Source: Croceivirga radicis
GTDB taxonomy: Bacteria; Bacteroidota; Bacteroidia; Flavobacteriales; Flavobacteriaceae
Assembly (NCBI RefSeq): GCF_002072105.2
Contig: NZ_MTBC01000003.1
Span: 124,001 to 188,000 of the forward strand
Direction of reading: 5' to 3'
DNA length: 64,000 bases
The notes beneath the pieces are model-generated. The model did no database searches and was not told the origin of the DNA. It saw nothing but the letters and a program-made list of their open reading frames with translations. Below are positions 1-64,000 of this stretch, in pieces (the first letter of the stretch is position 1; each line of letters starts with the position of its first letter). Position numbers and translations under genes: made by a program.

Positions 1-1
1 A

Positions 2-73
2 GACCATCATGTAATTAGAAATACCTATACGCAACTAGTTAAGGGTAAAGGACTTTGGGGCTACATTAGTTAA
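2..73 (+). CDS. Possible 3' end of an upstream gene (partial)
   Basis: An open frame enters from the left edge and stops at TAA 71-73, giving 23 residues that end in GKGLWGYIS. The composition looks coding and no other gene is nearby on this strand before leuC. The fragment is too short to assign a family, so the product is unknown. It could be chance, because only 24 codons are visible. Confidence 0.35.
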   Translation, partial: DHHVIRNTYTQLVKGKGLWGYIS

Positions 74-142
74 ACTGACCCAACTGTAACAATAGCCAAC
101 TTTTCTGTTGAACATCGTAATTTCATGTCCTACCCTACCCTG

Positions 143-182
143 TTGAAACAATGCTATTGCTTAGATTTGAAAGCTAAATTTG
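143..182 (+). promoter_or_regulatory. Candidate leu operon promoter (two TAnnTTTG boxes)
   Basis: Two copies of the Bacteroidota -7 consensus TAnnTTTG lie just before leuC: TAGATTTG at 162-169 and TAAATTTG at 175-182. A TTG at 143-145 is placed 16 nt before the first box and could act as the -33 element. Transcripts would have a very short leader before the ATG at 196, so no attenuator or leader peptide fits downstream of them. Confidence 0.5.
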
Positions 183-195
183 TAATTACAGAGAC

Positions 196-1605
196 ATGGG
201 TAAAACGCTTTTTGATAAAGTTTGGGATTCACACGTTGTTAAGAATATAGAAAACGGTCCGGACGTCCTATTTATAGACCGTCATTTGGTACATGAGGTA
301 ACAAGTCCGGTAGCCTTTTTAGGTCTTAAAAACAGAAATATTCCTGTTTTGTATCCAAATAGGACTTTTGCAACGGCAGACCACAATACCCCTACTATAA
401 ACCAACACTTACCAGTAAAAGACGAATTATCTGCAAATCAGCTAAAAGCATTAGAGAAAAATGCAGGTGAACATGGTATTCCTTACTGGGGCCTTGGACA
501 TGAAAAAAACGGAATTGTACACGTAATAGGTCCAGAAAACGGAATTACCGTTCCTGGTGCAACTATCGTGTGTGGAGATTCCCATACTTCTACTCACGGT
601 GCTTTTGGTGCCATTGCCTTTGGTATTGGAACATCAGAAGTAGAAATGGTATTGGCCAGCCAATGTATAATGCAGCCAAAGCCTAAAAAAATGCGAATTA
701 ATATTGAGGGCGAATTAAGCACGGCGGTTACGCCAAAAGACGTTGCCCTATTTATTATATCTAAACTTACCACTTCTGGCGCTACGGGTTATTTTGTAGA
801 ATACGCTGGTAGCGTTTTTAGAGAAATGAGTATGGAAGGCCGTATGACGGTTTGTAACTTAAGTATAGAAATGGGTGCCCGTGGTGGTATGATTGCCCCA
901 GACGAAAAAACATTTGAATATGTTAAAGGAAGAGAGTTTGCACCTAAAGGCACAGACTGGGATAAAGCCATGGCTTATTGGGAAACCTTATATACTGAAG
1001 ATGACGCTACGTTTGACAAGGAGTTAACTTTTGCGGCCAGCGAAATAGAACCTATGATTACCTACGGTACCAATCCAGGTATGGGCTTTGGTATTAGCAA
1101 CTCTATCCCAACGGCGGAACAAATAGACGGAGCTAAAGCAACCTTTGCTAAGTCATTAGCCTACATGGAGTTCAACGAGGGCGATTCTATGATTGGTAAA
1201 CCAATAGATTTTGTGTTCTTAGGAAGTTGCACCAACGGGCGAATTGAGGATTTTAGAGCTTTTGCTTCTATAATTAAAGGAAGAAAGAAAGCAGATAATG
1301 TAACGGCTTGGCTAGTTCCTGGTTCTCATAAGGTAGAAGCTGCCATTAAAGAAGAAGGAATTTTAGACATTTTACAAGAAGCTGGTTTTGAATTGCGAGA
1401 GCCTGGTTGCTCTGCTTGTTTAGCTATGAACGATGACAAGGTGCCTGCAGGCAAATATGCGGTAAGCACCAGTAACCGAAACTTTGAAGGCAGACAAGGT
1501 CCTGGCTCTAGAACACTTTTGGCAAGCCCGCTAGTTGCAGCAGCAGCAGCGGTAACGGGCAAGGTAACAGACCCAAGGGAATTAATGCAATTGCAAGAAG
1601 CATAA
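196..1605 (+). CDS. leuC: 3-isopropylmalate dehydratase large subunit
   Basis: LeuC and LeuD together isomerise 2-isopropylmalate to 3-isopropylmalate in leucine biosynthesis, using a [4Fe-4S] cluster in the cytoplasm. The 469-residue length is normal for the family. Cluster ligands are visible as C345 in [13 protein letters not shown] and C405/C408 in [12 protein letters not shown]. Other aconitase-family signatures are [14 protein letters not shown] (about 126-139) and the N-terminal [16 protein letters not shown]. The ATG at 196 begins the usual [11 protein letters not shown] start. It is the first gene of leuCDAB, with leuD 57 nt downstream on the same strand. A run of Ala codons near the 3' end (GCAGCAGCAGCAGCG) encodes the usual Ala-rich C-terminal helix. 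Confidence 0.97.
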
Positions 1606-1662
1606 TCAATCTAAAATCTAAATATTTCTGCTCTAGCGGAAATCAAAATAAAGCATACGACT

Positions 1663-2259
1663 ATGGCATACGATAAATTTGAAGTTTTAACGAGTACCGC
1701 AGTACCTTTACCTATAGAAAACGTAGATACAGACCAGATTATTCCTGCTCGTTTCTTAAAAGCAACAGAACGTAAAGGATTTGGAGACAACCTTTTCCGT
1801 GATTGGAGATACAACAATGACGGAACTCCCAAAGAAAGTTTTGTACTAAATAATGCCCAATACGGCGGTAAAATTCTTGTAGGTGGTAAAAACTTTGGTT
1901 CTGGTTCCTCTAGAGAACATGCTGCTTGGGCAGTATACGATTATGGGTTTAGATGTGTAGTATCTAGTTTCTTTGCAGACATTTTTAGAAACAATTGTTT
2001 AAATGTTGGCGTATTACCGGTACAAGTGAGTCCAGAATTTTTAGAAAAGATTTTTAGGGCGATTGAAAAGAATCCACACACAGAACTAAAGGTAGATTTA
2101 CCTTCACAAACCATTACGCTTTCAGAAACCGGAGAATCAGAATCTTTTGATATCAACGAATACAAAAAAGGGAACCTTTTAAACGGCTTTGATGATATAG
2201 ATTACCTCCTAAATTTAAAAGAAGACATTAAGGAATTCGCTAGTTCTAGACCTATTTAA
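1663..2259 (+). CDS. leuD: 3-isopropylmalate dehydratase small subunit
   Basis: This is the swivel-domain partner of LeuC in the isopropylmalate isomerase. The 198-residue length fits the bacterial LeuD family (about 200). Family motifs seen are [14 protein letters not shown] near residues 20-33, [17 protein letters not shown] near 75-90, and [20 protein letters not shown] near 103-122. It sits 57 nt after leuC and 9 nt before the synthase gene, so it is co-transcribed. Nothing unusual is seen. Confidence 0.96.
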
Positions 2260-2268
2260 TAACATTGC

Positions 2269-3783
2269 ATGGCGAGAACCATAGAAATAATGGATACCAC
2301 CCTAAGGGATGGTGAACAAACCTCTGGAGTGTCTTTTACTGCCTCAGAAAAGCTCACTTTGGCCAAACTATTGCTAGAAGAACTAAAGGTAGACCGTATA
2401 GAAATTGCATCGGCACGTGTTTCCGAAGGGGAATTTCAAGCTGTCAAGAACATTACTTCTTGGGCCGCAGAGGCCAATTGCATAGATAAGGTAGAGGTTT
2501 TAACCTTTGTTGATGGTGGCAATTCTATAGATTGGATGCTTAAAGCTGGTGCAAGGGTGCAAAACCTGCTTACTAAGGGTTCTCTTAATCATTTAACCCA
2601 TCAACTTAGAAAAACACCCGAGGAACATTTTAAAGCTATTGAGGAAACCATTGTACAGGCTAAAGCAAACGGTATTGCCACTAATGTTTACTTAGAAGAT
2701 TGGAGCAATGGCATGCGTAATTCTCAAGATTATGTATTTCAATTTCTAGACTTTTTAACCCAACAACCTATTCAACGGGTTTTGTTACCAGATACCTTAG
2801 GCGTGCTTACACCAAAAGAAACGCATCAGTATATTTCTAAAATAGTAGCGCGTTATCCTAACACACATTTTGATTTTCATGGTCATAACGACTATGATTT
2901 AAGTGTAAGCAATGTCATGGAAGCTCTAGAGGCCGGTTGTCATGGATTACACCTTACCGTGAATGGTATGGGAGAACGTGCCGGTAATGCACCGCTAGCT
3001 AGTACCATTGCGGTAATCAATGATTTTTTACCAGAAATTGAAACCAGAGTACAGGAATCTAGCTTATACAAAGTAAGTAAATTGGTTTCTACGTTTACAG
3101 GATTTGGCATCCCAGCCAACAAACCAATTGTAGGAGAAAATGTTTTTACCCAAACTGCTGGAATACATGCAGATGGTGATAATAAAAATAATCTTTACTT
3201 TAATGATTTGTTGCCAGAACGTTTTGGTAGAAAACGGCAGTATGCCTTAGGAAAAACTTCTGGAAAAGCCAATATTTTAAAGAATTTACAAGAGCTAGGA
3301 CTTACCCTTAATGAAGATGAGGTAAAAAAGGTTACCGAAAGGATTATAGAGCTGGGCGATAAGAAGGAAAAAGTTACCAAAGAAGACTTACCCTACATTA
3401 TTTCTGATGTATTGGACAGTAGTGCCTTTCAACAAAAGGTCTTTATAAAATCCTATGTTCTTACACATGCTAAAGGATTAAAACCTTCTACTACCCTATC
3501 CATAGAGATTGAAGGGAAAATTTTTGAAGAAAATGCACAAGGCGATGGACAGTTTGATGCCTTCATCACTGCCTTGAAAAAAATATACAAACAAATTGAC
3601 CGTGAGCTTCCAAAGTTGATAGATTATGCCGTACGTATACCACCAGGCAGTAATTCTGATGCCCTTTGCGAAACCATGATAACATGGAAGACCAAGAAGC
3701 AGGATTTTGTAACAACGGGCTTGGATTCTGACCAAACGGTATCTGCAATCAAGGCCACGGAAAAAATGTTGAACTTAATTTGA
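2269..3783 (+). CDS. leuA: 2-isopropylmalate synthase-type (LeuA/CimA family) enzyme
   Basis: This is a DRE-TIM metallolyase that condenses acetyl-CoA with a 2-oxo acid. From its place in leuCDAB the expected substrate is 2-oxoisovalerate, giving 2-isopropylmalate. The N-terminal TIM barrel carries the metal and general-base motif DTTLRDGEQTSG at about residues 9-20, the metal-binding HGHND near residue 205, and NGMGERAGNAPL near residue 232. The C-terminal third (from about 380) resembles the LeuA regulatory dimer domain that binds leucine in the family. At 504 residues it belongs to the short, divergent LeuA/citramalate-synthase type common in Bacteroidota. It could therefore be a citramalate synthase using pyruvate, and sequence alone does not settle this. 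leuB follows after 24 nt. Confidence 0.85.
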   Translation: MARTIEIMDTTLRDGEQTSGVSFTASEKLTLAKLLLEELKVDRIEIASARVSEGEFQAVKNITSWAAEANCIDKVEVLTFVDGGNSIDWMLKAGARVQNLLTKGSLNHLTHQLRKTPEEHFKAIEETIVQAKANGIATNVYLEDWSNGMRNSQDYVFQFLDFLTQQPIQRVLLPDTLGVLTPKETHQYISKIVARYPNTHFDFHGHNDYDLSVSNVMEALEAGCHGLHLTVNGMGERAGNAPLASTIAVINDFLPEIETRVQESSLYKVSKLVSTFTGFGIPANKPIVGENVFTQTAGIHADGDNKNNLYFNDLLPERFGRKRQYALGKTSGKANILKNLQELGLTLNEDEVKKVTERIIELGDKKEKVTKEDLPYIISDVLDSSAFQQKVFIKSYVLTHAKGLKPSTTLSIEIEGKIFEENAQGDGQFDAFITALKKIYKQIDRELPKLIDYAVRIPPGSNSDALCETMITWKTKKQDFVTTGLDSDQTVSAIKATEKMLNLI

Positions 3784-3807
3784 TAACCACACTTAGATAC
3801 TACATAC

Positions 3808-4863
3808 ATGAAATTAAATATTGCCTTATTGGCAGGAGACGGAATTGGACCAGAAGTTATAGATCAAGCGGTTAAAGTTAGTGATGCCGTAGCCCAAAAA
3901 TTTGGGCACGATATTACTTGGAAGCCTGCACTTACTGGTGCAGCTGCCATTGACGCCGTGGGAGAGCCTTATCCGGACGAGACACATGAAGTTTGTGCTA
4001 ATGCAGATGCTGTCCTATTTGGCGCAATAGGCGACCCACGTTTTGACAATGACCCTTCTGCAAAAGTAAGACCAGAACAAGGCCTATTAAAAATGCGTAA
4101 AAAACTGGGGTTGTTCGCCAATGTACGTCCAACTTTCACTTTTCCTTCTTTAATAGATAAATCACCTTTAAAAAGAGACCGTATAGAAGGAACCGATTTA
4201 ATAATCCTTAGGGAACTAACCGGTGGAGTATACTTTGGTGAAAGAGGTAGACTAAATGATGGTGACACCGCTTTTGACACCATGACGTATCATCGTTTTG
4301 AAATTGAGCGCTTGGCTAAAAAGGGTTTTGAAATGGCTTTAAAACGTGGAAAAAGATTGTGCTGCGTGGATAAAGCTAACGTTTTAGAGGCTTCTCGTCT
4401 TTGGAGAGAAACCGTACAAGCCATGGAAAAAGATTACCCAGAAGTAGAGGTAACTTATGAATTTGTAGATGCCGTAGCCATGCGTTTAATACAATGGCCC
4501 AAAGGATATGATGTAATAATTACCGCTAACCTATTTGGCGATATTTTAACCGATGAGGCTTCTGTAATCTCTGGATCTATGGGACTAATGCCTTCCTCTT
4601 CTGTTGGGAGTGAAGTTTCTTTATATGAACCTATACACGGCTCGTATCCACAAGCTGCGGGTAAAGACATCGCTAATCCGTTAGCAACGGTATTATCTGC
4701 CGCAATGCTTTTTGAGGATAAAGGGCTTTCTGAAGAAGCGCAAGCTATCCGTAATGTGGTAAACAAATCTTTAGCAGAAGGTATCGTAACCGAAGATTTA
4801 GCTGAAGGTGGTAAGGCGTACAAAACCTCGGAGGTTGGGGATTGGTTGGCCAAAAACATTTAA
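3808..4863 (+). CDS. leuB: 3-isopropylmalate dehydrogenase
   Basis: LeuB oxidises and decarboxylates 3-isopropylmalate to 2-ketoisocaproate with NAD+. At 351 residues it has normal length. Signatures are GDGIGPEVIDQAVKV at the N-terminus, the substrate-binding Arg-rich stretch RPEQGLLKMRKKLGLFANVRP around residues 90-112, LRELTGGVYFGERG, VDKANVLEASRLWRE, and the cofactor loop EPIHGSYPQAAGKDIANPLA near residue 275. It is the last gene of the leuCDAB operon, and the stop codon is followed 19 nt later by a strong terminator. Confidence 0.97.
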   Translation: MKLNIALLAGDGIGPEVIDQAVKVSDAVAQKFGHDITWKPALTGAAAIDAVGEPYPDETHEVCANADAVLFGAIGDPRFDNDPSAKVRPEQGLLKMRKKLGLFANVRPTFTFPSLIDKSPLKRDRIEGTDLIILRELTGGVYFGERGRLNDGDTAFDTMTYHRFEIERLAKKGFEMALKRGKRLCCVDKANVLEASRLWRETVQAMEKDYPEVEVTYEFVDAVAMRLIQWPKGYDVIITANLFGDILTDEASVISGSMGLMPSSSVGSEVSLYEPIHGSYPQAAGKDIANPLATVLSAAMLFEDKGLSEEAQAIRNVVNKSLAEGIVTEDLAEGGKAYKTSEVGDWLAKNI

Positions 4864-4882
4864 GCCATAACTTATAATAACC

Positions 4883-4918
4883 AAAAAAGGCCTGAACTAA
4901 GCATTCAGGCCTTTTTTT
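4883..4918. terminator. Bidirectional rho-independent terminator
   Basis: The stem GGCCTGAA/TTCAGGCC has a 7-nt loop (CTAAGCA) and is flanked by A6 on the left and T7 on the right, so it can stop both the leu operon (plus) and the MFS gene (minus), whose stop codon is 17 nt away. Confidence 0.9.
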
Positions 4919-4934
4919 ATTTCTTTAAAATACA

Positions 4935-6161
4935 TTAGCAACAAGAGGCTAACTGTTTTTTTTGTTTCTCGGCTTTTACTTTTTGCTTTCTATAAACCAT
5001 AATACCAACAGCAATTAGAACACCTAAACCAGCCAAAATAGCACCTACCACACTGGCTGCAGTTACGCTAAATCCAAAAACCAATGGTAGTCCGGCTAAA
5101 TATGCACCAGAAGCATTACCTATATTAAATGCACTTTGGTTCATTGAAGCACCAATTTTCTCAGCTCCTTTTGCACTATTGATAATTGCCATTTGCAAGG
5201 GCGCGGCAACCGTAAAGGTGATTAATCCAATAGAAAAGGCTAAAACCAATACTACAATGGCATTAAATGCAAAAAAGGAATTAATCAATAAAACCAGGCT
5301 CATTGCTGTTAAACTTATTATCACCGATTTTAAAGGCTTATATACCTCTGCCATTCTAGCGCCAATAAAATTACCTAACACCATTCCTGCACCAGCAATT
5401 ACCATAGCATAGCTTACCACGTACTCTGGTAAATTGGCCACATCCGTTATCAAAGGAGCAATATAACTGTACCATGCAAAAAAACCACCTGTACCTATGG
5501 CCGTTAAAGCAATTATGGCCCATAGCTCTCCGTTTTTGAATACTGGTACATTAGCCTTAGGCTGCTCTTTTTCATCGGATTGCTGTTTTACCTCACCATC
5601 AATTTTAGGCATCCAGAAAAAGATGCTCAAAAAAGTTAGTATACCAACAATACCCACTAGGAAAAAAGAGATGCTCCAGCTATAGGTTTGTCCTAGATAG
5701 GTACCTAATGGAACACCTATCAAATTCGCAACGGTTAAGCCCGAAAACATTATGGCGATAGCTTGGGCCGCCTTTCCTTCTTTTGCTAAAGTAGTGGCAA
5801 CTATAGAGCCAATTCCAAAAAATGCACCGTGTGGTAAGCCGGATAAAAAGCGCATGCTCAACATGGTATAGTAATTTGGAGAAAAGGCAGACAAAGTATT
5901 GAAAACCGTAAACCAAACCATTAATAGCAATAACATTTTTCTAGAAGGCAATTTATCGCACATAGAGGCTAATAAAGGTGCGCCTACTACAACACCTAAA
6001 GCATATGCCGCTATAAAGTGCCCTGCCTCTGGAATACTTACCTGTAAACCATTTGCTACCTCTGGTAAAATACCCATGATAACAAACTCGGTTAAGCCAA
6101 TTCCAAAACCACCTAAGGCTAATGAAAGTAAGGCTTTTTTATTGTTGAATTTTTTCTCCAT
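4935..6161 (-). CDS. MFS transporter, AraJ/YdhP-like drug or sugar exporter
   Basis: A 12-helix major facilitator permease of 408 residues, the standard length for the group. After a short charged N-terminus (MEKKFNNKKALLSLALGGF) come the helix-1 motif GIGLTEFVIMGILPEVA and the loop-2/3 signature ASMCDKLPSRKMLLLLM, a variant of the MFS A-motif. A polar loop at about 190-206 (KIDGEVKQQSDEKEQPKAN) separates the two six-helix halves, and the C-terminus is a Lys-rich tail ending in SCC. This subgroup (AraJ, YdhP, NepI relatives) exports sugars, nucleosides or drugs by proton antiport. The substrate cannot be read from sequence. It is transcribed alone, convergent with leuB. Confidence 0.85.
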   Translation of the reverse strand: MEKKFNNKKALLSLALGGFGIGLTEFVIMGILPEVANGLQVSIPEAGHFIAAYALGVVVGAPLLASMCDKLPSRKMLLLLMVWFTVFNTLSAFSPNYYTMLSMRFLSGLPHGAFFGIGSIVATTLAKEGKAAQAIAIMFSGLTVANLIGVPLGTYLGQTYSWSISFFLVGIVGILTFLSIFFWMPKIDGEVKQQSDEKEQPKANVPVFKNGELWAIIALTAIGTGGFFAWYSYIAPLITDVANLPEYVVSYAMVIAGAGMVLGNFIGARMAEVYKPLKSVIISLTAMSLVLLINSFFAFNAIVVLVLAFSIGLITFTVAAPLQMAIINSAKGAEKIGASMNQSAFNIGNASGAYLAGLPLVFGFSVTAASVVGAILAGLGVLIAVGIMVYRKQKVKAEKQKKQLASCC

Positions 6162-6342
6162 TTATAGTTGCTTATCAGTTCGTTTTTAATGAACAATTAG
6201 GGTACAAAAATGCAATATCACCATAGTTCTCAAAACGATTGAATTTGCAAATATCTATGCTATTTTAACAACAAAAAACAACTAAGGATTAATTGTATGT
6301 TAAAATAGTGCAAAATTGAGTTTGCAATTGTGCACCACTAGT
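6162..6342. other. Intergenic region upstream of the MFS gene
   Basis: 181 nt between the MFS start and the DUF4197 stop. It must hold the MFS promoter, but I find no match to the minus-strand TAnnTTTG box and no clear hairpin. It is AT-rich and featureless by eye. Confidence 0.5.
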
Positions 6343-7056
6343 TTATTGTAGTGCAAATACTTTCTGCAATAACGCGGTAGTTCTAGAAGATACAGAATTT
6401 CTAATTTCTTTTTCTTTGTCGCCTACTTTTACAAACAAACCGTCAATTGCCTGATTGGTTACGTACTCTGTCAAATTTGGATTTACCGGTTTCACCAATG
6501 GAACGGTATTGTATTTCTGAATAATAGTTGCCCAAATATCGTTTGCTCCTACTTTATCTAATGAAGCAGCAATTTTTGGTTCAAAAGCAGCTGCTAATTT
6601 AGTAGAGGTACTACCCTCTAAATATTCAGTAGCGGCCAGATCATTGGAAGATGTCAAAATGGTTTTAGCATCGGCAAAAGTAAAATCCTTAATGGCCTGC
6701 ACAAAGATTGGTTTTGCTTCGCTCACTGCATCTTCTGCAGCCCTATTCAATACCTTCAATCCTTCATCTGCTAAGTTAGACAGGCCTATTTTACGCAGTG
6801 TTGCGTCTACCTTCTGTAGTTCTTCTGGTAATAAAATTTTGACCGCTTCATCTTTGAAGTAACCATCTTCCTTATTCAAGATATTTACCCCTTCTACCAC
6901 ACCAAACTCAAGTGCTTGTTTTAAACCGCCAATGATTTCTTCTTGGGTTACCGGACCACCTGTGGTAGGCAAATTATTTACTACTTGTTGCAATTCTGCG
7001 CAGCTGCCAAAAGTGAGCAACACTGCTAATACTATTGTAATTTTAGATATTTTCAT
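6343..7056 (-). CDS. DUF4197 domain-containing lipoprotein
   Basis: A 237-residue envelope protein of the DUF4197 family; its biochemical function is unknown. The ATG at 7056 starts a typical lipoprotein signal (MKISKITIVLAVLLTFGSCAEL) with the lipobox Cys at residue 18. An in-frame upstream start would add 12 residues ahead of the signal peptide and is less likely. The mature part carries the family's strongly conserved blocks KILLPEELQKVDATLRKIGLS, ADEGLKVLNRAAEDAVSEAKPIF, and the C-terminal SSRTTALLQKVFALQ. It is monocistronic, behind the gapN terminator. Confidence 0.88.
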   Translation of the reverse strand: MKISKITIVLAVLLTFGSCAELQQVVNNLPTTGGPVTQEEIIGGLKQALEFGVVEGVNILNKEDGYFKDEAVKILLPEELQKVDATLRKIGLSNLADEGLKVLNRAAEDAVSEAKPIFVQAIKDFTFADAKTILTSSNDLAATEYLEGSTSTKLAAAFEPKIAASLDKVGANDIWATIIQKYNTVPLVKPVNPNLTEYVTNQAIDGLFVKVGDKEKEIRNSVSSRTTALLQKVFALQ

Positions 7057-7096
7057 AGTTACTATTTTTAAAGTATTCCAAAAGTATAACAATCCA

Positions 7097-7124
7097 CAAA
7101 AAAAGCCCTTGTTAAAACAAGGGC
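7097..7124 (-). terminator. Rho-independent terminator after gapN
   Basis: Perfect stem GCCCTTGTT/AACAAGGGC (7105-7124) with a 2-nt centre. On the minus strand it is followed by a run of seven T (7098-7104). It lies 30 nt past the gapN stop. Confidence 0.88.
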
Positions 7125-7153
7125 CGCACAGTTTTAATTCTAGTTAATTGCAA

Positions 7154-8743
7154 TTATAATATGTAATCCGTACTTAAAAAGTTGCTCACCTTAGCTTCTA
7201 ATAGTTGCTCTACTGTTTCATTGTTCACCTCATTGTCTTTAAAGGCAACAAACGTTCTAATACTAAAAGAACGTAAAGCATCGTGCACGCTCAAAGTTGC
7301 TTGCGCAGAGTCTTTTCTCCCTGTAAACGGGTACACGTCTGGTCCGCGTTGGCAAGAACTGTTCAGGTTTACCCTACAAACCAAGTTGGCCAAAGTATCA
7401 ATTAAAGGCGATAAGGTATAAACGTCTTTACCAAATAGACTCACCTGTTGTCCGTAATTAGATTCTGCCATATCATCTAAAGGTTCAGAAATATCCTTGA
7501 AAGACAACACGGGTACTACTGGTCCAAATTGCTCTTCTTGGTACACACGCATATCCTTTGTTACGGGATACAATACCGCTGGCCAAATGTAATTATCAAA
7601 ACGCTGCCCGCCTTTTTCGTTCATAATCTTAGCACCTTTTGCTATGGCGTCATCTATTAATTCTTGAATATAATCTGGTTTTCCAGGTTCTGGTAGTGGC
7701 GTAAGCTTAACGCCATCTTCCCATGGATTACCAAATTTTAGAGCATCGATAGCCTTGGTATATTTCTCAAAAAATTCGTCTTTAACCTCTTCGTGAACAT
7801 AAACCACTTTAAGAGCGGTACACCGTTGCCCGTTAAATGAGGTTGTCCCAGCAATAACTTCGTTCACCGTTAAATCCATATTTGCATCCGGTAGCACTAT
7901 GGCCGGATTTTTAGCTTCGAGCCCCAAAACTAATCTTAGCCTATTGCTTTTTGGATGTTGCTCTTGCAATGCATTGGCCGATTTACTATTACCAATTAAT
8001 GCCAAAACGTCTACTTTTCCTGTTTGCATAATTGGCGCAGCAACTGCCCTACCCCTACCAAAAAGAATATTGACCACACCTTTTGGAAAACTACTTTGAA
8101 ACGCCTCAAGTAAAGGTGCTATTAACAAAACCCCATGTTTTGCAGGCTTAAAAATAGTAGTGTTACCCATGATTATCGCGGGAATTAATAGCGCAAACGT
8201 CTCGTTTAAAGGATAATTGTAAGGGCCTAAGCACAATACAACTCCCAAAGGTCCACGGCGTATGTGTGCATAAACGCCATCATGCTTTTGAAATTTAGCC
8301 GAGTCTCTATCTAACTGCTTGTAATCTTCTATTGTATCGTAAATGTATTCAACGGTACGATCAAATTCTTTGTAAGAATCGGGCTTAGACTTCCCTATTT
8401 CCCACATTAAGAGTTTAACTACCTCTTCTCTTTTGGCCTCCATCTTTTTTACAAAGGTTTCCATACACTCAATACGGTCCTTTACTTTCATGGTAGGCCA
8501 CAAGCCCTGACCTTGGTCATACGCTTTTAAAGCTGCATCTAATGCATCTAGAGCCTCTTTTTCTCCCATATCTGGGATACTTCCTAAAATGGTAGGTTGG
8601 TAATCTTCTGTACTAGAAATAGTGGAAATAACTTCTGTTGTAGCGCCATTCCACGCTCTAAGTTCACCATTGACTAAATAATGCCTTTGGTGTTTTTGTT
8701 CTTTTATTTGAAATTCTTCAGGAATTTGTGGTGTTGTTGTCAT
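7154..8743 (-). CDS. gapN: NADP-dependent glyceraldehyde-3-phosphate dehydrogenase (non-phosphorylating, ALDH family)
   Basis: An aldehyde dehydrogenase superfamily enzyme of 529 residues. The closest recognised type is GapN, which oxidises glyceraldehyde 3-phosphate directly to 3-phosphoglycerate and yields NADPH. Visible ALDH features are [26 protein letters not shown] (N-proximal substrate and cofactor channel), IFKPAKHG, the general-base Glu in [18 protein letters not shown], and the nucleophile Cys in [33 protein letters not shown] is the conserved C-terminal block. The gene follows ilvA by 46 nt on the same strand and ends at a terminator, so ilvA-gapN is probably one transcript. The exact aldehyde substrate is inferred. 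Confidence 0.8.
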
Positions 8744-8789
8744 GCTAAGTGTTCTTGTATTTAATCCCTTTTTTAAGTTAGATTTAAGT

Positions 8790-10055
8790 TTAAATCAAGT
8801 ATTGAAACAAATCTGGCTTATCATTTAAATAGTCGCCAAAAAAGTTATTTTCTTTCATACGTTTAATCAGTGGCTCCAAGTCTAAAGGCGACTGCAACTC
8901 TATACCCACAACGGCCGGTGCATCTTCCCTACTAGACTTTTTAGAATATTCAAAATGGGTTATATCATCTGTAGGCCCTAAAATATCTGCCACAAATTGT
9001 TTTAATGCCCCAGGTCTTTGCGGAAAACGAACAATAAAATAATGTTTTACCTTACCATATAACAGCGCTCGTTCTTTAATTTCTGCAGTTCTAGTAATAT
9101 CATTGTTACTACCACTAACAATACAGACCACATTTTTACCCTTTAATCGCTCGCTAAATTGACCCAATGCCGCAATAGTTAACGCACCAGCAGGTTCTAC
9201 AACTATAGCATCCCTGTTGTACAAGTCTAAAATGGCCTGGCAAACCAAACCTTCTGGCACTGTAACCATCTGACTCAAATGCTGTTTACAAATATTAAAA
9301 TTAAGTGTTCCTACGCGCTTTACCGCAGCGCCATCTATAAATTTATCAATTTCTTCAAGTACTGTTACATTACCCAACTCCATGGATTTTTTCATGGAAG
9401 GAGCACCTTCTGGTTCTACCCCGATTATCTGGGTGTTGGGAGACAATTCTTTAAAAACCGAACAGATACCAGACACCAAACCACCACCACCAACAGGTAC
9501 AAAAACATAATCTATAGGCATTTTAGTTTGGTTGAGCAGTTCTAGACCAACAGTGGCTTGTCCTTCTATAATCTTTGGGTCGTCGAATGGGTGCACAAAC
9601 GTTTTACCTTGCTCATCACATTCCTTTTGGGCTGCCAGATAGGCATCATCAAAAGTATCACCGCTTAAAACTACGGTAACCCAATCGCCACCAAACATTT
9701 TGGTTTGGTCTATCTTTTGTTTTGGGGTTACCACTGGCATGTAAATGGTTCCTTTAACCCCAAGATGGCTACAAGCAAACGCTACACCCTGTGCATGATT
9801 ACCCGCACTGGCACAAACCACTCCATTTTCCAATGCTTCTTTGGAAAGTGAATGAATTTTATTGAAAGCACCACGAATTTTGTAGCTACGTACCCGTTGT
9901 AAGTCTTCGCGTTTTAACAATACATTAGCCCCAAGTGCTTTGCTTAGCCGTATACTTTCTTGCAAAGGTGTTTCTTCTGCGATACTACTTATGGTAATCG
10001 CAGCTTGCTGTATTGCACTTATTTTGGGAACATACGTATTACTTTCTTCTTTCAT
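8790..10055 (-). CDS. ilvA: Threonine ammonia-lyase (threonine deaminase)
   Basis: A PLP enzyme that converts threonine to 2-ketobutyrate, the first step to isoleucine. At 421 residues it is the shorter IlvA type. The PLP lysine lies in the family motif [14 protein letters not shown] (about residues 55-68). The phosphate-binding glycine loop is [11 protein letters not shown] near residue 190. The segment [18 protein letters not shown] (from about 340) starts a single ACT-like regulatory domain, which in this family responds to isoleucine. Its start lies just past a terminator-like hairpin after ilvC, so expression may depend partly on read-through. Confidence 0.95.
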
Positions 10056-10069
10056 TCAAAAAAAGATAT

Positions 10070-10095
10070 AAAAAAAGGCAGGTTTTGAACCTGCC
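10070..10095 (-). terminator. Terminator-like hairpin between ilvC and ilvA
   Basis: Stem GGCAGGTT/AACCTGCC with loop TTG at 10077-10095, followed on the minus strand by seven T (10070-10076). It lies between the ilvC stop (10106) and the ilvA start (10055), so it would uncouple ilvA from the ilvDB-MT-NC transcript or allow partial read-through. Confidence 0.85.
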
Positions 10096-10105
10096 TTGTA
10101 TTGTT

Positions 10106-11581
10106 TTAAGCTATCGGTTTCATTGCGGTCATTGAGGCTCGTAAACGCGCCCCTACTACTTCTACCGGGTGTTCTCTTAAGGCTTTGTTCACAGCAATTA
10201 ATCGTTGGTTATCCACACCATTTCCTTGGCCCGCTGCAAACGGCTTGCCAATTACGTCTGTGTCTACGGTTTTCATAAAATCCGCCAACAAAGGTTTACA
10301 AGCATGATCAAACAAATAACAACCGTATTCTGCCGTATCAGAGATTACACGATTCATTTCAAATAACTTTTTACGTGCAATAGTATTCGCAATAAGTGGT
10401 GTTTCGTGTAACGATTCGTAATAAGCAGATTCTGCAATAATTCCGGATTCAGTCATGGTTTCAAATGCCAATTCCACACCAGATTTTACAAACGCCACCA
10501 TTAACACGCCATTATCGTAAAATTCCTGCTCAGTTATTTCAATTTCACCTGCGGGAGTTTTTTCAAAATTAGTTTCGCCTGTCTCCGCTCTCCACGTTAA
10601 TAGGTTTTTATCATCATTAGCCCAATCTTCCATCATTGTTTTGGAGAAATGACCGCTCATAATATCGTCCATATGCTTTTGGAACAATGGACGCATAATT
10701 TCTTTTAACTCTTCTGCCAAGTCAAAAGCTTTTATTTTAGCAGGATTAGATAGACGGTCCATCATGTTGGTAATACCACCTTGCTTAAGACCTTCTGTAA
10801 TGGTTTCCCAACCGTACTGTATCAATTTTGAGGCATAACCCGCATCTATGCCTTTGGCTACCATTAAATCGAAGCTTAGGATAGAACCTGTTTGCAACAA
10901 ACCACATAGAATAGTTTGCTCACCCATTAAATCTGACTTTACCTCTGCTACAAAAGAAGACTCTAACACACCTGCTCTATCGCCACCCGTTGCTGCTGCA
11001 TAAGCTTTAGCCTGTTCTAACCCTTTACCTTCTGGGTCGTTTTCTGGATGTACCGCTATAAGGGTTGGCACACCAAAACCTCTTTTGTATTCTTCCCTAA
11101 CCTCAGATCCTGGAGACTTAGGTGCCACCATAATTACCGTAAGGTCTTTACGTACCTGCATGCCTTCTTCTACAATGTTAAAGCCGTGAGAATAAGACAA
11201 GGTTGCGCCTTTCTTCATCAGAGGCATTACGGCGTTTACCACGTTGGTATGCTGCTTGTCTGGCGTAAGGTTAATGACTACATCTGCAATAGGAATCAAT
11301 TCTTCATAAGTACCACAAACAAAGTTGTTTTCTGTAGCATTTTTATACGATTGTCTTTGTTCTTTAATGGCTGCATCCCTTAAGGCATAAGATACATCTA
11401 AACCAGAATCTCTCATATTAAGACCTTGATTCAGACCTTGGGCTCCGCAACCAACAATTACAATTTTCTTTCCTTTTAGTGCAGATACACCATTCGCAAA
11501 TTCATGAGTATCCATAAATCGGCATTTTCCCAATTGCGTTAATTGGTCACGAAGCGATAGTGTATTAAAATAATTTGTCAT
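10106..11581 (-). CDS. ilvC: Ketol-acid reductoisomerase, class II
   Basis: IlvC isomerises and reduces acetolactate or acetohydroxybutyrate with NADPH and Mg2+. At 491 residues it is the long class II (E. coli-like) form with a duplicated C-terminal helical domain, not the ~330-residue class I form. The Rossmann motif is [18 protein letters not shown] at about residues 35-52. Later blocks include [32 protein letters not shown] and the metal-binding segment [17 protein letters not shown]. The second C-terminal repeat ends in [11 protein letters not shown]. It is the last gene before the hairpin and follows ilvN by 26 nt. Confidence 0.97.
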
Positions 11582-11607
11582 TTTATACGTGTTTATTGGT
11601 ATTACTT

Positions 11608-12138
11608 TTAGTTATTCAATTGAAATTCTTCTAATAAATTGGAAATTGGCATGGTTTCCTTAGAAACGGAAATACGACCTGAACGTACAAATTGTAAAAT
11701 ACCGAACGGTTCAAAAGCATCGTGCATTTCATCAATTTCATTTCTTCTACCTGTTTTGGCCAATACAAAAAAGTCTCTTGCTACCGTAACAATGGTAGCA
11801 TTATGCTCTTTAATTATATTCTGAATTTGACGCTCATCAAACAACAAATCAGAATCTATTTTAAAGATGGCAGATTCCTGATAAATTATTTCATCGTCTG
11901 TATGATAAAAGGCTTTTATAACTTCTATCTGCTTTTCTATTTGTTGTACAATTTTACGTGTCCAATCTTCTGTAGTAAATACAACGATAGTGAATTTAGA
12001 AACATTCTCAATTTCTGATTTAGAAACATTTAAACTCTCTATATTAATGTGTCGCTTTAAGAATATTCCTGATATTCTATTTAATAATCCAACACTATTT
12101 TCTGAATATACCGAAATGGTAAACCATTGATTTTCCAT
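11608..12138 (-). CDS. ilvN: Acetolactate synthase small (regulatory) subunit
   Basis: The regulatory subunit of acetohydroxyacid synthase that confers valine feedback inhibition. An N-terminal ACT domain is clear: [35 protein letters not shown] (residues 4-38). A second region (about 85-165) fits the C-terminal domain seen in this family, with [17 protein letters not shown]. At 176 residues the length is normal. It is separated from the catalytic subunit gene ilvB by a methyltransferase gene, with only 1 nt between them on the methyltransferase side, which is unusual because ilvB and ilvN are normally adjacent. Confidence 0.93.
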
Positions 12139-12139
12139 A

Positions 12140-12721
12140 TTATCTCTTTTTAACTGCGATTACAATCCCAGTTGACCAATCCATTTTGGTTAGCGTTAAT
12201 TCTACTTTACTTTCTAATTTTTCAATAAGATTATTCACGTTATCTTGATGACCTTCTGGCCAATTAATTTGTTCAATCATGTCATCAATGATATATATAC
12301 CGTTTGGATTCAACAAGTCTATTGTTTCTTCTAACAATTCATATTTTCCGGGCCATGCATCAGCGAATATTAAATCGAATTTTGCCCCCTTATAGTTAAT
12401 AATCCAATCAGATGCATCTTGTGTAATTAATTCAACTCTAGCATCATGTTCAAAATATTTTCTAGCAATTTCTATATAATTAGATTCTACATCTATAGAA
12501 ATGACATAGCCATTTTCATCCAAACCATCAAGTATCCAAGACAATGATAAGCCAAGGCCTGTTCCTAGTTCCAAAACCCTCCCATTTGGTTTAGATGCAA
12601 CCAAAGTTCTTAACAACATACCCAAATTACCATCTGATTCCATCTCAAAATCTAAGCGCTTTGCTTCTGTAACAATAGCGTCAGTCATTAAGGGCTTCTT
12701 AAATAGAGTTGTTAAAGACAT
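12140..12721 (-). CDS. Class I SAM-dependent methyltransferase (O-methyltransferase-like)
   Basis: A 193-residue Rossmann-fold methyltransferase. The SAM-binding motif I is RVLELGTGLGLSLSWI (about 48-63), followed by the acidic residue of motif II in VISIDVESNYIEIAR, and FDLIFADAWPGKYELLEE, which resembles the metal-site region of catechol-type O-methyltransferases (aDAxxxxY). IYIIDDMI is the next strand. The substrate is unknown. The gene is translationally packed into the ilv operon: 4 nt after ilvB and 1 nt before ilvN. That position suggests co-expression with branched-chain synthesis, but no role for a methyltransferase there is established. Confidence 0.85.
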   Translation of the reverse strand: MSLTTLFKKPLMTDAIVTEAKRLDFEMESDGNLGMLLRTLVASKPNGRVLELGTGLGLSLSWILDGLDENGYVISIDVESNYIEIARKYFEHDARVELITQDASDWIINYKGAKFDLIFADAWPGKYELLEETIDLLNPNGIYIIDDMIEQINWPEGHQDNVNNLIEKLESKVELTLTKMDWSTGIVIAVKKR

Positions 12722-12725
12722 TTTC

Positions 12726-14459
12726 TTACTTTAAACGAATATCAGATACGGATGCACCAGAAGGAATCATAGGAAAAACATTATCCTCTTGTTCTACCAC
12801 AACCTCAAGGAAATACGGACCATCATACTCCATCATTTCCTTGATACCCGCTTCTAAATCTTTTCTTTCTTCTATTCGGTTCGATTTAATGTGATACCCT
12901 TCCGCTATTTTAACGAAGTCAGGATTAGTCATTACCGTAGAAGCATATCGCTTGTCAAAAAACAATTCTTGCCATTGACGCACCATACCTAGGTGATTGT
13001 TGTTAAGTACCACAATTTTAACGCCCACATTATGTTGAAAAATGACACCCAATTCTTGAATGGTCATTTGGTAACCGCCATCACCAATAATTGCTACCAC
13101 AGGACGCTCTGGAGCCCCCATTTTAGCACCTATGGCTGCTGGTAGCGCAAAACCCATAGTACCCAAACCACCAGAAGTGATGTTGCTTTTACTTTGACGG
13201 AATTTGGCATAGCGACAACCTATCATTTGGTGTTGCCCCACATCCGTAACCACAACCGCTTTTTGGTCCGAAGCTATATTGATTCCTTCTATCACCTCTC
13301 CCATGGTTAGACCAGGTTTGGTTGGATGAATATCGTTCTTAATTACCGCTTCAAATTCTTCTTGATATTTTTTATCAAACTCCGCTTTCCATGCCTCGTG
13401 TGAGTTCTCTTTTACCTTTGGTAATAACAATTTTAAGGACGCTTTACAATCTCCTAAAACCGCTACATCTGCCTTGACATTTTTATTGATTTCTGCTGGG
13501 TCTATCTCAAAATGGATAACCTTGGCTTGTTTGGCATAGGTATCTAAGCTACCCGTAACCCGGTCATCAAAACGCATCCCAATAGCAACTAACAAATCGC
13601 ACTCATTGGTTAACACATTAGGGCCGTAATTACCGTGCATACCCACCATACCTACGTTGAGCGGATGTTCGGTATCCATTGCGGAAAGTCCCATGATAGT
13701 CCAGGCTGCAGGAATGCCCGCTTTTTCTACCAATCGTTTTAATTCTTCTTCCGCCTCTCCAAGAATTACGCCCTGCCCAAAAACTATCATGGGCTTTTTA
13801 GCCGAATTGATAAGTTCTGCCGCGGCAGAAATGGCATTTTCGTCTGGCTCACTTACAGGTGTATAGCTACGTACGCCGGTACATTTTTCATACGTAAAAT
13901 CAATTTCATCAAACTGAGCATTCTTAGTAATATCTACTAATACAGGTCCTGGTCTACCAGAACGTGCTATATAAAATGCCTTTGCCAAAATTTCTGGAAT
14001 CTCAGACGCCTTGGTAATTTGATAGTTCCACTTGGTAACAGGTGTAGAAATACCAACAATATCCGTTTCTTGAAAAGCATCAGAACCCAATAAATGCCTG
14101 GGCACCTGGCCCGTAATACAAACCATTGGTGTTGAATCTATTTGTGCATCTGCCAACCCGGTGACCAAATTGGTTGCTCCTGGTCCCGAAGTAGCCATTG
14201 CCACCCCTACTTTACCACTTACTCTTGCATACCCTTGCGCGGCATGCGTAGCACCTTGTTCGTGGCGTGTAAGAATATGGGTAAGTTTATCTTGGAACTT
14301 GTACAACTCGTCATACACGGGCATTATAGCCCCTCCTGGATACCCATAAATTAAATCTACACCTTCTGCCAGCAAACAATGAATTATAGCCTCTGCACCT
14401 GTAACTCTCATGCTTTTTTGTTTTGCTGATTTATCTTCTGTTACTTTTAATGTTTCCAT
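12726..14459 (-). CDS. ilvB: Acetolactate synthase large (catalytic) subunit
   Basis: A ThDP-dependent enzyme that joins two pyruvates, or pyruvate and 2-ketobutyrate, to start valine/leucine or isoleucine synthesis. At 577 residues it has normal length. The catalytic Glu lies in YGYPGGAIMPVYDEL near residues 38-52 and in the family block HEQGATHAAQGYARVSGKVGV. The ThDP/Mg2+ motif is GDGGYQMTIQELGV...VVLNNN (about 453-482). FAD-binding family signatures such as GPGATNLVTGLADAQIDSTP are also present. It follows ilvD by 10 nt. Confidence 0.97.
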   Translation of the reverse strand: METLKVTEDKSAKQKSMRVTGAEAIIHCLLAEGVDLIYGYPGGAIMPVYDELYKFQDKLTHILTRHEQGATHAAQGYARVSGKVGVAMATSGPGATNLVTGLADAQIDSTPMVCITGQVPRHLLGSDAFQETDIVGISTPVTKWNYQITKASEIPEILAKAFYIARSGRPGPVLVDITKNAQFDEIDFTYEKCTGVRSYTPVSEPDENAISAAAELINSAKKPMIVFGQGVILGEAEEELKRLVEKAGIPAAWTIMGLSAMDTEHPLNVGMVGMHGNYGPNVLTNECDLLVAIGMRFDDRVTGSLDTYAKQAKVIHFEIDPAEINKNVKADVAVLGDCKASLKLLLPKVKENSHEAWKAEFDKKYQEEFEAVIKNDIHPTKPGLTMGEVIEGINIASDQKAVVVTDVGQHQMIGCRYAKFRQSKSNITSGGLGTMGFALPAAIGAKMGAPERPVVAIIGDGGYQMTIQELGVIFQHNVGVKIVVLNNNHLGMVRQWQELFFDKRYASTVMTNPDFVKIAEGYHIKSNRIEERKDLEAGIKEMMEYDGPYFLEVVVEQEDNVFPMIPSGASVSDIRLK

Positions 14460-14469
14460 AAACCTTTTT

Positions 14470-16146
14470 TTAAAGGGCGTCAGTTACACAGCCTTTAGAG
14501 GCAGACGAAACTGTTTTAGCATATTTATACAAACTTCCTTTTCTCACTTTTAAATCTGGAGCAGCCCATTTGGCTTTCCTTTTTGCCATTTCTTCATCAG
14601 AAATTGCCACAGAAATGGTGTTTGCCTCGGCATCTATGGTGATTATATCGCCGTCTTCTACCAAAGCAATGTTACCACCTTCTTGTGCTTCTGGAGCAAT
14701 ATGCCCTACCACAAAACCGTGTGTACCACCAGAGAATCTACCATCGGTAATCAATGCTACATCTTTACCTAGCCCAGCACCCATTATAGCAGCTGTAGGT
14801 TTTAGCATTTCTGGCATACCTGGACCACCTTGAGGACCTTCATAACGGATAACCACAACATTACCTTTTTTTACCAAGCCATCGCGGATTCCTGCATTAG
14901 CCTCAAATTCGCCATTAAAGACTTTTGCAGGACCGGAGAAATGCAACCCTTCTTTACCTGTAATCTTAGCTACGGAACCTAATTCTGCCAGGTTACCGTA
15001 TAAAATTCTTAAATGCCCTGTTTCTTTAATAGGATTGTCCAGACCATGAACCACATCTTGTCCGTCATGTAAGCCTGGAACATCTTTCATATTCTCTGCC
15101 AATGTTTTCCCGGTTACGGTTAAACAATCGCCGTGTAACATGTTATTTTCTAACATAAACTTGATTACTCCGGGGACACCACCTACATTGTGCAAGTCTT
15201 CCATAGAATACTTACCACTTGGCTTTAAATCTGCTAAAAACGGAGTGGTATCGCTAATACGTTGAAAGTCGTCTAAGGTAAAATCTATCTCCGCAGCTTT
15301 TGCGATTGCCAAAAAGTGCAATACCGCATTGGTAGAACCACCAAGTACAGTTATAAGACGCACGGCATTCTCCAAAGACTTTTTAGTGATGATGTCTAAT
15401 GGTTTAATGTCATTTTCAATAAGGTAGCGCATCGCTTCCCCTGTTGCCTTACCATCATTATTTTTTTGCGAACCTACCGCCGGATTAGAAGAACTATACG
15501 GCAAAGACATACCTAATACCTCTATAGCCGAAGCCATGGTATTTGCCGTGTACATACCGCCGCATGCACCTGCACCCGGACACGCTTTTTGTATTACGGA
15601 TTTGTATTCTTTTTCATCAATAGAACCAGCTACCTTCTCTCCCCATGCCTCAAAAGCAGAAACTACATCTAATTTTTTATCGTTATGACAACCTGAGGCT
15701 ATGGTACCACCGTATAAAAGAATAGAAGGTCTATTTAAACGAATCATCCCCATTAGTGCTCCTGGCATATTTTTATCGCAACCAACCACGGTAACCAGAC
15801 CATCATAGTTCATGGCCTGAACAACGGTCTCCATAGAATCTGCAATTATATCTCTTGAAGGTAAAGAATAACGCATACCGTAGGTACCCATAGATATACC
15901 ATCACTAACGCCGATACTATTAAATATTAAACCAACAAGCTCTTTAGATTGTACGCCTGCCTTTACGTGTTTGGCCAAATCATTTAAATGCATGTTACAA
16001 GGATTGCCCTCATAACCTGTACTACCAATACCTATAAAAGGCTTTTTTAAATCATCCTCTGTTAGCCCCAAAGCATAAAGCATTGCCTGTGCTGCAGGCT
16101 GGGTTGGGTCTTGAGTAACGTTTTTACTGTACTTGTTTAATTCCAT
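14470..16146 (-). CDS. ilvD: Dihydroxy-acid dehydratase
   Basis: IlvD dehydrates 2,3-dihydroxy acids to the 2-keto acids of valine and isoleucine, using an Fe-S cluster. At 558 residues the length is normal. Cluster-ligand Cys residues appear in NPCNMHLND (about 48-56), [13 protein letters not shown] (about 120-132) and [16 protein letters not shown] (about 190-205). The C-terminal [19 protein letters not shown] is the family's substrate-domain signature. It is the first gene of ilvD-ilvB-MT-ilvN-ilvC and has a 233-nt upstream region with several inverted repeats. Confidence 0.97.
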
Positions 16147-16196
16147 TATAATATGTTCCCTAAAATGTAGGTTTTCCTTAATTTATTTTCAGTTTT

Positions 16197-16204
16197 CAAA
16201 GATA
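16197..16204 (-). promoter_or_regulatory. Candidate -7 box of the ilv operon
   Basis: On the minus strand this reads TATCTTTG, a full match to TAnnTTTG, 51 nt before the ilvD start codon. I see no TTG at the usual -33 spacing, so an activator or a variant -33 may be involved. Three inverted repeats lie just upstream. Confidence 0.45.
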
Positions 16205-16229
16205 TATGTTTACAACACCCTATATTTTT

Positions 16230-16332
16230 AACACACCTCATGTGTTTAGGTTCACTATTATTCAATAGTATTTAAAACACTGCATATCAGTATTTTAAGT
16301 GTGTTTTAAATATCATATTCAACTCTTGAATA
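16230..16332. promoter_or_regulatory. Cluster of three inverted repeats upstream of ilvD
   Basis: AACACA-5-TGTGTT at 16230-16246; TTTAAAACAC at 16271-16280 paired with GTGTTTTAAA at 16301-16310 (with ACTG/CAGT nested inside); and TATTCAA-CTC-TTGAATA at 16316-16332. All arms are perfect. They sit between the pxpC stop and the ilvD -7 box, where operators for a branched-chain regulator would be expected. None is followed by a T-run that would make it a good terminator. Confidence 0.5.
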
Positions 16333-16379
16333 AAGTTGATAGTTTTTAAAGTAAAGGTGGTAAGAAATATAAAGGGTAG

Positions 16380-17231
16380 CTAAAAAACTGTATCGGCCAA
16401 TTTAAATTGCAGTTTATCCTGATGTTTTTTTTGAGCCAGTAAGGCTATAGCTTCTGGCCTTAATTGAAGAATTCTAGGGTAACCTCCAGTTGTTTGCCCA
16501 TCTTTCATTAGAATTATAAGTCTTCCTGCTGGTGTAAATTGAACGGTACCTGGTTGTGTAGCCGCCGTTAAAATTGAAGTGTTATGCCCTACCAGCAACT
16601 CGTGTAATTGATAAGCCATTCGGTTATTCTCCTTTGCAATAGTAAACTGTTTGGAAAACAAGTGGGCCAACTGGTTATCAGTGAGTAAATGGAACTCCGG
16701 ACCTCTATCTACTAAAAGCGTTTCTTTAGCATAATTTTCTTTAGCTTTTAGCTCCGAAATTTTAGGCTGAAAACTATTGACCGCCCCATAATTTAAAACA
16801 TCTCCTTTTTCTAGTTTTACTGCCATAGTTAATGGAGCATACTGGGATGCGCTATTTAAAACGATTTCAGCGTTAAAACCATTTTTTACACCTAAATAAC
16901 AGCGTAAACCAGTATTTAATTTTCCAAATCTTAAGGTATCCCCAGCATTAACCTTGTAGATCTTATAATTGGTAATGGAAACTTTGTTTAATTGTGCCGA
17001 AAGGTCTGCACCACCCAAGCAGATAAAGGTTGGCTGGGTAAATACCAATTCTGGCCCCATCATAGTTATTTCGAGTATGGGAGTCGACGTGGGGTTTTCT
17101 AATAGACCATTTACCTTATTGTAAGCCTCATTGTCCATTACACCGCTTATTGGAACACCTTTGTTTCTATAACCAAACCTGCCCGCATCTTGTATGGTTG
17201 TATAAAAACCAGCTTTTATCACTTTAAGCAT
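16380..17231 (-). CDS. pxpC: 5-oxoprolinase subunit C (biotin-dependent carboxyltransferase-like)
   Basis: PxpABC hydrolyse 5-oxo-L-proline to glutamate at the cost of ATP. This 283-residue protein is the AHS2-domain subunit, typified by TIQDAGRFGYRNKGVPISGVMD at about residues 13-34, LGGADLSAQLN, and QPGTVQFTPAGRLIILMKDGQTTGGYPRI near the C-terminus. Its start codon overlaps the end of pxpB by 8 nt, which indicates translational coupling. The usual family length is about 290-330, so this one is compact. Confidence 0.92.
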   Translation of the reverse strand: MLKVIKAGFYTTIQDAGRFGYRNKGVPISGVMDNEAYNKVNGLLENPTSTPILEITMMGPELVFTQPTFICLGGADLSAQLNKVSITNYKIYKVNAGDTLRFGKLNTGLRCYLGVKNGFNAEIVLNSASQYAPLTMAVKLEKGDVLNYGAVNSFQPKISELKAKENYAKETLLVDRGPEFHLLTDNQLAHLFSKQFTIAKENNRMAYQLHELLVGHNTSILTAATQPGTVQFTPAGRLIILMKDGQTTGGYPRILQLRPEAIALLAQKKHQDKLQFKLADTVF

Positions 17232-17976
17232 CTATAACTACTTTTTCTGGTTCATAAATACCTACGTCCATTTGGATTTTGATATGCTCATATTCTGATT
17301 GGGAAATTGATTTAAATTGAACCTTATCGCCCACACTAAAAAAGCATGGATTACTTTTAGATACGTTGAATAGAGGAACAGGACAGTTACCAATTATGTT
17401 CCAACCCCCAGGGGATGCCTGCGGATAAATACCGGTTTGTTTTGACGCTAAACCTACAGCGCCTTTTTCAACTTTTAAACGTGGTACTGGTTTTCTTGGA
17501 ATTTCTAATATTTGCGGTAAACCACCTAAATACATGAACCCTGGCAAAAATCCAATACCATAAATTGTATAAACCGCTTCTGTATGCAGGTTAATAAGTT
17601 CATTTTTACTTAGTCCTAAAAAATTAGCCGCCTCGGATAAATCAATACCGTAAACCTCATCATAACATACCGGTAGAATCCATTTAACATGACGCTTAGA
17701 AGTAGTAAGCACTAAATTATTGTATTCCTTCCTAATTAATTCAACCAGTTCTTTATAAGAAAACAATTCAACCCCATTATAGATCAAGGTTAACGTGTTA
17801 TAAGATGAAATAAACTCCCAATCATTGTTTATTTTTTTCTTTAACGCTTTAGTTAATTGCAAATTAGCACTCAATATTTGTTCCGAAACATCCTCTTTCC
17901 ATGTAATCTCAATCGCTTTTTGTCCAAAGGGTTGAATTCTGATTGGCAAATGTTTGCTGTTATCTGATTTGGACAT
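17224..17976 (-). CDS. pxpB: 5-oxoprolinase subunit B
   Basis: The AHS1-domain subunit of the ATP-dependent 5-oxoprolinase (B. subtilis KipI relative), 250 residues. Family motifs are the N-terminal IRIQPFGQKAIEITW, VCYDEVYGIDL, YTIYGIGFLPGFMYLGGLP (about 140-158) and KGAVGLASKQTGIYPQASPGGWNIIG (about 175-200). It overlaps pxpA by 17 nt upstream and pxpC by 8 nt downstream. Confidence 0.93.
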   Translation of the reverse strand: MSKSDNSKHLPIRIQPFGQKAIEITWKEDVSEQILSANLQLTKALKKKINNDWEFISSYNTLTLIYNGVELFSYKELVELIRKEYNNLVLTTSKRHVKWILPVCYDEVYGIDLSEAANFLGLSKNELINLHTEAVYTIYGIGFLPGFMYLGGLPQILEIPRKPVPRLKVEKGAVGLASKQTGIYPQASPGGWNIIGNCPVPLFNVSKSNPCFFSVGDKVQFKSISQSEYEHIKIQMDVGIYEPEKVVIDA

Positions 17977-18694
17977 GATGTTCTGGTAATTTTGTTCTTA
18001 GATATTGCAAAATTTTGTGTGCATTTTCTGTATCACCATGTACACACAGGGTGTTTACTTTTATTTCTTGAAAAGAGTTATCTAAAGCTTTTACTCTATT
18101 TTCTTTAATCATAGGTAAAATGTGCGCCAAAATTTCTTCTTCATTTAAAATTAAAGCATTTACATCCTTCCTAGAAATTAACTTTAGATTCTTTTCATAA
18201 TTACGATCTGCAAAACCTTCAAAAAAGACTGGCAAATCATTTTTCTGACATAGTTCTGCAAGTACGGAATTATAAGGCGTATAAATTCCAATTGTATTGG
18301 AATGTTCTAGAACCACTTTTATAAATAATGCCGCCATATCATAATCATCTAACAATTGATTGTACAAAGCGCCATGCGCTTTAATATGGTGTAAATTTAC
18401 CCCATGTCTATTGGCCACTTTAAAAGCCAAATTTAATTGCTGGGAAAGACATTGTTTTAAATCATTTTCTGAAATATCCATGACCACTCTACCAAAATTT
18501 TCTTTATCTGGATATCCCGGATGCGCACCTATTCTCAAATTATAAGAATTTGCCAGTATTAGTGTTTTTTCAAAAAGTACTGGGTTTCCGGCATGTGCCC
18601 CACAGGCAATATTGCAACTACTCAACAAGGGAATTAAATGTTCTTCATTCCCAACACCCTCCCCTACATCTGCATTTAAATCTATGGTAAACAT
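17960..18694 (-). CDS. pxpA: 5-oxoprolinase subunit A (LamB/YcsF family)
   Basis: The catalytic-fold subunit of 5-oxoprolinase, 244 residues as usual for LamB/YcsF. Recognised blocks are DLNADVGEGVGNEEHLIPLLSSCNIACGAHAGNP at the N-terminus, GAHPGYPDKENFGR near residues 57-70, and HHIKAHGALYNQLLDD near residues 101-116. It starts 3 nt after the Nramp-like permease gene, the same order (ycsG-ycsF) as in Bacillus subtilis. Confidence 0.95.
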   Translation of the reverse strand: MFTIDLNADVGEGVGNEEHLIPLLSSCNIACGAHAGNPVLFEKTLILANSYNLRIGAHPGYPDKENFGRVVMDISENDLKQCLSQQLNLAFKVANRHGVNLHHIKAHGALYNQLLDDYDMAALFIKVVLEHSNTIGIYTPYNSVLAELCQKNDLPVFFEGFADRNYEKNLKLISRKDVNALILNEEEILAHILPMIKENRVKALDNSFQEIKVNTLCVHGDTENAHKILQYLRTKLPEHHVQIR

Positions 18695-18697
18695 CTT

Positions 18698-19891
18698 TTA
18701 TAAAATCCCGATTACTTTAACGATACTTCTTAATCCAAGAACAATGGATAAAACAATAATCAATAACGCCGTAAAGTTTTGCCATTTTGTATTAACGTAA
18801 TGGCGCATTATTTTTTTACTATTTACCAACCATAACAACAAGATTGCCATAATTGGCAAAAGTAGACCATTGGCTACTTGCGCAAATTTTATAATTTGAA
18901 TAGGCTTAAAATCAAATGAAAGGGAAAAAACTCCTATTAAAATTATTAAAAGCCAAACAGACCTAAACCGCCAGTCTTTTGTAGAAGCTTTCCAACCAAA
19001 ACAACTATTGGCTACATAAGCGGCCGCCAAAGGTGCGGTTATCGCAGAGGTCAATCCGGCTGCAAATAATCCTAATCCCATAAAAAAACGGGCACCAGCC
19101 CCAAACAAAGGTTCTAGACCCAATGCCAAATCCATAACCGTATTAATTTCACCCTTAGGAATAGCGGCAGAAGCAACAATAACAGCCATTGAAACCAGAC
19201 CACCAATACCTATTGAAAAAACCGTATCCCATTGCACCCATTTTAAGTCTCTATACGATTTCCATTTTTTATTTACCAAAGACGCATGCAGAAATAAATT
19301 GTAGGGTACAACCGTAGTACCTACCAAACTCACTACGGTAAACCAACTTCCTGTTTGTACCCTAGGTATAAACAAACCTTCTAACAATGGCAGTAATTTA
19401 GGTTTTGTTAGTACAGCAGTAATTAGAAATGAAATACTCATTAGACCAATCAGCACAATAAAAATACGTTCCAAATTTTTATAGCTACCAATCCAGAGTA
19501 AACCTATAGCGAAGGAACCAACTATAATTGGATATAGGGTATTTAATGTAGGCCCAAATATGGCTTCTAGGCCTAGAACTGCCCCACCTATATTGCCTGC
19601 TTCATAAGCTGTATTGCCAATTAAAATAGCGCCAAGGACTATTCCTAAAATAAGATATTTAAACCATGCTTGTCCTATCTCCTTGGTAATAGCATCTGCC
19701 AACCCCATTTTGGTTATTAGTCCCAACCGGGCTGCCATTTCTTGCAAAACCATTGTTGCCAAAATGGAAAGCAAAATTGCCCATAGCAAAGCAAAACCAA
19801 AACGAACACCGGCCAAGGAACAAGCTGTTATGGTTCCTGGACCTATAAAAGCAGCGGCCACTAGTACACCTGGCCCAATTTTTTTAAACAT
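18698..19891 (-). CDS. Nramp-fold permease lacking the metal-binding motifs
   Basis: A LeuT-fold membrane protein of the Nramp superfamily, 397 residues with about 11 helices. It aligns clearly with Nramp in helix 1 (KIGPGVLVAAAFI, then FGFALLWAILLS) and helix 6. However, the canonical metal motif DPGN is GPGT (residues 17-20), and the helix-6 (M/A)PH motif is VPY (195-197). The Asp, Asn, Met and His that handle Mn2+ or Fe2+ in the family are therefore all replaced. It is the first gene of a tight operon with pxpA, pxpB and pxpC and is the positional counterpart of B. subtilis YcsG. I infer an uptake role for 5-oxoproline or a related organic solute rather than a metal. Automatic annotation as a manganese transporter would probably be wrong. 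Confidence 0.85.
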   Translation of the reverse strand: MFKKIGPGVLVAAAFIGPGTITACSLAGVRFGFALLWAILLSILATMVLQEMAARLGLITKMGLADAITKEIGQAWFKYLILGIVLGAILIGNTAYEAGNIGGAVLGLEAIFGPTLNTLYPIIVGSFAIGLLWIGSYKNLERIFIVLIGLMSISFLITAVLTKPKLLPLLEGLFIPRVQTGSWFTVVSLVGTTVVPYNLFLHASLVNKKWKSYRDLKWVQWDTVFSIGIGGLVSMAVIVASAAIPKGEINTVMDLALGLEPLFGAGARFFMGLGLFAAGLTSAITAPLAAAYVANSCFGWKASTKDWRFRSVWLLIILIGVFSLSFDFKPIQIIKFAQVANGLLLPIMAILLLWLVNSKKIMRHYVNTKWQNFTALLIIVLSIVLGLRSIVKVIGIL

Positions 19892-19939
19892 GCGGATTAC
19901 AATTCACAGCGTCAATTTAACAGTTCTAATTTAGTTTAT

Positions 19940-19975
19940 GTGCATTTCATCTAAAAAAGTGTATTTCATCTAAAA
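19940..19975. repeat. Tandem 17-bp repeat in a divergent promoter region
   Basis: GTG(C/T)ATTTCATCTAAAA occurs at 19940-19956 and 19959-19975, two copies with one mismatch and a 19-bp period. They lie between the start of the Nramp-pxp operon (19891, minus) and the zinc-finger gene (20060, plus). This suggests paired protein-binding sites, possibly controlling the pxp operon. Confidence 0.55.
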
Positions 19976-20059
19976 GTTGAATTGAAAATATACTAATTGA
20001 ATAATGGTACAGTTATAATATTCCCAAATCTAAATTTAAACCAAAAGAGACCTACTTAC

Positions 20060-20503
20060 ATGACATGCTGTGATTGTAAAAAAAATATCGGTTTTAGGGA
20101 GCAACAAGACTCACTCGAAAAATATGGCGTTGCCTTATGTGAACGCCATAGCCGATTAATAGATAAAATTAGAGAAACAAACAATACCCCACTAGAGGCA
20201 GTACAGTTATACTACGCCCTAAAAGAAGCGGGAGCCAACCCCATGTTGGAATGGTGGGATGGTCATAAATCCATAGACATTGCAATTTCTAGAGTAAAAC
20301 TTAATATTGAGCTAGAAACAGAATACCAAATGATTACCCACGAGCAAGCAATAAATGACCTAGAAGATGCCATGCATTCGTTTAAAAATGGTTTTACAAC
20401 CATTCGTGTTCCAAGTATTGTTGTACGTTATTATCTAGCAGACACGGTACGTAACATTCTTGGTATTATGGAAGGTTTAAAGGCGAATATTAAAGTTATC
20501 TAA
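20060..20503 (+). CDS. Small protein: zinc finger plus possible restriction-endonuclease-like fold
   Basis: 147 residues; no family name recognised. The ATG at 20060 is preferred over an in-frame TTG 63 nt upstream, because it is preceded by AGAGA and begins directly with the zinc-site motif. C3/C6 (CxxC) and C27/H30 (CxxH) would bind one Zn2+. The C-terminal part, from EWWDGHKSIDIAISRVKLNIELE (about 59-81) to GFTTIRVPSIVVRYYL (about 112-127), has the order expected of DUF559/Vsr-like PD-(D/E)xK folds: a strand with Asp, then a strand with Glu, a helix, then a 'G-x-x-(T/V)-x-R-(I/V)-P' strand. The usual catalytic Lys is not evident, so activity is doubtful. It is convergent with yifB, and the two stop codons overlap. 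Confidence 0.75.
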   Translation: MTCCDCKKNIGFREQQDSLEKYGVALCERHSRLIDKIRETNNTPLEAVQLYYALKEAGANPMLEWWDGHKSIDIAISRVKLNIELETEYQMITHEQAINDLEDAMHSFKNGFTTIRVPSIVVRYYLADTVRNILGIMEGLKANIKVI

Positions 20504-22035
20504 CCAAGCCAGCCTTCTCTATCCAAACTTCTATATTGTATGGCTTCTGAAATATGTGAGCCATTGATATCTTTTTGATTATCTAAATCTGCTATAGTAC
20601 GGGCAACTTTTAAGATTCTATCGTATGCACGAGCAGAAAGATTTAAGCGTTCCATGGCTGTCTTAAGCAATAGCTTTGAATCTTCATCTAAAACACAGAA
20701 CTTCCTTATTTGTTTAGTACTCATTTGGGCATTATAATGCACCTTTTCTACTGTTTGAAAACGGGTAGTTTGTATTTCTCTAGCTTTTGTAACCCTTTTG
20801 CGTATTTCTTTACTGCTCTCTCCTTTTCTATCTTCTGAAAGTTTATCAAAAGGCACCGGCGTAACTTCTATGTGAATATCGATTCTATCCAATAAAGGTC
20901 CGGAAATTTTACTTAAATAACGCTGCATTTCTGCAGGAGATGACGTTACTGGAGCATCTGGATCATTAAAATATCCACCCGGGCTTGGATTCATACTTGC
21001 TACCAGCATAAAACTACTTGGGTAAGTTACCGTAAATCTTGCTCTTGAAATTGTAACATCCCGATCTTCTAAGGGTTGGCGCATAACCTCCAATACCGAA
21101 CGTTTAAATTCTGGTAATTCATCTAAAAAAAGAACCCCATTATGTGCCAAAGATATTTCTCCTGGTTGTGGATACGTACCTCCGCCCACAAGTGCTACGT
21201 CTGAAATGGTATGATGGGGAGACCTGAATGGCCGTTGACTCATTAAACCAGAGTCCTTTACCTTGCCTACCACACTATGGATTTTGGTTGTTTCTAAAGC
21301 TTCGTGCAACGTCATGGGTGGCAATATAGAGGGCAGTCTTTTCGCCAACATGGTCTTACCTGCGCCCGGCGGCCCAATAAGGATTATATTATGGCCTCCT
21401 GCAGCGGCTATTTCCATGCATCGCTTAATACTCTCTTGCCCACGTACGTCGGAAAAGTCAAACTCTGGGAAATCTAACTGCTTATAAAATTCGGCACGTG
21501 TATCAATAACGGTTTGCTCTAAAGGTGTGCCATTATCAAAAAATTCTATTACCTCTTTTATACTTTCAACACCATAAACTTCTAACTTATTAACTATGGC
21601 TGCTTCTTTTGCATTCTCTTTTGGTAATATAAAACCTTTATAGCCTTCTTCTTGTGCCTTGATGGCAATAGGTAATGCACCTTTAATTGGTTGTAAGGTA
21701 CCGTCTAACGATAGTTCTCCCATAATGAGGTATCTATCAATATCTGGGCTCTTTATCTGATTAGACGCGGCTAAAATGCCAAGAGCCAAAGTTAAATCGT
21801 ACGCAGAGCCTTCTTTTCTAAGGTCTGCAGGTGCCATATTAATTGTAATTTTTTTACCTGGAATTTTAAAACCATTGTTTTGTAGGGCTGCTGCTATTCT
21901 ATAGTTGCTTTCTTTAATGGCATTATCTGGCAATCCTACCAAATGATACCCAATACCCTTATCTATATTTACCTCAACGGTAATAGTAGTGGCTTCCACG
22001 CCAAAAACAGCGCTTCCGTATACTTTAATTAGCAT
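20500..22035 (-). CDS. yifB: YifB/ComM family Mg-chelatase-like AAA+ ATPase
   Basis: 511 residues, the family norm. The protein has an N-terminal ChlI/S5-like domain (SAVFGVEATTITVEVNIDKGIGYHLVGLPD), a central AAA+ module with Walker A GPPGAGKTML and Walker B VLFLDELPEF, the FRSPHHTISDVALVGGG block, and a C-terminal Mg-chelatase helical domain (LNLSARAYDRILKVARTIADL). ComM of this family is a hexameric helicase that promotes branch migration during natural transformation. Its stop codon overlaps that of the convergent zinc-finger gene by 2 nt, and no terminator lies between them. Confidence 0.93.
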   Translation of the reverse strand: MLIKVYGSAVFGVEATTITVEVNIDKGIGYHLVGLPDNAIKESNYRIAAALQNNGFKIPGKKITINMAPADLRKEGSAYDLTLALGILAASNQIKSPDIDRYLIMGELSLDGTLQPIKGALPIAIKAQEEGYKGFILPKENAKEAAIVNKLEVYGVESIKEVIEFFDNGTPLEQTVIDTRAEFYKQLDFPEFDFSDVRGQESIKRCMEIAAAGGHNIILIGPPGAGKTMLAKRLPSILPPMTLHEALETTKIHSVVGKVKDSGLMSQRPFRSPHHTISDVALVGGGTYPQPGEISLAHNGVLFLDELPEFKRSVLEVMRQPLEDRDVTISRARFTVTYPSSFMLVASMNPSPGGYFNDPDAPVTSSPAEMQRYLSKISGPLLDRIDIHIEVTPVPFDKLSEDRKGESSKEIRKRVTKAREIQTTRFQTVEKVHYNAQMSTKQIRKFCVLDEDSKLLLKTAMERLNLSARAYDRILKVARTIADLDNQKDINGSHISEAIQYRSLDREGWLG

Positions 22036-22068
22036 GTGTTAGTGTTTGGTGCTAATTTAAAATATTTG

Positions 22069-23820
22069 TTATTCTACTGAAAATGATTGGCTTAAAAAAA
22101 TAGGTTTACCGTAACTGGTGAAGCCATCTAATATAATCTTGAAATCACCTTTAATATCTGAGGTGTAGAACGAAAAAGTAGAAATTTCTTTATTAATTTC
22201 AAAGCTAGGTTCCCACATTAGGATTCTTCTGTAATCTGGAACGTTTTTATATGTTTCTTCTAAATTATCATAGGACTGGGTATAATATTGTTTTTTGGAA
22301 ATCGGTGTCTCAATACTCTTATTTATTCCAATTGGTGGTACGTAATTTTCATAGAAATCACCATCAAAGGTTTCTATCGCCATAACACCTTGATAATCTT
22401 TATTCCCCAAAACAAATTGATCTCTTATTAGACTTATACTTTTAATCTTATGTGCATTATACTCCCTTATAGATTCATGATTTGGAATGAAAACACCATC
22501 AATAAGCACAATAGACGGATAATTATTATAGTCTTCCGTAACTTTTTCAAAATCCTGTAAAATTCTAATATAATCTATTCCGTTTCCATTTTTTCTATAA
22601 CCTGCATTATTTAAGATTTCCACCAAAGTTTCTTCCAACGTATTAAATCTGGTATAATCATCTAAATAAACAACCTCTGGAATGCCCCCATCAAATGGGT
22701 CAATTCTATCTCCGATTAAGATTGAATCTGGTTTAACCTCAAAAAATTGATTTTCAATTTGATTGTATATACTACGTTGTTTTATTTTATTAATATCTCT
22801 TTTGCGTAATACAATTTCCTTTGGACTAAAGGCCGCTTTTTCTATAGTTTTTTTTAATCCCCACTCAATATTTATACTATCTGTTGCATTTAGCGGTTGT
22901 ACAACCATTCTATTTAACCTGTATGGTTTTTTAATGTAAGTGTAGTAAAATCCTTCTGAGTTTGTTCTAGCATATTTTAGGATTGATTCTTTACCAGGTG
23001 ATGATAATACAACCATCTGATTAGTAACTTTACTGCCTTTATTATCTTTTACTTGACCATAGAATAATTCGCCTCTCTGCTCTGGTAAATTTATGGTGTC
23101 GCCTATTTTTATATTTAATTGTTTAGCACTTTTAATAAAATAACTCTTGTAATCAACTGCATACTTATTTTCTAGTTGTAAAAACTCGGGCTCTTTTACT
23201 ACTTTAATTGTGTAGGTTCCATTGCCTAAATAATCTTTAAAATTTCTAATTGAAAAAGATACTTTTTCTCGCGTCTTTACCAACTTTGTTTCTAAAATTA
23301 TCTGCAAATCTTTTGTAGAACTATTAGTAATTGTTTTGTTTAAAAAATTTAGTTCATCGTCCTCAACAATTTTCAATTTATTAGAGTCCTTATAAGGGTT
23401 TATTATATAGATATCCTTTACAAAAGCTTGCTTCATAGTAAGGTTAGCCATCCAATAAGTATAACCTATTAACCTGTAATTACCTGTTTGTACGTCTACC
23501 GGAATAAAAAAATCCCCTTGGGCCAAACCGTTTTCTAACCTTAATTTTTGTTGTATTATGATTTCGTTGTTTTGATCAATCAATTCTATATACGCTACGC
23601 TACTTATTTTAGACAACTTACTATTGGCACTATTGAAACAATAAAACTGATAATACAAATATTCCCCCGGTAAAAACACATTTTCAGATACACTAATATA
23701 GACCCGCTCTTGAGAAAGGCTAGTAAGATTACTTACCTCCTCTATATCCTTAACCACGTATTGTGCCATGCAAAATAACGGTCCTAAAAAAAGTAAAATA
23801 TTTGCCAGGGTATTTTTCAT
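22069..23820 (-). CDS. Exported protein with MG2-like domain and degenerate plug-like region
   Basis: 583 residues with a signal peptide ending near CMAQ (about residue 20). Residues about 40-130 (ERVYISVSENVFLPGEYLYYQFYCF onward to TGNYRLIGYTYWM) resemble the alpha-2-macroglobulin MG2 domain found in Bacteroidota surface proteins. The part around 400-490 (LEETLVEILNNAGY, SIVLIDGVFI, IKSISLIRDQFVLGNKDYQGVMAIET) looks like a shortened TonB-plug-type domain. Function is unknown. It directly follows the DUF4249 gene with no intergenic base and is third in a receptor operon, so a surface or periplasmic accessory role for the TonB receptor is inferred. Confidence 0.8.
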   Translation of the reverse strand: MKNTLANILLFLGPLFCMAQYVVKDIEEVSNLTSLSQERVYISVSENVFLPGEYLYYQFYCFNSANSKLSKISSVAYIELIDQNNEIIIQQKLRLENGLAQGDFFIPVDVQTGNYRLIGYTYWMANLTMKQAFVKDIYIINPYKDSNKLKIVEDDELNFLNKTITNSSTKDLQIILETKLVKTREKVSFSIRNFKDYLGNGTYTIKVVKEPEFLQLENKYAVDYKSYFIKSAKQLNIKIGDTINLPEQRGELFYGQVKDNKGSKVTNQMVVLSSPGKESILKYARTNSEGFYYTYIKKPYRLNRMVVQPLNATDSINIEWGLKKTIEKAAFSPKEIVLRKRDINKIKQRSIYNQIENQFFEVKPDSILIGDRIDPFDGGIPEVVYLDDYTRFNTLEETLVEILNNAGYRKNGNGIDYIRILQDFEKVTEDYNNYPSIVLIDGVFIPNHESIREYNAHKIKSISLIRDQFVLGNKDYQGVMAIETFDGDFYENYVPPIGINKSIETPISKKQYYTQSYDNLEETYKNVPDYRRILMWEPSFEINKEISTFSFYTSDIKGDFKIILDGFTSYGKPIFLSQSFSVE

Positions 23821-25161
23821 CTAATTTTCTATCCAAAATTCTGGTTCAACATTTTTACCCAATAATCTACAGTCCCCACAAATTCTAGGTGTAAAAATAT
23901 AATCGCTTATACAAGAAGCGAATGGTACAGCTCCTTCTTGGTATGGCCCATAATAGGTGATAATATTTTTAGAAACGCTTTCTATGATGGATTGTGGACA
24001 TGGATTTGCAACTGGCGGACCAGAATAACAATAAGAAAGATGAGATTCCGGAGCCGTAAATAAATTACAATTAAAAGGATATGGGGGTAAATCCTCATTA
24101 GGAAAGAAATCCGTGTAATTAAAAAAGAGTCTTTTTTCTGATACGGAAACTGCATCTACATAACCTAAGACTAATTCTTCTTGATCAACAACATTTGTTA
24201 CATTGGCCTGTAAGGTTCCCGGTTGTACTTGAGACAAAACACTTTCTGATTGGGAGAAATTATCAAGTGCCTGAAAAAATGAGAACGCATCAACGGATTC
24301 TACGTATTGTTTTACAAGGATGCTATACCTATGGCTTATAATAAAGTTTTCTCTCCCTATGAAGCGTACAAGTTGCTTTTTTACATTTGCGGTTTCTGTA
24401 TTGTTGGTACTATAAACATCAATTGTGTTAGAAGATACGGTATTATAACAAACTTGGTCTTCATAATCTTTTTGAACTATCTCTAGATCATAAGTTGGCG
24501 CTGGTAGGGCGCATGGGTCATAATTTGTAAGAACAAACTCCTCATCGTCCCATAATGGCGCTACAATTTTATAGGTTTCATCGTAAGCTATCCTAAAATA
24601 GTCTGCTTGGCCGGTAATTGGAGAAGCATCTATGTATATGGCTACGCCATCAACACCAGAATCGCTTACTGCCCTTTCTGCATAAACATTTGTAACTTCT
24701 GCAGTACCCGCTATTTCTAACTTATCAGAGATATATTTTCTGCCATTTGATGTAACTATTTCCAATGTGTAGGACTGGTTGTTTTCAAGAGCAAATTGTT
24801 GATTGGATATGTAATGACCGCCTCTACCCTCTGTAAAGAAATAGGATTGATTAGTACTAGAATTTAAAACCACGACGGCATCTGTTTCAATATTTACAGA
24901 ATCTGTTGGTCTTAGTCCTGGGGTTATGAAAGGGTTATAGACCGTATCTGTTTCTAAATCCAGTCTTAAGTCCATTCTACTTAAGAACACTTCTTGGTGT
25001 TTTACTTCGTCAGTAAAAGTTGCCTCAATTACTAAAGAAATTTCTTGATTAGAATTAAACTCTTCTATAGGCAACTCTTCTATACAAGACATACTGCAAC
25101 AAAATAAGATTGCCAGTATCAAAGCTCTAGTGATGATGTTGTTTAGATACTTCTTCATCAA
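23821..25161 (-). CDS. DUF4249 domain-containing lipoprotein
   Basis: 446 residues. A lipoprotein-type N-terminus (ILAILFCCSMSCIEELP, lipid Cys about residue 26) leads into the DUF4249 fold. Conserved-looking blocks are LVIEATFTDEVKHQEVFLSR, NNQSYTLEIVTSNGRKYISD, RYSILVKQYVESVDAFSFFQAL and the C-terminal CISDYIFTPRICGDCRLLGKNVEPEFW with clustered Cys. DUF4249 proteins are encoded beside TonB receptors in Bacteroidota and probably act as their outer-surface partner; the ligand is unknown. The start overlaps the receptor stop by 4 nt. Confidence 0.88.
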   Translation of the reverse strand: MMKKYLNNIITRALILAILFCCSMSCIEELPIEEFNSNQEISLVIEATFTDEVKHQEVFLSRMDLRLDLETDTVYNPFITPGLRPTDSVNIETDAVVVLNSSTNQSYFFTEGRGGHYISNQQFALENNQSYTLEIVTSNGRKYISDKLEIAGTAEVTNVYAERAVSDSGVDGVAIYIDASPITGQADYFRIAYDETYKIVAPLWDDEEFVLTNYDPCALPAPTYDLEIVQKDYEDQVCYNTVSSNTIDVYSTNNTETANVKKQLVRFIGRENFIISHRYSILVKQYVESVDAFSFFQALDNFSQSESVLSQVQPGTLQANVTNVVDQEELVLGYVDAVSVSEKRLFFNYTDFFPNEDLPPYPFNCNLFTAPESHLSYCYSGPPVANPCPQSIIESVSKNIITYYGPYQEGAVPFASCISDYIFTPRICGDCRLLGKNVEPEFWIEN

Positions 25162-27941
25162 AACTTAAAATTATAGGTTATAGAGGGTATTGGAATACCA
25201 AAAATAGAACTCTGTAAAGCCTTGACTTCTCCATCTTCAGTTACGAAGAATACTGAGTACGGATTATTGCGACCTAGGACATTGTAAACTTGAAATGTAA
25301 TAAAACTGTGTGCTAGCTTCTTTTTTTTGTGATTGCCTTCTACATTAAAACCTAAATCTAATCTGTAATAATCTGGTATTCTAAATTTATTACGCTCACT
25401 AAAGACTACAAAATCCGCATTGTTAAACCGATACGTTCCAACAGGAAATGTTACAGGACGCCCTGTCTGGTAAGAAAAATTCATAGAAAAACTAAATCTT
25501 CTTGTTAATCTATAATTTGCAATTAAACTTACATCATGTGGTTTATCAAAATTTGATGGAAAAAAATCTCCATTATTAATAGTTTCTTCATCAAACTCAC
25601 TAGAAAACGAATATAAAGACCTAGAATAGGTATAGCTTAACCATCCGTTTAAATCTCCTCTATTTTTTTTCAGCATAAACTCAACACCATACGCCTTTCC
25701 TTTGCCTTGTAATACTTCGGTTTCTACATTTTGATTTAAGAATAATTCAGCTCCAGTTTTAAAATCTAGAACGTTATCCATCCATTTGTAGTAAGTTTCT
25801 AGGCTTATTTCAAATTCATCTTCTTTTAGATTTTTATATAACCCGATAACAGCCTGAATACTTTTTTGGGGTTTAATGTGCAAATCAGATAGTTTCCAGG
25901 TATCTATTGGAGAGACAGTTGTATTACTGGAAAGTGTATGAACATATTGGTAGGAGTTATTTAAGCTTCCCTTTAATGAAAAAGATGGATTGATTAAATA
26001 GCGAACAGAAAAACGAGCTTCTGGGCCAAAATACGATTTAATCGATTCTAAATTTGAATAGTTAAGCGTGTCTACAACTGTACCTTCATTTTTTGGTTGG
26101 TTTTCCTCATAAACACGTTGGTATCGCTCCCCTAAGGCAGTAAAATTTGTCAATCTAGCACCAAGATTAACTTGCAACTTATCACTAACACTTAATTCTG
26201 ACCCAACATACAAGCCACTTTCTAGTGCTTTTTCATTTTGTATTTGTAATTCTTGAATATCTGAATTTACGTCTCCTGGAGAAATACGACCAGGGTTTAC
26301 TTGATAATACTTTGTTGCTAAACCGTAATTTACTTTTAATTTTTTAGATAAATCTTTTTGTAAATCATAACCAAGAAATGTTTCATTTATACCGTATGCT
26401 AAATCAAAATTTCTATTACCCTCATCATTAAATCCAATATCAAAATTATACCTGCTGTGGTTTATGTTAAATTGTCCAATTGTTTTTTCATTTAATTTAT
26501 GATTCCAAACAATGGACCCTGCTGTATTTTGATATTTAAAAAGGGAATCTTTAGTTACCGAAAACCGATCACCACTATTATAAGCTGTTATATTTAAATC
26601 GCTATCGTCCGTAAATCTATGGTTTAGCTTGATGATTCCATCATAAAAGGATGCTTTACTATTTTTTAGATTTTCATCATCAAGATTTGCCAAAATATAG
26701 TCTGCATACGCGCCTCTTCCCCCTATTAGTAAGGCGGTCGTATCTTTTTTAATTGGAATCTCCAGGGCTAGATTTGCCGTAACCGGACCCAAAGAACCTT
26801 CTACACCAATTTCTTTAGGTATATTCTTTTTGGTTTTAATATCAATTACCGAAGATAGCCGGCCACCAAACTTTAGCGGTGCGTCTGCTTTGTAAACGGC
26901 AACTTTATCTGTTATAAAAGGATTTAATGCCTGAAAAATCCCGAAGAAATGTGATGGATTATAAATAACCGTATGGTCTAATAGTATTAAGTTTTGATCT
27001 GTCTTACCACCTCTTACATTAATTCCTCCAGAACCCTCACCCGCAGAGGTTATACCTGGAAGGGCTTTTGCTATTTGTAGTACGTTGCGCTCGCCTAGAA
27101 CCAGCGGAATTTCTTTAGTTTCCTCTGTAGAAAATTCTTCTTTGCCAGTATTGGAATCTAATATATTACTCTTCGCATCTGCCTCTACAATAACTTCATC
27201 CAATATTTCCAAACTCTCCTCCAAAAAAACGGTAAAGCCACCGGTATTATACACAATTACATCTTGATATGTAGTTTTAACTCCCATTGCACTAAATACC
27301 AGTTCGTTTAAACCATACTGCATGTTTAAGGTAAAGTCCCCAGAATCTTTTGAAACTAATGTGTTAGCAGTGGTCTTGTTTTGTATTACAAGATTTGCAA
27401 TTGGTTCGTTAGTTGTTTGGTACAAGGCCTTACCATTAACTTGGTAAATAGCCCTTGCATCACTAGCTAAACTCTTACCAACAGTTATTGGTCGTGGTTT
27501 ATTTTCGTTACCTCCATAAGATGGCTCATAAAATAAAGGTGTAACAATCGTAGCGATTCTGTTGTTTAAAACAGAATCTTCTGTTTTTTGGGTTGGATAG
27601 AAACTCTTTGGAAGTTCATCATAAATCAAATCATTCTTTAGAATAAAAATACGTTTTTCCTTATCCAGAATATAATAGTTAAAAATGGTGCCTTCAACTA
27701 AGCTGTCCATTATATTAACTAACGAGGTATTTTTAAAAGAATAATTCTTTCGTTCTGAAAACCAATTTTTATTGTAAAAAAAATGATATCCGGAAATCTC
27801 TTGTAAACTATCCAATACCTGATTCAATTTGATATTAGAATAGTCAAGGCTAATAGCTTTATCCTGAGCGTTTAGCCACAGGTTTGACGCTAAGAAAATA
27901 CATAAAAACCAATACTTTGGTTGTTTAAGTTTTTGATTCAA
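25158..27941 (-). CDS. TonB-dependent receptor with STN and carboxypeptidase-regulatory-like domains
   Basis: A 927-residue outer-membrane receptor. After a signal peptide (to about LNAQ, residue 25) come an STN domain (about 27-103, ISLDYSNIKLNQVLDSLQEISGYHFFYN), a CarboxypepD_reg-like domain (about 165-245, VNGKALYQTTNEPIANLVIQN), a plug (about 280-390, with GGINVRGGKTDQNLILLDHTVIYNPSHFFGIF), and a 22-strand-type barrel to a C-terminal aromatic (TYNFKF). STN domains in this group often pair with a FecR-type anti-sigma factor, but none is present here. It leads the operon TBDR-DUF4249-MG2 protein. The substrate is unknown. Confidence 0.92.
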   Translation of the reverse strand: MNQKLKQPKYWFLCIFLASNLWLNAQDKAISLDYSNIKLNQVLDSLQEISGYHFFYNKNWFSERKNYSFKNTSLVNIMDSLVEGTIFNYYILDKEKRIFILKNDLIYDELPKSFYPTQKTEDSVLNNRIATIVTPLFYEPSYGGNENKPRPITVGKSLASDARAIYQVNGKALYQTTNEPIANLVIQNKTTANTLVSKDSGDFTLNMQYGLNELVFSAMGVKTTYQDVIVYNTGGFTVFLEESLEILDEVIVEADAKSNILDSNTGKEEFSTEETKEIPLVLGERNVLQIAKALPGITSAGEGSGGINVRGGKTDQNLILLDHTVIYNPSHFFGIFQALNPFITDKVAVYKADAPLKFGGRLSSVIDIKTKKNIPKEIGVEGSLGPVTANLALEIPIKKDTTALLIGGRGAYADYILANLDDENLKNSKASFYDGIIKLNHRFTDDSDLNITAYNSGDRFSVTKDSLFKYQNTAGSIVWNHKLNEKTIGQFNINHSRYNFDIGFNDEGNRNFDLAYGINETFLGYDLQKDLSKKLKVNYGLATKYYQVNPGRISPGDVNSDIQELQIQNEKALESGLYVGSELSVSDKLQVNLGARLTNFTALGERYQRVYEENQPKNEGTVVDTLNYSNLESIKSYFGPEARFSVRYLINPSFSLKGSLNNSYQYVHTLSSNTTVSPIDTWKLSDLHIKPQKSIQAVIGLYKNLKEDEFEISLETYYKWMDNVLDFKTGAELFLNQNVETEVLQGKGKAYGVEFMLKKNRGDLNGWLSYTYSRSLYSFSSEFDEETINNGDFFPSNFDKPHDVSLIANYRLTRRFSFSMNFSYQTGRPVTFPVGTYRFNNADFVVFSERNKFRIPDYYRLDLGFNVEGNHKKKKLAHSFITFQVYNVLGRNNPYSVFFVTEDGEVKALQSSIFGIPIPSITYNFKF

Positions 27942-28025
27942 TTTAAGGTATAGCTGGTTATTGCTTCAAAAATTACAAAATGTTATTGAAAACTAAGGCA
28001 TTACACATTAAATAATAGTGAATTA

Positions 28026-30422
28026 TTACTTCTTTGGCTCCAAAACTAAGACATCTTTAGAAACCGACTCTATTTCTTGTTGGTTCATCATCATTTTTCT
28101 GAATTCTCCCTTTACATATTGTTCCACTTGATCTTTGTAATGCTTGCTTAATGGATTACCAGATTGCCCCGTAGGTAAAATACTTGTGCTATTCTCAATA
28201 TCAGAAAAATCGATTACCCGTCTTGTGGACGGTCCGGAAGTAACTCTATAAAACCCAGTACTATCATAGGGGAAACTCATATTATTAATTACCTCCCTAC
28301 TCCCTTCTACAGGGAATGGCCCCACATTAAAAAAAGAACGCAGGGCTTCTACTTGACCTATTGGATGCTCAAACTCTATTGTATGTACCCTATCCCATGT
28401 CCATTTGGTATAATCAGGTCCAAAATCCCTTACTAAAGATTTATATGCATCTGCCAAGGAGCGGGCTACTATATCTTCTTTGGTTTCTATTTTGTCCTTT
28501 GTTCTAACATCGTCCCACCAAATTCCTGTTTTGAATCTTGTGCCGGTTGCAACGTGCCTTTTCATCAAGTGGGTTCCTAAAAACTGTTCAAATTTTTCTG
28601 GTCCCAATTCATCTTCAAAAGAATTTTTTAGAACATAATAAACACTTCTGTGAAAGAAAGTAGCCGCCACACTATTAAGTGGGTAATCCCCTTCCCAAGA
28701 GTTTAACAGGTCCAACATTTCTAATTGTTCTGGACTATAATTTGATATCCCAACAAAACGTAAAGATTCGTTTATAATTTGAGGATTTAAAGAAGATGTA
28801 ACGTCTAATATCATTTTTTGCGTGTCACTTAGAGTCCAATCTTCTTTATTGTCCAAAAGCGCTACAATTCGTTTTGCCCTGTTTTCCGGTAGGTAATAAC
28901 CAGGATATAGTTTACCATTTACACTATCTGGTTGGTTATTTGCAGAATATATATAGTTCCAAGGTGGATTAATAGCGTGTGGGTTGTCTTTGAATTCAAT
29001 AAAGCCTATTGGTTCTGCGTTACCTAAAGTACCATCTAGTATAAACTTGGTTTGTACGCTATCTGGCATAGTATATAATTGAGCAGTTGCCCACCATGCT
29101 ACATTTCCTTCTGCGTCTCCATACATAACATTTAGACCAGGGGCATGTATTTTGGGCAATGCAGCCCTAAAATCTGTTATATTCTTAGATTTTATCATAC
29201 CGAAAAGACCGTCTAAAACTTCATTAGTCTCTTTTTTGGTATACATCCAAGACATAGCCACTGGTGTTTTATCTTCAATTTGTTTGGCAATTCCGTTTAA
29301 AACAGGGCCATGTCTAGATACTTTGTATGTAAATTCAATATCCGCTTCATCTTTTACACGAATTGTTTTAGTAATCGTTTTATAATCTTGCCAACCACTT
29401 TCTGTTTTGTACTGATTTGGGTTTTCAGGATTATTCGTTTCATAATAAAAGTCTAAGTCATCATTTTGGAACATGGTAAGCCCGTAAGCTATTTTTCTAT
29501 CATGACCTAATAAGGGAAAAGGAACCCCAGCTAAGTGGTATCCATATTTTTCATAAGTTGGTGTAACCAAATGCGCCTCGTACCAAACCGATGGCTGTGC
29601 AAAACCAATATGCGGATCATTTGCAAAAATAACCTTTCCGTTCTTTGTCTTTTCAGGAGCCAACACCCAACTATTACTACCTTCAAACAAGGGAACTGGT
29701 AATTTTTCCAATGCATTATAAGCTATTCCGGATAATTGACTTGACACAGAATCCTTATCTCTATCGTAATTTTTAATTATTTCAGTTGCCGTATTGGTAT
29801 TTATGGGTAGATTTTTTAAATATTCTGGCCCTAATTTATCTTTTATATGTGTAAGTAAAGGGTCGGTCTTATGTGCTTGGGCAAAGGTAAATGCCATATA
29901 ACCAACTGTGTTGTACACATCTTCTAAGGTAAATGGGCGTTTATCAATACCGGTTAAATAAAACTCAATAGGCGTTGGCCCTTCTTCTAAAAACTGATTT
30001 ATACCGTCTAAATAAGCCTGGGCCAACCGTACCATTTCAGAATTTATATCTAATTGACGTACCGTTTTTTTTGTATGTTCATCTATACCTAAAGAGAGCA
30101 TAAACTTATCGGTATCTACTAAGTCCTTACCAAATACCTCGCTCAATTCTCCTTTTGCTATACGGCGCATGAGCTCCATTTGCCACAATCGGTCTTGTGC
30201 ATGCACATATCCCAAAGAACGGTAAGCATCTTCCTCGGTATTTGCATATATATGAGGTATACCATAAGGATCAAAATAAACGGTAACTTTTTCTGCTAGA
30301 CCATTAATTTCTTTGGATCCTTCGTAAGATGGTGTTAAGGTGTTTACAAAAATAAATACAGCAAATAAAAAAAGAAGCAATAGCCCTAAAACGGACCAAA
30401 GTACTTTACGTAACTTTTTCAT
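28026..30422 (-). CDS. Penicillin acylase family protein (Ntn-hydrolase)
   Basis: 798 residues with one N-terminal membrane anchor or uncleaved signal (residues 8-28). The alpha-like region includes DPYGIPHIYANTEEDAYRSLGYVHAQDRLWQMELMRR (about 51-87). The self-cleavage site and N-terminal Ser nucleophile are visible as EGS*NSWV at Ser249, followed by FANDPHIGFAQPSVWYEAHL. The family includes penicillin, cephalosporin and acyl-homoserine-lactone acylases, so the natural substrate could be any acylated amine in the periplasm. It lies downstream of dsbD on the same strand. Confidence 0.92.
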   Translation of the reverse strand: MKKLRKVLWSVLGLLLLFLFAVFIFVNTLTPSYEGSKEINGLAEKVTVYFDPYGIPHIYANTEEDAYRSLGYVHAQDRLWQMELMRRIAKGELSEVFGKDLVDTDKFMLSLGIDEHTKKTVRQLDINSEMVRLAQAYLDGINQFLEEGPTPIEFYLTGIDKRPFTLEDVYNTVGYMAFTFAQAHKTDPLLTHIKDKLGPEYLKNLPINTNTATEIIKNYDRDKDSVSSQLSGIAYNALEKLPVPLFEGSNSWVLAPEKTKNGKVIFANDPHIGFAQPSVWYEAHLVTPTYEKYGYHLAGVPFPLLGHDRKIAYGLTMFQNDDLDFYYETNNPENPNQYKTESGWQDYKTITKTIRVKDEADIEFTYKVSRHGPVLNGIAKQIEDKTPVAMSWMYTKKETNEVLDGLFGMIKSKNITDFRAALPKIHAPGLNVMYGDAEGNVAWWATAQLYTMPDSVQTKFILDGTLGNAEPIGFIEFKDNPHAINPPWNYIYSANNQPDSVNGKLYPGYYLPENRAKRIVALLDNKEDWTLSDTQKMILDVTSSLNPQIINESLRFVGISNYSPEQLEMLDLLNSWEGDYPLNSVAATFFHRSVYYVLKNSFEDELGPEKFEQFLGTHLMKRHVATGTRFKTGIWWDDVRTKDKIETKEDIVARSLADAYKSLVRDFGPDYTKWTWDRVHTIEFEHPIGQVEALRSFFNVGPFPVEGSREVINNMSFPYDSTGFYRVTSGPSTRRVIDFSDIENSTSILPTGQSGNPLSKHYKDQVEQYVKGEFRKMMMNQQEIESVSKDVLVLEPKK

Positions 30423-30473
30423 TGGGGGTGATTAGTTGGTCAAACCCCTAAATTAGTCTTTTTTCAGAAAAAA

Positions 30474-32432
30474 TTACTTTTTATTTAATCCAGATTTAAG
30501 CCAATTTAGATAAGTGGTTTTATCCACATATTGTACCGCTTCCGTAAGTATCTCTAGCTCTGGCGAAAGCAACACATAATAGGGTTGAGAAGCAGAATTA
30601 AAATTTACCGTTTGAAACGTTCCCCACTTCTGCCCAATAGTATTTATAGACTTTATCCTTCCGCCATCATATTGGAATTTGAACTGCTCACTTTTTGGCA
30701 ATTCTTTTCTATCATCAACGTACAATGAAATCAATATGTATTCATCCTTTATTATAGGGTAGATTTCAGGATCGCTCCATACATTCTCTTCCATTTTTCT
30801 GCAGTTTACACAGGCCCAACCCGTAAAATCTAATAAGATAGGTTTGTCCTCTGCTTTTGCAACCGCTAAGCCCTCTTCAAAATTCTTATAACAATTTAAT
30901 CCTAAAGGACATTCCGTCTCTTGTTCCAGGACGGAATAAAAAGCTGGAGGAGGAAAACCGCTTAGCATTTTCAACGGTACAACTTTGGCTACCCCTAAAA
31001 TTAAATACACACTAAACAGAAAGCTAACTATGCTGAGTGCTTTTCTACCTACGGATAGTTTTTGCTTAGGACCATCATGTGGAAAACGTAATAGGCCAAG
31101 TAGATAAAGCGTTAGCAATACAAATATTACTATCCAAATTATCAAAAACACTTCTCTTTTTAAAAGCCCCCAATGGCCAACTAAATCTGCGTTAGATAAG
31201 AACTTAAAAGCTAAAGCCAACTCCAAAAATCCTAAAGTAACTTTTACGGTTGTCATCCAACCGCCAGATTTTGGCAAAGAGTTTAACCATGCCGGGAATA
31301 GAGCAAATAACATAAACGGCAAGGCAAGTGCCACCCCAAAACCTGTCATACCAGCAGTTAAATTATTGGCCACACTACCTTCTGCTAGGGTAGTACTACC
31401 CAACAAGCCTCCAAGTATTGGCCCGGTACAGGAAAAAGAAACAATTGCCAATGTTATGGCCATAAAGAATATACCTAGTGCACCCCCTACCTTATTAGAA
31501 GCGCTATCTAATTTATTGGCCCAAGAATTTGGCAAGGTTAATTCATAATAACCAAAAAACGAAAAGGCAAAGAAGATAAAAATGACAAAGAAAAAGACAT
31601 TTAACCACACGTTGGTTGCAATGGTATTTAGAATTTGTGAATCTACCGAGTTAAATAAATGAAAGGGCAAACTCAATAAAAAATAAATAAGGACGATAAA
31701 GAAACCATATAGCAAGGCATTCTTTATTCCTTTTGCCCTTGTTCCCGTATGTTTAGTAAAAAAGGAAACTGTAAGTGGTATTAAAGGAAAAACGCATGGC
31801 GTAAATAAGGCGATTAAGCCTCCTAAAAAACCCAATCCAAACACTACCCACAAATTACTCACGCTATTCTTATTGACTCCTTCTGCACCGTTTAATCGTT
31901 CTTTATGTTTTAAGTCTAGTTTTAGCGCAGCCGTCATTTGTTCACTTCTTGCATCTAATTTTTCCGCTACTAGATTTAAGGCAGACCCATCTAAAGAAAT
32001 ATTAAACTCTTCCTCTTTTAAAACACATACTTCTTTACAAATTTGATAATACAGGATAACCTTAATCTGCCTTACATTAGGTTTTAATAATTCTATTTGT
32101 TGATTAAAAACAGCTTCTTCTTTAAAAAAAGTCTCGTCCACCTCAAAAACCTCCGTGTATTTGGTATATGTTTTTCCCTCTTTGGTTTTACCAACCAACT
32201 TATAATCTTCACCAACGCCAACAAATTCAAACTCACTGGGCATAGACCCCCCCTCTGCCGTGTATAGCGAGTATATGAACCAGTCTTGTAAAATTTTTGC
32301 GCTAAACTGTAATTGAAATTCCGTATCCGATAGCTTTTCTACATTATGGGACCATACGGCAGGCTCTTCCTCTGTCTGGGCATAAAAAAATTGAAAAATC
32401 AGTACAAATAGAAGTAGGAAACTTTTTTTCAT
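30474..32432 (-). CDS. dsbD: DsbD-type thiol:disulfide interchange protein
   Basis: A 652-residue inner-membrane electron carrier that passes reducing power from cytoplasmic thioredoxin to the periplasm. There is a signal peptide (to FFYAQ). The N-terminal DsbD-alpha domain has a Cys pair in YYQICKEVCVLKEEEF. About eight helices follow, with the two core Cys in FTPCVFPLIPLTVSFF and SFSCTGPILGGLL. The C-terminal thioredoxin-like domain has GWACVNCRKMEENVW as its CxxC. All three redox centres are therefore intact. It abuts tilS with no intergenic base, and the penicillin acylase gene follows after 51 nt. Confidence 0.92.
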   Translation of the reverse strand: MKKSFLLLFVLIFQFFYAQTEEEPAVWSHNVEKLSDTEFQLQFSAKILQDWFIYSLYTAEGGSMPSEFEFVGVGEDYKLVGKTKEGKTYTKYTEVFEVDETFFKEEAVFNQQIELLKPNVRQIKVILYYQICKEVCVLKEEEFNISLDGSALNLVAEKLDARSEQMTAALKLDLKHKERLNGAEGVNKNSVSNLWVVFGLGFLGGLIALFTPCVFPLIPLTVSFFTKHTGTRAKGIKNALLYGFFIVLIYFLLSLPFHLFNSVDSQILNTIATNVWLNVFFFVIFIFFAFSFFGYYELTLPNSWANKLDSASNKVGGALGIFFMAITLAIVSFSCTGPILGGLLGSTTLAEGSVANNLTAGMTGFGVALALPFMLFALFPAWLNSLPKSGGWMTTVKVTLGFLELALAFKFLSNADLVGHWGLLKREVFLIIWIVIFVLLTLYLLGLLRFPHDGPKQKLSVGRKALSIVSFLFSVYLILGVAKVVPLKMLSGFPPPAFYSVLEQETECPLGLNCYKNFEEGLAVAKAEDKPILLDFTGWACVNCRKMEENVWSDPEIYPIIKDEYILISLYVDDRKELPKSEQFKFQYDGGRIKSINTIGQKWGTFQTVNFNSASQPYYVLLSPELEILTEAVQYVDKTTYLNWLKSGLNKK

Positions 32433-33740
32433 TTAATTCAAAATAACTTTTAATATTTCGGTAGTCGTATCTTTTACCTTATACCTATCATCAATCCTTT
32501 TACCCACCACCCAAACAATATCTTCGCCAGAACAGAGCAACCATTGTTGTTCTTTTTCTAGAACATCCATCTTTTCATCCTTAAAAAATTTGGACAACTT
32601 CTTGCTACCCTTCATGCCAAAGGGATAAAAATAATCGCCTTTTTGCCACTTCCTTAAAACTAAGGGGTACTTTAACAAATCCTTATCTAAATAGGCTATG
32701 CTATCGGATTTTTTCCCAATCTGATCAACGCTTTCAAAAACCAAAGCAATAGGATAAGTTAACAACGAGATATGCGTGGGTATACTATAGTGGTCAGACG
32801 GAGCTTTTCTTTCCTTTTCTGTTAAGATTAAAGTAGTTCTATCTTTTACCAACATGTGGGTTTTAGAGGTTATAAACTTACCGCTTTGCGCATAAAGTAA
32901 AGCTTCTAAATCTTTCCATTGCGTAAATTGATAGGGTTTAAACAACAGGTACAAATAATCCTTCAAGGGCATCAATTTCTGTAGTTCCGCTATTTCAATC
33001 TGTATATGCCCCTTACGTTGTATAAACAAATTGTTACGTAGCAATAGTGCATAATCTTCCAATAACTTGGCAGAACCGTTTAAATGGGATAGTGTTTGTC
33101 TAAAATTGGTATCAAAATTAGGGTGTAGCCCTTCTAATATTGGTACTATATTATTTCTTATGGTGTTGCGCTTGTATTTATCGCTTTTATTACTGCTGTC
33201 TTCACGCCATGACAGAGCATGTGCGTTTGCAAAAGATAATAATTCTTTTCTGGTAAATGGAAGTAGCGGTCTAATTATATTAAGATTGATAGTAGGCACT
33301 CCTAGTAAGCCTTCTAATCCCGTACCCCTAGCAAAGTTGATTAAAAAAGTTTCTAGACTATCATTGGCATGGTGCCCGGTTAGTATAAATTGAAACTGAT
33401 GTTCTGTACATAATTCTTCAAAGAAAGTGTACCGCAGGTCTCTAGCAATCATTTGTAACGAACCTGAAGCATTTTCCTGAATTATTTTAGTGTCAAAACG
33501 CTTGATATATAAGGGAACCGCTAAGGACTTAGCCAAAGTTGTTACAAATTGTTCATCTCCTTCACTTTCTTCTCCTCGTAATTTATAATTACAATGCACC
33601 AAGGCAAAATCTAGATGCAAAGCTTTGGATAGGTGGGCAAGAAGTACACTGTCCAAACCACCACTGCAAGCAATTAACAGTTTAGAATGGAGTAATTGGG
33701 GTAAATTTTCTTTTATATGTGCTTTAAACTTGTCCAGCAT
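32433..33740 (-). CDS. tilS: tRNA(Ile)-lysidine synthetase
   Basis: TilS attaches lysine to C34 of the tRNA-Ile(CAU) anticodon so that it reads AUA; it is essential. At 435 residues the length is normal. The PP-loop SGGLDS is at residues 26-31, followed by VHCNYKLRGEESEGDEQFV, TGHHANDSLETFLINFARGTGLEGL and RPLLPFTRKELLSFA. The C-terminal substrate-binding domain ends in the typical basic segment (KWQKGDYFYPFGMKGSKKLSKFFKDEK). It lies between the FMN reductase gene (18 nt) and dsbD (0 nt). Confidence 0.96.
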   Translation of the reverse strand: MLDKFKAHIKENLPQLLHSKLLIACSGGLDSVLLAHLSKALHLDFALVHCNYKLRGEESEGDEQFVTTLAKSLAVPLYIKRFDTKIIQENASGSLQMIARDLRYTFFEELCTEHQFQFILTGHHANDSLETFLINFARGTGLEGLLGVPTINLNIIRPLLPFTRKELLSFANAHALSWREDSSNKSDKYKRNTIRNNIVPILEGLHPNFDTNFRQTLSHLNGSAKLLEDYALLLRNNLFIQRKGHIQIEIAELQKLMPLKDYLYLLFKPYQFTQWKDLEALLYAQSGKFITSKTHMLVKDRTTLILTEKERKAPSDHYSIPTHISLLTYPIALVFESVDQIGKKSDSIAYLDKDLLKYPLVLRKWQKGDYFYPFGMKGSKKLSKFFKDEKMDVLEKEQQWLLCSGEDIVWVVGKRIDDRYKVKDTTTEILKVILN

Positions 33741-33758
33741 TTAGGACAAAGGTACGGT

Positions 33759-34292
33759 TTAAAGAGATTTTAAAAAGTCTTGCAATGCTGCTTGGTGCGC
33801 TTCTAATAAATCCGCATCTAAAATACCTTCTTCCGTACTAAAATTAGTACCAAAACTAGGCATTGAAAATGTAGCCGAAATGGTAGCTCCAAATCTAGGT
33901 AATAAGGTCTCTGCCATGTTTATAGCTCCTTTTGCCCCTCCTTTACCGGTAGAAGCTCCCATTAAAAAGACTTTTTTGTTTAACATAAATTTCCGGTCTA
34001 ACCTAGACAACCAATCCAACATGTTTTTGAAGTAGGCAGACAAATGCCCATTATGTTCGTTAACAGCAATAAGCAATGCATCGGCATCCTGTATTTCGTT
34101 TTTTAATTCTACCAACGAATTGGAGTAACCGTCTTTTTCCTCTAAATCTACACTAAACATAGGAAAAGGATAATTTGCTAGGTTTAAACTGTCCGTTTTA
34201 TGTTGTTGAATTTTGCTAAGGGTAAATTTTACCAGTTCATAATTAATAGATTTTGAAGAATTGCTACCTGCAAATGCCAATATACCAGCCAT
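33759..34292 (-). CDS. NADPH-dependent FMN reductase family flavoprotein
   Basis: A 177-residue flavodoxin-fold protein. The N-terminal phosphate loop is AFAGSNSSKSINYELV. ALLIAVNEHNGHLSAYFKNMLDWLSR is the family's flavin-contact region (usual form 'PeYngs.pg.LKn.iDwlsr'), here with EHNGHLSAYFKN. LMGASTGKGGAKGAI is the following loop. These enzymes reduce FMN, quinones, azo dyes or chromate using NAD(P)H. It is the first gene of a run through tilS and dsbD. The physiological substrate is unknown. Confidence 0.87.
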   Translation of the reverse strand: MAGILAFAGSNSSKSINYELVKFTLSKIQQHKTDSLNLANYPFPMFSVDLEEKDGYSNSLVELKNEIQDADALLIAVNEHNGHLSAYFKNMLDWLSRLDRKFMLNKKVFLMGASTGKGGAKGAINMAETLLPRFGATISATFSMPSFGTNFSTEEGILDADLLEAHQAALQDFLKSL

Positions 34293-34420
34293 AGTGTTTT
34301 TTAAAATGTTTATCCCTAAAATAACTTTAAAATCAACTAATTGAATCTTTTTTAGCTAATTTTACGGCATCAATAATCCAAAGCTAGTTATATTAAGTAT
34401 ATCTAGTTTAAACCAATAAA

Positions 34421-35617
34421 GTGAGCGCAAATTCAAAAAGACTCTTTTTTATAGACGCCATGCGTGCCTGGGCTATTTTAATGATGCTACAAGGCCATTT
34501 TGTAGATGGTTTGTTAGACCCCATTTATAGAGATGCCAGTAATAGTGTTTATAACATTTGGCTCTACTTTAGAGGCATAACAGCTCCTGTATTCTTTACC
34601 GTTTCTGGGTTTATTTTTACCTACTTATTGGTAGCCGCTCCAGAAAATGGATGGAAAAACCCTAGAGTTAAAAAAGGTATACGCCGTGGTTTACAACTAT
34701 TATTCATTGGGTATTTACTACGTTTAAATCTATTTGGTGTACTAAAAGGCGAAATATATGATGGTTTTTACCTAGTAGACGTATTACATTGTATTGGCCT
34801 ATCCATTTTAGGTATTGTTGCCGCTTATTTGTTAACCATTAAGAAAAAACCATGGGTGTTCCCATTTAGTTTAATCTTAATTACGCTAATTTTATTTGTT
34901 TTTGAACCCATTTATAAAACCTGGCAACTAGATTGGCTCCCTGTGGGGCTTGCAAATTACTTTACCAAAGCAAATGGGTCTGTATTTACTATTATACCTT
35001 GGTTTGGTTACACTACTTTAGGCGCATTTGTTTCTTTACTTTTTACCAAATACAAAAACAATAATAAGCTATATCTGGTAGCCATACCGGCTGCAATAAC
35101 CTTTGGGTATTTGTTGCTCTTTCAATCCTCCAATTTGTTTGAGTTTTTGTTAAACAATACAGGATGGGAAATCTTTGGTCTAATTCTAAACAATAACTAT
35201 TTATTTATACGCCTAGGCGATGTTTTTCTAGTGTTCGCCATTTTTATGTTGTTCCGAAAAGTATTAAACCATAAGACCATTTTGAAAATTGGTGGTAGTA
35301 CGTTAACCATATATGTTATGCACTTTATTATTCTATATGGAAGTTTTACCGGTTTAGGACTTTACAAATTTCTCCATCATGAATTGAGTCCAGCGTTTGC
35401 AATTCCTGGCGCTATACTTTTTATGATTGCTTGTACCTATCTTTCGTTACTTTTCGTAAAATACGAGGCTGATGTTAAAGGGCAATTAAAACACATTTGG
35501 AGCGAAACTCTAGTGCAGTTAAATAGTATCACTACTTTAGTAATTCCCATTCTTAAATTAGTATTAGACCGAGCAAAAGAGCTCATATTGCGGATATTTG
35601 CTGGCGTTAGAAATTAA
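34421..35617 (+). CDS. Multi-pass membrane acyltransferase-like protein (DUF1624 type)
   Basis: 398 residues with about 10-11 predicted helices. The N-terminal block KRLFFIDAMRAWAILMMLQGHFVDGL is typical of the heparan-alpha-glucosaminide N-acetyltransferase/DUF1624 and OpgC group (family form 'R...D.lRG.ai..M...H'), including the catalytic-type His. FTVSGFIFTYLLV follows. It probably transfers acyl groups to a surface glycan. The start is GTG at 34421; an in-frame ATG 13 codons later would remove part of the conserved block and is less likely. It is divergent from the FMN reductase gene and upstream of the GH95 fucosidase, but 168 nt apart and not clearly co-transcribed. Confidence 0.82.
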   Translation: MSANSKRLFFIDAMRAWAILMMLQGHFVDGLLDPIYRDASNSVYNIWLYFRGITAPVFFTVSGFIFTYLLVAAPENGWKNPRVKKGIRRGLQLLFIGYLLRLNLFGVLKGEIYDGFYLVDVLHCIGLSILGIVAAYLLTIKKKPWVFPFSLILITLILFVFEPIYKTWQLDWLPVGLANYFTKANGSVFTIIPWFGYTTLGAFVSLLFTKYKNNNKLYLVAIPAAITFGYLLLFQSSNLFEFLLNNTGWEIFGLILNNNYLFIRLGDVFLVFAIFMLFRKVLNHKTILKIGGSTLTIYVMHFIILYGSFTGLGLYKFLHHELSPAFAIPGAILFMIACTYLSLLFVKYEADVKGQLKHIWSETLVQLNSITTLVIPILKLVLDRAKELILRIFAGVRN

Positions 35618-35785
35618 TACAACCTATTTCTAAAATGTAGTTAATTTCTACAACCACTTAATTATAAACTTGTTTTTCTTACCTACATGTTTATTAACAC
35701 CATTCAAGACTAGGCAATTTTGTCTTTATAAACTGTAGTTAATTTGGTTAATTTTAAAATATACAGACCAAAAGCTACCATAAAA

Positions 35786-38203
35786 ATGAACTTAAATGTT
35801 GGAGTACCTTCCCTTCTACGGATAATAACAGCCACAATCCTTATATGCTATAACGTAAAAGGCATTGCCCAAAATTCTGATGAAATCTGGTTTGATAAAC
35901 CGGCCACCTATTTTGAGGAAACCCTTGTCTTAGGAAATGGCAAAATGGGGGCTTCTATTTTTGGAGGTATCCAGACTGAAAAAATTTTTCTAAATGACAT
36001 TACCTTGTGGTCTGGTGAACCCATGAACCACAACAACAATCCGGAAGCATATAAAAATTTACCAGAAATTAGAGCTGCTCTAAAAGCAGAGAACTATAAA
36101 CTGGCCGATTCGTTAAACAAAAAGTTACAAGGTCAATTTAGTCAATCTTATGCGCCCTTGGGCACCCTTTTGTTACATTTTAAGAATGAGGCCAACATAA
36201 CAAATTATAAAAGAAGTTTAGATTTAACTACAGCTATAGCAGATGTAAGTTATGAGTCTAACGGAGTAAAATATAAACGTGAATATTTTATTTCAAATCC
36301 CAAAAAAGTAATGGTAGTTAGATTGACTTCGGACCGAAAGAAAGCCATAAGTTTTGACCTAAAGTTTGAAAGCCAATTAAGATTTAAGATAAAAGAGTTA
36401 GACAGTAAATTAATAGCTACTGGTTATGCCCCAGTTCATGTAGAACCAAGCTATAGAGGCAGTATTAAAAACCCTATTGTTTTTGATGCCGACAAAGGAA
36501 CTCGGTTTACTAGCGCTTTTAGCATTAAACAAACAGATGGTACGGTTAAGATTCAAGACGCTGTGTTATCGGTTCAAAACGCAACGAAAGTAGAACTTTT
36601 AATTGCCGTCGCCACAAGCTTTAATGGTTTTGATAAAAATCCAGCAACAGAAGGGCTAAATCATGAAAATATAGCTATGGAGCAGATAAAGAGTTCCAAA
36701 AAAGAGACCTATGCTAATCTTAAAAAAGAACATGTTGCGGATTATAGCGAATTGTATAATCGCGTAGACTTTAAACTATCTCATAAAGAACTGCCAAATG
36801 TACCTACTGACCAACGGTTACTCCGTTACGAAACTGGAGCAAATGACCAAAACCTTGAAATCTTATATTTTAATTACGGAAGGTATTTATTAATTGCTTC
36901 ATCTAGAACAAAAGAAGTGCCCGCTAACTTACAGGGCCTATGGAATCCACATATTAGACCACCATGGAGCAGCAATTATACTATAAATATTAATCTACAA
37001 GAGAACTATTGGCTAGCAGAAACAGCCAACCTACCAGAATTACACCAACCCCTATTGAGTTTTATTGGCAATCTCTCTAAAACCGGTGCAATCACAGCTA
37101 AAACCTATTACGGAACTAATGGGTGGGCAGCCGGGCACAATTCCGATATTTGGGCATTAACCAATCCAGTGGGCGATTTTGGACAAGGTAACCCTAACTG
37201 GGCCAACTGGAACATGGGCGGGGTTTGGCTTACCAGTCATTTATGGGAGCATTACCTTTACACCAAAGACTCCACTTATTTAAAAGAATATGCCTATCCC
37301 ATTATTAAAGGTGCGGCCACATTTGCTTCAGAATGGTTAATTAAGGATAAACATGGCCAGTTTATATCTAGCCCCAGTACTTCTCCAGAAAATTTATATA
37401 AAACCCCAGAGGGCTATGTTGGTGCAACCTTATATGGGGCCACAGCAGATATGGCTATGATAAAAGAGTTGTTTTATAGCTACTTAAATGCATCAAAAAC
37501 TTTAGCCATTCAGGATGATTTTACAAGAAAAATTAAATTCAATTTAGAAAATTTAAGTCCTTATAAAATTGGACAAAAAGGCAACCTACAGGAGTGGTAT
37601 TATGACTGGGAAGACCAAAACCCAAAACATAGGCACCAAACACACTTGTATGGATTACACCCAGGTAACCATATAACTCCATACGATACTCCAAAATTGG
37701 CAGAAGCTGCAAAAACCACTTTAGAGATTAAAGGCGATGAAACTACAGGTTGGTCTAAAGGTTGGCGAATTAATCTTTGGGCTCGTCTTTGGGATGGTAA
37801 TAGAGCTTATAAAATGTATAGAGAGCTATTACGCTATGTAAACCCAGACACTTCTAAGCCAAATTCTAAACGAGGGGGCACATATCCTAACTTATTTGAT
37901 GCACATCCACCTTTTCAGATAGATGGTAATTTTGGAGGTGCAGCCGGTGTTATAGAAATGCTCATGCAATCTAATACGGAAACAATTTATCTTTTACCTG
38001 CCCTACCAGATGCTTGGCAAAAAGGTAGTATAAAAGGCATTAAGGCTCGTGGTGGCTTTGAAATTGATTTAGATTGGGAGCAGCATAAACTTATTAAAAG
38101 TACCGTTTCTTCTTTAAAAGGAGGCAAGACAACTGTAAGCTATAAAGGCCGTAAAAAAGCGATACATCTTAACCCAAATGAATCCATTAACATATATTGG
38201 TAA
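35786..38203 (+). CDS. Glycoside hydrolase family 95 protein (alpha-L-fucosidase or galactosidase)
   Basis: 805 residues with an N-terminal signal peptide (to about GIAQ). The ATG at 35786 is chosen over an in-frame TTG upstream because it starts the signal sequence. The N-terminal beta-sandwich opens with IWFDKPATYFEETLVLGNGKMGASIFGG, typical of GH95. In the (alpha/alpha)6 domain the catalytic-site motifs are present: NININLQENYW (paired Asn), STSPENLY (catalytic Glu) and PPFQIDGNFGGAAGV (Asp). GH95 enzymes are inverting 1,2-alpha-L-fucosidases or L-galactosidases acting on algal or host glycans. Secretion to the periplasm is inferred. No SusC/SusD pair or sulfatase is adjacent. Confidence 0.92.
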   Translation: MNLNVGVPSLLRIITATILICYNVKGIAQNSDEIWFDKPATYFEETLVLGNGKMGASIFGGIQTEKIFLNDITLWSGEPMNHNNNPEAYKNLPEIRAALKAENYKLADSLNKKLQGQFSQSYAPLGTLLLHFKNEANITNYKRSLDLTTAIADVSYESNGVKYKREYFISNPKKVMVVRLTSDRKKAISFDLKFESQLRFKIKELDSKLIATGYAPVHVEPSYRGSIKNPIVFDADKGTRFTSAFSIKQTDGTVKIQDAVLSVQNATKVELLIAVATSFNGFDKNPATEGLNHENIAMEQIKSSKKETYANLKKEHVADYSELYNRVDFKLSHKELPNVPTDQRLLRYETGANDQNLEILYFNYGRYLLIASSRTKEVPANLQGLWNPHIRPPWSSNYTININLQENYWLAETANLPELHQPLLSFIGNLSKTGAITAKTYYGTNGWAAGHNSDIWALTNPVGDFGQGNPNWANWNMGGVWLTSHLWEHYLYTKDSTYLKEYAYPIIKGAATFASEWLIKDKHGQFISSPSTSPENLYKTPEGYVGATLYGATADMAMIKELFYSYLNASKTLAIQDDFTRKIKFNLENLSPYKIGQKGNLQEWYYDWEDQNPKHRHQTHLYGLHPGNHITPYDTPKLAEAAKTTLEIKGDETTGWSKGWRINLWARLWDGNRAYKMYRELLRYVNPDTSKPNSKRGGTYPNLFDAHPPFQIDGNFGGAAGVIEMLMQSNTETIYLLPALPDAWQKGSIKGIKARGGFEIDLDWEQHKLIKSTVSSLKGGKTTVSYKGRKKAIHLNPNESINIYW

Positions 38204-38218
38204 ACTGCTTTGACCAAT

Positions 38219-38258
38219 AAAAAAATCCCGAAACTGAATATTTAGTTTCGGGATTTTT
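38219..38258. terminator. Bidirectional terminator between GH95 and lpd genes
   Basis: Stem ATCCCGAAACT/AGTTTCGGGAT with an 8-nt loop (GAATATTT), flanked by A-rich and T-rich tracts. It serves both convergent genes. Confidence 0.9.
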
Positions 38259-38277
38259 ATATGTAATGAATAGTAAA

Positions 38278-39684
38278 TTAAACGTGTAAAGCCCTATCAT
38301 CTGTTGCCGCTAAAGCAGCTTCTTTTACTGCCTCGGCAAACGTAGGGTGTGCATGGCTCATACGCGAGATGTCTTCCGCAGACGCGCGGAATTCCATAGC
38401 GGTAACTGCTTCGGCAATTAGATCCGCACAACGGGCACCAATCATATGAACCCCCAACACTTCATCTGTTTGCTTGTCTGCAAGTATTTTTACAAAACCA
38501 TCTATATCCATGCTTGCACGGGCACGCCCCAAAGCACGCATAGGAAATTGACCTACTTTGTAGCTAACACCATCTTCTTTTAATTGCTCTTCTGTTTTAC
38601 CTACAGCGGCAACCTCTGGCCAAGTATACACTACACCGGGAATTAAATTATAATCTATATGTGGTTTTTGCCCAGCTAAAATCTCCGCTACCATGGTACC
38701 TTCCTCTTCTGCCTTGTGGGCTAACATAGCGCCACGTACAACATCACCAATGGCATAGATATTAGAGACATTTGTTTGTAAATGATCATTTACCACTACC
38801 CTACCTCTATCGTCCAATTTTACACCAGCCGCTTCTGCATTTAGACCATCGGTATAAGGTTTTCTACCTACGGATACCAAGCAATAATCGCCCTTGAACT
38901 CAACTTCATTGCCTTTTTTATCGTCTGCTTTTACTACCACTTCATCACCAACACGCTCCACGGACTTTACTTTATGAGAAAGCGCAAATTTCACTTTTTG
39001 CTTCTTCATCACTTTAGTAAGTTCTTTGGACAAAGCACCATCCATACCTGGAATTATGCGGTCCATATATTCAATTACCGTAACTTCTGCTCCTAAGCGT
39101 TTGTATACTTGACCTAGCTCTAGACCTATTACACCACCACCAATAACTAAAAGGTGTTTTGGTATTTCTTTAAGTTTTAAGGCTTCGGTAGATGTAATAA
39201 TTTTTTCCTTGTCAATAGAAATAAAAGGCAAGCTAGACGGTTTAGAACCCGTAGCAATTATAGTATTCTTTGCCTCAATGGTCTCTGTACTACCATCGTT
39301 CTTAGCTATAGTAATTGTAGTAGCATCCTTAAAACTACCCACACCTTCAAAAACTGTTATCTTGTTTTTATCCATCAAGAACTGAATTCCTTTGGTGGTT
39401 TGGTCTACCACACCGTCCTTTCTGGCTATCATCTGTGCTAAATTCACTTTAATTTCTCCTGGAATTTCAATTCCGTGCTCTTCAAAATGCTTAACAGCAT
39501 CTTCGTAGTGGTGAGAAGAATCTAACAATGCTTTAGAAGGGATACAACCAACATTTAAGCAAGTACCACCAAGGGTAGCATATTTTTCTATAATAGCTGT
39601 TTTTAGGCCTAATTGGGCACAACGTATAGCAGCAACATAGCCTCCAGGTCCAGAACCGATAACGGCCACATCAAATTGACTCAT
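38278..39684 (-). CDS. lpdA: Dihydrolipoyl dehydrogenase (E3)
   Basis: The flavoenzyme that reoxidises dihydrolipoamide in the pyruvate and 2-oxoglutarate dehydrogenase and glycine cleavage complexes. At 468 residues the length is normal. FAD-binding AVIGSGPGGYVAAIRCAQLG is at the N-terminus, the redox disulfide lies in GGTCLNVGCIPSKALL (about 40-55), the NAD-binding LLVIGGGVIGLELG is near residue 178, and the C-terminal HAHPTFAEAVKEA holds the active-site His-Glu. It follows the Lrp-type regulator gene by 64 nt on the same strand. Confidence 0.97.
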   Translation of the reverse strand: MSQFDVAVIGSGPGGYVAAIRCAQLGLKTAIIEKYATLGGTCLNVGCIPSKALLDSSHHYEDAVKHFEEHGIEIPGEIKVNLAQMIARKDGVVDQTTKGIQFLMDKNKITVFEGVGSFKDATTITIAKNDGSTETIEAKNTIIATGSKPSSLPFISIDKEKIITSTEALKLKEIPKHLLVIGGGVIGLELGQVYKRLGAEVTVIEYMDRIIPGMDGALSKELTKVMKKQKVKFALSHKVKSVERVGDEVVVKADDKKGNEVEFKGDYCLVSVGRKPYTDGLNAEAAGVKLDDRGRVVVNDHLQTNVSNIYAIGDVVRGAMLAHKAEEEGTMVAEILAGQKPHIDYNLIPGVVYTWPEVAAVGKTEEQLKEDGVSYKVGQFPMRALGRARASMDIDGFVKILADKQTDEVLGVHMIGARCADLIAEAVTAMEFRASAEDISRMSHAHPTFAEAVKEAALAATDDRALHV

Positions 39685-39748
39685 AAATTCAGAATTCAGT
39701 ATTTAAAACAAAAATACCACATAAAATTGGTATAGAAAACTAGCGTAA

Positions 39749-40207
39749 TTAGATGTAAACGGCGGTTGTTTTCTTAACCTGATTAATCACAAAAGAACTT
39801 TGCGTACTACCAATCTGGTCTATAGCTGTTAATTTATTAACCATAAACTCCCTGTATTCCTGCATATTAGCCACATTTACCAGCACAATGTAATCATAAT
39901 CACCACTAATATGTTGGCACTCTTGTACTTCTTGCAATTGTTGTATTTGATGCTCAAAACGTAACACATTTTCCTTTGTGTGTTGTACCAACTTAATATG
40001 GCAATACACCGTAAAGCTTTTTTGCACCTTTTTTTTATCTACCAATCCAACATAATCTGTAATAATGGCATTGCGCTCTAACCGCTTTATACGCTCAAAA
40101 ACAGCCGTCGTGGACAACCCTAGTTCTAAAGCATACGCTTTTGTGGTCTTTTTGCAGTCTTGTTGCAATAGGTTCAGTAGTTTTTTGTCCGTTGCATCTA
40201 GTTCCAT
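39749..40207 (-). CDS. Lrp/AsnC family transcriptional regulator
   Basis: 152 residues: an N-terminal winged helix (LDATDKKLLNLLQQDCKKTTKAYALELGLSTTAVFERIKRLERNAII) and a C-terminal RAM/ACT-like ligand domain (CQHISGDYDYIVLVNVANMQEYREFM). Members sense amino acids. It is divergently transcribed from a methionine gamma-lyase-like gene, so it probably controls that gene and itself in response to a sulfur or branched-chain amino acid. A 7-bp inverted repeat, TCAGTTT (40229-40235) and AAACTGA (40276-40282), spans the shared promoter region and is a candidate site. Confidence 0.92.
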   Translation of the reverse strand: MELDATDKKLLNLLQQDCKKTTKAYALELGLSTTAVFERIKRLERNAIITDYVGLVDKKKVQKSFTVYCHIKLVQHTKENVLRFEHQIQQLQEVQECQHISGDYDYIVLVNVANMQEYREFMVNKLTAIDQIGSTQSSFVINQVKKTTAVYI

Positions 40208-40357
40208 CTTAATGTCATTCGTTAAACATCAGTTTAAAGATAGCAAAAGTGATTAATTTTCTAATAATTAAAATAAAACTGAACTAAAATCTTCATTTTA
40301 CAAATACTATTGATAAATACGCTTTTAAAAATGATTTTTACCAAAAATAGTTCTATC

Positions 40358-41578
40358 ATGAAAAGCAAAGCCGCACAGAAATTACAAGACTTACATTACT
40401 TTGGCGAATTTGGAGGTGTTAATCCATCAATATCCGATTCTTCTACCTATACATTTTTATCTGCTAAAACCATGTTCGATACCTTTGAGGGTAATACCGA
40501 AGGTTGTTACTTGTATAGCAGACACTCCTCCCCTTCTAATTTATATTTGGGTGAAGCATTAGCAGCACTGGAGCAGACAGAATCTGCCAATGTATATGCC
40601 AGCGGCATGGGAGCCATTACAGCGGTAATTATGCAATTGTGCAATGCTAATGACCATATTGTAACCAGTAGAACCATTTATGGCGGCACCTACGCTTTGA
40701 TGAAGAATTTTTTACCAAAATTCAATATTAATAGCAGTTTTGTTGATATTACTAAATTGGAAGCTGTGGCTGCAGCCATTACCCCAAAAACCAAGATGAT
40801 TTATTGCGAAGCGGTTAGTAATCCACTCTTAGAAATAGCGGATATTACAGCACTTGCCCAATTAGCTAAACAGCACAATATTCCCTTAGTAGTAGACAAC
40901 ACTTTTTCCCCGCTAAGCATTAGCCCTGCAAGTCTTGGCGCCGACATTGTAATTCACAGTTTAACCAAATTTATAAATGGCACCAGTGATTGTGTAGCTG
41001 GCGTGGTGTGTGGTACTACAGACTTTTGCTTAAGTTTAAAAGATGTAAATGATGGTGCTGGTATGCTTTTTGGCAGCACGCTGGATAGCTTACGCGCCGC
41101 TTCCATCCTAAAAAATATGCGCACCCTGCATATCCGGATTAAAAAACACAGTGAAAACACCCATTATTTAGCCAACAAGTTTGAAGCGGATGGTTTAAAA
41201 GTGGTTTATCCCGGTCTGGCATCCCATCCTGGGCACGAAACCATGCTAAAACAATTGAATCCTGAATACGGTTTTGGTGGTATGATGACTTTAGACGTTG
41301 GCTCTTTGGACAAGGCGAATGCGCTGATGGAACTGATGCAGCAAGAAAACTTGGGATACCTTGCAGTAAGCTTAGGATTCTACAAGACCTTATTTAGTGC
41401 TCCGGGAACTTCTACCTCTTCTGAAATTCCAATAGAAGAGCAAGAAGAAATGGGCCTTACGGATGGTTTAATACGCTTTTCTATAGGTTTGGACCATGAT
41501 ATAGAACATACGTATAACGCGATGAAAAGTTGCATGCTAAAACTCGGAATTCTAGATAGTTCCACAGTCACAGCATAA
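40358..41578 (+). CDS. Trans-sulfuration PLP enzyme, methionine gamma-lyase-like
   Basis: A 406-residue Cys/Met metabolism PLP enzyme. The chosen ATG at 40358 gives MKSKAAQKLQDLHYFGEFGG; an in-frame ATG at 40331 is possible. Motifs are YSRHSSPSNLYLGEALAALE (the family's Y-x-R...P pattern), ASGMGAITAVIMQL, the PLP-ring block YCEAVSNPLLEIADI, VDNTFSPL, and the PLP lysine in VIHSLTKFINGTSDCVAGVV. It could be methionine gamma-lyase, cystathionine gamma-synthase or gamma-lyase. The Lrp neighbour and the transporter downstream favour methionine catabolism, which is inference. Confidence 0.85.
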   Translation: MKSKAAQKLQDLHYFGEFGGVNPSISDSSTYTFLSAKTMFDTFEGNTEGCYLYSRHSSPSNLYLGEALAALEQTESANVYASGMGAITAVIMQLCNANDHIVTSRTIYGGTYALMKNFLPKFNINSSFVDITKLEAVAAAITPKTKMIYCEAVSNPLLEIADITALAQLAKQHNIPLVVDNTFSPLSISPASLGADIVIHSLTKFINGTSDCVAGVVCGTTDFCLSLKDVNDGAGMLFGSTLDSLRAASILKNMRTLHIRIKKHSENTHYLANKFEADGLKVVYPGLASHPGHETMLKQLNPEYGFGGMMTLDVGSLDKANALMELMQQENLGYLAVSLGFYKTLFSAPGTSTSSEIPIEEQEEMGLTDGLIRFSIGLDHDIEHTYNAMKSCMLKLGILDSSTVTA

Positions 41579-41648
41579 TTAGAAGCATTTTACGGCTTGC
41601 AGAACCTAGGTCAAAGTCGTAATATTACAGGATTGCAACTTGTATTAC

Positions 41649-43130
41649 ATGGCAGATAACAAACCAAACTACGAACACAGAGAAAACGAGAATATAGTTT
41701 CTAACAGAGAATTAAATATTTGGGAGGCCTTATTGCCTGTTTTTATTCTTGTAGGCATGCTTGCCTTTAATGTATTTGTTTATGGAGACGATGCCCTAAG
41801 CGGTTCCAACCAATTTATTCTATTACTTGGCGCAGCAGTTGCTGCCATTGTTGGTTTTTTTAACAAAGTATCTTACCAACAAATGATGGATGAAGTTGCA
41901 GAAAATGTGCGGTCTACCACAGGTGCATTGTTGATCCTACTTATGGTTGGTGCACTTTCTGGCACATGGCTTATCAGCGGTATTATTCCCAGCATGATTT
42001 ATTATGGGCTGCAAATTTTAAATCCAACCATATTCTTAGCGGCCTGTGTTGTTATTTGTGCCATTATATCAATTGCAACAGGTAGTAGTTGGACCACCGC
42101 TGCTACAGTAGGAATTGCGTTAATAGGTATTGGAGAAGCCTTAGGTATTTCTTTGGGGATGACAGCGGGCGCTGTACTTTCTGGAGCCTATTTTGGTGAT
42201 AAAATGTCGCCTTTGAGTGATACTACCAACTTGGCACCTACCATGGCGGGTGGCGAATTGTTTTCTCACATAAAATACATGACCATTACTACCGTACCTA
42301 CGGTAATTGTAACCTTAATTGTCTTTATAATTCTAGGTTTCACCATAGAAACAACAGGTACCGCACAAACAGACGCATTGCTTAGCACCATTAGCAGTAC
42401 CTTTAATGTGAGCGGTTGGTTGTTTTTAGTACCCGTAGTTGTTGTGGCCATGATTGTAAAAAAAGCACCACCGTTGTTGGCCTTGTTAGTAGGTACGCTT
42501 TTAGGCGGTTTATTCGCACTTATATTTCAGCCAGAAATTGTTGCAAAAATAGGGGGCGGAGAAAGTCTAAATCTACAGACAGCATACAAAGGAATAATGG
42601 ATGCCATTACAGTAGATGTGGCAATAGAAACGGATAATAATAGCCTAAACGACTTATTTTCTTCTGGAGGTATGAAGGGGATGTTAGGTACCATTTGGCT
42701 TATTCTTTGCGCTATGGTCTTTGGGGGTATTATGGATGGTATTGGCGCGTTGGAGAGAATTACTAAGTCCCTACTAAAATTAGCCAAATCTACCTTTGGG
42801 TTGTTCGCTAGTACCGTAGGTAGTTGCTTGGCATTAAATATTACGGCTTCTGACCAATATTTGGCCATAGTGGTACCCGGTAAAATGTTTTCTAAAGCCT
42901 ACGAGGAGAGAGGTTTAGCTCCAGAAAACTTAAGTAGAACATTGGAAGATTCTGGAACGGTAACTTCGGTATTAATTCCTTGGAACACTTGCGGAGCCTA
43001 TCACAGTAGCGTATTAGGAGTAGGTGTGGCAGAATACGCCCTTTTTGCCATTTTTAACTGGTTAAGTCCATTGATGACCCTATTATTTGCAGCGCTAAAC
43101 ATTAAGATTAAGCAATTAGAATCAAAATAA
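41649..43130 (+). CDS. nhaC: NhaC family Na+/H+ antiporter-type transporter (possible amino-acid permease)
   Basis: 493 residues with about 11-12 helices. The ATG at 41649 is preferred over an in-frame TTG 9 nt upstream. NhaC-family blocks include ATGSSWTTAATVGIALIGIGEALGI, SGAYFGDKMSPLSDTTNLAPT, GGIMDGIGALERI, NITASDQYLAIVVPGKMF and LEDSGTVTSVLIPWNTCGAYHSSVLGV. The family includes Na+/H+ antiporters, the malate/lactate antiporter MleN, and the methionine transporter MetT. Placement 70 nt after a methionine gamma-lyase-like gene makes a methionine-related substrate plausible. Confidence 0.88.
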   Translation: MADNKPNYEHRENENIVSNRELNIWEALLPVFILVGMLAFNVFVYGDDALSGSNQFILLLGAAVAAIVGFFNKVSYQQMMDEVAENVRSTTGALLILLMVGALSGTWLISGIIPSMIYYGLQILNPTIFLAACVVICAIISIATGSSWTTAATVGIALIGIGEALGISLGMTAGAVLSGAYFGDKMSPLSDTTNLAPTMAGGELFSHIKYMTITTVPTVIVTLIVFIILGFTIETTGTAQTDALLSTISSTFNVSGWLFLVPVVVVAMIVKKAPPLLALLVGTLLGGLFALIFQPEIVAKIGGGESLNLQTAYKGIMDAITVDVAIETDNNSLNDLFSSGGMKGMLGTIWLILCAMVFGGIMDGIGALERITKSLLKLAKSTFGLFASTVGSCLALNITASDQYLAIVVPGKMFSKAYEERGLAPENLSRTLEDSGTVTSVLIPWNTCGAYHSSVLGVGVAEYALFAIFNWLSPLMTLLFAALNIKIKQLESK

Positions 43131-43177
43131 ATAAAACAGAGCAATTTACACAACCGTTCTTTTTTTCTTGATTTGGT

Positions 43178-43196
43178 AAAATGAATTATTCATTTT
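43178..43196. promoter_or_regulatory. Fur/PerR-type 7-1-7 palindrome upstream of the peroxiredoxin operon
   Basis: AAAATGAAT-T-ATTCATTTT is a perfect inverted repeat with 9-bp arms and one central base. Its core, NNNNAAT-N-ATTNNNN, is the 7-1-7 layout shared by Fur, PerR and Zur boxes. It is 144 nt before the peroxiredoxin ATG, so either the main promoter is further upstream than the TAATTTTG box or the site acts at a distance. Confidence 0.5.
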
Positions 43197-43302
43197 TATC
43201 GAATACGCAATTTTACCCTTTGATTTTTGAATTATAGCACTTTCCTATTTAGGTATAATGTTTTCTTATTGTTACTATTTTTTTACTGCCCAGAGTACTG
43301 AT

Positions 43303-43310
43303 TAATTTTG
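43303..43310 (+). promoter_or_regulatory. Candidate -7 box of the peroxiredoxin operon
   Basis: TAATTTTG matches TAnnTTTG and lies 29 nt before the ATG at 43340. No TTG is found at the preferred -33 spacing. Confidence 0.4.
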
Positions 43311-43339
43311 CCGGAAATTTTAATAGATAAACACAAATT

Positions 43340-43984
43340 ATGGCAATTGTAGGTAGAAAATTTCCGAACATTGAAGTAAACGCAATAGATGAATTAGGTG
43401 ATGTATTCAAATTAAACATCCTTAAAAAAGCACAGGAAGAAAAGAAAAAAGTTGTTCTTTTCTGGTACCCAAAAGATTTTACTTTTGTTTGCCCAACAGA
43501 ATTACACGCTTTTCAAAAAGCTCAAGCAGAATTTGAAAAAAGAAATACATTAATAGTTGGTGCTTCTTGTGACACTGCAGAAGTTCACTTTGCTTGGTTA
43601 AATACAGAAAAAGACAATGGTGGTATAGAAGGTGTTACTTACCCATTAATTGCAGATAGCAATAGAAATTTAGCAAGTGCACTTAATATTTTAGATAACA
43701 CAACAGAAGAGTACAATGAAGAAACGGATTCTGTATTGTTAGATGGTGACAATGTTACTTTTAGAGCTACTTACCTTATAGACGAAGAAGGTACTGTATT
43801 TCACGAGAGCGTAAACCACATGCCTTTAGGTAGAAACGTTAGCGAATTTTTACGTTTAGTTGATGCTTATACCCACGTACAGGAAAAAGGTGAAGTTTGC
43901 CCAGCAGATTGGGAAGAAGGTAAAGAAGCTATGAATGCAGACCGTAAGGGCGTTGCAGATTACTTGGCTAACCACGTAAACTAA
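43340..43984 (+). CDS. Peroxiredoxin (AhpC-type, 2-Cys)
   Basis: A 214-residue thiol peroxidase that reduces H2O2 and organic peroxides. The peroxidatic Cys is C51 in DFTFVCPTEL, and the resolving Cys is C187 in GEVCPADWEEG, which marks a typical 2-Cys enzyme. The conserved Arg is in NVTFRATYLIDEEG. It heads a three-gene operon with a CGNC thioredoxin (6-nt gap) and a DUF6952 protein, so its reductant is probably that dedicated thioredoxin. A possible Fur/PerR box is upstream. Confidence 0.95.
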   Translation: MAIVGRKFPNIEVNAIDELGDVFKLNILKKAQEEKKKVVLFWYPKDFTFVCPTELHAFQKAQAEFEKRNTLIVGASCDTAEVHFAWLNTEKDNGGIEGVTYPLIADSNRNLASALNILDNTTEEYNEETDSVLLDGDNVTFRATYLIDEEGTVFHESVNHMPLGRNVSEFLRLVDAYTHVQEKGEVCPADWEEGKEAMNADRKGVADYLANHVN

Positions 43985-43990
43985 TTAAGT

Positions 43991-44305
43991 ATGTTACTAG
44001 AATTAGAACAGGACAATTTACAAGAAATCATTGCTGAGAACAGTAATGTAGTTGTGCAATATTCTGCTTCTTGGTGTGGTAACTGCAGAATCATGAAACC
44101 CAAGTTTAAAAAAGAAGCTAGGGAAAATGAGAATGTTACCTTTGTCTTGGTAGATGCAGAAAAGTTTCCAGAATCGCGCAAATTAGCAACGGTAGATAAC
44201 TTGCCAACATTCGCTGCTTTTCAAAATGGAAGTTTAAAAAACCAAGTACAGACCAATAAGTACGATGTTTTAAAAACATTAGTTCATGAGGTTGCCGCTA
44301 ATTAA
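43991..44305 (+). CDS. Thioredoxin-like protein with CGNC active site
   Basis: A 104-residue cytoplasmic thioredoxin fold with no signal peptide. The redox site is SASWCGNCRIMKPKF with Cys 29 and 32; the dipeptide between the cysteines is GN rather than the usual GP, which should alter its potential. The cis-Pro is in VDNLPTFAAFQNG. It lies 6 nt after the peroxiredoxin gene and is the probable electron donor to it. The next gene overlaps its 3' end by 20 nt. Confidence 0.92.
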   Translation: MLLELEQDNLQEIIAENSNVVVQYSASWCGNCRIMKPKFKKEARENENVTFVLVDAEKFPESRKLATVDNLPTFAAFQNGSLKNQVQTNKYDVLKTLVHEVAAN

Positions 44306-44543
44306 ACATTTGGTGGCTTTTGCAGAAGCCAACGATGAAGATTTCTTAATAGAGACCGCAGAAACGTTAGAAGACCTTACAGAGAGTCCATCTTTAAAAG
44401 ATGAAGAACTGGATACCGTGGGCGAATTAATTTCTAATATCTACGGAGCTATAGAAGTTTACAAAGAAGTAAAGCAGGGTACTCCCAAAAAAGAAGCCTT
44501 AAACGGTTTTATGTCTAGGGTAACGGGAGCCATAGATAAATAG
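44286..44543 (+). CDS. DUF6952 family small protein
   Basis: An 85-residue acidic helical protein (IKHLVAFAEANDEDFLIETAETLEDLTESPSLKDEELDTVGELISN). I recognise it as the DUF6952 type found after peroxiredoxin-thioredoxin pairs in flavobacteria; function is unknown. The ATG at 44286 overlaps the end of the thioredoxin gene by 20 nt, so translation is coupled. There are no cysteines, so it is not itself a redox carrier. A terminator follows. Confidence 0.8.
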   Translation: MRLPLIKHLVAFAEANDEDFLIETAETLEDLTESPSLKDEELDTVGELISNIYGAIEVYKEVKQGTPKKEALNGFMSRVTGAIDK

Positions 44544-44566
44544 AGGTTTTTAAACCTTAATACTAT

Positions 44567-44605
44567 AAACCTTCCACATTAACTTGTGGAAGGTTTTCTT
44601 TTTGT
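44567..44605 (+). terminator. Terminator of the peroxiredoxin operon
   Basis: Stem AAACCTTCCAC/GTGGAAGGTTT (44567-44577 with 44586-44596) followed by a T-rich tract. It ends the peroxiredoxin-thioredoxin-DUF6952 transcript and overlaps the promoter of tpx. Confidence 0.88.
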
Positions 44606-44607
44606 GC

Positions 44608-44615
44608 TATTTTTG
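44608..44615 (+). promoter_or_regulatory. Candidate -7 box of tpx
   Basis: TATTTTTG matches TAnnTTTG. A TTG at 44584-44586, inside the upstream terminator loop, lies 21 nt ahead and could be the -33 element. The start codon follows at 44637. Confidence 0.55.
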
Positions 44616-44636
44616 AGAAAACATAAAAACAAAAAA

Positions 44637-45143
44637 ATGGCTACAGTTACCTTAAAAGGAAACGAAATACACACAATGGGGAACCTACCAGAAGTTGGCG
44701 GTACTGCCCCAGATTTTACATTGGTTAAAAACGACTTAAGTGAGTGCTCCCTTTCAGATTTTAAAGGACAAAAAGTAGTGCTAAACATTTTTCCAAGTAT
44801 AGATACCGGAACATGTGCACAATCTGTAAGACAATTTAACCAGGAGGCTGCAGAATTAGAGAATACCAAAATTTTATGCATTTCTAGAGACTTACCTTTT
44901 GCACAAGCTCGTTTTTGTGGTGCAGAAGGTATTGATAGTGTAGAAACCGTATCTGATTTTAGGTCTGGAGATTTTGGTAAAGCGTACGCATTAGAATTCA
45001 CGGACGGACCATTAAAAGGCTTACACTCCCGCTCTGTAATAGTCTTAGATGAAAATGCGAAAGTTTTGTATGCAGAACAAGTTGCAGAAACGGTAGATGA
45101 GCCTAATTATAAAGCCGCACTTGAAGCTTTGATGGATGCCTAA
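44637..45143 (+). CDS. tpx: Thiol peroxidase (atypical 2-Cys peroxiredoxin)
   Basis: A 168-residue Tpx. The ATG at 44637 begins the standard MATVTLKGNEIHTMG; longer in-frame starts would lie in the terminator. The peroxidatic Cys is C60 in PSIDTGTCAQSVRQFN, and the resolving Cys is C94 in DLPFAQARFCGAEGI. The Tpx signature SIDTGTC is intact. It protects the cytoplasm from peroxides using thioredoxin. The end overlaps the next gene by 8 nt. Confidence 0.95.
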   Translation: MATVTLKGNEIHTMGNLPEVGGTAPDFTLVKNDLSECSLSDFKGQKVVLNIFPSIDTGTCAQSVRQFNQEAAELENTKILCISRDLPFAQARFCGAEGIDSVETVSDFRSGDFGKAYALEFTDGPLKGLHSRSVIVLDENAKVLYAEQVAETVDEPNYKAALEALMDA

Positions 45144-45501
45144 GGAACCATTTATCATTAACCGCATAAAAAGTGTAGGATATGCTTTTAAAGGCCTTTT
45201 TATTCTGCTTTTTACCGAAGCAAGTATAAAAATTCAGCTTTTTATTGCGGTTATGGTTACTATTGCGGGGTGGTATTTTAAGATATCGGCCATGGAATGG
45301 GCATTGCAATTTTTAGCGGTTGGTATGGTTATGGGCATAGAAGGCCTAAATACCGCTGTAGAAAAGATTTCGGACTTTGTACAACCAGAATACGATGAAA
45401 AAATAGGCCTAATCAAAGACGTTTCCGCCGGGGCTGTTATGCTGGTTTCCTTAGTTGCGGTGGCAGTTGGTCTAATCATATATATTCCCAAAATACTTTA
45501 A
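45136..45501 (+). CDS. dgkA: Diacylglycerol kinase / undecaprenol kinase family protein
   Basis: 121 residues with three predicted membrane helices, the DgkA fold. Motifs are RIKSVGYAFKGLFILLFTEASIKIQL (amphipathic N-terminal part with a conserved Glu) and VGMVMGIEGLNTAVEKISDFV, which matches the family's 'E..NTAiE...D' active-site block. It phosphorylates diacylglycerol or undecaprenol for lipid recycling. The 8-nt overlap with tpx indicates translational coupling, although the functions are unrelated. Confidence 0.93.
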   Translation: MPKEPFIINRIKSVGYAFKGLFILLFTEASIKIQLFIAVMVTIAGWYFKISAMEWALQFLAVGMVMGIEGLNTAVEKISDFVQPEYDEKIGLIKDVSAGAVMLVSLVAVAVGLIIYIPKIL

Positions 45502-45558
45502 AAAGCTTCGGCTTTTACAGCTAAGCTAATTTTGTAAATTTGCCCTTTTATTCAACCT

Positions 45559-47949
45559 ATGGCCAAAAAACGGAGAAAATCCAAAGCATCTTCAACCCCT
45601 AAACCAAATCGGTTTGTACTATCCAAAAAGAACAAAATTATTTTTGGGTGTTTCTTAATCGTGTTGAGTATTGCCTTATTCTTCTCGTTTATCTCGTTTT
45701 ATTTTACCTGGCAAGCAGACCAAAGCTTGTTGACCGAATTTAGAGACCGCAATGCAGAGGCCAAAAACTTGCTCAATAAATTTGGAGCAGCGGTAAGCCA
45801 CTTTTTTATGTATAAGGGATTTGGGTTAGCATCTTTTGTGTTGCCTGTACTTATGGCCATTAGCGGACTATACTTTTTTTTAGGATTGCAATACAAAAAC
45901 TTAATTGGTAAGTGGATTTGGGGCCTCATAGGGATGATTTGGACCTCTATTGCTTTAGGTTTCTTTGCTTTTGAACAGCCGCTTTTGGGTGGATTGATAG
46001 GTTTTGAGATGAACGATTTTCTCCAAGATTATGTGGGTAAAATTGGAATTTTCTTGATATTGCTATTTACCCTTGTAGTGATCTTAGTCCAGTTGTTCAA
46101 CTTTTCACCAGAAGCTATTGGTAATTATTTTAGGGCGATGGATTTGCCCAAGCGGAAACCAAAACCAGCAAATAACGCTGTAACTTCAAACGTAGAAGAT
46201 ACACCGCTATCCATTTCTGATGAGGATACCGAAATTAATTTGGACACCTACACTCATAAAGAAGACATACCTCCATTAGAACCCGAAGTGCCAGAAGCAT
46301 CGACAACTAATACATCTGACATGGACATAACCATAGCCCAACCCGAAGAGGAGGAAGAAGATGTTAATTTACAGGTAGAGGCTGCCACAGTAGAAAAGGA
46401 AGAGACCAGCAGCACCGCGGAACAATTGGTAAAGGATTTTGGTGAGTTTGACCCAACCTTAGAACTTGGCAATTATAAATTCCCTCCGCTGGATTTGTTG
46501 GAGCAACATGGTGCTAATACAGGTATAACCATAAACCAGGAAGAGTTAGAAGAAAACAAGAACAAAATTGTTTCTACGCTTAAAAACTATAAAATTGGTA
46601 TTGCGCAGATAAAAGCAACAATTGGGCCTACCGTTACTTTATATGAAATAGTACCCGAAGCAGGTATTCGTATCTCTAAAATCAAAAATCTTGAAGACGA
46701 TATTGCACTTTCACTTGCTGCATTGGGTATTAGAATTATAGCACCAATACCTGGTAAAGGAACTATTGGTATTGAGGTGCCAAATAAAAATGCATCGGTT
46801 GTAAGTATGCGCTCGGTAATTGCTTCCTCTAAATTTCAAAAAGCAGAAATGCAGTTGCCCATTGCTTTTGGTAAAACCATTAGTAATGAAACCTTTGTGG
46901 TAGACCTTGCAAAAATGCCACACATGCTTATGGCGGGTGCTACCGGTCAGGGTAAATCGGTTGGTTTAAATGCAGTTATTACTTCCCTACTCTATAAAAA
47001 GCATCCAGCAGAAATAAAATTTGTACTGGTAGACCCTAAAAAGGTAGAATTAACGCTTTACAACAAAATTGAACGTCATTTCTTAGCCAAACTTCCAGAT
47101 TCTGAGGAAGCCATTATCACGGATAACAGTAAAGTTATTAGTACGCTAAATTCGCTTTGTATAGAAATGGATAACCGCTATGAGCTTTTAAAGACAGCCA
47201 TGGTTAGAAACATTAAAGAATACAACACCAAATTTAAGGCTCGTAAATTAAACCCTAACGAAGGACATAAATACCTACCTTACATTATTTTGGTGATAGA
47301 TGAGTTTGCAGATTTAATCATGACCGCAGGCAAAGAGGTAGAAACGCCTATTGCACGTTTGGCGCAGTTGGCAAGAGCTATTGGTATTCACTTAATTATT
47401 GCCACGCAAAGACCTTCTGTGAACGTAATTACCGGTATTATTAAGGCAAACTTCCCTGCACGGATTGCATTTAGGGTTACCTCTAAAATTGATTCTAGAA
47501 CTATATTAGATGCGCAAGGTGCAGATCAATTAATTGGTCGTGGAGATATGCTATACACTCAGGGTAATGATGTTACCCGTATACAATGTGCGTTTGTAGA
47601 CACTCCTGAAGTTAGTAAAATAACCGAATTTATTGGGTCTCAACGGGCATTTCCAGACGCTCATTTACTGCCAGAATATGTTGGTGAGGACTCTGGCACG
47701 GGAATTGATATTGATGTGAGCGACAGGGACAGTAAGTTTAGAGAAGCGGCAGAAGTTATTGTCATTGCCCAGCAAGGTTCGGCCTCTTTAATTCAGCGTA
47801 AGCTAAAGTTAGGTTATAACCGTGCAGGTAGAATAATAGATCAATTAGAAGCTGCGGGAATTGTTGGCCCTTTTGAAGGTAGTAAAGCTAGACAGGTACT
47901 GGTACCAGACATGGTTGCTTTAGACCAATTATTAGAAAACGAATCGTAA
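45559..47949 (+). CDS. ftsK: FtsK/SpoIIIE family DNA translocase
   Basis: 796 residues. Four to five membrane helices lie at about 27-180, then an acidic linker (about 205-290, rich in Asp, Glu and Thr), then the motor. The beta domain has Walker A GATGQGKSVGLN near residue 459 and the Walker B-type IILVIDEFADLIM. LARAIGIHLIIATQRPSVNVITG follows. The C-terminal gamma winged helix, which reads KOPS-like sites, is seen as ASLIQRKLKLGYNRAGRIIDQLEAAGIVG. It moves chromosome ends at the septum and activates XerCD. lolA follows by 20 nt. Confidence 0.97.
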   Translation: MAKKRRKSKASSTPKPNRFVLSKKNKIIFGCFLIVLSIALFFSFISFYFTWQADQSLLTEFRDRNAEAKNLLNKFGAAVSHFFMYKGFGLASFVLPVLMAISGLYFFLGLQYKNLIGKWIWGLIGMIWTSIALGFFAFEQPLLGGLIGFEMNDFLQDYVGKIGIFLILLFTLVVILVQLFNFSPEAIGNYFRAMDLPKRKPKPANNAVTSNVEDTPLSISDEDTEINLDTYTHKEDIPPLEPEVPEASTTNTSDMDITIAQPEEEEEDVNLQVEAATVEKEETSSTAEQLVKDFGEFDPTLELGNYKFPPLDLLEQHGANTGITINQEELEENKNKIVSTLKNYKIGIAQIKATIGPTVTLYEIVPEAGIRISKIKNLEDDIALSLAALGIRIIAPIPGKGTIGIEVPNKNASVVSMRSVIASSKFQKAEMQLPIAFGKTISNETFVVDLAKMPHMLMAGATGQGKSVGLNAVITSLLYKKHPAEIKFVLVDPKKVELTLYNKIERHFLAKLPDSEEAIITDNSKVISTLNSLCIEMDNRYELLKTAMVRNIKEYNTKFKARKLNPNEGHKYLPYIILVIDEFADLIMTAGKEVETPIARLAQLARAIGIHLIIATQRPSVNVITGIIKANFPARIAFRVTSKIDSRTILDAQGADQLIGRGDMLYTQGNDVTRIQCAFVDTPEVSKITEFIGSQRAFPDAHLLPEYVGEDSGTGIDIDVSDRDSKFREAAEVIVIAQQGSASLIQRKLKLGYNRAGRIIDQLEAAGIVGPFEGSKARQVLVPDMVALDQLLENES

Positions 47950-47969
47950 TTTAAAACGAATAGAAAAAC

Positions 47970-48614
47970 ATGAAAAAAGTACTATCCTTAATTTTAGTAT
48001 TAGGTTTAACTACTGCAGCATTTGCACAAAATTCCCAAAAGGCAAAAGCGTTATTAGATGATGTATACAACAAGGTAAAGTCTTATGACAATATTGAAGT
48101 TGCTTTTAAATATGCCTTAGAAAATACCGAGGCCAACACCAAGAGTGAAACCAAAGGCAATGCAAGCCTAGCAGGAGAAAAATACCGGGTAAACCTATTT
48201 GGGGCTACCCAGATTTATGATGGTAACAAAGTGTATACCATTGTACCGGATAATGAAGAAGTAACCATAGATGATAAATCCGAAGAAGAAAATACGGTTA
48301 CCCCTTCTAAAATGCTTACTTTTTATAGAGAAGGGCACAACTATGAGTGGGATATTCTACAAAATGTAAATGGCAGAAAAATACAATACGTAAAGCTTAC
48401 ACCAATAGATAGTAATTCTGAAATTAAGTCTATTCTGTTGGGTATAGATGCCGAAACCAAACACATTTATAAGTTGATAGAAACCGGAAAAAACAGTACC
48501 AAAACTACTATCACAGTTAATTCTTTTAAAACGAATCAGCCATTATCAAAAAGCTTGTTTACCTTTGACCAAGCCAAGTATGAAGACGAAGGATATTACA
48601 TTATTAAAAACTAA
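47970..48614 (+). CDS. lolA: Outer-membrane lipoprotein carrier LolA-like protein
   Basis: A 214-residue periplasmic protein with a clear signal peptide (MKKVLSLILVLGLTTAAFAQ). The mature start KAKALLDDVYNKVKSYDNIEVAFKYALEN, the strand pattern that follows (GNASLAGEKYRVNLFGATQIYDGNKVYTIVPD), and the C-terminal NQPLSKSLFTFDQ fit the LolA fold. LolA shuttles lipoproteins from LolCDE to the outer membrane. It is grouped with ftsK upstream and an LptF/G permease downstream, though a terminator separates it from the latter. Confidence 0.88.
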   Translation: MKKVLSLILVLGLTTAAFAQNSQKAKALLDDVYNKVKSYDNIEVAFKYALENTEANTKSETKGNASLAGEKYRVNLFGATQIYDGNKVYTIVPDNEEVTIDDKSEEENTVTPSKMLTFYREGHNYEWDILQNVNGRKIQYVKLTPIDSNSEIKSILLGIDAETKHIYKLIETGKNSTKTTITVNSFKTNQPLSKSLFTFDQAKYEDEGYYIIKN

Positions 48615-48637
48615 TATCCCGTATAGATAAAACAAGT

Positions 48638-48676
48638 TAAAAGAGGTCCTTGGCTTAAGGCCCTCTTTTATTTTTA
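48638..48676 (+). terminator. Terminator after lolA
   Basis: Stem TAAAAGAGG (48638-48646) with CCTCTTTTA (48662-48670), an inner CCTT/AAGG, and a T-rich 3' end. The downstream permease gene begins 23 nt later, so some read-through or a promoter nearby is expected. Confidence 0.8.
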
Positions 48677-48698
48677 TAAAACACAAGAAAGCAAGCCC

Positions 48699-50186
48699 GT
48701 GTTACCCATAATTGACCGGTATATTTTATCGCGATTCCTTTACAACTTTTTTAGTTCGTTCGCCATATTAATGGTCATCTTTATCTTTCAAACTGTTTGG
48801 TTATTCATAGACGATTTGGCGGGTAAAGACTTAGATTTGGCCATAATTGGCAAATTCTTGCTGTATTATATGCCTACCCTTATAGATAAGGTACTGCCGC
48901 TTACGGTACTGTTAGCTTCTATTTTAACATTTGGAACCTTTGCAGAAAATTATGAGTTTGCGGCCATGAAGGCCTCTGGTGTATCACTACAAAAAGCCAT
49001 GCGTAGCATTATTGTTTTTGTAATGGTTTTAGGTGTTGGTGCCTTTTTCTTGGCCAACAACATTATACCAGCTTCTGAACAGAAGATTTTTAACATGCGA
49101 AGAAATATTGCTAAAGTAAAACCTGCAGCGGTAATTGTAGAAGGTGTTTTTAGTGATATTGAAGGTACGGACATGAATATGAAAGTGGCCAAAAAATCTG
49201 GAGATAACGACCAATTTCTAGAGGATGTTATAATTCACCAAAAATCAAAAAATAACGTAAACACTACGGTAATTAAGGCAAAGCAAGGAGAGCTTATTAG
49301 TAGTGAAGGTTCTGATATTATATCGTTGGTGCTTAAAGATGGGCATTATTACGAAGACATGAATGCCAAATCTGCCGAAAAGAAACGTAAGCATCCTTAT
49401 ACCCGTTCTTATTTTGACGTATACACTAAAAATATAGATGTTTCTTCGTTAAATGAACAAGATATTGAAGCGGAGTCTGATATTATGACGGATAAGATGA
49501 AAAATGTCGTTCGGCTTAATAAAGATATTGACTCTCTAAAAGAGAGCAACCAAAAACAAGTTGCAGCCTTTTCTAAGAATATTTATTCTAGGATGGGGGC
49601 GTTTCCGGCCACAAAGAAAGATTCGATAAGCAAAACGTTTATCAAGGAAAAAGCACAAGATAGCACCAAAAAAGACTCCACTATTGCCATTGCTTCCATA
49701 CCAGATTTATACAAAGAATGGCAACAGACGCAAATTTATAACAACGCGAAGAATTCCGTAAAGAATATTATGAATACGGTAAATTCCAAAAAAGATGAGC
49801 TAAACAAACGTTACGAAATTTATAACCGTCATATTTTATCCCTTCATAAAAAGTTTGCCTTGGCACTTTCCTGTATTATTCTCTTTTTTGTTGGTGCACC
49901 ACTTGGGGCCATTATTAGAAAAGGAGGTTTAGGTTTGCCAATGGTAATAGCCATAGTCTTGTTTTTGGCCTATTATTTTATTGGAGTTTTTGCAGAAAAT
50001 TCAGCAAAAAAAGGCGGTATCAATCCTATTTTAGGTGCTTGGTTATCTACCATCATAATGCTTCCTTTGGGGGTTTATCTAACCAAAAGAGCTACCGAAG
50101 ATCGGGGCTTAATGGGAGATGGTAATTGGATCCAACAACTATCTAAATTGTTTAAAAAGAAGAAAAAGACACAAGCTGCTAATTAA
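48699..50186 (+). CDS. LptF/LptG family LPS export permease
   Basis: A 495-residue inner-membrane permease of the YjgP/YjgQ family. Three helices at the N-terminus (to about residue 120, with the conserved FGTFAENYEFAAMKASGVSLQKAMR), a long periplasmic domain with a charged insert (about 225-360), then three C-terminal helices (FFVGAPLGAIIRKGGLGLPMVIAIVLF). With LptB, C and A it extracts lipopolysaccharide. The start is GTG at 48699, before LPIIDRYILSRFLYNFF, the family's usual N-terminus. ribB starts 1 nt after its stop. Confidence 0.92.
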   Translation: MLPIIDRYILSRFLYNFFSSFAILMVIFIFQTVWLFIDDLAGKDLDLAIIGKFLLYYMPTLIDKVLPLTVLLASILTFGTFAENYEFAAMKASGVSLQKAMRSIIVFVMVLGVGAFFLANNIIPASEQKIFNMRRNIAKVKPAAVIVEGVFSDIEGTDMNMKVAKKSGDNDQFLEDVIIHQKSKNNVNTTVIKAKQGELISSEGSDIISLVLKDGHYYEDMNAKSAEKKRKHPYTRSYFDVYTKNIDVSSLNEQDIEAESDIMTDKMKNVVRLNKDIDSLKESNQKQVAAFSKNIYSRMGAFPATKKDSISKTFIKEKAQDSTKKDSTIAIASIPDLYKEWQQTQIYNNAKNSVKNIMNTVNSKKDELNKRYEIYNRHILSLHKKFALALSCIILFFVGAPLGAIIRKGGLGLPMVIAIVLFLAYYFIGVFAENSAKKGGINPILGAWLSTIIMLPLGVYLTKRATEDRGLMGDGNWIQQLSKLFKKKKKTQAAN

Positions 50187-50187
50187 A

Positions 50188-51315
50188 ATGCAAGAGATAC
50201 AATTAAATTCAATAGAAGAGGCAATTGCGGACATAAGGGCCGGTAAAGTAATAATTGTAGTTGACGATGAAAATCGGGAAAATGAAGGAGACTTTTTAGC
50301 TGCTGCAGAATTGATTACCCCAGAAACCATAAACTTCATGGCCACTCATGGCAAGGGTTTAATATGTGCTCCATTGACCGAAGGCCGTTGTCATCAGCTT
50401 GGATTACACCGAATGGTTACTCACAATACGGACCCTTTAGAAACTGCCTTTACCGTTTCTGTAGATTTAAGAGGAAACGGGGTAACCACTGGAATTTCTG
50501 CTAGTGATAGGGCAAAAACCGTATTGTCTCTTGTAGATAATAATACCAAGGCCCATGAATTAGGTAGACCCGGACATATTTTTCCACTAATTGCCAAAGA
50601 AGGTGGCGTTCTTAGAAGAACAGGACATACAGAAGCAGCTATAGACTTTGCCAGATTGGCCGGTTTAAAACCTGCCGGGGTTATAGTGGAAATTATGAAC
50701 GAAGATGGTTCTATGGCTCGCTTACCACAATTGATGGATGTTGCCAAGAGGTTCAACCTAAAGATTGTTTCTATAGAGGATTTGGTGGCATACCGAATGG
50801 AACACGATAGTCTTATAGAAAAGAAAGAGGATTTTACCATTAAAACCCGTTTTGGTGACTTTCGCTTGCGCGCCTATAAACAAACCACTAACGATCAAGT
50901 ACATATTGCCTTAACCAAAGGAAGTTGGAAAAAAGGTGAGACCGTTCTTACTCGTATTAATAGCACCTTAGTTAACAACGATATTTTAGGAACTTTGACC
51001 AATAATCCGGATGATAAACTATCTGATATGTTCAAGGCTATTGATAAAGAAGAAAAAGGTGCTTTTGTGTTCATAAACCAAGAACCAAAAAGCATGAACT
51101 TACTTTCTAGACTTGCTCAAGTAAAAGAGTTACAGGCCAATGGTGTTTTTAAGGCTCCTAAAATAGAAATGGACAACAAGGATTTTGGCGTAGGCGCTCA
51201 AATCTTGCATGATCTTAACCTAACCAAAATACGATTGCTTACCAACTCGGAACAAAGTAAACGCGTTGGTATTGTTGGTTATGGGCTAGAGATTGTAGAT
51301 TATGTAGGCTATTAA
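50188..51315 (+). CDS. ribB: 3,4-dihydroxy-2-butanone-4-phosphate synthase with degenerate GTP cyclohydrolase II domain
   Basis: 375 residues in the RibBA layout. The N-terminal half (about 1-200) has an intact RibB site, VVDDENRENEGDF and RRTGHTEAAIDFARLA, and makes the four-carbon unit of riboflavin from ribulose 5-phosphate. The C-terminal half aligns with RibA at DFGVGAQILHDLNLTKIRLLTN and GYGLEIVDYV, but the zinc-cysteine segment (E. coli HSECLTGD...CDCG) is replaced by TRINSTLVNNDILGTL with no Cys, and the arginine-rich catalytic loop is gone. I infer RibB activity only, with a separate RibA elsewhere. The ATG at 50188 is 1 nt past the permease stop; a longer in-frame start would overlap that gene. 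Confidence 0.93.
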   Translation: MQEIQLNSIEEAIADIRAGKVIIVVDDENRENEGDFLAAAELITPETINFMATHGKGLICAPLTEGRCHQLGLHRMVTHNTDPLETAFTVSVDLRGNGVTTGISASDRAKTVLSLVDNNTKAHELGRPGHIFPLIAKEGGVLRRTGHTEAAIDFARLAGLKPAGVIVEIMNEDGSMARLPQLMDVAKRFNLKIVSIEDLVAYRMEHDSLIEKKEDFTIKTRFGDFRLRAYKQTTNDQVHIALTKGSWKKGETVLTRINSTLVNNDILGTLTNNPDDKLSDMFKAIDKEEKGAFVFINQEPKSMNLLSRLAQVKELQANGVFKAPKIEMDNKDFGVGAQILHDLNLTKIRLLTNSEQSKRVGIVGYGLEIVDYVGY

Positions 51316-51322
51316 TAAGTGG

Positions 51323-52513
51323 CTATAGCGCGGAAATAACCGCTAACATTTTGTTTGCCCTTTCTTGCATTTCAGTTTCGGACCAACCTAATTTTATTAA
51401 ACAAGAAATGTTTCTAGATACCCATTGATCAGAACTAGAAAAATCTGTCTTGTTATAATCTGGTAACTGGTCAATTACCTCATGTGGCAATTTTCCAAGA
51501 GCGGTTTTGTGAATAAGATGTTCCCATTTTCGATAGTAATGCCAATTGTTATCAAACCAATAAAAACAAGCATCTACCCCATTTTCACCAAACAACTTAT
51601 GCGCTTTTTTAGCCAGTTGATGAGAGGGCAAGTAAAAATTTAAAAAAGAATAATTTTCAACTCCTCCTTCTGGAACTCGTCTAAAATTAACTTTATCTGA
51701 TTGGCCCAATGTATTTTTTAGAATAGTGAAATTACGTTTTTGCAGGGCCAAAATGCCGTCTAGCTTCTTAAGTTGGGCACAGCCTACCGCCGCGTTCAAT
51801 TCAGAAATTCTAAAATTATATCCCAAGAATGGATGCGCTTCTGCCCCCCTATCCATACCAATATGGTCATGACCGTGGTCTGCATACATATGGGCATTCT
51901 CATAATACGTTTTATTATTGGTAATTACCGCACCGCCTTCGCCACAGGTAATCGTTTTTACATAATCAAAAGAAAAACAACCCAAATCACCAATACTTCC
52001 TAAGGGAGCACCTTTATAGGTACCTCCAATAGCTTGGCAGGCATCTTCTAAAAGCAACAAACTATGTTTGGCACAAATAGCCTTTAATTTATCTAAATCT
52101 GCCATTGAACCACACATGTGTACTGGCATCACCACCTTTGTTTTAGGTGTTATGGCTTTTTCTACGGCCTCGGGATCTAAGGTAAGGGTGTCATCCACGT
52201 CTACTAAAATAGGTACGGCCCCAATAGCTAGAATAGATTCAAAACTTGCAACAAAAGTAAATGTAGGCATGATTACTTCATCACCAGCACCAACTCCGGC
52301 ACTAGCCAATGCAACGGTTAAGGCAGCGGTACCACTACTTACTACATGTGCGTAATTAGATTGCATACGTTTTGCCAATGCCTTTTCTAGTTCTTTAGCT
52401 TTCCAGTGCCCGTTACGCATACCATCAAACCCATAGCGCATTAAAACAGTAGAATTTAATACATCATTTACTTCTTTTTTTTCTTCGTCCGAAAAAATTT
52501 CAAAACCTGGCAT
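51323..52513 (-). CDS. kdnA: DegT/DnrJ/EryC1 aminotransferase, KdnA-like
   Basis: A 396-residue PLP sugar aminotransferase. The PLP lysine lies in CFSFDYVKTITCGEGGAVITNN. Blocks such as MPVHMCGSMADL, LLLEDACQAIGGTYKGAPLG, DHGHDHIGMDRGAEAHPF and NGVDACFYWFDNNWHYYRKWEHL closely resemble, from memory, Shewanella KdnA, which makes 8-amino-3,8-dideoxy-Kdo, a lipid A core sugar that lowers cationic-peptide binding. KdnB, the oxidase partner, is not adjacent. The gene is convergent with ribB (7 nt between the two coding regions, no terminator). The specific role rests on recalled similarity. Confidence 0.75.
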   Translation of the reverse strand: MPGFEIFSDEEKKEVNDVLNSTVLMRYGFDGMRNGHWKAKELEKALAKRMQSNYAHVVSSGTAALTVALASAGVGAGDEVIMPTFTFVASFESILAIGAVPILVDVDDTLTLDPEAVEKAITPKTKVVMPVHMCGSMADLDKLKAICAKHSLLLLEDACQAIGGTYKGAPLGSIGDLGCFSFDYVKTITCGEGGAVITNNKTYYENAHMYADHGHDHIGMDRGAEAHPFLGYNFRISELNAAVGCAQLKKLDGILALQKRNFTILKNTLGQSDKVNFRRVPEGGVENYSFLNFYLPSHQLAKKAHKLFGENGVDACFYWFDNNWHYYRKWEHLIHKTALGKLPHEVIDQLPDYNKTDFSSSDQWVSRNISCLIKLGWSETEMQERANKMLAVISAL

Positions 52514-52630
52514 AGCTTATTTTTAATAGGAAAACAAAAGTAGGAATTAGAAAAGGAATAACCATTGGTAAAATTTACTTGAAATTGTTTTCTAGAAATT
52601 AAAAAAGGTTCTTATATTTGCACCCGCTTA

Positions 52631-52715
52631 GGAGAAATGGCAGAGTGGTCGAATGCGGCAGTCTTGAAAACTGTTGAGGGTCACACCTCCGGGGGTTCGA
52701 ATCCCTCTTTCTCCG
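52631..52715 (+). tRNA. tRNA-Ser (anticodon UGA)
   Basis: The acceptor stem GGAGAAA/TTTCTCC pairs fully. The anticodon stem-loop CAGT-CTTGAAA-ACTG gives anticodon TGA (codon UCA). A long variable arm (class II) and a T-arm with GGTTCGAATCC are present. The discriminator is G and CCA is not encoded. A hairpin terminator follows 25 nt later. Confidence 0.96.
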
Positions 52716-52739
52716 CAAATGGGTGCTAAGCCCAACAAT

Positions 52740-52773
52740 AAAAAACCGCAGAGTTAGCTCTAGCGGTTTTTTT
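52740..52773 (+). terminator. Terminator after tRNA-Ser
   Basis: Stem AAAAACCGC/GCGGTTTTT with an inner AGAG/CTCT, followed by a T tract. It ends the tRNA transcript. Confidence 0.88.
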
Positions 52774-53313
52774 ATTACCTCTAATTTGACCTTTTTAAAC
52801 ACAAGTTTCTGAGTTACGCTTTTACCTATTATCAGTTTATGTATTGGAAATGTTTTACACTACCTAATAGTTAAAAGCACCTAAAGGATATCTGAATTAA
52901 GCATAGACCATAATAGTACTGTAAACTATTAAGTAGGTTTTGTAACCATTTTAGCTATTGGAATACTTAAATATCACGGCACCATGCCAGCTTTCTTGAT
53001 TATGAACTATTACTACGCTTTTAAATCATACTCGAATCAGGAAAATACTCTTGTAAAATCCGCTTTACCAAAAATTACCTGTTGAAAAAAGAAATTGAGG
53101 GAGGCCCATTACTAGTTTTTAATTTCCGTAATCAATTCAAAATCACGTTAAACGACACTTTTTTACCGCTCATCTACACATCGATCCTCATAAATATCGA
53201 TGAAATGCGCATTTTTATCGGTTAAAATGCAAAACCTATGAATTTTTCATAAGTCCTTCATTTCATTCTTTACGGACATTTGTAATGTAAATAGTTCAAA
53301 AACCCAATTTGTT
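52774..53313. other. Intergenic region upstream of the PD40 gene
   Basis: 540 nt with no convincing ORF. It is AT-rich. The right part holds three perfect inverted repeats: CATCGAT/ATCGATG (53179-53202), GCATTTT/AAAATGC (53209-53230) and TATGAA-TTT-TTCATA (53237-53251). The promoter of the PD40-PorP/SprF operon should lie here, but no full TAnnTTTG box is seen. The left part (52774-53170) shows nothing I can name. Confidence 0.5.
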
Positions 53314-54444
53314 ATGAAACCTACTTTAAAATTTTGCTTAACGGCTTTCTTTGCAGTTCTTGCCAGTAGCGCTTCTTTAAATGCGCAAGGCATAGAAAAA
53401 AACGAAACGAACAAAAACATTGATGATTATCTTGAGCTTTTAGCTTTAGGATATTCTGAAGTTGAAATCTTCCAAGATTTAGGCAATGTAAATTTTATAC
53501 TTGAAAAATATGATGTTGCTGCCTTCTGGTATGAAAAATTGATGGCTACGAATGCTCTTGGTGCAGACAAATCCAAATATGAAGAAAGATTGGCTTTTGC
53601 CCAAGAAAAAATGCAAAACGGCAACACCCGACTAACCTCTGCTGAAGACTGGTTGGCTCAAATAGAAAAAGACTATCAACCTAATACCGGCAATGCACAA
53701 AACAGTGTTGCAGCCTTAAAAGAAAACTTAAAACTAAGTAGTGAGGTTGTTGTGTCTCCTAATGGTAAATATGCGTTTTTTACCATGGCTTCTTTTATAA
53801 AACCAGAATATGGAGCATTTTCTAAAAAAGAAGAAGTACATGAATTATACCGGGTAGAGTTAACTGGCGATAAGTATACTAATATTACCAAGTTAAAGGT
53901 ATGTCCAAAGCATTTTTCTGCTAAACACCCAACTATTTCCGCAGATGGTAAGCAATTGTTCTTTGCATCTAACATGCCAGGTACTTATGGCAAATATGAT
54001 ATCTATGTTGCCAATGTATTTGCTAACGGCGCAGTTGGTAAACCATTAAACCTAGGCCCAAAGGTTAACACTAAGAAAGATGATATTAATCCAAGCTTTG
54101 GTGCAGACAACACTTTATATTTTGCCTCTAACGGTAGAAAAGGTTTTGGCGGATTGGATTTATATGCCGTAACAATAAACGATTCAAAATTAGGCGACTC
54201 TAAAAATCTTGGTAACAGCATTAATAGTTCAAAAGACGACTTTGCTATCCAATTTAATGGTCAAGATGGTTTGGCACATGTAACTACAAATAGAATCAAA
54301 TCTAACACAATTAGTCAGGTTGCTGTAGCTTTTCCAAAGAGTAAAACCGCCATTAGCATACAAAAAGACGAAGACGCCCTAATGAGAGCGTTAAACCACG
54401 ACACTACAAAAGATTTATCAACAACAACATTTGACGATGAATAA
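53314..54444 (+). CDS. Exported PD40 (WD40-like beta-propeller) protein
   Basis: 376 residues with a signal peptide (MKPTLKFCLTAFFAVLASSASLNAQ). Residues about 45-100 look like a single TPR-type helical pair (LEKYDVAAFWYEKLMA). From about 140 there are PD40/WD40-like blades: VVVSPNGKYAFFTM, HPTISADGKQLFFASNMPGTYGKYDIYVA and NPSFGADNTLYFASNGRKGFGGLDLYA. Relatives such as PorE and OmpA-type partners of SprF carry a C-terminal OmpA domain; here the protein ends without one (TTFDDE). It is followed by a PorP/SprF-SPOR gene (57 nt), so the two probably form an envelope complex. Confidence 0.85.
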   Translation: MKPTLKFCLTAFFAVLASSASLNAQGIEKNETNKNIDDYLELLALGYSEVEIFQDLGNVNFILEKYDVAAFWYEKLMATNALGADKSKYEERLAFAQEKMQNGNTRLTSAEDWLAQIEKDYQPNTGNAQNSVAALKENLKLSSEVVVSPNGKYAFFTMASFIKPEYGAFSKKEEVHELYRVELTGDKYTNITKLKVCPKHFSAKHPTISADGKQLFFASNMPGTYGKYDIYVANVFANGAVGKPLNLGPKVNTKKDDINPSFGADNTLYFASNGRKGFGGLDLYAVTINDSKLGDSKNLGNSINSSKDDFAIQFNGQDGLAHVTTNRIKSNTISQVAVAFPKSKTAISIQKDEDALMRALNHDTTKDLSTTTFDDE

Positions 54445-54501
54445 TAGCCAATAGCTATAGAGCTCCCCATAAAAAATTTTACCCCTAAATCCCCAAGTAT
54501 T

Positions 54502-56169
54502 ATGAAAACAAGTATTAACCCCGTATCTAGATTAGCTTTAGTGGCTTTAATGTGGTTGGCGTTTGCTCCAAACATGGTTAAAGCCCAGGAAACCACGAAC
54601 AACTATAACGTTGTTAGCCCTTTCCATAATCAACTGTTCTTTAATAGGTTCATGATTAACCCTACCTACTCTTTGGTAAGAGAAAACAAATCCTATTTAA
54701 ACGTCCTATTAAGAAATCAGTATGCCGGTTACCAAGATAACAATCAGAACTATTACTTAGGTTTCAGCAATAAACTGGACAAAAACACGGCACTTGGTTT
54801 AGGTATGTACGGGCAATGGTCTGGAGTAATACAAGAATTTGGTTTTAATGCAAATTATGCTACGGGTGTGGCATTAGGTGAAAAAAGCGCTTTAACATTT
54901 GGGGCAAATATAAAATACATGAGCATTGGCTTGGATAAAAATAGAACGGTTGCCAATGAAAACGACCCTCTAATTCTTGAAGCTACAAAACAAAACAAAA
55001 TTGCAATAGAGCCAGGAATTAACCTTTCTGTTGGTGGGTTTGATTTTGGATTGCACATGATAGATATGGTTTCTTACAACCAAACAAGTGATGAGATTGT
55101 TACCAACCTAGGATTAGAGGGTATGAGAAGTACGGTGCAGTACACGCATAAATTTGAAAACAACAGGGGAATATTTGAAGATGGAAGGGTTATGCCCTTA
55201 GTACAAGTAGGTAAAACTACAGAAGGAGAAATGACGTATACTGGATCACTATTATTGGATTTACCAAAATTTGGTTGGCTACAAGGTACTTACGACAAAA
55301 AATATGGATTTAGTTCTGGTATAGGTTTTAACCTAAACAAGAAACTATCCTTAGGGTATGTAATGGGTAAAAACTTTAGCAATACCGGTGAAAATTTAGG
55401 GTGGAATCATGAGTTATCTTTGGCATATAGTTTTAAAGACGATTTAAGAGGAACTGGTATTAATGTAAATATTGCAGAAAGCGGTTCTTCTGAAGATGCA
55501 CGTGTAGACGAAATAGTTAGAAACTATGAAGAGCAATTACACTCTTTAAAAGAACAAATGAGAGAAGAAGCGGTACTAGAGGATACAGATGGCCTAGCGT
55601 ATGAAAACAGATTGGTACTAGACCAATTAATCTTAAGACAAGATTCTATAGAAAAAGCTAGAGACCGTATGTTCGAAAAAAGATTTGAAACTATGGTACG
55701 TCTTATAAGACATGAGGTAAAGCAGATATTAGATAGACCAGAACCAGTTAGAAAAGAAAAGAAACAATACTATGGCTCTAGATTAGCAGAAAACAACACT
55801 AAAAAAGCTATAGAAAAAACAACTAAAAAGCCATTTAAAAGAGATTATGACGACTCGTTTATTCGTCAACACAAAAATGCAGACAACGTTGGTGTAAAGT
55901 CCGGTTACTATGTAATAGCAAATGTTTTCAAAAACAAAACCTACTTAAACAATTTTATGAGCAACCTTAGGGAACAAGGTTTGGATGCCAAGAAATTTTA
56001 CAATAAAGAAAACGGACTATACTATGTATACCTAGCCGATTTTAATAGTAAAGAAGATGCATCCTTGGCCATGACTAGCAACTTAGATGGTTCTTATTCA
56101 GACGATAAATGGGTAATGGAAGTTTACAACAACCCTGTTGCAACAGCAGAAGTAACTTTTACAGAATAA
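54502..56169 (+). CDS. PorP/SprF family type IX secretion membrane protein fused to a SPOR-like domain
   Basis: 555 residues with a signal peptide (to about VKAQ). The N-terminal part (about 35-312) is a PorP/SprF-type outer-membrane barrel (PFHNQLFFNRFMINPTYSL, then QYAGYQDNNQNYYLGFSNKL). A charged coiled coil follows (about 325-410, VRNYEEQLHSLKEQMREEA). The C-terminus (about 465-545, SGYYVIANVFKNKTYLNNFMSNLREQGLDAKKF...YYVYLADFNSKEDA) has the form of a SPOR domain, which binds peptidoglycan. Ordinary PorP/SprF proteins are about 300 residues, so this is a fused, wall-anchored version. It may tether a T9SS or gliding adhesin. No giant adhesin gene is adjacent. Confidence 0.85.
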   Translation: MKTSINPVSRLALVALMWLAFAPNMVKAQETTNNYNVVSPFHNQLFFNRFMINPTYSLVRENKSYLNVLLRNQYAGYQDNNQNYYLGFSNKLDKNTALGLGMYGQWSGVIQEFGFNANYATGVALGEKSALTFGANIKYMSIGLDKNRTVANENDPLILEATKQNKIAIEPGINLSVGGFDFGLHMIDMVSYNQTSDEIVTNLGLEGMRSTVQYTHKFENNRGIFEDGRVMPLVQVGKTTEGEMTYTGSLLLDLPKFGWLQGTYDKKYGFSSGIGFNLNKKLSLGYVMGKNFSNTGENLGWNHELSLAYSFKDDLRGTGINVNIAESGSSEDARVDEIVRNYEEQLHSLKEQMREEAVLEDTDGLAYENRLVLDQLILRQDSIEKARDRMFEKRFETMVRLIRHEVKQILDRPEPVRKEKKQYYGSRLAENNTKKAIEKTTKKPFKRDYDDSFIRQHKNADNVGVKSGYYVIANVFKNKTYLNNFMSNLREQGLDAKKFYNKENGLYYVYLADFNSKEDASLAMTSNLDGSYSDDKWVMEVYNNPVATAEVTFTE

Positions 56170-56226
56170 AAGATGAAATAAGATTGCCAAAACAATATTG
56201 AAAATAAAGACTTGGGGAAGTTTTTT

Positions 56227-56268
56227 GTGGTCTTAAGCAGGTTAGCGTGCTTAAGGCCACTTTTTTTT
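56227..56268 (+). terminator. Terminator after the PorP/SprF gene
   Basis: GTGGTCTTAAGCA pairs with TGCTTAAGGCCAC (one G-T pair) around an 8-nt loop, then eight T. It lies 57 nt past the stop codon. Confidence 0.9.
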
Positions 56269-56640
56269 ACCTGTGAATATCAACCAGTTAAAACCAAATA
56301 CCATAATTTTCTGTGTGTTTTGTCGAAAATTCCTACAAAAAATTATTAGGTTTTAAAAAAAATTATAAATTGCAGTATATTAATTTAAATCCCCGAGTCT
56401 ATGATTACCTACTTTTACACTTACCAAAAATTCTGGCAGTAATTTTATTTTTTAATAGCTAACGCTCCTTTTGTAAAATCGGATGTCGCAATTTTGATTT
56501 CTATCAAAAGCGTTTACCTATTACTGTACTTTAGGCATCAAACCACTGACTGGTGGCCTACGGAAATTTTATTCTGAAATTCTAACCTAATTGAATTTTA
56601 GAAGCTAAGATTGCTTTTTACAACCCCAAATCTTTTATTT
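56269..56640. other. Intergenic region upstream of the response-regulator gene
   Basis: 372 nt with no ORF I would support. One perfect inverted repeat, TTTTGAT-TTCT-ATCAAAA (56492-56509), and a weaker ACCA-CTGAC-TGGT (56542-56554) are present. No clear TAnnTTTG box is visible. It must carry the promoter of the response regulator. Confidence 0.5.
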
Positions 56641-57285
56641 ATGAACGCTAACACTTCAAGAGTTATTGTCATAGACAATGACCCCATTTCCAAAAACAAG
56701 TTTGAAACTTACTTTTCACATTTAGGTAATTATGACCTAATAGGTGTATTTGACTCTTTTAACGAGGTCTTGGACCAGTATAAAAAACTTAATCCAGATA
56801 TTATAATTTCAGAAGTTAACCTTAAAGGAATCAACGGTTTAGAAGGCATTACTATGTTAAGACATAAAAAATATACTCCTAAATGTATTATGATTAGTGA
56901 GGTTAATGAGCTAGACCTAATTAAGAAAGCGTTTAAGGCTGGTGTTAACGGTTTTTTAACTAAACCTTTAACATTAGACCGATTATTAAATGCGCTGGAA
57001 TCTGTTAAACAAGAAGGTACCGCTCTTAGTTATGATGTAGCCAAAAAGGTAGTAACGGTTTTTCAGAAAAAACAATTTGAGTTTTTATCAAAAAGAGAAA
57101 ACCAAATTGCAGATTTATTGATGCAAGGGCATACCTACAAGACTATTGCACAGCAATTATTTGTAACACCAAGCACGGTAAACTTTCACATACAGAATAT
57201 ATATTTAAAGTTAAATGTGAATTCTAAATGGGAAGCTTTAGAAAAATTGAGAGAAATGGAAATGGCAGAGCTAAAGTCTGCTTAA
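56641..57285 (+). CDS. Atypical LuxR-type response regulator (Glu at the phospho-acceptor site)
   Basis: 214 residues from ATG 56641; an in-frame TTG 30 nt upstream is less likely. The receiver domain is about 1-125 and the LuxR/GerE helix-turn-helix about 145-205 (LSKRENQIADLLMQGHTYKTIAQQLFVTPSTVNFHIQNIYLKL). In the receiver the usual phospho-accepting Asp is Glu58 (PDIIISEVNLKG), and the acidic pair is D12-N13. Ser86 and Lys108 (GFLTKPL) are kept. A Glu here often mimics the phosphorylated state, so the protein may be constitutively active or sense something else. It is an orphan with no histidine kinase nearby, downstream of the PD40-PorP/SprF pair. Confidence 0.88.
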   Translation: MNANTSRVIVIDNDPISKNKFETYFSHLGNYDLIGVFDSFNEVLDQYKKLNPDIIISEVNLKGINGLEGITMLRHKKYTPKCIMISEVNELDLIKKAFKAGVNGFLTKPLTLDRLLNALESVKQEGTALSYDVAKKVVTVFQKKQFEFLSKRENQIADLLMQGHTYKTIAQQLFVTPSTVNFHIQNIYLKLNVNSKWEALEKLREMEMAELKSA

Positions 57286-57335
57286 GCTTTTAGTTACCTA
57301 AGGTATTTCGTCTATTTTCTATACAGAATACCAGA

Positions 57336-57397
57336 TTTAAGGTTATATTGTTATACTAAAAACCGTTATTCGGTAGTTGTAACAGTATAACCTTAAA
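57336..57397. repeat. Long inverted repeat immediately before a start codon
   Basis: TTTAAGGTTATA (57336-57347) is the perfect reverse complement of TATAACCTTAAA (57386-57397). Inside it, TGTTA/TAACA, ACT/AGT and ACCG/CGGT also pair, closing on a TTATT loop. The 62-nt element can fold almost completely and ends 8 nt before the ATG of the Bax-inhibitor-1 gene. It has no T-run and so does not look like a terminator. Confidence 0.75.
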
Positions 57398-57405
57398 TAT
57401 TTAAA

Positions 57406-58113
57406 ATGGAAAACCAACCCAACCCTGTTCAGCCCTTTGTTGGACAATTAGAAGACCAAGCGAGAGTTGCCTTTTACAAGAAAACCTATGCGCATTTAGC
57501 TGGTGCCGTATTACTTTTTATTCTAGTAGAAACCTTATTCTTTCAACTAGACGGAATATTAAATTTAGCATTATCCTTAACTGGAGGAATTAGTTGGCTA
57601 CTGTTATTAGGTGGTTTCATGTTGGTAACCAATTATGCAGAGAAACTAGCATTACGTAGTAACGATAAGAAAATGCATTATGCAGGACTGGTTCTTTACG
57701 TGGTTGCGGAAGCTTTTATATTTATTCCTTTGATATTTATGGCCATGTACATGGCCCAAGACGGCGGTTTTGAAATATTAAACCAAGCAGCTATTCTAAC
57801 TTTAGCTCTCTTTTCTGGCTTAACTGCCGTAGTTTTTATCACTAAAAAAGATTTTTCTTTTCTACGCTCTATACTCACAATTGGCTTTTTTATTGCTTTG
57901 GGGCTTATTATTGCCGGAGCCTTATTCGGTTTTAATCTTGGGCTTTGGTTTAGTGTAGGAATGGTAGTATTGGCTTCTGGTTCAATTTTGTATCAAACGT
58001 CCAATATGATTCATAAATATAATGAGGAACAATATGTAGCCGCATCTTTAGGCTTGTTTGCTTCTTTAATGCTTTTATTCTGGTATATACTTAGTATTCT
58101 TTCTAGAGATTAA
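57406..58113 (+). CDS. Bax inhibitor-1/YccA family membrane protein
   Basis: A 235-residue protein with seven predicted helices. FYKKTYAHLAGAVLLFILVETLFF opens the transmembrane part, as in YccA/YbhL relatives. ILTLALFSGLTAVVFITKKDFSFLRSIL and SILYQTSNMIHKYNEEQYVAASLGLFASLMLLFWYILSIL are typical of the C-terminal region with its conserved Asn/Asp-type site. Bacterial members modulate FtsH proteolysis or ion leak. It is preceded by a large hairpin and followed by a bidirectional terminator shared with dnaK. Confidence 0.9.
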   Translation: MENQPNPVQPFVGQLEDQARVAFYKKTYAHLAGAVLLFILVETLFFQLDGILNLALSLTGGISWLLLLGGFMLVTNYAEKLALRSNDKKMHYAGLVLYVVAEAFIFIPLIFMAMYMAQDGGFEILNQAAILTLALFSGLTAVVFITKKDFSFLRSILTIGFFIALGLIIAGALFGFNLGLWFSVGMVVLASGSILYQTSNMIHKYNEEQYVAASLGLFASLMLLFWYILSILSRD

Positions 58114-58130
58114 AATTTATATACTTAAAT

Positions 58131-58162
58131 AAAAAAACCCTGATGAATCATCAGGGTTTTTT
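58131..58162. terminator. Bidirectional terminator between the Bax-inhibitor gene and dnaK
   Basis: Stem CCCTGAT/ATCAGGG with loop GAATC, flanked by seven A and six T, so it can act in both directions. Confidence 0.92.
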
Positions 58163-58183
58163 AGTATCATATACGTTAGAAGC

Positions 58184-60103
58184 TTATTTTACTTCTTCAA
58201 AATCTACATCTTCAACGTTATCGCCTTCAGATGCTCCATCGTTAGAACCTGTAGCTCCACCAGCACTTGCAGTTGAATCACCACCAGCTTGTGCAGCCTC
58301 AGCTTGCGCTTTGTACATTTCTTCAGATGCTACCTTCCAAGCTTCGTTAATTTTCTCTAATGCTGGAGAAATTACTGCAAGGTCTTTAGTTTCATAAGCT
58401 TTCTTTAGCTCCTCTAAAGCTTCCTCTATCGGTTTTTTCTTATCATCAGAAAGTTTATCTCCAAACTCGCTCAATTGCTTTTCGGTTTGGAAAATCATAC
58501 CATCAGCTTCATTTAACTTATCTGCTGTTTCTTTGGCTTTTTTGTCTGCCTCTGCATTAGCTTCTGCTTCTGCTTTCATCTTTTGAATTTCCTCTTCGGT
58601 TAATCCAGAAGACGCTTCAATTCTAATGTCTTGAGACTTACCTGTTGCCTTGTCTGTTGCAGATACTTTGATAATACCGTTGGCATCTATATCAAAAGTA
58701 ACTTCAATTTGAGGTGTACCTCTTGGTGCAGGTGGAATACCATCTAGGTGAAATCTACCGATGGTCTTGTTATCCGCAGCCATAGGTCTTTCTCCTTGTA
58801 ACACATGTATTTCTACAGAAGGCTGGTTATCTGCAGCCGTAGAGAATACTTGGGACTTCTTTGTTGGGATTGTTGTATTGGCTTCAATCAATTTAGTAGC
58901 TACACCTCCCATGGTTTCAATACCTAAAGAAAGTGGCGTTACATCTAATAACAATACATCCTTAACATCTCCTGTTAATACACCACCTTGAATTGCGGCA
59001 CCTACAGCAACTACCTCATCTGGGTTAACCCCTTTGCTTGGTTTTTTTCCAAAGAATTTCTCTACAGCTTCTTGTACCGCAGGGATTCTAGTAGAACCAC
59101 CAACCAAGATAATTTCGTCAATATCACTCTTAGATAGGCCCGCAGATTTCAATGCAGACTCACATGGAGCAATTGTTCGCTTTACCAAGTCGTCTATTAA
59201 TTGTTCAAACTTAGCTCTACTCAACGTTCTAACCAAGTGTTTAGGACCAGAAGCCGTTGCTGTTACATAAGGTAAGTTAATCTCTGTCTGTGCAGAAGAA
59301 GATAACTCAATCTTAGCTTTTTCAGCAGCTTCGCGTAGTCTTTGTAATGCCATTGCATCTTCGCGCAAATCCATGCCTTCATCAGCCTTGAACTCTTCTG
59401 CCAACCAGTCAATTATTTTCTGGTCAACATCATCACCGCCTAAGTGTGTATCACCATCTGTGGCCAATACTTCAAAAACGCCATCTCCTAATTCTAGGAT
59501 AGAAACATCATGCGTACCACCACCAAAGTCAAAAACTACAATTTTTTGGTCCGAATCTTTTTTATCCAAACCATAAGCTAAAGAAGCAGCCGTAGGCTCA
59601 TTAATAATACGCTCTACTTTAAGACCCGCAATCTCACCAGCTTCTTTTGTAGCTTGTCTTTGAGAATCGTTAAAGTAAGCTGGTACGGTAATTACCGCTC
59701 TGGTTACATCTTGCCCCAAATAATCTTCTGCTGTTTTCTTCATTTTTTGAAGAATCATAGCAGACAATTCTTGTGGTGTATACAAACGCCCATCTATATC
59801 TACACGTGGCGTATCATTATCTCCTTTTACTACATTATAAGGAACTCTATTGGCCTCTTTTTGGCTTTCAGAAAATTTGTTCCCCATAAAACGTTTTATG
59901 GAATAGATTGTTTTATTTGGGTTGGTTACAGCTTGTCTTTTTGCCGGGTCTCCTACCTTTATCTCACCACCATCCACAAATGCGATTACGGAAGGGGTAG
60001 TTCTTTTACCTTCTGCATTGGGTATTACAACAGGCTCGTTACCTTCCATTACAGATACACAAGAGTTGGTAGTACCCAAATCAATACCGATTATTTTACT
60101 CAT
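58184..60103 (-). CDS. dnaK: Chaperone DnaK (Hsp70)
   Basis: 639 residues, the normal length. Nucleotide-binding motifs are [18 protein letters not shown] at the N-terminus, [18 protein letters not shown] and [16 protein letters not shown]. The substrate-binding domain follows the linker [19 protein letters not shown], and the C-terminal tail is Gly/Ser/Ala-rich and ends in EDVDFEEVK. It is monocistronic in this window, with no dnaJ or grpE beside it. The upstream region lacks a TAnnTTTG box and instead has a sigma-54-like sequence. Confidence 0.98.
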
Positions 60104-60148
60104 GCTAAATATTTAAATTTTTTACTATTCATTTTACATCCCAACTAT

Positions 60149-60190
60149 GTCAATGTTCGTGCCATGTAACTTTACTATGACAAGCTGTCA
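60149..60190 (-). promoter_or_regulatory. Sigma-54-like promoter and palindrome upstream of dnaK
   Basis: On the minus strand, TGGCACGAACATTGAC (60164 to 60149) matches the sigma-54 -24 box TGGCACG, then 4 nt, then TTGA in place of TTGC/TTGT. Just upstream is the 13-bp palindrome TGACA-GCT-TGTCA (60178-60190). The implied start site is about 35 nt before the dnaK ATG. The palindrome is only 13 bp from the -24 box, nearer than usual enhancer sites. Confidence 0.55.
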
Positions 60191-60308
60191 GTTTTCTTCA
60201 AGAACCTTATAGTAAGACCCCACTACTTAGTAAAATACAATTTGTCATATTCTAAAATTTCATTGCTTTTTTAAACATATTCCATAATACAATGGTACTT
60301 ATTTACAT

Positions 60309-60316
60309 TATATTTG
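60309..60316 (+). promoter_or_regulatory. Candidate -7 box of sdaA
   Basis: TATATTTG fully matches TAnnTTTG, 18 nt before the ATG at 60335. No clear TTG lies at the -33 position. Confidence 0.4.
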
Positions 60317-60334
60317 ATTAATCAATAATTAGGT

Positions 60335-61759
60335 ATGGAGTGCATTAGTGTTTTTGATATGCTAAAAATTGGTGTAGGACCCTCTAGTTCCCACACCCTA
60401 GGACCATGGCGTGCGGCCGAAAGTTTTATTTCATACCTTCAGCATGCGGGACTTTTACCTAAGGTTAGTCAGGTTTCTGTATTGTTATATGGATCCCTTT
60501 CGTTGACGGGAATTGGACATGCAACCGATAAGGCAGTAGTTCTAGGATTGTTGGGCGAAGACCCGGTAACTATGGATTGTGATACCATTGAACCTAAAAT
60601 AACAGCAATTAAAGCGTCTAAACGTATAAAATTAGCTGGTCAATTTACCATAGGCTTTGATTATGAAAAGGATATTAGCTTTTTAAAAGAATTTTTACCC
60701 TTTCATGCCAACGCTTTACGCTTTATAGCATACCTAGAAAACGGAAATAAAGAACAACAAACCTATTATTCTATAGGTGGTGGTTTTATTGTACAAGAAC
60801 TACTAGAGAATGCTAAAGAGAATAAAATAATTTTTAAACAATTCCCCTACCCCATTTCTAATGCTACCCAATTAATTGAATTTTGCCATACAGAAAACAA
60901 AAGTATTCCCGAGTTGGTATTAGAGAACGAACGTTCTTTAAGGTCCGATGAAGAAATAGACCTAGAATTAAACAGGGTTTGGAATACTATGTTGGAATGC
61001 ATGTATACGGGCTGCCATACCCAGGGTACATTACCTGGTGGTTTACAAGTAAAACGTAGAGCTGCGGAAATACATGATAAGTTAATTGGTTCAAAACCAT
61101 ATAACAACCCTACCGAATGGATTTACAGTATTAGGGATACTGAAGTTAGATTTAGGCAAATTATAAAATGGGTAAGTTGTTTTGCTCTATCCGTTAATGA
61201 GGTAAATGCTTCTTTAGGCCGAGTAGTTACGGCTCCTACCAACGGTAGCGCAGGGGTTATTCCTGCGGTATTAATGTACTACTTGGTAATAGAAAATCAT
61301 GATGGAAATTTTGATGATATCAAAACCTTTTTATTGGTAGCGGGCGAAATTGGTAGCATCTTTAAAAAAGGAGCCACCATTTCTGCTGCAATGGGCGGGT
61401 GCCAAGCAGAAATAGGCGTATCTTCTGCTATGGCAGCAGCTGGTTTAACCCAGCTAATGGGTGGTACGCCAGAGCAAGTGCTTATGGCAGCGGAAATTGC
61501 CATGGAGCATCATTTAGGACTTACTTGTGATCCCATTGGCGGCCTAGTACAGGTTCCTTGTATAGAACGTAATGCCATGGGGGCCATAAAGGCTATTAAC
61601 GCATCTGAATTAGCCCTTGACAGTGACCCTGCATTTGCAAAAGTACCTTTAGACAAGGTTGTGCAAACCATGTGGGAGACAGCTAAAGATATGAGTAGTA
61701 AGTACAAAGAAACATCTGAAGGTGGTTTGGCGGTAGGCGTTAATTTGAGTGATTGTTAA
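60335..61759 (+). CDS. sdaA: L-serine ammonia-lyase (iron-sulfur type)
   Basis: A 474-residue single-chain serine dehydratase that converts serine to pyruvate and ammonia. The N-terminal beta domain begins [24 protein letters not shown], the family signature. The catalytic alpha domain has [18 protein letters not shown] and the cluster-Cys segments [19 protein letters not shown] and [21 protein letters not shown]. It ends 2 nt before the stop of the convergent GH29 gene. Confidence 0.97.
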
Positions 61760-61761
61760 AC

Positions 61762-63252
61762 TTAATCTTTAAGGCTAATTTTAAAAATAACCGCTAAATT
61801 ATTCTTGGTTGTTTTTGGCGCAGTAAAAGACAACCCTTTCTTAGAATGTTTATATTTTATCTTATCGGTACTACCCAACATTTCTATTTGTTGAATTTTA
61901 TAGTTCTCACCTGGATGGTCCTTAGAAAAAGACTTTAAATTAATTCTAGCATTTTCTCCTGGCCAACCCATTAGTATTGCATAAAGTGTATTGCCATCTT
62001 TGCTTTGGGTAAAACGTATATTTTTGTAGGTATATGGTGATAAATTTGCTCGTCCTTTCATTTCCGTGTCTGGCCCTTCACCAAAAACTTCCCACGGTCT
62101 AGTTTCATAAATACCCTCTCCGTTTATTGCAAACCAATCCCCTATATCGCTTAAAATTGAAATAGTTTCCTCATCAAGGGTACCGTCTGCTTTGGGCGGT
62201 ACATTAAGCAAAAGGTTACCATTTTTAGACACAATATCTATTAGCTTATCTATCACCGCATTTGCATCTTTGTAGTCTGCGGTTTTGTTATACCCCCAAG
62301 GGCCTATAGAATCATCTGTTTGCCACGGATCCTTTCTAATTGTTTTACTCTTGCCACGTTCAATATCCAAGGTAGCTATTCCTTCAAAATAAGGTGCTCT
62401 ATTTACCCCTTTGTCACCTTTGTGCGTTATTATACCCTCAGGGTTTCTATTGTAAAACCAAGCAAAAAATTCGAACCCAGTTTTACCGTTATCCTCACCG
62501 GCAAATGGTACCGCAGAATCTAGATAAATGAAATCTGGGCTGTAATTTTCAGTTAGGTCCTTCATTCTAAGCAACCAATAATTTCGCCACATTAAAGGTG
62601 GGTTTTCTGTATCTGCTCTGTTATCATCACCGTAGGGTATGTGATATAAATCTTGAAATTCCGGTTTATTTCCATCATAAGGAATGTCTTTGTAAGGCCC
62701 TATGGTATCACTCCTATGACTAGTTTGCATCCATGAAATAGACCTGGCCATATGGGTTGTTACACCAAAACGCAAACCATACTTGTTTGCAGCTTTTCGC
62801 ATCATCCCCAATAAATCTTTTTTGGGCCCCATATTAACTGCGTTGTAGGGCGTATATTTTGAATTCCATAATTCAAAACCATCATGATGAACCGCACAGG
62901 GTGTAAAATATTTGGCGCCAGCCGCTTTAAACAATTCCAACCAAGCATCAGGGTCAAATTTTTCGGCTTTCCACATGGGGATAAAATCTTTATAACCAAA
63001 TTCGCTTGGATGACCATAATTCTCTAGATGGTAATTATAAACCTCATGTCCTTCCATATACATCTCCCTGGCATACCATTCCCCATATTCCGGCACAGAA
63101 TAAACTCCCCAATGAACATATATGCCAAACTTGGCATCGCTAAACCATTCCGGACATTCATACTGTTGTAATGAAGTAAGATTAGGCGTATACTTTTGTG
63201 ATTGAAGTTGCCAAACCGATAACCAGAGTACTAAACACAAAAACCGCTTCAT
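61762..63252 (-). CDS. Alpha-L-fucosidase (GH29)
   Basis: A 496-residue secreted enzyme with signal peptide MKRFLCLVLWLSVWQLQSQ. The TIM barrel begins WFSDAKFGIYVHWGVYSVPEYGEWY, the GH29 hallmark, followed by FTPCAVHHDGFELWNSKYT. The nucleophile Asp is in SPDFIYLDSAVPF, and NLLLNVPPKADGTLDEETI is the usual end of the catalytic part. A C-terminal beta-sandwich follows (LYAILMGWPGENARINLKSF). It releases fucose from fucosylated glycans with retention. It is the second fucosidase in this window after the GH95 gene, on the opposite strand and 24 kb away, with no SusCD or sulfatase alongside. Confidence 0.94.
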   Translation of the reverse strand: MKRFLCLVLWLSVWQLQSQKYTPNLTSLQQYECPEWFSDAKFGIYVHWGVYSVPEYGEWYAREMYMEGHEVYNYHLENYGHPSEFGYKDFIPMWKAEKFDPDAWLELFKAAGAKYFTPCAVHHDGFELWNSKYTPYNAVNMGPKKDLLGMMRKAANKYGLRFGVTTHMARSISWMQTSHRSDTIGPYKDIPYDGNKPEFQDLYHIPYGDDNRADTENPPLMWRNYWLLRMKDLTENYSPDFIYLDSAVPFAGEDNGKTGFEFFAWFYNRNPEGIITHKGDKGVNRAPYFEGIATLDIERGKSKTIRKDPWQTDDSIGPWGYNKTADYKDANAVIDKLIDIVSKNGNLLLNVPPKADGTLDEETISILSDIGDWFAINGEGIYETRPWEVFGEGPDTEMKGRANLSPYTYKNIRFTQSKDGNTLYAILMGWPGENARINLKSFSKDHPGENYKIQQIEMLGSTDKIKYKHSKKGLSFTAPKTTKNNLAVIFKISLKD

Positions 63253-63338
63253 TATATACTTACTTTAAAGGTGTTTTCAAGAATAAAGTAGAAATATGAA
63301 GTATCCATCCTTGACTATCCTGCTGAGTATCTGTCTGC

Positions 63339-63797
63339 TTACTCGCAACCTTCTTTACCTCTGGTATCAATTAAATAAACAATTTTCCAATGACCATTAA
63401 AATTTATAAGCTGAAAAGCGTTTACACCACAATGAGAAAGTGAGCCATTTAACCAAAACTCATAACCTACCCATGCATTGGCCATTGTTCGGTCCACATT
63501 AATATCCCAAGAAATCAGTTTTTCGTTAAAATTTACGGTTTTTGGTATCGCAACAATGTTCTTGTACAAAGCACTTATTTCATCCGTTTTAAAAACGGTT
63601 TGGCCGTCTTTATTTTGAGCGGTGGTCTGTAAAACCACTTGGTTATACACAACCTCTTTCATAACTAATGAATCTTGAGCGTGAAATCCCTCAAAAAAGC
63701 GTTCAACGGTTTTCTTTACCGCAGTTTTAGCATCATCTTGGGCAAATGAATTTATAGACGATAAGGAAATTACAAATAGGAATAGGCATTTTCTCAT
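63339..63797 (-). CDS. Exported NTF2-like/SnoaL (DUF4440-type) protein
   Basis: 152 residues from ATG 63797, which begins the signal peptide MRKCLFLFVISLSSINSFAQ; a longer in-frame start adds a hydrophobic Ile-rich stretch and is less likely. The mature part (AVKKTVERFFEGFHAQDSLVMKEVVYNQVVLQTT, then WVGYEFWLNGSLSHCGVNAFQLINFNGHWKIVYLIDTR) has the helix-helix-sheet pattern of NTF2-like periplasmic proteins. No catalytic role can be read. It lies upstream of the GH29 gene on the same strand, 86 nt apart, so the two may be co-transcribed. Confidence 0.85.
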   Translation of the reverse strand: MRKCLFLFVISLSSINSFAQDDAKTAVKKTVERFFEGFHAQDSLVMKEVVYNQVVLQTTAQNKDGQTVFKTDEISALYKNIVAIPKTVNFNEKLISWDINVDRTMANAWVGYEFWLNGSLSHCGVNAFQLINFNGHWKIVYLIDTRGKEGCE

Positions 63798-63865
63798 GAT
63801 AATGATGATGATTAAAGATTTTAAATTAATCAAATCTGCTTACTTTTATCAGCAAAGCAAAATAA

Positions 63866-64000
63866 ATGTCAACAGCAAAAAAGAAACAATATAAAAGAGT
63901 AACCGTAAAATCTCTTGTAGAGATGAAACAAAACGGTGAAAAAATATCTATGCTTACGGCTTACGATTATTCTATGGCAAAAATTGTAGATGCCGCCAAT
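63866..64000 (+). CDS. panB: 3-methyl-2-oxobutanoate hydroxymethyltransferase (5' part, cut by window edge)
   Basis: 45 codons run to the right edge. [35 protein letters not shown] is the family's N-terminal block (usual form 'p.lr.mK..gekI.mlTaYDy..A...d.aG'). PanB makes ketopantoate from 2-ketoisovalerate, the valine-pathway intermediate made by the ilv genes here. It is divergent from the NTF2-like gene. The rest lies outside the window. Confidence 0.93.

Follow-up and report, generated by a model that had tools for sequence, protein, structure and literature searches.

The permease gene and its operon

Within the window, i.e., the whole 64,000-nucleotide stretch of Croceivirga radicis DNA analysed here, four co-oriented minus-strand ORFs make up an operon in which homologues of PxpA, PxpB and PxpC are all present, as judged with Pfam. 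The first gene, at positions 18698–19891, encodes a permease of 397 amino acids with an Nramp fold (PF01566, 292 bits; AF2 model), which belongs to what we term the GPGT clade and is proposed below to import 5-oxoproline. It is followed by pxpA (17960–18694; 5-oxoprolinase subunit A, LamB/YcsF; LamB_YcsF PF03746, 248 bits), pxpB (17224–17976; subunit B; CT_C_D PF02682, with the PxpB model TIGR00370 above its cut-off) and pxpC (16380–17231; subunit C; CT_A_B PF02626). NCBIfam models for PxpA also matched the window pxpA, the best of them with 224.5 bits, just under the cut-off of 226, and the NCBIfam match of PxpC lay well under its own cut-off. In agreement with the original prediction, 3 nt separate the permease gene from pxpA and all four genes are co-oriented, with overlaps at pxpA/pxpB and pxpB/pxpC. 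The permease is hence encoded with a 5-oxoprolinase, as expected of the PxpT-like functional class.

Ahead of the permease start lie two direct repeats of 17 nt with a 19-nt spacing (19940–19975, no strand assigned), which might serve as an operator. The 14-mer core of the repeat has two other single exact copies in the genome, one of them inside an ORF, and a genome-wide search found no pxp-like gene beside either, so we claim no regulon for it.

Residues in place of the metal site

When the AF2 model of the permease was searched with Foldseek, the ten best structure matches were all EleNRMT, DraNramp or BfraNramp, with TM-scores of 0.83–0.89 (by query length), and EleNRMT, an Nramp-related Mg2+ transporter that is itself non-canonical, stood at the top of the ranking. 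The next structural neighbours after the Nramps were the amino-acid carriers ApcT, BasC and AdiC, which belong to another family and share 13–16% identity with the permease over the structural alignment. In these carriers a glycine-rich TM1 motif binds amino-acid carboxylates, and the GPGT of the window permease resembles it. With canonical Nramp/MntH proteins (DraNramp, ScaDMT, BfraNramp), the permease has in common the overall fold, Gln338 and an NLFLH stretch, but it lacks DPGN, MPH, the TM3 glutamate and the arginine at column 312 in TM9.

Where TM1 is unwound, GPGT (residues 17–20; codons at 19832–19843, minus strand; helix break at 16–17 in the model) stands in place of DPGN and, similarly, VPYN (residues 195–198; 19298–19309, minus strand; helix break at 194–195) takes the place of MPHN in the broken stretch of TM6. 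The exchanges of DPGN for GPGT and of MPH for VPY, on which the original prediction was built, were confirmed in the minus-strand DNA, in its translation and in a profile alignment, where the BfraNramp ligands Asp, Asn, Met and His fall on G17, T20, V195 and Y197. As given in excerpts of the respective sources, the side-chain metal ligands of DraNramp are D56, N59 and M230 (PMC10185341), and those of BfraNramp include H232 and the TM3 glutamate (PMC12873925). The latter residue (DraNramp E134/BfraNramp E116, which binds Mn2+ in BfraNramp) is replaced by Asn100 within YEAGN (residues 96–100; 19592–19606, minus strand; alignment to BfraNramp and EleNRMT), where Glu97 provides a conserved acid one turn ahead. 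In QVAN of TM10 (residues 338–341; 18869–18880, minus strand), Gln338 is common to canonical Nramp, but Asn341 is not (canonical Q and L). Nramp-related proteins sensu Ray 2026 are described, in an excerpt of PMC12873925, as homologues without DPGN/MPH and without the TM3/TM9 proton-pathway residues; the permease fits this definition, with the acid Glu97 remaining in TM3.

The clade was defined by a profile score of at least 250 bits, which returned the same 148 rows as an earlier motif-based definition. GPG[T/S] together with V-x-YN was found in every one of these 148 rows, T20 being Ser in one of them. Since 75 named-locus rows had been retrieved with peptide patterns containing the motifs, they were set aside for this count, and the motifs were likewise present in 73/73 of the rows left. 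Asn100, V195, Y197, N198, Q338 and N341 were each invariant (148/148), P196 occurred in 131 rows and E97 in 141, with Gln in the other 7. Judged by these residues, the GPGT permeases are a conserved clade and not the outcome of decay, and both the motifs and the gene order described below are more consistent than chance would give.

This conservation bears on the alternative that the permease imports divalent metals through a rebuilt site and would supply Mn2+ or Mg2+ as cofactor to 5-oxoprolinases or replace MntH. The window permease scores above the cut-off of NCBIfam NF037982, which gives it the name of a divalent metal transporter; PxpA probably depends on a metal, according to an excerpt of PMC8453981; and EleNRMT transports Mg2+ and Mn2+ without the canonical motif, as reported in an excerpt of PMC12873925. 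Yet the five known ligand positions are changed to the same residues throughout the clade, save for the single Ser for Thr, and EleNRMT keeps an Asp in TM1 (as DAGG) and the Glu in TM3, both of which are missing from the GPGT clade. In the tree, moreover, NRMT-like (DAGG) rows formed a group of their own, with the window permease outside it. Taken with the genomic data below, we consider a metal cargo improbable.

Linkage to two unrelated lactam-opening enzymes

The strongest result is the genomic linkage of the clade to two unrelated lactam-opening enzymes. The first is PxpABC, which was reportedly defined in a 2017 paper and whose genes come after that of the permease in Bacteroidota. Among the named loci, i.e., the best 80 of 589 confirmed ones, which by their titles are from Flavobacteriaceae or near, pxpA-B-C followed the permease on the same strand in 77. 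Adjacent pxpA and pxpB were likewise found for 24 of the 25 homologues with at least 50% identity, among 60 relatives, and adjacent pxpA was missing in 5 of 36 first-tier genomes. None of the pxp-linked members read retained DPGN/MPH.

The second enzyme is HyuA/HyuB, of the 5-oxoprolinase/hydantoinase family unrelated to PxpABC, which adjoins the permease in haloarchaea and in other Bacteroidota. HyuA came directly after the permease in 11 of the 12 haloarchaeal plasmid records examined, out of 23 haloarchaeal records matched, and HyuA and HyuB were both within the fetched flanks of 13/27 second-tier loci from the window's phylum. The other 14 had no partner enzyme in the fetched flank, five of the second-tier loci having flanks of 3 kb or less, and a sub-branch of nine loci with V-T/A-YN had no adjacent partner enzyme. 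In G338, the only first-tier genome without pxpA, a HyuA-HyuB protein of 1252 aa is encoded 0.6 kb from the permease in convergent orientation. A permease-HyuA fusion in locus L196 (1100-aa ORF) was discarded, as the first part of the ORF is an out-of-frame read-through and the permease lies in a separate frame. Excerpts of a Haloferax study of expression on nitrogen sources (PMC6801745) contained nothing on this gene.

The HyuAB partner also brings in a broader reading, in which the clade carries related small lactams or acids in general, such as hydantoin, other lactams or gamma-glutamyl compounds, and 5-oxoproline is not the cargo in every lineage. HyuAB-type enzymes, as described in an excerpt of PMC8453981, include hydantoinases and caprolactamase, acting on hydantoins and caprolactam as well, and therefore 5-oxoproline is not the sole common denominator. 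In line with this, the HyuA of the haloarchaeal locus L064 scored best to N-methylhydantoinase and caprolactamase models, and in six haloarchaeal loci HyuB is followed by a gene of the Asp/Glu-racemase family; the single such gene that was tested resembled arylmalonate decarboxylase. Against this reading, the partner in the window's own lineage is PxpABC, known for 5-oxoproline (excerpt of PMC13274462), and fused HyuA-HyuB forms, described as typical of oxoprolinases in the same excerpt of PMC8453981, adjoin the permease in loci L194 and L205 (about 1265–1279 aa). We hold a general lactam carrier to be rather unlikely, though less so than a metal importer.

Co-occurrence was also followed across 296 genomes of the window's phylum, taken to be Bacteroidota from the named relatives. 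All 62 permease-bearing genomes carried pxpA or HyuB (40 with pxpA, 22 with HyuB and 0 with both), compared with 39/234 genomes without the permease. The 62 permease genomes span 29 genera, and as Fisher p-values ignore shared ancestry, we do not take them as probabilities. Genomes with canonical Nramp had the reverse pattern, with pxpA or HyuB in 14/108, this set being chosen by Pfam score and DPGN having been read in 48 of its members (30 + 18). Fourteen genomes with scores of 205–223 bits comprised one GPGT protein (G235, with pxpA), five DAGG and eight DPGN; counting G235, permease co-occurrence rises to 63/63.

For the metal reading, these genomes cut both ways. Canonical Nramp was present in just 3 of the 62 permease genomes and absent from 59, and the window's genome lacks both a canonical Nramp and a ZnuA-type binding protein, having two ZIP-family genes only; the permease could therefore stand in for MntH. 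On the other hand, restriction to genomes with a lactam-opening enzyme is unexpected for a general metal importer, and canonical Nramps have no such link, as 30/30 of their loci lacked both enzymes (PxpA, HyuAB) within about 1.5 kb.

The YcsG/PxpT/MumT branch and the proposed cargo

The permeases of the YcsG/PxpT/MumT branch resemble that of the window in having the Nramp fold (PF01566), in lying in pxp operons, in lacking DPGN/MPH and in sharing Gly17, Asn100, Tyr197 and Asn341. The two differ in that the motifs GPGF (TM1) and GGTVGGY (TM6), found in 7/7 sampled YcsG-type members, are absent from the window permease, and in that the YcsG branch has Asn/Ser at position 97 and Gly at 338; the window permease is 25% identical to a YcsG-type protein of Bacillus badius. 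At the YcsG-type loci, pxpA was adjacent in 7/7 sampled, and a YcsI-type gene was present in 6 of the 7 operons. The best tree placed the YcsG type on a separate long branch (100/100) from the GPGT clade, but a single common clade was not rejected (p-AU 0.41), and recruitment on two independent occasions was thus not upheld. PxpT was assigned to the YcsG branch by the 50% identity to YcsG stated in an excerpt of PMC13274462, and not by comparison of the C. glutamicum sequence itself. The supposition that ycsG of B. subtilis sits in the same place was right as to the kind of operon, but ycsG lies downstream of pxpA (excerpt of PMC13274462) and belongs to a different branch. Because YcsG-type proteins form their own branch in the best tree, the analogy is limited to operon context.

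The literature is split on the cargo of pxp-linked Nramp-fold proteins. According to an excerpt of PMC13274462, PxpT of C. glutamicum is required for growth on 5-oxoproline, with complementation. By contrast, YcsG ('MntG') is reported to be an Mn2+ importer: cells overexpressing it contained more Mn, and mntH, mntA and ycsG could be removed together only from a strain with an additional copy of ycsG (PMC10448178); deletion of mumT lowered Mn accumulation in A. baumannii (PMC5050338). Transport of Mn2+, the finding that would have spoken against the original prediction, is therefore on record in part, for the YcsG/MumT branch, and is opposed there by the PxpT data. DPGN/MPH are also missing from the B. 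badius YcsG-type protein and from the homologue that A. baumannii encodes in a pxp-type operon (taken as MumT), so that motif loss alone does not exclude Mn. Our search of open-licence PubMed Central papers found no transport report for the GPGT clade and, apart from the papers cited here, turned up none that deals with the clade or links an Nramp to a hydantoinase. A 5-oxoproline cargo has already been proposed for YcsG/PxpT, from which the window clade is separate in the best tree.

As the metal ligands are lost and the clade travels with two unrelated 5-oxoproline-type ring-opening enzymes, import of 5-oxoproline is the most likely function, with 5-oxoproline itself or a closely similar lactam as the probable cargo. 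The non-metal cargo of the original prediction, plausibly 5-oxoproline, thereby gains genomic support, both from the absence of DPGN/MPH in pxp-linked members and from the HyuAB link. From the operon layout, the predicted fold and these patterns, we infer with good confidence that the permease is the LeuT-fold, Nramp-related uptake component of a 5-oxoproline (pyroglutamate) operon. In such a scheme, an alternating-access carrier would bind the small cyclic lactam acid between the broken TM1 and TM6, where canonical Nramps have their Mn2+/Fe2+ site, and PxpABC would open the imported 5-oxoproline to glutamate in an ATP-dependent manner. The pocket might comprise the backbone amides of the GPGT glycines, Thr20, Tyr197/Asn198 (TM6), Asn100 (TM3) and Gln338/Asn341 (TM10), with Glu97 as a possible carrier of a coupling proton.

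The direction of transport does not follow from gene linkage alone, and an exporter could relieve the build-up of 5-oxoproline from spontaneous glutamate/glutamine cyclisation, with PxpABC as a recycling enzyme. However, the need for PxpT during growth on external 5-oxoproline (PMC13274462) and the description of characterised Nramps as importers (PMC12873925, PMC10185341), both taken from excerpts, make export highly improbable.

Beyond 5-oxoproline import by the window permease, it is conceivable, as a more tentative generalisation, that the GPGT clade represents metal-free Nramps in two domains that became proton-coupled lactam carriers, in which DPGN would have given way to an APC-like, glycine-rich, carboxylate-binding break and which would have been paired separately with PxpABC and HyuAB. 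The clade suggests how a metal-carrier scaffold can hold an organic acid, and automatic naming as a metal transporter is unsafe for it. If this generalisation is right, 'Nramp family divalent metal transporter' is a wrong name for the entries of this clade, and YcsG and MumT may owe their Mn2+ phenotypes to an indirect effect. Since this clade lacks the known metal ligands and every survey genome carrying it also had a lactam-opening enzyme, the cargo question is directly testable in it.

Lastly, as a further point in favour of 5-oxoproline, DUF2891 genes lie directly ahead of the permease in loci L084, L145 and L190; a Campylobacter jejuni DUF969/DUF979/DUF2891 mutant lost the use of 5-oxoproline, as described in an excerpt of PMC12795558.

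Operon layout and the replaced metal site

On the minus strand of the window, four co-oriented genes run from 19891 to 16380 in the order permease (397 aa; 18698-19891), pxpA, pxpB and pxpC, with Pfam assignments to Nramp, LamB_YcsF, CT_C_D and CT_A_B, respectively. The ORF layout confirmed the original prediction that the permease lies 3 nt from pxpA, counted from its stop to the pxpA start, and is co-oriented with pxpB and pxpC; the genes downstream of the permease overlap one another. With NCBIfam models, PxpB scored above the cut-off, PxpA just below and PxpC well below it. The equivalog model NF037982.1, 'Nramp family divalent metal transporter', took the window permease with 87 bits against a cut-off of 50 bits, despite the loss of the metal ligands. 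Upstream of the operon, two 17-nt direct repeats at a spacing of 19 nt (19940-19975) represent a possible operator, the core of which occurs in only two further single copies in the genome.

The predicted motifs GPGT (residues 17-20) and VPY(N) (195-198) were exact in the sequence, and the alignment bore out that the ligands of the canonical DPGN (TM1) and MPH (TM6) are missing, with Gly17, Thr20, Val195 and Tyr197 standing at their positions. In DraNramp, the reported Mn2+ ligands are D56, N59 and M230 together with a pair of backbone carbonyls (PMC10185341), and in BfraNramp a TM3 glutamate also binds Mn2+ (PMC12873925); at these ligand positions, Gly17, Thr20, Val195 and Asn100 were aligned in the window protein, with Tyr197 replacing the TM6 His. 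Motifs were counted in 199 distinct Nramp-fold rows from the fetched loci, of which the 148 with at least 250 bits to the clade profile were taken as the GPGT class. Gly17, Pro18, Gly19, Asn100, Val195, Tyr197, Asn198, Gln338 and Asn341 were constant in all 148; Thr20 was replaced by Ser in one row and Glu97 by Gln in seven, and position 196 was Pro in 131. The same conservation was observed in the 73 class rows fetched without motif-containing patterns, and the remaining 51 rows comprised 32 DPGN/MPHN, seven GPGF/GGYI and 12 further types. Such constancy at the old metal site shows that the site was replaced under constraint and did not decay.

In the predicted structure of the permease (47 sequences, mean pLDDT 82, pTM 0.84), TM1 is broken at 16-17 and TM6 at 194-195, where the two motifs lie. 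Its closest structure matches were EleNRMT, DraNramp and BfraNramp, with the amino-acid carriers ApcT, BasC and AdiC ranking after the Nramps.

Linkage to PxpABC and to HyuA/HyuB

A search of 60 Bacteroidota relatives yielded 25 homologues with at least 50% identity, the window's own not counted; pxpA and pxpB adjoin the permease in 24 of them, and in the sole exception (L010) pxpA lies elsewhere in the genome. A scan of named genomes confirmed 589 relatives, of which the best 80 were kept; at 77 of these 80 loci, permease, pxpA, pxpB and pxpC were found in this order on one strand, including one (L132) with approximately 4 kb between permease and pxpA. No pxp genes were found in the flanks of L084, L134 and L145, also among these best 80, and pxpA is located elsewhere in those genomes. 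DUF2891 genes lie directly 5' of the permease in L084 (5894-6997), L145 (5839-6987) and L190 (4874-5977), the latter with a gamma-glutamyltranspeptidase gene after the permease. Because Campylobacter jejuni without its DUF969-DUF979-DUF2891 cluster is reported to lose 5-oxoproline use (PMC12795558), DUF2891 may act in pyroglutamate metabolism.

On haloarchaeal plasmids, permeases of this class (42-47% identity) mostly adjoin a second, unrelated enzyme, HyuA/HyuB, assigned to the hydantoinase/oxoprolinase family; PxpABC reportedly lacks similarity to caprolactamase, a member of the HyuA/HyuB family (PMC8453981). Among 12 haloarchaeal records opened of 23 matched, HyuA was 3' of the permease in 11, with a spacing of 0 nt in nine and a 1-nt overlap in L064; in L181, cut by the record end, HyuA was seen by tblastn only. 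HyuB follows HyuA in all ten haloarchaeal records reaching that far. HyuA is not adjacent in the exception, Natrononativus (L066), whose plasmid has HyuB and pxpA elsewhere. An adjacent partner enzyme was likewise absent in Pseudoalteromonas (L065), with pxpA elsewhere in the record, and in Qipengyuania (L184), where neither pxpA nor HyuB was found elsewhere on that plasmid. An Asp/Glu-racemase-family gene follows HyuB in L178 (9351-10043; arylmalonate-decarboxylase/EutA-like) and in five other haloarchaeal loci, which hints at a hydantoin or racemised substrate.

Within Bacteroidota, the clade's second tier comprised 27 loci, namely those scoring 250-340 bits against profile A1 together with the one of genome G235. 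HyuA and HyuB lay within the fetched flank at 13, some 1-5 kb off, and at the other 14 the enzyme was elsewhere in the genome (pxpA in six, HyuB in eight); at nine of those 14, forming a sub-branch with V-T/A-YN in TM6, it was never adjacent. This incomplete adjacency of permease and enzyme counts slightly against the 5-oxoproline reading, five of the unlinked second-tier loci having lowered confidence in it a little. Moreover, since several lactams serve as substrates of HyuAB-type enzymes, the cargo could differ between lineages. At L201 (4881-8518), a TRAP-type DctM permease gene is directly 5' of the GPGT permease and HyuA/HyuB.

Genome co-occurrence and the likely cargo

In one fixed draw of 296 Bacteroidota genomes at least 90% complete, a first-tier permease (450 bits or more) was present in 36, a second-tier permease in 26, pxpA in 57 and HyuB in 45. 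First-tier genomes contained pxpA in 35 of 36 cases, in 31 next to the permease (one of these 1.2 kb away); in the only one without it, G338, HyuA and HyuB are fused in one protein, encoded 0.6 kb from the permease in convergent orientation. All 62 permease genomes, which cover 29 genera and were counted uncorrected for shared ancestry, carry one enzyme (40 pxpA, 22 HyuB, none both, none neither), compared to 39 of the 234 genomes without the permease. G235, below the score line yet with GPGT and pxpA, brings the co-occurrence to 63/63. As a control, either enzyme was present in 14 of 108 canonical Nramp genomes, and neither was found within approximately 1.5 kb of 30 out of 30 canonical Nramp loci. 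pxpA and HyuB were almost mutually exclusive, with a single genome of the 296 (G339) in both lists.

The predicted non-metal cargo, plausibly 5-oxoproline, is thus well supported by metal-ligand loss, pxp and HyuAB linkage and co-occurrence, and we infer the cargo itself: the permease is most likely an importer of 5-oxoproline, or a close lactam, on an Nramp scaffold. The residues proposed for its pocket are putative, and Glu97 may provide proton coupling. Counting against this cargo, very few of the genomes with the permease have a canonical Nramp (3/62), and the window's genome contains neither a canonical Nramp nor a ZnuA-type protein, only two ZIP-family genes. On this gene inventory, a role in metal uptake stays plausible.

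Relation to the YcsG branch

A tree of 72 rows placed the GPGT class in one group (support 96/95) and the YcsG-type in another, on a long branch (100/100); canonical rows and three other types each formed their own groups. A tree with GPGT and YcsG forced into one clade was not rejected (p-AU 0.41), so the data are compatible with either one origin or two. Both types have Gly17, Asn100, Tyr197 and Asn341 in common but differ at positions 20, 97, 195, 198 and 338. C. glutamicum PxpT shares 50% identity with YcsG; growth on 5-oxoproline is reported to require PxpT, with successful plasmid complementation, and the authors state that metal transport could not be excluded (PMC13274462). Mn2+ import was reported for A. 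baumannii MumT in 2016 (PMC5050338) and in 2023 for B. subtilis YcsG, renamed MntG (PMC10448178). The seven members of the YcsG/PxpT/MumT branch that were read (one from A. baumannii) carry GPGF/GGTVGGY and Asn100, and therefore these seven are also without the known metal ligands. In the open-licence PubMed Central literature, no paper was found on the GPGT class or its HyuAB link. The window permease most likely represents a new and distinct form of PxpT-like transporter.

The window's own genome also encodes a second Nramp-related protein (L002; C3:37581-38654), in which GTGSVT and MASATFL replace the metal motifs and which adjoins sugar-acid genes, named by reading translations as KDPG-aldolase-like and 2-keto-3-deoxygluconate-kinase-like. 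Finally, two different Nramp-related genes lie in tandem at L030 (genome G021), one of them encoding a protein with GPGS and SIVG motifs, whose branch in the tree is very long.
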